Positions 1 through 26,460 of a stretch of DNA of 26,460 nt are shown here, in pieces. The notes beneath the pieces are model-generated. The model saw only the letters and a program-made list of their open reading frames with translations, was not told where the DNA came from and searched no databases. Position numbers and translations under genes: made by a program. The stretch's first letter is position 1. Every line of letters starts with the position of its first letter. The DNA lies in assembly GCA_022925895.1 (NCBI GenBank), contig JAKSYS010000771.1:1-26460 (forward strand), written 5' to 3'. The DNA is from Fragilaria crotonensis (Eukaryota; Bacillariophyta; Fragilariophyceae; Fragilariales; Fragilariaceae).

Positions 1-29
1 ATTTCCTCTTTCTTTCAGACTGCGCACTG

Positions 30-104
30 GTGAGCACCTGTTTATGTTGTTTCGAATTCTGTCCGCGCCACTTTCTCACTGGATCCTCGGTTTTCCTTAC
101 ACAG
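30..104 (+). other. Candidate 5' UTR intron of the carrier gene
   Basis: A GTGAGC donor at 30 and a pyrimidine-rich acceptor ending in CAG at 104 would bound a 75-base intron just upstream of the ATG at 121. The reading frame of the start codon is closed by a TGA at 109-111, so this would be an untranslated-region intron. It rests on splice-site appearance only. Confidence 0.35.
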
Positions 105-120
105 CTTGTGAACGCTGCCA

Positions 121-1230
121 ATGAAGTCATCAATCATCACTATACTACTGCTTGTAGTCAGGCAAGCCGCAGCGTCACAACGGGGAAGCATCGGCAATTC
201 CGTTGCGCTTCGATCGGTTCCATCAACTCGTCGTGGTCCAGGCTATGTTTCCACCTCTCGAAGATCCGTATCTTTGACTGACAACGATATTCACCAAGTT
301 CAAAACTGCGCTGTAAGTGATTGGAACGAGCGCTACCTGGTACAATACTCATTTATTGGTGTCTCTCATTTACATTCGTTGCCATCAACTGCGATCTTTC
401 GTCCAAAATCTTAGGTTGGCGGAGTCGCCCTATCCACTTTGGCCCGCGGCGCCTTTCTCCGCGTCGCCTCCGATTTGTCTGGCGGGACGCCACTCGAATC
501 GATCAAATGTCGCGTCACTGCCACTCAGCTTGGTCCAATTGACGCCTTCAAGGCGATTGTTGCCGAAGGCGGGTATGGTAATTTGTGGGCTGGTTCCTTC
601 TCCCGGACGATTGAGGGCTCCTTATTGGGTGCGCTGTTTCTGGTGGGAGCGACGGCGGCCAAGAAACAAACGTTGGCCATGGGCGGTTCGCCTACTTTGG
701 CGGCACTCACGGGAGGACTCGCTGGCGGACTCGCGCAAGCCATTGTGATGACGCCGGCCGGGATGGTATTCACGTCTCTCAACTTGAATCGAGGGAAAAA
801 GGGATATGAGAACGACAATGCGATTACGGTAACGAAACGTATTTTTAAGGAAAAGGGACTCTCGGGCATGTTTTATGGTGGGGGTCCCATGTGCGTTCGA
901 CAGGCAACCAACTGGATGAGCCGTTCATATTTTACAGAAGTGGCTCGGACGACGTTCAAAATGTCGAAATATGGATTAATTGGAGAAATTGGATCCGGGG
1001 TGATTGGAGGATTGGGCAGTTGCTGGAACACACCCGTAGAAACTATTCGTGTCTTTATGCAGGCCGATGTTAGTGCAGGACGACAGCCAAAGACTAGTTT
1101 GGAGTATTGGCGAGATATTAAAAAGGAGCAGGGATATGCCGGTCTCTTTCGGGGAGTGACGCCTCGCGGCGTCCAAGCGATCTGGCAGACGGTCTTCATG
1201 GTGGTGGTTCCAAATGTTCTCGGACTCTAA
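121..1230 (+). CDS. Mitochondrial carrier family protein, Yhm2-like (putative citrate/2-oxoglutarate carrier)
   Basis: The coding sequence joins 121-312 and 415-1230 across a 102-base intron and gives 335 residues. Three carrier repeats are visible. Their signature sites are TPLESIK (residues 89-95), a degenerate TPAGMVF in repeat two, and TPVETIR in repeat three. The blocks RQATNWMSR, WNTPVETIR and the C-terminal RGVTPR...IWQTVFMV closely match what I recall of yeast Yhm2, which exchanges citrate and oxoglutarate across the mitochondrial inner membrane. The substrate is therefore inferred from family resemblance. The N-terminus is unusual: residues 4-19 form a hydrophobic stretch ending in AAAS, followed by an Arg/Ser-rich segment, which looks like a secretory or plastid leader or an unusual presequence. 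Most carriers lack such a leader. The ATG at 121 is chosen because an in-frame stop lies at 109-111. Carrier membership is near certain, while substrate and organelle are less sure. Confidence 0.88.
313..414 (+). other. Spliceosomal intron in the carrier gene
   Basis: The donor is GTAAGT at 313 and the acceptor is TTAG ending at 414. The intron is 102 bases and in phase 0. Splicing joins the leader exon (64 codons) in frame to the first carrier helix, beginning VGGVALST. Confidence 0.85.
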
Positions 1231-1473
1231 GGCTTTTAGAGTGCTCGCCGTTGCAAAGGTGCTGGATTACTATTCGTCTAGAGAGTGTGTACTAAAGACG
1301 ATAGAGTAGGGCTGGAATCAGACAATATTCGGTCGCCTTCATTGCTTTCGTTGGTCCCTTCCTATACAGTGTAGGAGTAGTTAAGTAACATAATTTTATA
1401 TAGGAATAGAGGTATAGTCCACCTTAGTTCATTTGGATCCGATTAACATGCAACGAACGTTTGTTCATAGTCT

Positions 1474-1500
1474 ACTCTCTACCGGTAGTAGCTAGAGAGT
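1474..1500. repeat. 8-bp inverted repeat (hairpin)
   Basis: ACTCTCTA at 1474-1481 is the exact reverse complement of TAGAGAGT at 1493-1500, with an 11-base loop containing ACCGGT. It lies about 245 bases after the carrier stop. Its function is unknown. Confidence 0.5.
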
Positions 1501-1588
1501 CTCCATTGCTCCATTGTACGAGTAGTGAAGTTACAGCATATAAAAACTGGGAAACCAATGCAAGTGAAATCTGAGGGGATCCGACATC

Positions 1589-1740
1589 AGAATGAAAGGA
1601 AATGACGTCAAGCCGTACCAATCAGCCAATCAGCATGCTCTCCCTGTGTTACTGCCTTACTGGAGTACTGTATCACCGTAGGTGTTACGTGAAAGGCTCA
1701 GTACTGTGACGTCATCGTTGACGTCATTTCCTTGCATTCT
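1589..1740. promoter_or_regulatory. CRE-like (TGACGTCA) and CCAAT cluster inside an inverted repeat
   Basis: Three perfect TGACGTCA octamers lie at 1603-1610, 1707-1714 and 1719-1726. The first and last are embedded in a 22-base inverted repeat (1589-1610 against 1719-1740, 21 of 22 matching). Between them, CCAATCAG occurs twice in tandem (from 1618 and 1626). TGACGT-type sites are bound by bZIP factors, and in Phaeodactylum related motifs have been described as CO2/cAMP-responsive elements. CCAAT is the NF-Y core. The next gene downstream is EF-2, whose ATG is about 350 bases further on, so control of EF-2 is the simplest inference. It has not been shown. Confidence 0.55.
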
Positions 1741-2086
1741 CTCTAATCCTGTACTGGTACTGAGGTGCTCAGTACTAGTACTACAGTCTACAGTCTGATT
1801 TAATCGGATCCAGTGACCTGTCTAAAACCTTGATGTGTGGACCGGCACCGGCACCTTCGGAAAACCACGCCTCGCATCATCACCGGTGTTCTTTCGCACG
1901 CGCATGCCGCACGATTTGTTTCTGTGGCTTCCGAGCAGCCATCGTCGGCCAGTGACCTACTCCGAGTATTCGCGTACACCTGGTACTAGTATGCTGTATT
2001 ACAATGCCACTTGATTTGATCACCACACACTTTCGCCCTTGCGCTTGATTTTCCGTTTTGGATTTACCCCAAACGAATCTGTCAAG

Positions 2087-5000
2087 ATGGTACGATTTCG
2101 TTGTCGAATCTCTGTCCCCTTGCGTTATTGTTGTCCATGTGTATGCTGTTGGGGATGTGAAGCATGTCGTTGCTCTTCAGCTCCAAAGCAGTTGAGGAAT
2201 GGAGCCTTGATTGGTCGGTGTCTGCTATTCCGGTTACTGCCAAAGGGCACGTAGATTCTACTGGTGTCAGTACGAGCGGAATCTTCTGCAGCACGACTCT
2301 TGACTGCTGATGACTGGGTTTATGAGTGAAGGAGTTCGGCTGTCTATAGCTTCTCTGGACTCTAGACATTTGATACCTGGCATGGACTTGTCGTTAGAGA
2401 GATTTCATGCGTTCATAAGAGCCTTCGAATGATGCAGGTGACTTGAACCAAAACCCGAACTTTTTCTATCGATGGATCGATCGTTTCCGAGTGGTTCTTT
2501 TCTGCGTTTATGCGGCCCTATCGTCCTCGTACCTCTTATTAATCAGTATACTAACTCGCATCTCTTGTCATGATCAACAGGTTAACTTTACCGTTGAACA
2601 AATGAGATCCATCATGGATCTCAAGCACAACATCCGTTCGATGTCTGTGATTGCACACGTCGATCACGGAAAGACCACCCTTACAGACTCCCTCGTCCAA
2701 AAGGCTGGTATTATCTCTGCCAAGGCTGCTGGTGGAGCGCGTTACACCGATACTCGTGCCGATGAGGCCGAGCGTGGTATTACCATCAAGTCCACCGGAA
2801 TTTCCATGTTTTTCGAGTACGATAAGAAGGCCGGCGAGGTCGGATCCACCTCATCATCCAAGCTTACCGAAGAGGAAGAGGCTTCCCAGGCCGCCACCTT
2901 GAAGCAGATGCAGGAAGAAAACGCGACCGTGCATATTACCGCTAACTCTTACCTTATCAACCTGATTGATTCCCCAGGTCACGTTGATTTCTCCTCAGAG
3001 GTCACTGCTGCCCTTCGTGTCACTGATGGTGCGCTTGTCGTCGTCGATACCATCGATGGAGTCTGCGTCCAAACCGAGACTGTGCTCCGTCAGGCCATTT
3101 CAGAGCGTGTCATGCCATGTCTCATGGTTAACAAGGTCGATCGCGCACTTCTTGAGTTGCAGCTTCCTGCTGAAGAGCTTTACCAGGCCTTTTGCCGTGC
3201 CATTAGTCCGTCAACGTTATTGTTGCCACCTACAACGACGAGGCTCTTGGTGATGTTCAGGTTGACCCCTCCAAGGGAACCGTTGCCTTCGGATCAGGTC
3301 TCCACCAATGGGCTTTCACCCTTAAGCGTTTCGCAAGAACTTACGGAGCCAAGTTCGGTGTCCCAGAGGAGAAGATGGTGCAGAAGCTTTGGGGTGACTG
3401 GTATTTCGATAGTGCACGCAAGGTCTGGACCACTTCCGACAAAGGAGGCACCCTCGAGCGTGCTTTCTGTCAATTTATTGCTACTCCTATCACCACCCTC
3501 TTCGAGGCTATCATGGCCGAGAAGCATGGAAAGGTTAACAAGATGCTTAAGGCCATCGGTGTCGAGCTTAAGGGAGAGGAGAAGGAGCTTGTTGGAAAGC
3601 AATTGCTCAAGCGTGTCATGCAAAAGTGGCTTCCTGCTGGAGATACCATTCTGGAGATGATCGTGCTCCACCTTCCTTCCCCAGCGAAGGCTCAAAGATA
3701 CCGTGTCGACACCCTTTACGACGGTCCTTTGGACGACAAGACCGCCATTGCCATCCGCGAATGCGACACCCTCCCCAGGTGCCCCACTTTGCATGTACAT
3801 CTCTAAGATGGTCCCTACCTCCGATAAGGGACGTTTCTACGCCTTCGGACGTGTTTTCTCCGGAACTATTGGAACCGGCCAGAAGGTCCGTATCATGGGA
3901 CCTAACTACGTCCCTGGTAAGAAGACTGAGCTCTGGATCAAGAACATCCAACGTACTGTTATCATGATGGGACGTTACACCGAACAGGTCGCTGATATCC
4001 CTGCCGGTAACACTTGCGCACTTGTCGGTGTTGACCAGTACCTTCTCAAGTCCGGAACCATTGCTACCGAGGAGGATGCATGCACCATTAAGACCATGAA
4101 GTTCTCCGTCTCCCCTGTCGTTCGTTGTGCCGTTGAGCCAAAGAACTCCGCCGATCTCCCAAAGCTTGTCGAGGGTATGAAGCGTCTTGCCAAGTCTGAT
4201 CCGATGGTTTTGTGCTACACCGAAGAGTCCGGTGAGCACATTATTGCAGCATCTGGAGAGCTTCACTTGGAGATTTGCCTTCAAGATCTTCAGAACGATT
4301 TCATGGGAACTGAAGTCAAGGTCTCAGAACCTGTCGTTGCTTTCCGTGAGACCATGAACGGTAACTCCGATCAGATTTGCCTCTCCAAGTCTGCCAACAA
4401 GCACAATCGTCTTTTCGTTACTGGAGCGCCATTGGGTGCCGAGCTCTGCAAAGCTATTGATGATGGTGAGGTTGTTGCCGGAACTGAAGCAAAGATTTTG
4501 GGACGTTACCTTGCTGACAACTACGAATGGGATGTCACTGAAGCCCGTAAGATTTGGGCATTCGGTCCTGAGGGAACTGGCCCCAACATGTTCGTTGATA
4601 CCACCAAGGGAGTGAACTACCTGGCTGAGATCAGAGAGTCTGTTGTCGGAGGTTTCGCTTGGGCCACCCAAAACGGTCCTATGTGCGATGAAACCATGCG
4701 TGGCTGCCGTTTCAACTTGATGGATGTCGTCCTTCACGCTGATGCTATCCATCGTGGTATGGGTCAAATCATGCCTACCGCTCGTCGTGTCTGCTTTTCT
4801 TCGATGTTGTGTGGACAGCCAGGTCTCTTGGAGCCTATCTACCTCTGCAGTATCTCTGTGCCACAGGATGCCATGGGTAACGTTTACGGTGTGCTTACCC
4901 GCCGTCGTGGTCACGTGTTTAGCGAGGAGCCAAGACCTGGTACTCCTCAGATGACCCTCCTTGCTTACCTTCCAGTCATGGAATCGTTCGGTTTCACGGC

Positions 5001-5184
5001 CGACTTGCGTTCCAACACTGGAGGAAAGGCCTTCCCACAGTGCTCGTTCGATCACTGGGCCCCCATGTCTGGAGACCCATACACTGAAGGAAACAAGGCC
5101 AACGAGGTCATTACCGCTGTCAGAAAGCGCAAGGGTCTCAAGGATGGTATTCCACCACTCTCTCAATACCTCGACAAGCTCTAA
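2087..5184 (+). CDS. Translation elongation factor 2 (eEF2), with two compensating frame disruptions
   Basis: eEF2 is the cytosolic GTPase that drives ribosomal translocation. The coding sequence joins the ATG at 2087-2089 to 2581-5184, giving the canonical start MVNFTVEQ and about 868 codons, close to the family length. Visible motifs are G1 AHVDHGKT (residues 26-33), RYTDTR with the conserved regulatory threonines (57 and 59), G3 DSPGH, G4 NKVD, and the diphthamide loop with His at 4750-4752 (about residue 725). The loop reads IHRGMGQ rather than the common IHRGGGQ. The frame breaks twice. One base is missing near 3205, where ATT-GAG-TCC is expected and ATTAGTCC is found. One extra base appears near 3769, where GAC-CCC is expected and GACACCC is found. 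Between them about 565 bases encode normal eEF2 in the shifted frame, for example [14 protein letters not shown]. The family assignment is certain. The breaks are probably sequence errors, because both flanks and the middle remain fully conserved. Confidence 0.95.
2090..2580 (+). other. EF-2 intron immediately after the start codon
   Basis: The intron starts GTACGA directly after ATG and ends AACAG at 2580. A perfect TACTAAC branch site sits at 2549-2555, 25 bases before the acceptor. The 491-base length is long beside the other two introns here (100 and 102 bases). Long first introns at the start codon are common in highly expressed housekeeping genes and may enhance expression. No coding sequence is seen inside. 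Confidence 0.85.
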
Positions 5185-5655
5185 TTTTTTCCGGGAGAAG
5201 GAAAGAAGTGGTATCTAGTCCAGAAGAGTTTCAATTACTACTAGAACATGCATGTTACGATGATGCCTACTGTTGTTGAAGGACAACGCGCTTGAGAACA
5301 TGTCAATTGACACTCTAGCTCGAAATCGTAGGCGTGCGAGTAAAGTACAGCATACACTGGAGTGTGTTCCACGTACATTGTAGCTGTACCACGATTCAAT
5401 CTACCCGTAGTGGAGTACCTGGTACTCGAGTACTTGAGACTTCAGAGTACGAGTACAACTTGTTTTCACGTGTACGATACCAGTAGTCGTGCTGGATGGA
5501 GGACAGGCGAATGATGACGTCTGATGTCTGATATCCGTTTCCTGGGAAGGATCACGCCCTCTTCTCACCCATCAATCGTTGCTTCCAGTTTTTTCCTCTA
5601 TTTGACACTACAACATTTGCTGAGCAAGCAATGAAGAACAGAGCATGCAGTCTGC
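5185..5655. other. Intergenic region between EF-2 and the methyltransferase-like gene
   Basis: No gene is seen in 471 bases. The stretch holds the EF-2 3' end, a dense GTAC cluster (5345-5475), a TGACGT half-site at 5515-5520, and a short motif pair (5545-5556 and 5579-5591) that recurs near 13822-13847. Confidence 0.65.
5345..5475. repeat. GTAC-rich cluster
   Basis: GTAC occurs nine times in 131 bases (starting at 5345, 5373, 5386, 5415, 5422, 5430, 5447, 5453 and 5472). Chance would give about one per 256 bases. The copies are unevenly spaced, so this is not a simple tandem repeat. Confidence 0.7.
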
Positions 5656-6837
5656 ATGATGTTCTCAACACTCGGCAGCATATTTCTATTGCAGGTAGTA
5701 ATCGACTGCCGCGCACTGTCGCCTGTCCAAACGTTGGGTCCTAATGGGGTCAAGCAACCTCCTCCAATCGAGGAGTTACGGCAGCTTACAACAACCATCT
5801 CTCGGAAAGAGCCCGGTTCCTTCCAACACCAAAAGACTTGGATCACCTGGTCAACTCTTGCCATTGAACACATTCGATACGATTTGAGTCAAAATCTTCC
5901 TCACGCAGTGAATCGCACGGCAACTCGGGTGTTGGAACATGAATTGGCCTTGGTGGGGGATACCGGGGTGGTGACACCGTTGCTGTTTGCAAATCCCGGA
6001 TCGCGATCAGGATATGCCCTAGACTTTTTTGGACGTGTTCGAAGACTCACCGATACGGTGCTCTTGTTCCGACAAGAGCAATCTAACAATGAGACAGCTG
6101 TCGTGAACGCTATTCAAAAAGCACTATTAGAGTTGTTGTCCAGCACTGAGGATAGGCGAGCTGGAGATGGTAGTCGTGAAAAGGTATGCCATGTGACTTC
6201 AATTGGGGGAGGTCCAGGTTATGACTATGTCGGGTTCTGCCTTGTGGCGAGTTTCCTCAATTGCAGCTCAGAGAGTAAGGGTTCCTCTATACGGGCCAAA
6301 GTATTCGACTATGAAGTTGGTTGGAGCGACATGGTTGATTGCATGGATCAGTCCGCCAACCGAATCTTGCGTCAACTCGATTTTGGAGGGCATTCTTGTA
6401 CTTTTGGTGGGGGCTGCGACATTACCAAGGGAATGGATAATCCGGTGAATCATTTGTTCCGCGACACTATCAAGGCCACCAACATCTTCGTCTGTCAGTA
6501 TTGTGTTGCCGAGAATGCTATTGGCTTGCGAGAATCTGCCTTCATTTTTTTTCGTGACCTCTTTGATAGGGCAAATGATGGAACGATCTTTGTCTTCACC
6601 GAAACTACACATCGATTGTGGCCTGACGTTGTTGATCAGCTCGCTAGCGGGTTTGAAGTTGCGTTTGTCAAGAATCGATCGTTCCAGCTACTCATCCGAA
6701 AGCGTAGAGGCACGGACATTAGCCCTGACGTGCGCCAGCGCTGTGCTTCAATGTTGCGAGATGTCGCGTCGCACTCTGTTAAGCGCGAAGCTGGCTACAT
6801 TCGCCAGACAAAGGAGGTGCTTCGGCGGACAAGTTAA
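5656..6837 (+). CDS. SAM-dependent methyltransferase-like protein with N-terminal leader
   Basis: The 393-residue protein carries a Rossmann-type SAM-binding signature: SIGGGPGYD (residues 182-190) as motif I, FDYEVGW (217-223) as the motif II acidic region, GGGCDIT (251-257), and IFVCQYCVAEN (277-287) where the motif IV strand would lie. I do not recognise the subfamily or substrate. The first 20 residues (MMFSTLGSIFLLQ then VVIDCRA) form a hydrophobic leader followed by LSPVQT. In diatoms such a signal peptide could mark secretion or plastid import, but the cleavage site lacks the usual ASAFAP phenylalanine. The sequence TTGCAG before GTAGTA at about 5695 also resembles a splice acceptor, so the first exon could be different. 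It converges on the next gene with only 65 bases between the stop codons, over an A/T-rich tract. Confidence 0.75.
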   Translation: MMFSTLGSIFLLQVVIDCRALSPVQTLGPNGVKQPPPIEELRQLTTTISRKEPGSFQHQKTWITWSTLAIEHIRYDLSQNLPHAVNRTATRVLEHELALVGDTGVVTPLLFANPGSRSGYALDFFGRVRRLTDTVLLFRQEQSNNETAVVNAIQKALLELLSSTEDRRAGDGSREKVCHVTSIGGGPGYDYVGFCLVASFLNCSSESKGSSIRAKVFDYEVGWSDMVDCMDQSANRILRQLDFGGHSCTFGGGCDITKGMDNPVNHLFRDTIKATNIFVCQYCVAENAIGLRESAFIFFRDLFDRANDGTIFVFTETTHRLWPDVVDQLASGFEVAFVKNRSFQLLIRKRRGTDISPDVRQRCASMLRDVASHSVKREAGYIRQTKEVLRRTS

Positions 6838-6902
6838 CTCCTGGCCATTAAGCTAGCGGATGGCGTTATTCTATTTTTATTTTTTACATTATGGCTTCAG
6901 GT

Positions 6903-9900
6903 TCACTTTCCAGAGGTGGACTGGGTTTGTGGTGGGATGCCAACTTTGTGAGCTGCAGTCGGATTACTAGCTGGAGGGATGTATTGCTGCTGAACCGGTG
7001 CATGACGGGACTGCGTCGCCTGGTAGCTACCAGTGGGGGCGTGCTGAGAGTGAGGGGATCTTCCTGCAGGTGTAGGGGGCGTTGCAGCTTTCTTCTGCTT
7101 GTCTGCCAGGTCCAGAATCTGTAAGGGCCACATTTCTGTCCGACCACCCGTGGACAGCGCAGCAACGGCGGCCTGAAGCGATTGCTGGTGAGAAGGATGC
7201 GGCGAGGACAGAGTCGGCTTCTGTCCAGCAGCAATGCCCGGTATTGAGATCGGGGCTTCTTGCGTCATCAACGACGCCGCGCGTAAGGCACCGAAGGAAC
7301 GTCGCAGTTCCGCATCGTGCGCAGGGGGCTCTTCTGGGTCTTTATCGTCAGCTTCAGGAAATAAAAATGCGACCGGTCGAGCGTTCTTGGTGCTTAAAGC
7401 TGAAGGAATGACAACCGATTCGTCATCGTCTGCAGTGCTTTCCATTGCGAAACCTCCGTCATCATCTTGCATTTGTAGGCGAAGGACTTGATTACTATCA
7501 TTCCTCTTGTGAAAGATGGTGGGGTGTGGGTAGAAGGACGACGTGGAGATCCGAGTCTCCAGCATCTCACGGCCAATAGCTGGGTTGCTTTTTGCGAGCT
7601 GGCACCAACGCTGGCAGCACTCTTTCTCGGTTCTTGACAACCGCTTCTTTAAATCTCTCAAGCTTGCGGCAATCAAACGCCAATTCATTGTGAATCGACA
7701 GGCCAACAAACGCAATTTCTTGTCTTCCGACAGCGACCATGGCCGAGGTTGACGACAAGAATCAAAGTCAGGAATGTTCGCATCGAAAGGTAGATCATGA
7801 CTGATCCCCACTTTGGTGTTTGGAATTCCGGTGACAGGATCGACATCGGAAAGGCTTCCAACTTTGAAGGGTCCGAAGTCTGAAGTCGGTGGCCCCATCA
7901 GCTGCAACTTATCTGACGTATAACCTGGGCATCCTACAAGACTGGTCCATTGCGGGGGCGACGACGCATGGATGCGCGTTGGCCAAGTCTTGTTGAGGTG
8001 GTCGTGCTGTTGACTCGCGGACAACCCAGCAATTCTCTCAACAGAAAACGAGAGGCGGTCGCATATCCTGTCGCGAACGCGAAGTGCAGCGAAGCGAAAG
8101 TTCGATGATTCAAGCAAACCAGGTCCTCCGTAACCTTGCCTACCATACATGGCAAGGATTTTATGCCGGACAACGTCTTTCCCCTTTGCTGGGACGGCGT
8201 TAGGAGAAAGCGCTGGAGGCACTTGTGGAGCAGTTGCAAAAGGAGCAGCAGCTCCAACAGACAATCCGGTCGCATTCACGAATGAAGTGGGCGTAGCTGC
8301 CTTCTTCAACTTCTTCGTTGGGGCTGATCCGTTTGCCTTCAAATCAATGGAAACACCATTTATTCCTGGCACCCCCGCGTAGGTGGCATGAGGCAATGCA
8401 GTCGACGCAGTACTCCAGGGCGAAATTTGCGGATGACTGAATGCTTGTGAGGGAGAGTAATGCGGTCTCGAGTTCAGAGGCTGCTTTCTGGCGACAAACA
8501 GAATCATTGCATCCATTCCAGCCTCGCTTCGATCAGATTTCGCCGATTCGGCTTCTTCAAAATCACACGGAAATGGGCGCGATCCTGTTCTGTACTCTGC
8601 AAGCCCTCCAATCGACGTACAATACTCGGTGATTTCGACATTGTCGTTTGATGCTTCTTTGATATATTGCGATTGCAGCGGAGCTGCTCCTGCACCGAAG
8701 ATACCAAAATCCTCATCCAAATCTACCAATAAACTCTTCCAATCAGGCTCAGGCGCACAAGGAGGAACGGCCAGAACACCATTAGCAGCGACAGGCTCTT
8801 GCGAAGCAGTTGGCACGTGAAGAGACGTAAGACTTGTGGTGGTTGGCAGCGCCTGAGGCAAAGAAACCAACTCTGGCTTCGAAATCTGCGCTTGGGTGGC
8901 GATTGGGTCCATTTCGAGGCGTGGCCGCTTCGTCTCCACGACGCTTTCGCCTCCGAGTAGCGGGCGCTTTGAAAGATCACCTGTTGCTGCACCACAGGCA
9001 TCCGTCGATGCCGGATTCTTCTTCTCCATCCGTAGCTCGGACAGGGCTTTCGTGGCGTGCTTAGACACCTGTCGTTGGAAAGGGAAAATTGGGGGGAAGT
9101 AAACTAGAGGCTCCACTCCTTGCGACCCATCGTGCACATTAAAGGCTCCTCCAGAAACCGACGTGGAATAGATTCTAGAGAAAGCGTTGTACCTTGAGAC
9201 CATCCTAGACCGCGACAGCGATGTCCCATCGAAATTGGATGTGTTTTCAGAACGCTTTCTCTTCTGTCGTAGGTTGTCAGTTTCGTCAGCGCAATAGAAA
9301 AGGACTGAGGCGCTCACGTCTTGGGGAGTAGGGGCATTCTCCGCATGTTCAGTGCCAGCATGTCGATAAGAAACTCCTGCTTCCGAACTCACACATGCAG
9401 AGTTCGCGTAAAATGAAGATACTCCCTTAGTCGGTGATGACAGTGCTATTGGTCGTGCCTTCACAACACGTTCCATGTAGAATCGAGCAAAGGCCGAAAA
9501 CATGGTCGCTGTTGATACAAGCAGGGGAACAACAGGTGTGTCCCTAATAACTGCCCCATGAAGTGCCACTGTCTCAGTCCTCAGCCAATTTTCCTCTGCA
9601 ATGAGTTCCTTTGCGAACGTCAGAATCATTCCCTTTTGAGAAGAATCAGCAGCGGTCAGACCTTTCTCGAATGGTAGGAGTTTCAATTCTTTGCCCGATT
9701 CAAGATTTGCAGGCAGCGGTTCCATCGTCCCGAGAAATGAAGCAAGATCTACGTCTTTGAAGCTCACGAGATTAAGTCCAGGGAAGGCGAAAACGTAATC
9801 AGGGTCAAAGTGCGCAAAGCTTTCGTCCTTCCTTTCAATTGACTCTTCAAGTTCGAGCAGACCAGCATTATTCGCTGCCCACTTCTCTTCGTATAGACCT

Positions 9901-12900
9901 TCAGTGATGACATTGTCCTTGAGGCCGCAAAGAAGTTTTTCCTCGCAACAATCGCCGCATACGAATCTGTACACACGAAAATCAGCTCGTTCTGATTCAT
10001 GCCTGGCTCTATGCATAAAACAACGAACAAGTATTTGTTTCGCAAGTTGACACTCCCTACCACTCCAGTCTTCATCAAGGAATATGATCGCATCGGACGC
10101 TTCCACCGACAAGCCAGTCTCAAACTGTGCTACATCGATAGTGGATCCAAGAATAATGCTCGCTGCTCGAGGGGTTGTAAGCATGTCTTGCGGAGTGGGG
10201 CATCCCCTATGGTCGACATCCACGTTGTTGTACCGCAGCAACGAAAGCTGCATCTTCGTCCATGACATACTGTCCAGGAGACTGCTGGAGTCTTCGTCGC
10301 TGTGAGTGCTGCTGAGGCCTGCGCCTTTTGTGCAAGCCATGTTCTCGTGGTCTGTCCCAAGAGAGGAGAGAAGGACCGACGTGAGCCGTAACACGAAAGG
10401 AGAGGAGGCAATGATTGCAATCTTTGGCACACCATCCTTCATTGGTCGTAAGCTCCGCCTCGACTTCGGTTGCAGCTCAGGAATAATGGATTCAAGAAAC
10501 GGCATGCCTTCAAAGTGGTAGCCGAAATCGCGATGCAACAAGATCACCAACTCTTTCAGTTTTGCTGACTCGTTGATCATTTCCAAAGCTAGTTGCACAT
10601 CAGGCTGAGCTGCGCTTGGTGAAGCTGGTACGCAAATATCGCGCAACCGGGCGTGGAAGCATACATCTCGAATCTGCATGAAGCCTCTGGCGGCATCCAA
10701 TAAAGTTCCACCGAGTGATAGGGCGCCCCTGAGATTGCGACAACAATTGTCGTACGCTGCTTGCTGTAGAGCTGACATTTTACAGAGGTGGACCTCTGTG
10801 TCGTAAATGGACTTTTCCTCGAAAGATTTTTGGACATTATCGAAATGATGGTCTGGTACAAACATAAGCCTTGTCAATAGCCCAACGAGATGAGCTTCAA
10901 CTTGCTCTACTACTGTCCCCATTTTCGGCTGCTTCTTCTTGACCAGATGTTTAGCCCAAGAAAGAACCCTATGAGCGGGAACTTTCTTTGGCCCCTGAAA
11001 TAGAGACGGTCCCAGCACGAAAGCTGCCATTCCGGCGACCAAGCCCAATCTTTCTCGCTCCGTCAGGCGGCACAAGAAGGCGTGGTAACTTTCGCATTTT
11101 TGCAGCACGTATGAGTTAGAAATCAAAAGGCGCCGTTGCGTCTTCGACGACAACTTGCGCAGTAATGAGCTCCACCATGGCTCGGATAAGAATTCTGCAT
11201 GCACCCCATCCCGTACAGCATTCGCCGAACGTTTCTTTGTCGTCCCGAGAGTGAGATACCCATCGAGAACAACGCTCGCAAATTTAGAAACATCTAATCG
11301 TGTTGACAGCACACATGATGACAGCTCACAAACGACAACATCCGACTCGGACAATTCCTCAATACGAGAGTGAGATGGTTCGTCAGAAACGACAACAAGG
11401 ACCTTGGTGGCGCGATTGACACGCTTCAGCTCGCTCATCCAACGCAGCACACGCGCAGGAGGACAAATGATAAGATGAGGCCCTTCGTATTGCTTCAAAA
11501 GGGATGCCGTAACATCGTACGGACTAAAGGAATACGCATCTCCCAGTACAGCACCTGCTGGAATGTCCGCTTTCCATAGAAACTCCACGAAATCGCTGGC
11601 TTTCTGTTCCACTGGCGAAAGTGTGTAAGTAGCCTTGTTCGCAGAACTCTTGTTTCTGGTCCTCTGTCGTGGCCGTCGTTCGATGCGGTCCAGCAAATCA
11701 TCAACCTCCTTCCCGATGGTTTCGAATGAGAGTGCTTCTGAAGCTTTCGCAGTGTGCGTTGACACGTCAGCGACAGAGGAGGTATCGACATGTGGCAAGG
11801 CTGTCCCAGGAACAATCCTGGTCTCAGATAATGGCGTGCGCGCCTCGGCATCGATAGCACTTGTTGCCGATCTGGATTCCGAAATACATTCCCATTGTAC
11901 TAAAACCATCTTCGACATGGCCTTCGCGATGGATCGCATTATCACTTTGTCGTCTTCGGTGGGATTGAAGAAAATTCTTCTAGGCGGCGCGTCTGTTGGT
12001 TTTGCTTTTGAAGGACTATTGGCGTCCACTTCCTCCATAATCACATCTCCATCAGATTCCTTCTTCTCATCCTCAATGCGTTTTTCCTGTTCGAATGCTG
12101 CTGCTGCCCTTTCTCTGTCTTCTGCTGCACTTCGCAAATCATTGTAATGAGACAACACGCCAGACGAAAGGATTCGGCCGGAGGATACCTTCCATTTCCT
12201 TTCTTCTACAAAATCGGTCGCCAACCACCGCATTTCCTCCAATAAGTGGTCCCATTGGGTTTTGCGTCGCTGAGGATATTTGTGAGGTACAACCGAGAGG
12301 TCCTGTTGGAATGCAGTGACTCGAGCTGAACTCTCCATGTGCCGCTGTCGTTCCTCCAGTAGAATGTGCAACTTTCCCTGCACCCTGTTCCACCGCTCTC
12401 GTAGCGCAATGGCTTCTGGAAAGATAACGGCTGGTTTAGGCGGGGGCTCTGGAATTGAAATAAGTGGAGGTGCGGAGTATTGATACTGTGGTCTGCTAGG
12501 CTGTGCTTTCTGGGTTTTCATCGACGCTCGCTTCTTGGCGATTTCATGCGATATGGTTTTCCCTTGGGGTGCCGCAATTTGAATTGTTTGCTTCATCTTT
12601 TTCGGCACCATCATTGTGGGAGCTACGACATTTGAAGGTTCGGACGAAACTAGGTCCAATGACTGCCCCGGAGTCATCGCCGATAGCGCTGCGTTCATTC
12701 GTTTCCCTACCGACGCTCCACGTCGCAAGGAAACAGGTACTCGCTTTTCAGAAGGGTGCTTGTCCTCTTCTCTCTGTTTCTTGGCGGCTTGCGCCGCAAT
12801 CTTCGTCAGTTCTTTGTATGCGTCGATTTCCGAATTAACAGCGTCCCCTTCATATTCGGACAGTGTCGATATTATGGTACGTTTCGATGGTTTCTTCAGC

Positions 12901-13259
12901 CGCATCTCCACAGCCGATTTCGATTGTTGTATCCTCAGCAGCAGCAATTTCCGATGCGTCAATACTTCTTGGATTTGTTCATGTCGAGGTTTGTGCGCAA
13001 TGGGATTTACCGAATTTGGGAGATGCTGAGGTGCATTTGGGGAAGCGACTCTGGAGTCGTTCGTGTCTCCCCCAGCATCTGCATTTTGTGCAATGCTTTT
13101 CATGGACGGGTCAGCAGATAGCGCCGTGTGTTGGGGCTGTTGCGGAGGAGGGACACTCTCACCGTTGATGCCCGCGACTTGTCCGTGCCCATCCAATTTC
13201 AGCGGCGTCGAAATATTTAGCCGCTTGTTTGAAGTACTACGACGAGGCATGATCTTCAC
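6903..13259 (-). CDS. Eaf1/p400-like NuA4 scaffold: HSA, degenerate SNF2 ATPase, SANT/Myb
   Basis: This is a single 2118-residue open reading frame. Residues 1-330 are low-complexity with coiled-coil. An HSA domain lies at about 335-395 (WDHLLEEMRWLATDF, VEERKWK), the actin/Arp-binding helix of chromatin remodellers. A SNF2-like N lobe spans about 555-870 and a helicase-C-like lobe about 895-1120. A Myb/SANT domain lies at about 1838-1892 (RPWSLSEDKKLRLL to CCQRWCQL). HSA plus SNF2 plus SANT is the order of metazoan p400/Domino, while Eaf1 of yeast and plants has HSA and SANT without an ATPase. The fold of the ATPase is traceable (GPHLIICPPARVL, RRLLISNS, DAIIFLDEDW, EEKLL), but the catalytic motifs are lost. 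Walker A is VLGDAYSFSPYD with Pro580-Tyr581 in place of Lys-Thr, DEAH is VLDGY, and the motif VI arginines and GQ are gone. I infer a nuclear, non-catalytic scaffold of a NuA4/SWR1-type complex. The ATG at 13259 or the in-frame ATG three codons later could be the start. Confidence 0.85.
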   Translation of the reverse strand: MKIMPRRSTSNKRLNISTPLKLDGHGQVAGINGESVPPPQQPQHTALSADPSMKSIAQNADAGGDTNDSRVASPNAPQHLPNSVNPIAHKPRHEQIQEVLTHRKLLLLRIQQSKSAVEMRLKKPSKRTIISTLSEYEGDAVNSEIDAYKELTKIAAQAAKKQREEDKHPSEKRVPVSLRRGASVGKRMNAALSAMTPGQSLDLVSSEPSNVVAPTMMVPKKMKQTIQIAAPQGKTISHEIAKKRASMKTQKAQPSRPQYQYSAPPLISIPEPPPKPAVIFPEAIALRERWNRVQGKLHILLEERQRHMESSARVTAFQQDLSVVPHKYPQRRKTQWDHLLEEMRWLATDFVEERKWKVSSGRILSSGVLSHYNDLRSAAEDRERAAAAFEQEKRIEDEKKESDGDVIMEEVDANSPSKAKPTDAPPRRIFFNPTEDDKVIMRSIAKAMSKMVLVQWECISESRSATSAIDAEARTPLSETRIVPGTALPHVDTSSVADVSTHTAKASEALSFETIGKEVDDLLDRIERRPRQRTRNKSSANKATYTLSPVEQKASDFVEFLWKADIPAGAVLGDAYSFSPYDVTASLLKQYEGPHLIICPPARVLRWMSELKRVNRATKVLVVVSDEPSHSRIEELSESDVVVCELSSCVLSTRLDVSKFASVVLDGYLTLGTTKKRSANAVRDGVHAEFLSEPWWSSLLRKLSSKTQRRLLISNSYVLQKCESYHAFLCRLTERERLGLVAGMAAFVLGPSLFQGPKKVPAHRVLSWAKHLVKKKQPKMGTVVEQVEAHLVGLLTRLMFVPDHHFDNVQKSFEEKSIYDTEVHLCKMSALQQAAYDNCCRNLRGALSLGGTLLDAARGFMQIRDVCFHARLRDICVPASPSAAQPDVQLALEMINESAKLKELVILLHRDFGYHFEGMPFLESIIPELQPKSRRSLRPMKDGVPKIAIIASSPFVLRLTSVLLSSLGTDHENMACTKGAGLSSTHSDEDSSSLLDSMSWTKMQLSLLRYNNVDVDHRGCPTPQDMLTTPRAASIILGSTIDVAQFETGLSVEASDAIIFLDEDWSGRECQLAKQILVRCFMHRARHESERADFRVYRFVCGDCCEEKLLCGLKDNVITEGLYEEKWAANNAGLLELEESIERKDESFAHFDPDYVFAFPGLNLVSFKDVDLASFLGTMEPLPANLESGKELKLLPFEKGLTAADSSQKGMILTFAKELIAEENWLRTETVALHGAVIRDTPVVPLLVSTATMFSAFARFYMERVVKARPIALSSPTKGVSSFYANSACVSSEAGVSYRHAGTEHAENAPTPQDVSASVLFYCADETDNLRQKRKRSENTSNFDGTSLSRSRMVSRYNAFSRIYSTSVSGGAFNVHDGSQGVEPLVYFPPIFPFQRQVSKHATKALSELRMEKKNPASTDACGAATGDLSKRPLLGGESVVETKRPRLEMDPIATQAQISKPELVSLPQALPTTTSLTSLHVPTASQEPVAANGVLAVPPCAPEPDWKSLLVDLDEDFGIFGAGAAPLQSQYIKEASNDNVEITEYCTSIGGLAEYRTGSRPFPCDFEEAESAKSDRSEAGMDAMILFVARKQPLNSRPHYSPSQAFSHPQISPWSTASTALPHATYAGVPGINGVSIDLKANGSAPTKKLKKAATPTSFVNATGLSVGAAAPFATAPQVPPALSPNAVPAKGKDVVRHKILAMYGRQGYGGPGLLESSNFRFAALRVRDRICDRLSFSVERIAGLSASQQHDHLNKTWPTRIHASSPPQWTSLVGCPGYTSDKLQLMGPPTSDFGPFKVGSLSDVDPVTGIPNTKVGISHDLPFDANIPDFDSCRQPRPWSLSEDKKLRLLACRFTMNWRLIAASLRDLKKRLSRTEKECCQRWCQLAKSNPAIGREMLETRISTSSFYPHPTIFHKRNDSNQVLRLQMQDDDGGFAMESTADDDESVVIPSALSTKNARPVAFLFPEADDKDPEEPPAHDAELRRSFGALRAASLMTQEAPISIPGIAAGQKPTLSSPHPSHQQSLQAAVAALSTGGRTEMWPLQILDLADKQKKAATPPTPAGRSPHSQHAPTGSYQATQSRHAPVQQQYIPPASNPTAAHKVGIPPQTQSTSGK

Positions 13260-14305
13260 GCTTTTTGAACGGATTTAATTGCTCTCTTTCCTACTGCCGA
13301 CTTCTCTTCACTAGCACTTTCTAAAGCGCTCAATTCGTCCACTCATTTGATTCTTTAACAACCAACCAGAGGTAGAATAATGGATCAACTCGTCGATAAA
13401 ATGTGTTGCTGCAAATCGTCCGTGCGTCGGTCCCGTCATTTTCGTCCGGAGGTAAAATCATGTGACGTAACTCGGTTTATTATATGGTATCTTGGAAGCG
13501 ATGACAATCATTTTCATTTAGGATCGCCTAATTACAGAACTTCATCGGACGCTGATAGTGTGGCTGAAGTGTCACGTGTCGCCTCATGAATGGAGATATC
13601 ACATGGAACAATGTGTGGACAGCAGTGAAAACTGACGACCACAGCACGTAGTACGTAGTACCACAAGATTGCCACATCATTGGTTCGTGGTTAACGGGAA
13701 AAAACGGTACCATATAGGATATGGGATATGGATTTGGCTACTAGCTAGAGTACGGAGTATGCGATTTCTGTAGCTTGAGTCGATGGTACAAGTACTGCAG
13801 GAGCTACAATACTCGAGTACTGGAAGGATCACGATTGCTTCCAGTTTCTGGATCCAACAACAAACATTGATATACAACACGCCCTCAACCGAAAGTGAGA
13901 TGTACGCTTGTTTCCTTCGCCGTATGTCATATCTATGGCGCCTTCCGAGATAGACTGTTCCCGAACACATCATATCTTGTCATTATCCAGGCGAGCGGAC
14001 TGCGTTGCGGCGGAAGCGCAGATATCAATGTTGCTTAGCCGTATGCAATCGAAGTGGCGCATCGGCCGTCGCGTTCTACGGTCGTGGTGTGAAAGATGTG
14101 CATTTATTTGCTACTAATTGATATCGATGACTTCATACGCTAGGCGACGCCGCAACATCGATGCTGGGATTACTACCATAGTTAAAGCTTGGTGAGACAC
14201 CTAATCCTGACCTCAGCTTGACAGCCCTTGGAAGAACTTGAAAGTGAGAGTGAATTCGTCCATACTGGCGCAAGATACGCTGCTTGTTAATCCGACTACC
14301 CTGTC
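13260..14305. other. Intergenic region between the Eaf1-like and sulfotransferase-like genes
   Basis: No convincing gene is seen in 1046 bases. The part next to 13259 is the upstream region of the Eaf1-like gene, and the part next to 14306 is the 3' side of the sulfotransferase-like gene. Small open frames at 13380-13589 (+) and 13908-14117 (+) look random. A TGACGTAA site lies near 13462, a GTAC-rich zone spans about 13650-13820, and a 7-bp hairpin motif at 13820-13844 resembles one near 5543. Confidence 0.6.
13820..13847. repeat. Hairpin motif shared with 5543-5591
   Basis: CTGGAAG and CTTCCAG form an exact 7-bp inverted repeat around an 11-base loop. The same two halves, GGAAGGATCACG and TTGCTTCCAGTTT, occur in order at 5545-5556 and 5579-5591, separated there by 22 bases instead of about one. 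Confidence 0.45.
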
Positions 14306-15787
14306 TCATCTCCCAGTTGTCCCTGAGCCTTGTGACTGCCTTGACATCACTTCCATCTGGTATGGGACTAGGAAATTGCGAACGTAATCATAGAGCGCGA
14401 TATCATGCAGGTTCTGGTTACGGATAAGGGAATACGCCGAAGATCCTGGATCAAGGGTCATGGCGGATTCTCGGTCGAGGCCTTCTTGGATGAGTTTCTT
14501 TTCACAGTCCATAGCACCTTCTGCGACCGGTGTCCATCCGAAGTAGCTCTGAAAGTGACTCATTGAGCGTTCCATATCTTCGTACAAGCCAATTATGGCC
14601 TTGCGGCGCAACAGCTCCTTACAGAATGTGACATCATCGACGGAGAGGCTTCCGGCACTCTTTCCAGTCAACAAACGAACAACGTAATTGTTCTCGATGT
14701 GACCTGATAAGGCGAACTGGTCGAGGGTCATCTGCGCTAGTTCGGGGTCAGACTTGACTTTCTTTGTGTAATCAAACATGGCGACAGCACGACTGATCGG
14801 ATGCCTCAAAGTGATAATCAGCGTAGATGGATAACTTTTGCTGAAGAGCTTCTCGATAGCGTCATTGAAGAGTGGAGATATGGCGACATCGGGAAGGCTC
14901 GACGGAACTAGATTCATTTTGGCAGCATGCTCAATCCCTTGCAAGTTGGACAAATCAACATTCACAAAGCTGGACCCACCGACTTGAACTGCGTTTAGGG
15001 AGGTATTGCCGACTTCTGCCTTGCCGCCGTCGCTTGCCACGACGAAGCCCAAACAGCGAGTCCAGCATTCAGATGCAATGAGGGCACCACTGAGAGGAAT
15101 GTGGAAGTAAAAAGGCACATCATCCTTCCCAGCCGCCATCGTTCCTACGGCGTTGAACCAATCCTTGAGATGCGTGTCAATATGGCTTGGCAATTTAACG
15201 TTGGTAAACTGCCTTGGTGGTGGCACTTCCTGTGACGATGGACGGCGTGCTACCGAAGAGGACGATGCCCTCCTCTCCGACGAAATAACAGTCGTGGTAG
15301 AAATAGCCACAGCGAGAATAAAGCAAACGACAAGAAGTAGAACCGCGTTGATTCGGTAGCACTTTCGGGAATGGCAGGTTTGAATAATCTTGGAACGTGA
15401 AAAATAGTAATCATACCATGGAAGAAGGCTCTTGTTAGCAGCAACAACAGTATCTTCGTCATCAAAGTACTCCGCGTCAGTTTCGACTGGCACATCTACA
15501 ACAGGCATAGTGTAATCCAAACGCATGATTGACCCATCGCGACTGCAGTCCATTGACACGTGAACCACAGGACGACCACTCATACCGCGAGTCATCACGG
15601 GTGCGTTAGGATTGAGACGAGGAAGGATTTCCGGTGTTTCTGGCATGGCATTTCTTCCATGGCGGACACTAATTGCTGCACTGCCCATGCTTCGAGATGA
15701 GCGGTCCCCAAACCCAGAGCGATCGGATCTGACGGAGCGCCACGACTTGTTCAAGATAATAGCGCGACGCAAAGCATCGGATGCCAT
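14306..15787 (-). CDS. Type II membrane sulfotransferase-like protein
   Basis: The 493-residue protein has a cytosolic N-terminal tail of about 145 residues, one membrane helix (about 147-168, NAVLLLVVCFILAVAIS), a Ser/Arg/Pro stem and a lumenal domain typical in layout of Golgi carbohydrate sulfotransferases. The domain keeps the fold landmarks: FYFHIPLSG (226-234) where the PAPS 5'-phosphosulfate loop would be, LIITLRHPISRAV (323-335) where the 3'-phosphate site would be, and NYVVRLLTG (367-375). The loop lacks the usual Lys-Thr-Gly (HIPKTGG becomes HIPLSGA), so catalysis is doubtful. It is paralogous to the gene at 25133. The start at 15787 is the first ATG after an in-frame stop near 15861. 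Its ATG lies 23 bases after the stop of the acidic repeat gene, so the promoter may lie in that gene or the two may share a transcript. Confidence 0.75.
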   Translation of the reverse strand: MASDALRRAIILNKSWRSVRSDRSGFGDRSSRSMGSAAISVRHGRNAMPETPEILPRLNPNAPVMTRGMSGRPVVHVSMDCSRDGSIMRLDYTMPVVDVPVETDAEYFDDEDTVVAANKSLLPWYDYYFSRSKIIQTCHSRKCYRINAVLLLVVCFILAVAISTTTVISSERRASSSSVARRPSSQEVPPPRQFTNVKLPSHIDTHLKDWFNAVGTMAAGKDDVPFYFHIPLSGALIASECWTRCLGFVVASDGGKAEVGNTSLNAVQVGGSSFVNVDLSNLQGIEHAAKMNLVPSSLPDVAISPLFNDAIEKLFSKSYPSTLIITLRHPISRAVAMFDYTKKVKSDPELAQMTLDQFALSGHIENNYVVRLLTGKSAGSLSVDDVTFCKELLRRKAIIGLYEDMERSMSHFQSYFGWTPVAEGAMDCEKKLIQEGLDRESAMTLDPGSSAYSLIRNQNLHDIALYDYVRNFLVPYQMEVMSRQSQGSGTTGR

Positions 15788-15810
15788 GGACTCTGCTGAG
15801 GCCGCAGAGC

Positions 15811-16959
15811 TCAGGATAAGTCTTTGTGTGGTGACTGCGAAGCCTGTATCGACGCTGAATCAGTGGATCTCCATGACTCGAATTCTTGCGTAGGGAGGGT
15901 ATAGTTTGGCTGACTCTGCTTGTCGCCAAGAGCCAAGGAGAGGGAAAGTGATGCGTCGTCGTCCATGGCGCGACTGCGAGCAGCATCTTCATCAGAAACG
16001 GAGAATCGAGCCAAGCCACTGGCAGAATAATTGCTCCTTTCGATGTCCTGGTAACTTCCGGAGTACGAATCCTTGGGATACAATGAATTCTCCTCGGCTT
16101 GTTCGCTTTCGGAAAAATGAGCCTGCAAGTATTCTGACGTGGTGTACATGTCCTTTTCGGCGTCAACATAATCATCCTCGTTTTCATGTAGGATTTTCTG
16201 ATCATGATACTGGTCTTCCTGATCATAATACTGGTCGTCCTGATCATAATACTGGTCTTCCTGGTCATAATACTGGTCGTCCTGGTCATAATACCGGTCT
16301 TCCTGATTATAATACTGGTCAGTTCTCTCTTGCGCTGATCCCTCATGGTTGAAACGGGTTTCCTTCGAAGCCGTCCCTAAGCCTCCATCCTCCGCCTCAT
16401 CATCTTCATAAATTACTTGCTGTGTCAAATTAAATTTCGGTTTCGATATGGGATCAGCTGTTATGATGGTTGCGTCATCGCCCCAGCGCACCGCATCTTG
16501 CAGGGAACCACCGTCAAGTGTACTCACATCATCATCGTCGTCATCATTCCCACCAAAGATGAAGTCTATGGGCGACGCGAAGAAAGATTGCAATGGAGTG
16601 GGATCCTCTGGTTTCATGGGAGGAGGCGGAGGGGCTGGGTTTTCAGCTGGAGTAGGCATGGCTGGATGAAAGTACGGTCCTCGGTCCGTTTCTTCTTCGT
16701 CGTCGTCCACAGATCCTGGAATGGCTGGATGATAGTACGGTGATCGATCCGTTTCTTCTTCGTCGTCGTACCCAGATCCTGCTGAAACATAATTTCGAGC
16801 CCGACTAAAGTCATCGACTGAGTAACCCGAGGAAACGTCGTCGGTTCGACCAGACGCTGACGAATCGGCGGGATCCCACTTAGATCTGACTCCTTGGTCA
16901 AGCTTGCCAGGGACGTCCGAGTCTGACTGGAATGCAAAGCCCCTCAACGTTTTTGTCAT
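15811..16959 (-). CDS. Acidic, disordered protein with YYDQ repeats
   Basis: The 382-residue protein has no recognisable enzymatic domain. It is rich in Asp, Glu, Ser, Tyr and Pro and is probably disordered. Visible internal repeats are a duplicated block ending DDEEETDR-x-PY-x-HPA (residues 64-79 and 85-100), a Pro-rich run (103-121), a run of Asp (139-144), and six 7-residue units of the type DQYYDQE (about 214-254) that alternate Asp and Glu. No signal peptide or membrane segment is seen. It lies upstream of and very close to the sulfotransferase-like gene on the same strand. I found no canonical splice sites that would fuse the two. A role is not assignable from sequence. The long open frame, biased composition and position argue that it is real. 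Confidence 0.6.
   Translation of the reverse strand: MTKTLRGFAFQSDSDVPGKLDQGVRSKWDPADSSASGRTDDVSSGYSVDDFSRARNYVSAGSGYDDEEETDRSPYYHPAIPGSVDDDEEETDRGPYFHPAMPTPAENPAPPPPPMKPEDPTPLQSFFASPIDFIFGGNDDDDDDVSTLDGGSLQDAVRWGDDATIITADPISKPKFNLTQQVIYEDDEAEDGGLGTASKETRFNHEGSAQERTDQYYNQEDRYYDQDDQYYDQEDQYYDQDDQYYDQEDQYHDQKILHENEDDYVDAEKDMYTTSEYLQAHFSESEQAEENSLYPKDSYSGSYQDIERSNYSASGLARFSVSDEDAARSRAMDDDASLSLSLALGDKQSQPNYTLPTQEFESWRSTDSASIQASQSPHKDLS
16200..16320. repeat. 21-bp coding minisatellite, about six copies
   Basis: Units of 21 bases start at 16200, 16221, 16242, 16263, 16284 and 16305, the last being divergent. Units alternate CTTCCT and CGTCCT, giving a 42-base higher-order period. On the minus strand they encode the Tyr-Tyr-Asp-Gln repeats of the acidic protein. 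The unit length preserves the frame, so copy number can vary without breaking the gene. Confidence 0.85.
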
Positions 16960-17535
16960 TGCAAGGATTCACACTTTCTACTCTGTGCACTGAAAAAGAT
17001 GTTCAGGGCGCACTCAGCAACTCAACGACTAGTAGTTGTAGCCTCAATCACTCCACAATGTAATGAAACCGCTCCATAAGGAATGCGAAGACAAACGAGG
17101 CAGACATTCTTTAGTCATTCACACCCGTCGCATTGTATCATGGACATCAAAAAACCCAAAAAAGTCTTTCTCAAGGACATTCCAATGTCCCCCTCAACAT
17201 ACAGTAATCACGTGTAAGAAAAGTGAATGACCGACGAATATGTCCTTAATGTCCGTACACAATTTACTATCCAAAACCTGTGCCTTTGGAGAGGAGCGTG
17301 GACGGACAACAGTGCCAGGGAAAGCTGGGTTACGTCTGGTTGGTATGTATATGAAGTAGAGCGAGTGGGTTACAATAATACACTCCAGTACAAATCTGAA
17401 TGCCTGCTCCCACACTCACACACCTCAGAGAGGGATAGAAAAAGTGACAGTGACCAACGACTGTGCCTGCAGATCGTGGTCATGCCCATCCATAGCAACT
17501 ACGACAACCTCTTTGAAACGTTTCACAAACCAAGG
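16960..17535. other. Intergenic region
   Basis: No credible gene is seen in 576 bases. It contains the upstream region of the acidic repeat gene (next to 16959) and the 3' side of the small basic gene. Open frames on either strand here have no recognisable motif. Confidence 0.55.
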
Positions 17536-18009
17536 TCATGTCGTCGACCAATTTAATGGACGAGCAAAGTGTTGGCTCTGATGATACTCCAGCAACATCG
17601 AATGTCGCGTTTGATCAGTTGCGAACTTATGATATCCCCCTTGACGACGACGTTTTGGAACCTTACGAACGACGAGATCAACCCTTCGAAAATGAATCGA
17701 CTCATCGAGATGCTGGAGACACATCTTCTCAACCTCAATATCAAGAAAGTGATCGTGAAATCGAGAGGGTATGGATTGAATTCTATTTTGCGATTCATCA
17801 ATAGTTATGTTGCGCTTTCGTTTGTTGCCGTTGCTAGAAGACTCTTTTTGTTGTATGACAATGCTGGCGCTTGCGCTTGTATCAGCAGCAGTCGCATTCA
17901 CGTCAAGGTAATAGCCAGTCCCTAGCTCGATGGTGGTTCCAAAGTAATACCCCTCTTTGGCTCCCGTCCATGTCGACGAAGGGAGAAATGCCTTGCCGGC
18001 ATCATTCAT
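17536..18009 (-). CDS. Small basic protein of unknown function with a GYYF...GTGYYLD motif
   Basis: From the ATG at 18009 the frame gives 157 residues. Residues 14-36 read W-T-G-x-K-x-G-Y-Y-F then G-T-G-Y-Y-L-D, a glycine/tyrosine pattern that I recall from many uncharacterised plant, algal and oomycete proteins. The rest is polar and basic, with NGNKRKR and KVPKRRRQ as possible nuclear localisation signals. The same frame is open further upstream without an ATG to a TGA at 18112-18114. Beyond that TGA it is open again to an ATG at 18174 (MLSSFRRRSDVRERRR). The gene may therefore be longer and interrupted, or have an upstream exon. The transposon-like element starts just beyond, at 18177. An overlapping plus-strand frame at 17538-17804 is also open, so strand assignment is moderate. 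Confidence 0.4.
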   Translation of the reverse strand: MNDAGKAFLPSSTWTGAKEGYYFGTTIELGTGYYLDVNATAADTSASASIVIQQKESSSNGNKRKRNITIDESQNRIQSIPSRFHDHFLDIEVEKMCLQHLDESIHFRRVDLVVRKVPKRRRQGGYHKFATDQTRHSMLLEYHQSQHFARPLNWSTT

Positions 18010-18192
18010 GTTCTGTGCGTTAGCTGGAATGCAGGTGTTTGCAGTAGAGTGTATGGTTCTGCGTCTCTCCAAGTCATTAATGCGAATGGCGTCGATGTAT
18101 GGTTGATGGCTTCAATCTTCAATCAGCCGCCTACGTTCCCGGACATCAGATCTCCGTCGAAAACTTGAAAGCATGATCACCAGAACGGAGAG

Positions 18193-18254
18193 TGCCTAAT
18201 GCGCTTAGAATTAATGCGCTTATAAAGCACTTGCACCAATCAAAATCGTCCAAA
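18193..18254 (+). repeat. Left terminal inverted repeat
   Basis: The 62-base arm begins TGCCTAATGCGCTT and ends ATCGTCCAAA. It differs from the right arm at two A/G positions. It contains CTTATAAAGC and a CCAATCA box. Confidence 0.75.
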
Positions 18255-18731
18255 ACGTCATCGTTGCAATTTCGAAGTCAATAATTCTGTTACACCCCCT
18301 GCCTAAGTATGAAGGTCACTTTTAACGCTCATGACCACACGATCAAACATGTAACATGTAAGACGAAGTCCTACTCACAGTACCTGGTACTTTTTTAAAT
18401 AGATCAACCAAATTAGCAGTCTTCGCCGCACTTCGCAACACTCGGAGTACTTGTGTTTTCACCAAGAGATCGTAAAAAAAAAAGAACCAAAAGAAGATCT
18501 TCTCGCACACGATCTTCGTGCCTGCGATGTATACGCGTCATTAAATGTCACACATGCAAGACCCACTACTCCCAGCACTACGCCATCGCCAAACATTCAC
18601 ATTTCACATTGAAGTAGAAGTTAAGATATATAACCTCTCGACTGGTGTTGCTTGCAACCTGACTTGAACCGTTATTGATATTTTCAGAAAAGGTAGATGA
18701 CTCTTTCGGGGAGGGGCAACCCCACCCGAAA

Positions 18732-18793
18732 TTTGGACGATTTTGATTGGTGCAAGTGCTTTATAAGCGCATCAATTCCAAGCGCATTAGGCA
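18732..18793 (-). repeat. Right terminal inverted repeat
   Basis: This is the reverse complement of the left arm with 60 of 62 identities. On the minus strand a short open frame runs through it (18684-18869, including ADLVLVNMPNALG) and across the direct repeat. That peptide faintly resembles the C-terminus of SLC12 transporters, so a gene-fragment origin is an alternative. Confidence 0.75.
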
Positions 18794-18881
18794 TATTCAC
18801 CAGAACGAGATCCGCGCCCGACTCGAGGGAACCCATCCCACTTGTCGACCGACTCGAACGATGACGCACGCAGCGTATGTT

Positions 18882-19390
18882 GTACTGGACTTGTACCAGG
18901 TACCTTGTACTACAGTACTACACACTACTACCTACTACCTATTACAAGTACTGAGCCACAGCGCCGTAGTTTGTGCTGCATGACATACGTGTGGAGAGTG
19001 CAGATACAGTAAGTGGTACAGAAGTATGCATACTGTAGTACTGGAGTACCATATATGTCAGCAGATGGCCCCATTTTTGAAGATTCAAAATTACACTAAA
19101 CTGGTACTACCTGGTACTACCGGTAGGACATACGCAGAAACTGTAAGCATACCTTGAACGCCGAGTATGAAGAATGACAGTGTGACAGTATGACCCATAT
19201 CCCAAGAGCACGGTACCGGTACAAGTACCAAGAGCGGTAGCACATGGTCACATGGTACTCCTTTTTTACACTCTTATATATATCAGTAATAAGTAATAAG
19301 TAATAAGTAATGAGTAGCAGTACTCCAGTATCCAGTAAAGAATGAGACTTCCACGTACGCTACAAGTACAGTACGGAGGGAGCGTGTATC
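18882..19390. repeat. Long GTAC-rich intergenic block
   Basis: GTAC palindromes recur densely, for example from 18882, 18893, 18900, 18907, 18915, 18948, 19016, 19038 and 19046 and onwards past 19200. Flanking words such as CTGGTACTACC, GGTACCGGTAC and AGTACTCCAGTA are common. No gene is visible here. Confidence 0.65.
19286..19313. repeat. 7-bp tandem repeat (GTAATAA)
   Basis: The unit GTAATAA is repeated three times and then decays to GTAATGA. It sits within the GTAC-rich block next to a TATATATA run. Confidence 0.7.
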
Positions 19391-21240
19391 ATATGGCTGG
19401 TTTCATCAAGAAACTACATATAGTACAAGTTGTGTAGGAATGGTACAAAATCCATTGACGTCATGGAGTGAAATGCGATCCGGCATCCTCGCGCCTCCGA
19501 ACAACACGAGTGGCACCACACAAATAAACGATCTTGAGACCATGAGATTGCAATGACGATTTGATCGTCTTCCAGTCCTCATCAGCCGGACCTTTTTGAA
19601 CTCAGAGCTTGTTTATCAAGTTGGTTAGGCCCCTGAACTGAAAGGTCCGGCTGATCGGCCATAATGAACCCACTGCTGATGTCCTTCCGATGATGGCTGT
19701 AAACGTTCGCCTCTCGCTCTACAGAATGCATTCCCGGACGCCAATTGGCGTGGATACGTCCCCTGAAGTGATTCATTTCCAAAGCCAACAAGAAGTGTGT
19801 ATCCCATACCCAGCAGATTGCATGCAACAACGTAGCTGAATTCCTCAGCAGGGGTCTTCAGAAAGTTGCTCGACCATAAACACTACCTGACTATGACTAT
19901 CAGCTATCAGGTGCGGAGTTATACACAGTCTCGCACTTGAAACATAAGGAAAGGCTGCTACCCGCTATTTGGAGTTCTCATCATCCCAGCTTGAAGCATC
20001 TGAATAAAATGAACGCTATTAGTGAACCAAAAAGTGCTCTGCTTCACTACTATTTCACTCGTTGTGTTTAATATTACATGCGATTGTCATTTGTGGTCCT
20101 CTCCTGCCTCAATAGGTTGTATGCAGTGGCATAACTTTTGACCACAAAAGATTCCACCCACAAAAAGGAGTTTGATAGAAAGCAGACGTTGATGAAGTGG
20201 GCATATACTCATGGTCAGCTTGAAATCATCCACGACATTGCTTTGCTGGAAATTCATTCATCTAGTGTCCATCCTCGGCAACGTCAGAGTACTTGGAGCT
20301 TTCAAAGGCTGGAACCTTCATCATCTGATTTTGAACGTTCCTCTTGCACTCCAGAATGGAGGGTTCGCCGGCAACATGGTTTGACTCAGCTGGTACGTAG
20401 CAGGGCTTGCAATGACAGACAGCAATACACAACCCGGCAATAGGTCAATGACCGTTGCGGAGCTTGCGGTATTGAGCCAAGTATGGCATCTCATGAAAGG
20501 CATACTTCATGATAGTCATCATAGTCATGAGGTCAGAGATTAGTCAGGAGCGTTGCTCAGTTTGGTGTTGCATATGACATCAGGTGTAAGTCGCTTCACT
20601 TTGCTGCACCATCAAGATTAGGGCGTGCTGGCTGCAAAAGGCCTTCAAAACAAGGAAGTCAGTGTTAAGAACTTCAGCCATGGCAATCATCGCCTTCAAA
20701 AAGTCAGTTCCAATGATGGTGTTCAAGTCGCTGAAGGTCTTCCGAAGGGTACGAGTCGAAATGCCGATGCCGCAGCATGTGACCGACAACGCTGCACCTT
20801 CCCTAGTGCCAGTAGAGAAAAAAGGCATCGATTTCGATAAAAAAGGAACACATTTGAAGGCGTTAGTCAAAGATGCAAAAAGCAGGGAAGTTCTCACAAC
20901 CGAGACAGTCCTCCGCAAGTGTTCAAGGCAGGCAAGCGAGAGGGTACGTCGGCGCATATCATTCATGAGAGCACAAACAGGGCAGATTAAAGCACAAAAC
21001 TCACCCTTCCGCTAATCGAACGCCGTGTCAAGGCATTTACAACAAATGAAAGCTGTCGACTTTTGATACAGGCTTTGTTTACGGCTTTGTGCCTACCGCC
21101 TACCATGACGGATGGATTGTAACAATTATGACGAACGACGAGGTTGATTCCAAAACTTTTGCGCCAGATAAATTTTTAGAGTACTGAGTGTACGTGTTGC
21201 TACGATATTCAGCCAAAGGATGAAACCAGCCATATACTTC
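19391..21240. other. Gene-poor region, possibly holding decayed coding DNA
   Basis: I see no gene that I can name in about 1.85 kb. A TGACGTCA octamer lies at 19456-19463 and a 15-bp perfect inverted repeat at 19581-19655. The longest open frame is 20580-20966 on the minus strand (128 codons). It has no recognised motif and overlaps an equally open plus-strand frame at 20662-21015. A degraded gene or repeat is possible, but no transposase or reverse-transcriptase motif is seen. Confidence 0.5.
19581..19655. repeat. Perfect 15-bp inverted repeat
   Basis: ATCAGCCGGACCTTT at 19581-19595 is the exact reverse complement of AAAGGTCCGGCTGAT at 19641-19655, with 45 bases between. The stem is 15 bp and GC-rich in the middle. 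It is not followed by a T-run and has no obvious partner gene. Confidence 0.7.
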
Positions 21241-21267
21241 GCCCTTGTGGATGTTTTGGCGTAGTTT

Positions 21268-21300
21268 TTGTACCTTGTACCTTGTACCTTGTACTGTACC
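21268..21300. repeat. TTGTACC tandem repeat within a GTAC-rich stretch
   Basis: The unit TTGTACC is repeated three times, then TTGTACTGTACC. It is about 300 bases upstream of the ATP-citrate lyase start. GTAC words continue to about 21360. Confidence 0.75.
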
Positions 21301-21485
21301 ACTCCGAGTGAAAGAATGTCTTCCACGTACTGTACCTGGTATTTGCACGACTATTGGAGTACCGCAACGAGCGCATCCATTTTCAAAGATTCGCACTTCG
21401 GAGCACTCCATGAACATGCGTGCATTGAAGATCGTCATTGGTCATACTCGTCACACAGTTTGTGATTTTGATTGGGATATCTCTC

Positions 21486-21491
21486 TATATA
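21486..21491 (+). promoter_or_regulatory. Possible TATA element of the ATP-citrate lyase gene
   Basis: TATATA stands about 100 bases before the ATG at 21593, at a spacing that would fit a TATA box with a 5' leader of about 70 bases. This is a position-and-sequence guess only. Confidence 0.3.
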
Positions 21492-21592
21492 TCATACATA
21501 CAATAGTGTAGTGCTGATCGCAAGTATCATCCATCTTCCCGTCGCAGTCTTGAATTCATCCAGCTCGTTAATCTCTCGACACATCACCTATC

Positions 21593-24500
21593 ATGTCCGC
21601 CAAGGCCGTTCGTGAGTATCATGGAAAGAAGCTATTGGCCAAGTATGTCGAAGAACTCAGTGATGGGAAGCATGTGATTGACTCCCGTTCGATTCTCGTC
21701 ACGTCCGAATCGGATTGGACCGCGCTCGCCGCAGATGAACCCTGGTTGCTCACCACACCGCTCGTTGTCAAACCGGATCAATTGATCAAGAGACGTGGTA
21801 AGGCCGGTTTGGTAGGAATCAAGTTGACGTTTGACCAAGTCCAAGCTTGGATTGCCGAACGCATGGGACACGATGTGACCATGGATGGAGTGACTGGAGA
21901 ATTGACGCATTTTATCGTGGAACCATTCGTTCCGCATTCTGACGATGATGAATATTATGTCTGCATTCAAAGTCATCGGGAAACTGATGAAATTTTGTTC
22001 ACCAAGGAAGGTGGTGTGGATGTCGGTGATGTCGACGAGAAAGCCTTGCGCTACGAGGTTGGCATTCAAGACGAACCGCAGGTGGACGCAGTCACTACGA
22101 ATCTTCTTACTGGCATTTCTCAGGATCGTGTTGACTCGTTGGCCAGTTTTATCGTCACACTCCTTCAAGTCTATCGGAAGCTTAACTTCACCTACATGGA
22201 AATCAATCCAATCGTCTTCACAACGGGTGGGACCATCGTTCCTTTGGATTTAGCAGCCAAATTGGACGAAACTGCTTCTTTTCTTCAAGCCGGTCACTGG
22301 GACGGCCACGTCGACTTCCCTGCTCCCTTTGGACGACCTGAGTACCCCGAAGAGTTGTACATCCGCGAACTGGACGGTAAGACAGGAGCGTCCTTGAAAT
22401 TAACCATTTTGAATCGCGCCGGGCGCATCTGGACCATGGTTGCTGGTGGAGGCGCCAGTGTCGTGTATGCTGATACCATTTCCGATTTGGGATACGGTGC
22501 CGAATTGGCAAATTATGGTGAATACAGTGGCGCGCCTAGCACCGAACACACATATGAATATGCAAAGACATTGATTTCGTTGATGACTACGGAGAAGGAC
22601 CCTCGAGGAAAGATCTTACTCGTTGGAGGTGGAATCGCTAATTTCACAGATGTTGCCGCGACGTTCACTGGTCTCATCAAGGCGATCGTCAACTTTCAAG
22701 ATGTCTTGAAGCTTCACAAGGTGAGTTTGTCGTTCACTGTTCTGTTCGTATATCAGTTTTGCGGGCTCACCCATTTCCCTGCGTTTGCCTCGCATTTGAA
22801 ACCCAACTTGTACTGCGCAGGTCCAGATTTGGGTTCGTCGTGCTGGTCCCAACTACCAAGAAGGACTCCAAATGATGCGTGAGACTGCAAACCAAACTGG
22901 TTTACCCATTCATATTTACGGTCCCGAATCTCACATCACCGACATCGTCCCACTCGCCCTTGGTTTGGCAGATCTTGCCGATCATCCCGAGTTTGATGAT
23001 GAACAACTCCAAGCCACCAAACCACTCTCGAAGCGTACAGCATCCGGCAATCATCTCATGCTGGCAGCTGACAACGGGACGCATGAGGCACTTCAACCAC
23101 AACCCACCGATCACGAAGCAGACCACAAGGTGGAAAACTTTACCGCGCTAACCCGGTGCGTCGTGTATGGTCTACAGCATCGAGCTGTGCAGGGCATGTT
23201 GGACTTTGATTTCATGTGCAAGCGCAAAACGCCATCTGTGGCCGCCATGATTTTCCCATTTTCATCCAACCATTACATTAAGTTTTACTGGGGAACCGAC
23301 GAGATTCTGGTTCCTGTATACCAGAACATGAAGGATGCGTTCACCAAGCATCCCGAGGTGACAGTATGCGTCAACTTTGCGTCTTTCCGATCTGTCTATT
23401 CCAGCGTTGTTGAAATGTTGGAATTCAGTGACCAAGTCAAGACGATTGCAATTATTGCCGAAGGTGTTCCCGAGTCGCAAACACGTCTACTCAACAAGAT
23501 GGCGCACGACAAGGGCGTCGGCATTATTGGGCCTGCCACCGTTGGAGGTATCAAACCAGGATGCTTTCGCATTGGTAATACTGGAGGCATGCTTGATAAT
23601 ATCGTGATGTCGAAATTGTACCGTCCTGGTTCCGTTGCGTACGTTTCCAAATCGGGTGGCATGAGTAACGAATTGAACAACATCATCTGTCGCAATTCCG
23701 ACGGTGTCTATGAAGGAGTCGCTATTGGAGGTGATCGTTATCCTGGATCTAGATTCATTGATCATCTTTTGAGATACAACGACAATCCAGCTGTTCACAT
23801 CCTCGTCTTGCTCGGTGAAGTAGGAGGAGTGGATGAATATGAAATTTGTGAAGCCGTCAAGTCGGGACGGATTCATAAGCCCCTAATTGCTTGGTGCATC
23901 GGTACCTGTGCCTCCATTTTCCCCTTTGAGGTCCAGTTCGGCCACGCCGGTGCGCTAGCGCGAGGCGACCTTGAGACAGCGACTGCCAAGAATCGAGCCC
24001 TCAAGGCTGCGGGAGCTACAGTACCGGATAACTTTGGAGAATTTGGAGCCAGCATTCGTAAAGTCTATGAAAGGTTGGTGCAGTCAGGCGAGCTTGTGCC
24101 TGCTCCCGAGCCCGAAACACCGAAGGTCCCGATGGATTACACTTGGGCCAAACGCCTTGGTCTCGTCCGTAAACCAGCAAATTTCATATCATCGATTTCC
24201 GACGATCGTGGGGATGAATTGACTTACAATGGAATGCCGATCAGCGATGTCTTCGCCAACGATCTTGGTGTCGGCGGTGTCGTTTCTTTGCTTTGGTTCC
24301 GTCGTCAGCTTCCTCCATATGCGACGAAGTTTATTGAAATGATCCTCATGGTTACCGGCGATCACGGTCCCGCCGTTTCTGGAGCACACAATACGATCGT
24401 TGCGGCGCGCGCTGGTAAAGATTTGGTATCATCCTTGGCGTCTGGACTTCTAACAATCGGACCAAGATTTGGGGGAGCCCTTGACGAGGCTGCCGTCATG

Positions 24501-24965
24501 TTCATGGAGGCGCGTGACACTGGCACCGACGCGGAGCATTTCGTCAAGGAGATGCGCCGCAACAACAAGCTCATCATGGGTATTGGACACCGTATCAAGT
24601 CACTTGCCAACCCCGACATGCGCGTCGAAATCATCAAGAAGTATGCGTTGGACCATTTCTCCGACAATAGCGTGCTCAAATTTGCCCTCGCTGTTGAGCA
24701 GGTTACTACGAAGAAGCGAGCAAATCTGATCCTTAACGTTGATGGATGTATTGCTGTTTGCTTTGTCGATATGTTGCGTAGCTGCGGGGCGTTTTCGAAG
24801 GAAGAAGCTGACGACTTGGTTCACAATGGTTGTCTCAACGGGCTCTTTGTGTTGGGACGCAGTATTGGATTCATTGGGCATTACCTTGACCAAAAGCGCC
24901 TCAAACAGGGTCTCTACAGACACCCGTGGGATGACATTAGCTACTTGACTGGACCCGACTTGTAA
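21593..24965 (+). CDS. ACLY: ATP-citrate lyase, fused animal-type single-chain form
   Basis: The enzyme converts citrate, CoA and ATP to acetyl-CoA and oxaloacetate in the cytosol, supplying acetyl-CoA for fatty acid and sterol synthesis. Exons 21593-22720 and 22821-24965 give 1090 residues, close to human ACLY (about 1100). The order is an ATP-grasp CoA-ligase half ([42 protein letters not shown]), a linker, a CoA-binding/ligase half with [14 protein letters not shown] and the phospho-histidine in VQFGHAGA (His751), and a citrate-synthase-like C-terminus ([46 protein letters not shown]). Plants and many algae carry ACL as two separate subunits, so the fusion is informative. The linker keeps KRTAS (Ser451), matching the phosphorylated Ser455 site of the human enzyme. 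The ATG at 21593 starts the conserved N-terminus. An AATAAA lies at 25098. The gene converges on the next one. Confidence 0.97.
22721..22820 (+). other. Spliceosomal intron in ATP-citrate lyase
   Basis: The donor is GTGAGT at 22721 and the acceptor GCGCAG ends at 22820. The intron is 100 bases and in phase 0. Splicing joins DVLKLHK to [15 protein letters not shown], the continuous conserved sequence of the family. Retention would shift the frame and stop at 22882. Confidence 0.95.
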
Positions 24966-25132
24966 GTTGAAACGCCAACTGTGGAGAGATTAAGAAAGCG
25001 AGCGTGATTTTCCTTTGAAGCGTCTACCCACTGAATGAACCGCATGTGGTGATTGGTGATGCATTGCCTGCAACTATATTAAGTACTACGAGTAGGTAAT
25101 AAAGGACGTAAAATTGTCTACCGGTAGTTCAT

Positions 25133-26460
25133 TTACTTCACTAGAACATCCGTTTGTTGTTGAAAGAGGTGAACAGCAAAGTCATATAGTTCCATATCCC
25201 ACCTGTTGCGTTCGACGAGTTGCGAGTACGCCGCTTCGTTGGCCCCGACCGGGGGATGTTGTTCTGCCAGTTGGGGCCAATCCTGCGTCAATAAGGAGTC
25301 TTCACATTGTCGACGATCTTGCGTTGAGTAAGGCCATCCCATGTAGACATCTAGTTTGGTCCATGAACCAAACTTGTCATCTATCAGTAAGATCATGAAC
25401 TTTTCTTGCAAAATTGCTTTGGCCAGCTTCAGATCGTCGCGGTTTATTTCCTCGCTTGCAACAAGGCGGTTGCCGGAACTGACCAATGACTTGACCATGA
25501 AGTTGAATTCTTCTCGATCTCCTGGCCACGCAGCGTATTGTTCAAGTGATACACCCTCGAGGGATGGATCGTAATACCGACTGTTGGTGTCTTTTGAGCC
25601 ATAAAAATAGGACACGAGACGAGTCGCAGGATGGCAAAACGTTGTGAAGGCGCGGCTTCTTAGCTCCAAATTGTCAAATAGACTCAGGACATGAAGGTTG
25701 GGTGATGTTATTGCGTCGACTCTATCCAGAGTTGCCAACTTGATGGCCTTCGCTTGCTCAATTCCAGCATCGTCGGACAAGTCAAGGTTGAAGAAAGTGC
25801 CCTTTGGTGTTTCCACGTACATTAGTTCCTCGTCGGTCAGATGAGACCCGAGCAACTCCCGCTCGTCAGCCACCTGAGTGAACCCCAAACATGTTCCCAT
25901 TATCTCAGTCCAGACTTCGTCTCCACTAAACGGAATTCTCCAGAGTACTGGTACCTCAGCAGAAGTGTTTCTATCCGTGAAGTCCTTGACATTAGTGTGA
26001 ATGAACGATGGAATTGCTGTTCCATTATACTTGGTGTGCTCGATTCCATTACTCTGAGATATCATGTTTCTCAATCTTACAGGCTTATCCAAAAAGATGA
26101 CCGGCACGGAAGTTATTTTGACACTTCGAGGTATCAGGACGTTGCCTTTGTTGATTACGACCGCCACAATGACTCCGGCTGCTGAAAGGCAAAGTATCAC
26201 AAACGCAAAGATCTTGTGCTTGTTCCATTTTCGTACTGGATCTGCCTCTGGCTCTTTCGTTACCATGGGCGGTGGTGGAATGGCTGGGGGTCTGAAACGT
26301 CGTTTGTTTGATACCGAGAGCGACGTGGGGGGTCGAGTTCTCGCGAATCTCCGATGGTTGGGAAGCGACGCTGCGGGTTGACTTGCACTCGATCGTGAAC
26401 TCACAGATCCAGCCGATCCAAGCATTGCAGTTACCATTATCTCTTCTGCATCCAAACGAT
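25133..26460 (-). CDS. Type II membrane sulfotransferase-like protein, paralogue of 14306-15787 (5' end possibly cut)
   Basis: About 440 residues are visible. The frame is open to the window edge. The first in-frame ATG in the window is at 26437, so the true start is either there or outside. A basic, Pro-rich cytosolic tail is followed by one membrane helix (about residues 82-102, FAFVILCLSAAGVIVAVVI) and a lumenal domain. The domain matches the other sulfotransferase-like protein block by block: VLWRIPFSGDE (170-180), NLDLSDDAGIEQA, FCHPATRLVSYFYG (273-286), a GW near 373, and LYDFAVHLF near the C-terminus. The PAPS 5' loop has FSG where Lys-Thr-Gly is usual, and the 3' site has Cys-His-Pro in place of Arg-Asp/His-Pro. 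Membership in the sulfotransferase fold is therefore inferred from a degenerate pattern, and catalytic activity is doubtful. It is convergent with ATP-citrate lyase, 167 bases apart. Confidence 0.65.
   Translation of the reverse strand, partial: RLDAEEIMVTAMLGSAGSVSSRSSASQPAASLPNHRRFARTRPPTSLSVSNKRRFRPPAIPPPPMVTKEPEADPVRKWNKHKIFAFVILCLSAAGVIVAVVINKGNVLIPRSVKITSVPVIFLDKPVRLRNMISQSNGIEHTKYNGTAIPSFIHTNVKDFTDRNTSAEVPVLWRIPFSGDEVWTEIMGTCLGFTQVADERELLGSHLTDEELMYVETPKGTFFNLDLSDDAGIEQAKAIKLATLDRVDAITSPNLHVLSLFDNLELRSRAFTTFCHPATRLVSYFYGSKDTNSRYYDPSLEGVSLEQYAAWPGDREEFNFMVKSLVSSGNRLVASEEINRDDLKLAKAILQEKFMILLIDDKFGSWTKLDVYMGWPYSTQDRRQCEDSLLTQDWPQLAEQHPPVGANEAAYSQLVERNRWDMELYDFAVHLFQQQTDVLVK

Follow-up and report, generated by a model that had tools for sequence, protein, structure and literature searches.

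A gene of Fragilaria crotonensis, encoded on the reverse strand of the window (the whole stretch of DNA analysed, 26,460 nucleotides), probably specifies the platform subunit of a NuA4-type histone acetyltransferase complex, with an ATPase that has become vestigial. The best reading is of Eaf1-like work carried out within a p400-like body. The protein layout resembles that of the animal p400 scaffold, with an HSA domain, a degenerate two-lobe SNF2 region and a SANT/Myb domain. The residues that burn ATP have been lost, so its role is probably confined to helping keep a histone-acetylating complex assembled.

The gene occupies a single frame without internal stops from 6903 to 13274 on the reverse strand, and the remaining five frames each contain between 51 and 94 stops across it. 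The domain order given by the first-pass annotation is confirmed, with HSA at residues 326-382, an SNF2-like region at approximately 535-1130 and SANT/Myb at 1838-1885. No second near-identical copy of the gene was found in the assembly by a coarse first scan, which was blind even to HSA paralogues. The coding sequence and its domains are as follows:

6903..13250, reverse strand: whole coding sequence, first Met at nucleotide 13250, 2115 amino acids plus stop, intron unnecessary
12105..12275, reverse strand: HSA domain, residues 326-382, Pfam 43.1 bits (cut-off 23)
10611..11648, reverse strand: degenerate SNF2 lobe 1, residues 535-880, from hmmsearch, hhalign, MAFFT and phmmer
9873..10571, reverse strand: degenerate SNF2 lobe 2, residues 894-1126, from hmmsearch, hhalign and phmmer
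7596..7739, reverse strand: SANT/Myb domain, residues 1838-1885, Pfam Myb_DNA-bind_6 23.2 bits, barely above the cut-off of 22.9

The Pfam SNF2-rel_dom profile scored 15.2 bits against the whole protein and 19.9 against the region alone, both below the cut-off of 24.9, and a separate test of SNF2 homology was therefore required. The profiles used for hmmsearch and hhalign were built from 12 own-genome loci picked from 46 SNF2 matches and lean toward SWR1 because they were SWR1-seeded. With hmmsearch (residues 501-1200, 5000 shuffles), lobe 1 scored 28.4 bits versus 6.1 for the top shuffle, and lobe 2 scored 12.7 versus 10.8 for the top shuffle and 5.7 for the next, so that support for lobe 2 is thin in this one test; within the whole protein the lobes scored 26.2 and 10.6 bits, respectively. 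With hhalign, the two lobes gave 57.3 and 39.4 versus shuffle maxima of 24.5 and 21.3 (200 shuffles each). When residues 535-1150 were searched against the PDB with phmmer, the top match was yeast SWR1 (E 1.8e-5 for two collinear stretches combined, 0.015 and 26 for the stretches taken singly), and EP400 was absent among the 15 matches. Moreover, the organism's own SWR1 was the top of 14 rows in pairwise scoring of the SNF2 region (335, or 0.81 per column); per aligned column, a second SWR1 reached 0.715 and an ISWI-type row 0.719. As judged from these comparisons, the SNF2 homology is real, with collinear two-lobe matches in three tests.

Within this region, most of the sites at which catalytic motifs would be expected have been replaced:

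11517..11531, reverse strand: motif I (Walker A) site, SFSPY (residues 574-578) for GLGKT, ungapped in the MAFFT alignments
11439..11483, reverse strand: motif Ia, retained, GPHLIICPPARVLRW, residues 590-604, from profile comparisons and MAFFT
11256..11264, reverse strand: motif II (Walker B) site, DGY (residues 663-665) for DEA/DEG, from MAFFT
11100..11135, reverse strand: motif III site, RRLLISNSYVLQ (residues 706-717) replacing RRLLLTGTPLQN, from hhalign and MAFFT
10104..10148, reverse strand: motif V site, GSTIDVAQFETGLSV (residues 1035-1049), without STRAGG, from hhalign and MAFFT
9963..10076, reverse strand: DEDW and motif VI site, residues 1059-1096, no RIGQ, with an 8-residue insert in the alignment

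The MAFFT partners were presumed active SNF2 segments, one alignment (A2) holding 18 segments of 17 loci, from 81 IMG/VR loci, and the other 27 loci plus L094. In the window protein, Pro and Tyr take the place of the Walker A Lys and Thr, as had been reported for residues 580-581; the substitution stands, but on Met-based numbering the residues are 577-578 (nucleotides 11522-11517). The earlier numbers fit a count that starts at nucleotide 13259, ahead of the Met by three codons. The TGT of active SNF2 proteins is SNS. The change of DEAH to DGY noted near nucleotide 11262 is found at residues 663-665 (nucleotides 11264-11256), where the Walker B Asp is kept (D663) and Glu is replaced by Gly; two local aligners choose DGVH (681-684) over DGYL (663), and the Glu is Gly in either register. 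The arginine and GQ of motif VI had both been described as gone. The GQ is indeed missing, but one arginine may persist, either R1081 (MAFFT) or R1076 (ungapped, by eye). The statement that every catalytic motif is lost thus holds for motifs I, III and V, the motif II Glu and the GQ, and is slightly too strong in that motif Ia and D663 are kept and the motif VI arginine may remain. Overall, 18 of 63 near-invariant positions are retained, versus at least 91% in each of the 18 presumed active segments (leave-one-out), and 85 of 104 core hydrophobic positions are retained (background 44%). On these grounds the SNF2 domain would be expected to lack ATPase activity.

It is possible, if doubtful, that a domain without ATPase activity still has a task of its own, clamping DNA or the nucleosome; this would be a variant of the spacer role proposed below and is compatible with the NuA4 platform reading. 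The retained core positions and motif Ia are in keeping with such a clamp, as is a frame that has stayed open across the 616 codons of the SNF2-like region despite strong divergence. However, motifs V and VI have been lost as well, and in active remodelers these motifs carry residues that face DNA and ATP.

The SAKL helix of lobe 2 begins 31 residues past the VCFH of lobe 1. The corresponding spacing was measured as 21 in BRM, 25 in an ISWI-type protein, and 260 and 230 in the two SWR1 proteins compared. The long SWR1-type insert, the RUVBL interaction region in EP400 and SWR1, is missing from the window protein, and its absence favours a NuA4-only role and disfavours plain p400 membership. 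This missing insert had been overlooked in the first-pass annotation.

Structure prediction from the single sequence (residues 535-1150) gave pLDDT 39.0 and pTM 0.25. When an alignment of active SNF2 proteins was supplied as a guide, the model of the SNF2 region reached pLDDT 61.1 and pTM 0.54, and its structure list was headed by EP400 and SRCAP, with many rows tied. The check for a two-lobe structure proposed with the original annotation is half answered, by the model guided by active SNF2 proteins; the single-sequence model speaks neither for nor against such a structure. In the tree, which included no EP400 row, the window protein lies on a branch of length 10. AU-test placements with the SWR1 clade (p-AU 0.37), BRM (0.25) and MOT1 (0.24) were none of them rejected, the seven groups having been named after inspection of the tree and the ISWI, CHD, MOT1, RAD26 and RAD54 row labels assigned by eye. 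Contig C585, initially assigned to INO80 on the strength of a DBINO match, groups with the ISWI-type row at 100%, and its row label 'INO80cand_L009' is therefore wrong; weaker INO80 candidates scored 27.9 bits (C438) and 18.5 bits (C320) against a cut-off of 31. A search of IMG/VR for relatives of the whole protein yielded three pattern-matching stretches and no true relative. The sole IMG/VR contig with an HSA DNA-pattern match encodes an HSA protein that has an intact ATPase and long insert and was read as SWR1, not as a p400/EAF1.

A foreign origin of the domain, in which an EAF1-type HSA-SANT protein acquired another SNF2 domain that then decayed, is unlikely, and would be compatible with the platform reading. 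The inter-lobe spacing resembles that of BRM and ISWI rather than SWR1, the AU test rejects neither BRM nor MOT1, and the second SWR1 scores no better per column than the ISWI-type row. Nevertheless, SWR1 is the best PDB match and the own SWR1 the best pairwise row, EP400 and SRCAP head the guided-model list despite its many ties, and inserts are easily lost.

The HSA domain is a predicted Arp4/actin-binding helix, and its best PDB match is EP400 (42.0 bits, E 8.2e-10), followed by SRCAP (35.0) and EAF1 (30.8), with no BRM or INO80 chain among the 7 matches up to E 10. As controls, the HSA of the own BRM matched BRG1, BRM, SNF2 and STH1 chains, with EP400 absent, and that of the own SWR1 likewise ranked EP400 first (58.6 versus 57.8 for SRCAP), so that the EP400-first ranking is a soft signal. 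The BRM HSA also strongly matched one chain titled WD40 repeat-containing protein. From Pfam and the PDB search with both controls, the window HSA is of p400/EAF1/SWR1 type. The SANT sequence matched Myb (E 3.6e-4) and CEF1-like chains, and no EP400 or EAF1 match was returned for it in PDB-chain sequence searches.

A six-frame search of the assembly, which may be incomplete, gave three HSA matches; two of these are SWR1 and BRM, and the window protein therefore remains for the p400/Eaf1 post. The genome firmly has a separate SWR1 gene on contig C394 (SRCAP 606 bits, SWR1 541, INO80 383, EP400 369), carrying DEAH, RIGQ, HSA, the long insert and a complete Walker A that is split across two exons (ADEMGLG, then KT). 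All six NuA4-type genes searched for were found, namely EPL1, Tra1, MYST, MRG, DMAP1 and EAF6, and the YL1 gene of the SWR1 complex is also present. The NuA4-type p400/Eaf1 assignment, originally made from domain order, thus gains from the HSA being nearest to EP400, the NuA4-type genes and the separate SWR1; against it, order alone cannot separate p400 from PIE1, the SANT has no EP400 or EAF1 match, and EP400 is missing from the SNF2-region matches.

A rival reading is a dead SWR1 paralogue that works outside NuA4, in a complex of SWR1 type or another one containing Arps, where it might for instance be a scaffold that regulates or competes. In its favour, SWR1 is the closest match of the SNF2 region both in the PDB and in pairwise scoring, and plant PIE1, also HSA-ATPase-SANT, serves H2A.Z incorporation (PMC4358907, excerpt). 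This explanation is nonetheless improbable: the role of catalytic scaffold would fall to the own SWR1, which is intact and carries HSA and the long insert; the window protein has no insert and, by a crude pattern, no post-HSA motif; and the HSA matches of the assembly offer no alternative Eaf1/p400 candidate.

That the protein still hydrolyses ATP via unusual residues is scarcely credible, since the kept D663 and possible motif VI arginine stand against the loss of the Walker A Lys and Thr, the Walker B Glu (in both registers) and the GQ. An SNF2 likeness by chance, or motif loss as an assembly or frameshift artefact, is extremely improbable: the Pfam score lies below cut-off and lobe 2 only narrowly exceeds one of 5000 shuffles, but both lobes match collinearly in three tests, one frame runs throughout the region, and the contig's other frames hold no SNF2 match (0 of 46 matches of the genome-wide search lie on this contig, in any frame).

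As a NuA4-type platform, the protein would be a member of the complex through several contacts. The HSA helix would hold the Arp4/actin/Swc4 (DMAP1) module, the C-terminal SANT may dock onto Tra1, and intervening regions may bind Epl1 and thereby the MYST acetyltransferase. The central SNF2 domain, with no long insert, would neither bind nor hydrolyse ATP and would persist in folded form, either as a spacer or as a surface for binding, and ATP-driven H2A.Z exchange would be the task of the separate SWR1 gene. EAF1 makes its contacts through HSA and SANT (PMC9643008, excerpt). In addition, insertion of the Domino ATPase between the HSA and SANT of yeast EAF1 leaves EAF1 function unaffected, and DOM-A with the ATP-binding mutation K945G still supports H4K12 acetylation (both PMC7239659, excerpt). 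Among the titles and abstract openings of the literature searched, none reported a protein that combines HSA and SANT with a dead SNF2 domain.

EP400 has been called an Eaf1-Swr1 fusion (PMC11995519, excerpt), and a rearrangement of this type is one proposal for how it arose (PMC4358907, excerpt). There is some chance, though the balance is against it, that the window protein represents an intermediate between p400 and Eaf1 that has survived, in which a p400-like scaffold kept its NuA4 duties, a separate SWR1 took over H2A.Z exchange and the motor is still in the course of decay. In that case, yeast and plant Eaf1 could derive from a p400-like ancestor by motor loss, rather than p400 from Eaf1 and Swr1 by fusion. 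A scaffold with the SNF2 body but without its motor residues would be expected either if evolution ran opposite to fusion or if the motor became dispensable once SWR1 was separate. The ancestry argument becomes a testable question, and the window protein would be a natural counterpart of the DOM-A ATP-binding mutant.

Among known systems, SWR1/SRCAP is nearest in sequence to the SNF2 region, and the domain order is identical to that of plant PIE1 (PMC4358907, excerpt). Unlike SWR1, SRCAP and PIE1, however, the window protein has neither Walker A or B nor the insert, and the own SWR1 is a different gene. EP400/p400 and Drosophila DOM-A, the INO80-class SNF2 scaffold of TIP60/NuA4, share with it the HSA, a two-lobe SNF2 domain and a distant downstream SANT. 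EP400 is its best HSA match in the PDB and heads the guided-model structure list, but is absent among the SNF2-region matches, and the window protein differs from EP400 and DOM-A in its lost catalytic residues and in having no long insert of the kind measured in the two SWR1 proteins. Yeast EAF1 and AtEAF1, the HSA-SANT platforms of NuA4, share the HSA, the SANT and a separate SWR1 in the genome, and a platform role without use of ATP would likewise be expected of the window protein, which, unlike them, keeps a recognisable SNF2 region of approximately 600 residues.

The window gene lies in a single open frame on the minus strand (6903-13274, first Met at nt 13250) that encodes 2115 residues, and the remaining five frames carry 51 to 94 stops across the gene span. 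Against the 62.1 Mb assembly the protein matched only itself, in a search too coarse even for HSA paralogues. Neighbouring frames, read by eye at 415-5184 and 21572-24965 (+), presumably encode a mitochondrial-carrier-like protein, elongation factor 2 and an ATP-citrate-lyase-like protein.

Pfam domain matches in the window protein
Residues 326-382 (-): HSA domain, 43.1 bits
Between HSA and SANT (-): SNF2 match, 15.2 bits, below the cut-off of 24.9
Residues 1838-1885 (-): Myb/SANT domain, 23.2 bits, cut-off 22.9

Because the Pfam SNF2 score was indecisive, lobe profiles were built with SWR1 as seed from 12 of the genome's own SNF2 loci, the window gene excluded. Within residues 501-1200, lobe 1 scored 28.4 bits against 6.1 for the best of 5000 shuffles, and lobe 2 scored 12.7 bits against 10.8 and 5.7 for the best and second-best of 5000; whole-protein scoring with these profiles gave 26.2 and 10.6 bits. 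By hhalign, with 200 shuffles each, lobe 1 reached 57.3 (shuffles at most 24.5) and lobe 2 39.4 (at most 21.3). A profile-free comparison of residues 535-1150 with all PDB sequences placed yeast SWR1 on top (E 1.8e-5) through two collinear stretches across both lobes, which taken singly have E values of 0.015 and 26. SNF2h (E 0.0069) and ISWI (E 0.023) followed, SRCAP, Mot1 and INO80 were present with E of at least 0.08 each, and EP400 was absent from the 15 matches. Combined, these tests settle SNF2 homology of the region. The p400 order of HSA, SNF2-like and SANT domains proposed in the first-pass annotation is borne out, by Pfam for the outer domains and by the profiles and PDB search for the middle region.

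In MAFFT alignments of this region with 18 SNF2 segments presumed active, motif I aligned without gaps, with GDAYSFSPY in place of ADEMGLGKT. Motif II reads DGYL in the MAFFT register, versus DEAH/DEGH in active SNF2 proteins; two local aligners preferred another register, DGVH at 681-684, and the catalytic Glu is Gly in both. The DGYL register is favoured because a hydrophobic strand lies upstream and the guided structural model, itself built on that register, has a strand at 659-663. SNS replaces TGT in motif III, and STRAGG and RIGQ are both lost. In the active rows, 63 columns show an invariance of 90% or more; the window protein retains 18 of them, while in a leave-one-out control each active segment retained 91 to 100% (lowest 59/65). 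Core hydrophobic columns are filled at 104 of 107 positions, 85 with hydrophobic residues, compared with 44% overall; the count of 85 is somewhat inflated by aligner preference. Retention of 18/63 invariant and 85/104 hydrophobic positions therefore suggests that the region has lost its chemistry and kept its body. The earlier claim that every catalytic motif had gone from a preserved SNF2 fold holds for Walker A, the catalytic Glu, TGT, STRAGG, RIGQ and the core, but one arginine of motif VI may be left, either R1081 (alignment) or R1076 (by eye).

Structure prediction from the single sequence gave no usable model (pLDDT 39.0, pTM 0.25), while prediction guided by a 19-row alignment reached pLDDT 61.1 and pTM 0.54, with 243/616 residues at 70 or above. 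Foldseek returned 118 PDB matches to the guided model at E of 0.001 or below, the best 50 of the 118 being SNF2-family by title, with ISW1 on top. In a second structural comparison human EP400 came out on top (Z 18.3, rmsd 7.0, 395 aligned), and nine of the ten top rows were EP400 or SRCAP; Mot1 (17.0) and INO80 (16.6) were close behind EP400, and yeast SWR1 was lower (15.8). The fold of the guided model is steered by the active relatives in its alignment, which include two SWR1 segments, so the model is compatible with a two-lobe SNF2 fold and is not independent proof of one.

Two differences go beyond the first-pass annotation. The long insert between the lobes was not found in the window protein, where lobe-to-lobe spacing is 31 residues, versus 260 and 230 in the two SWR1 proteins (own, and IMG/VR), 21 in BRM and 25 in an ISWI-type protein. 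The post-HSA motif was also missing by a simple pattern that detects both SWR1 proteins. HSA matches to EP400/SRCAP span 54 to 64 residues in the window protein and 97 to 99 in the own SWR1.

The window HSA matched EP400 (42.0 bits), SRCAP (35.0) and EAF1 (30.8) in the PDB, with neither BRM nor INO80 among its 7 matches. As controls, the own SWR1 HSA gave EP400 58.6, SRCAP 57.8 and EAF1 24.9, and the own BRM HSA hit chains of BRG1, BRM, SNF2 and STH1, and strongly also a chain whose title is WD40 repeat-containing protein. The window SANT matched Myb and CEF1-like chains and gave no EP400 or EAF1 match. Pairwise SNF2-region scores over 14 rows were highest for the own SWR1 (335; 23.7% identity, 413 columns). 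The second SWR1 came next with 286, two ISWI-type rows each had 276, and RAD54 was lowest with 120. Per aligned column the own SWR1 again leads (0.81); an ISWI-type row (0.719) and the second SWR1 (0.715) are level on this measure. The likelihood tree leaves the window protein on a branch of length 10 with no fixed place. Grouping with SWR1 had the highest p-AU (0.37). BRM (0.25), MOT1 (0.24), ISWI-type (0.089) and INO80 candidates (0.087) were retained; among the seven groups only CHD (0.024) and, at the border, RAD54 (0.0498) were rejected.

The assembly holds three HSA matches: the window gene and contigs C394 and C427. The ATPase on C394 scores SRCAP 606 bits, SWR1 541, INO80 383 and EP400 369, has a complete Walker A spread over two exons and an HSA in its frames, and is SWR1; C427, with HSA, SNF2 and bromodomain, is BRM. 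No Pfam SANT occurs in the C394 frames. Beyond lobe 2 the own SWR1 (locus L002, 784-2751, -) shows a clear right-handed beta-helix match (43.9 bits) and WW and F-box-like matches, each below its cut-off, representing either an unusual C-terminus or an adjoining gene in frame. Matches above cut-off were found for Tra1 and for an EPL1 truncated at a contig edge; MYST, EAF6 and YL1 matched once each, MRG and DMAP1-type twice each. A six-frame search of this assembly found no further p400/Eaf1 candidate, which is no proof of absence. The DMAP1-type matches have equal scores on separate contigs (C81, C120), and L010 (C438) and L011 (C320) are near-identical genes on separate contigs; both pairs are perhaps unmerged haplotypes. 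Silicon transporters, which point to diatoms although some other algae have them, gave 19 matches, 18 above cut-off and some tandem within one frame, as in the fused multi-domain transporter at C97:29749-33762 (1456 residues, three matches). On these matches the genome is most likely that of a diatom. Three IMG/VR contigs carry eukaryotic-looking remodelers, by eye ISWI (L014), Mot1 (L015) and SWR1 with HSA (L094), and are perhaps eukaryotic DNA filed as viral; L016 aligns like L015, and L094 also has frames resembling phage capsid genes.

PMC9643008 describes Eaf1 as the chief scaffold of yeast NuA4, with Arp4/actin carried on the Eaf1 HSA helix and Tra1 bound by the Eaf1 SANT; PMC11995519 gives EP400 the scaffold role in human TIP60, with its SANT contacting TRRAP. 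PMC7239659 describes H4K12 acetylation by the fly DOM-A complex, for which the DOM-A ATPase is dispensable, and reports of Auger 2008 that a Domino ATPase inserted in yeast EAF1 is tolerated. A p400-like platform with a separate SWR1 could therefore lose its motor and keep its function. The window protein fits this picture, with the ends of a NuA4 platform and a spent motor in the middle, and it probably belongs to a NuA4-type complex.

Searches of an open-access library found no published HSA-SANT protein with a dead SNF2 domain. That the window protein is an evolutionary intermediate is less likely than not. Another departure is described in PMC8559703 for T. brucei, with NuA4-like complexes in which Eaf1/EP400 was undetected. 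The window protein differs from p400 in having neither motor nor insert, from EAF1 in having an SNF2 domain, and falls outside SWR1 as well; it would do EAF1-like work in a p400-like body.
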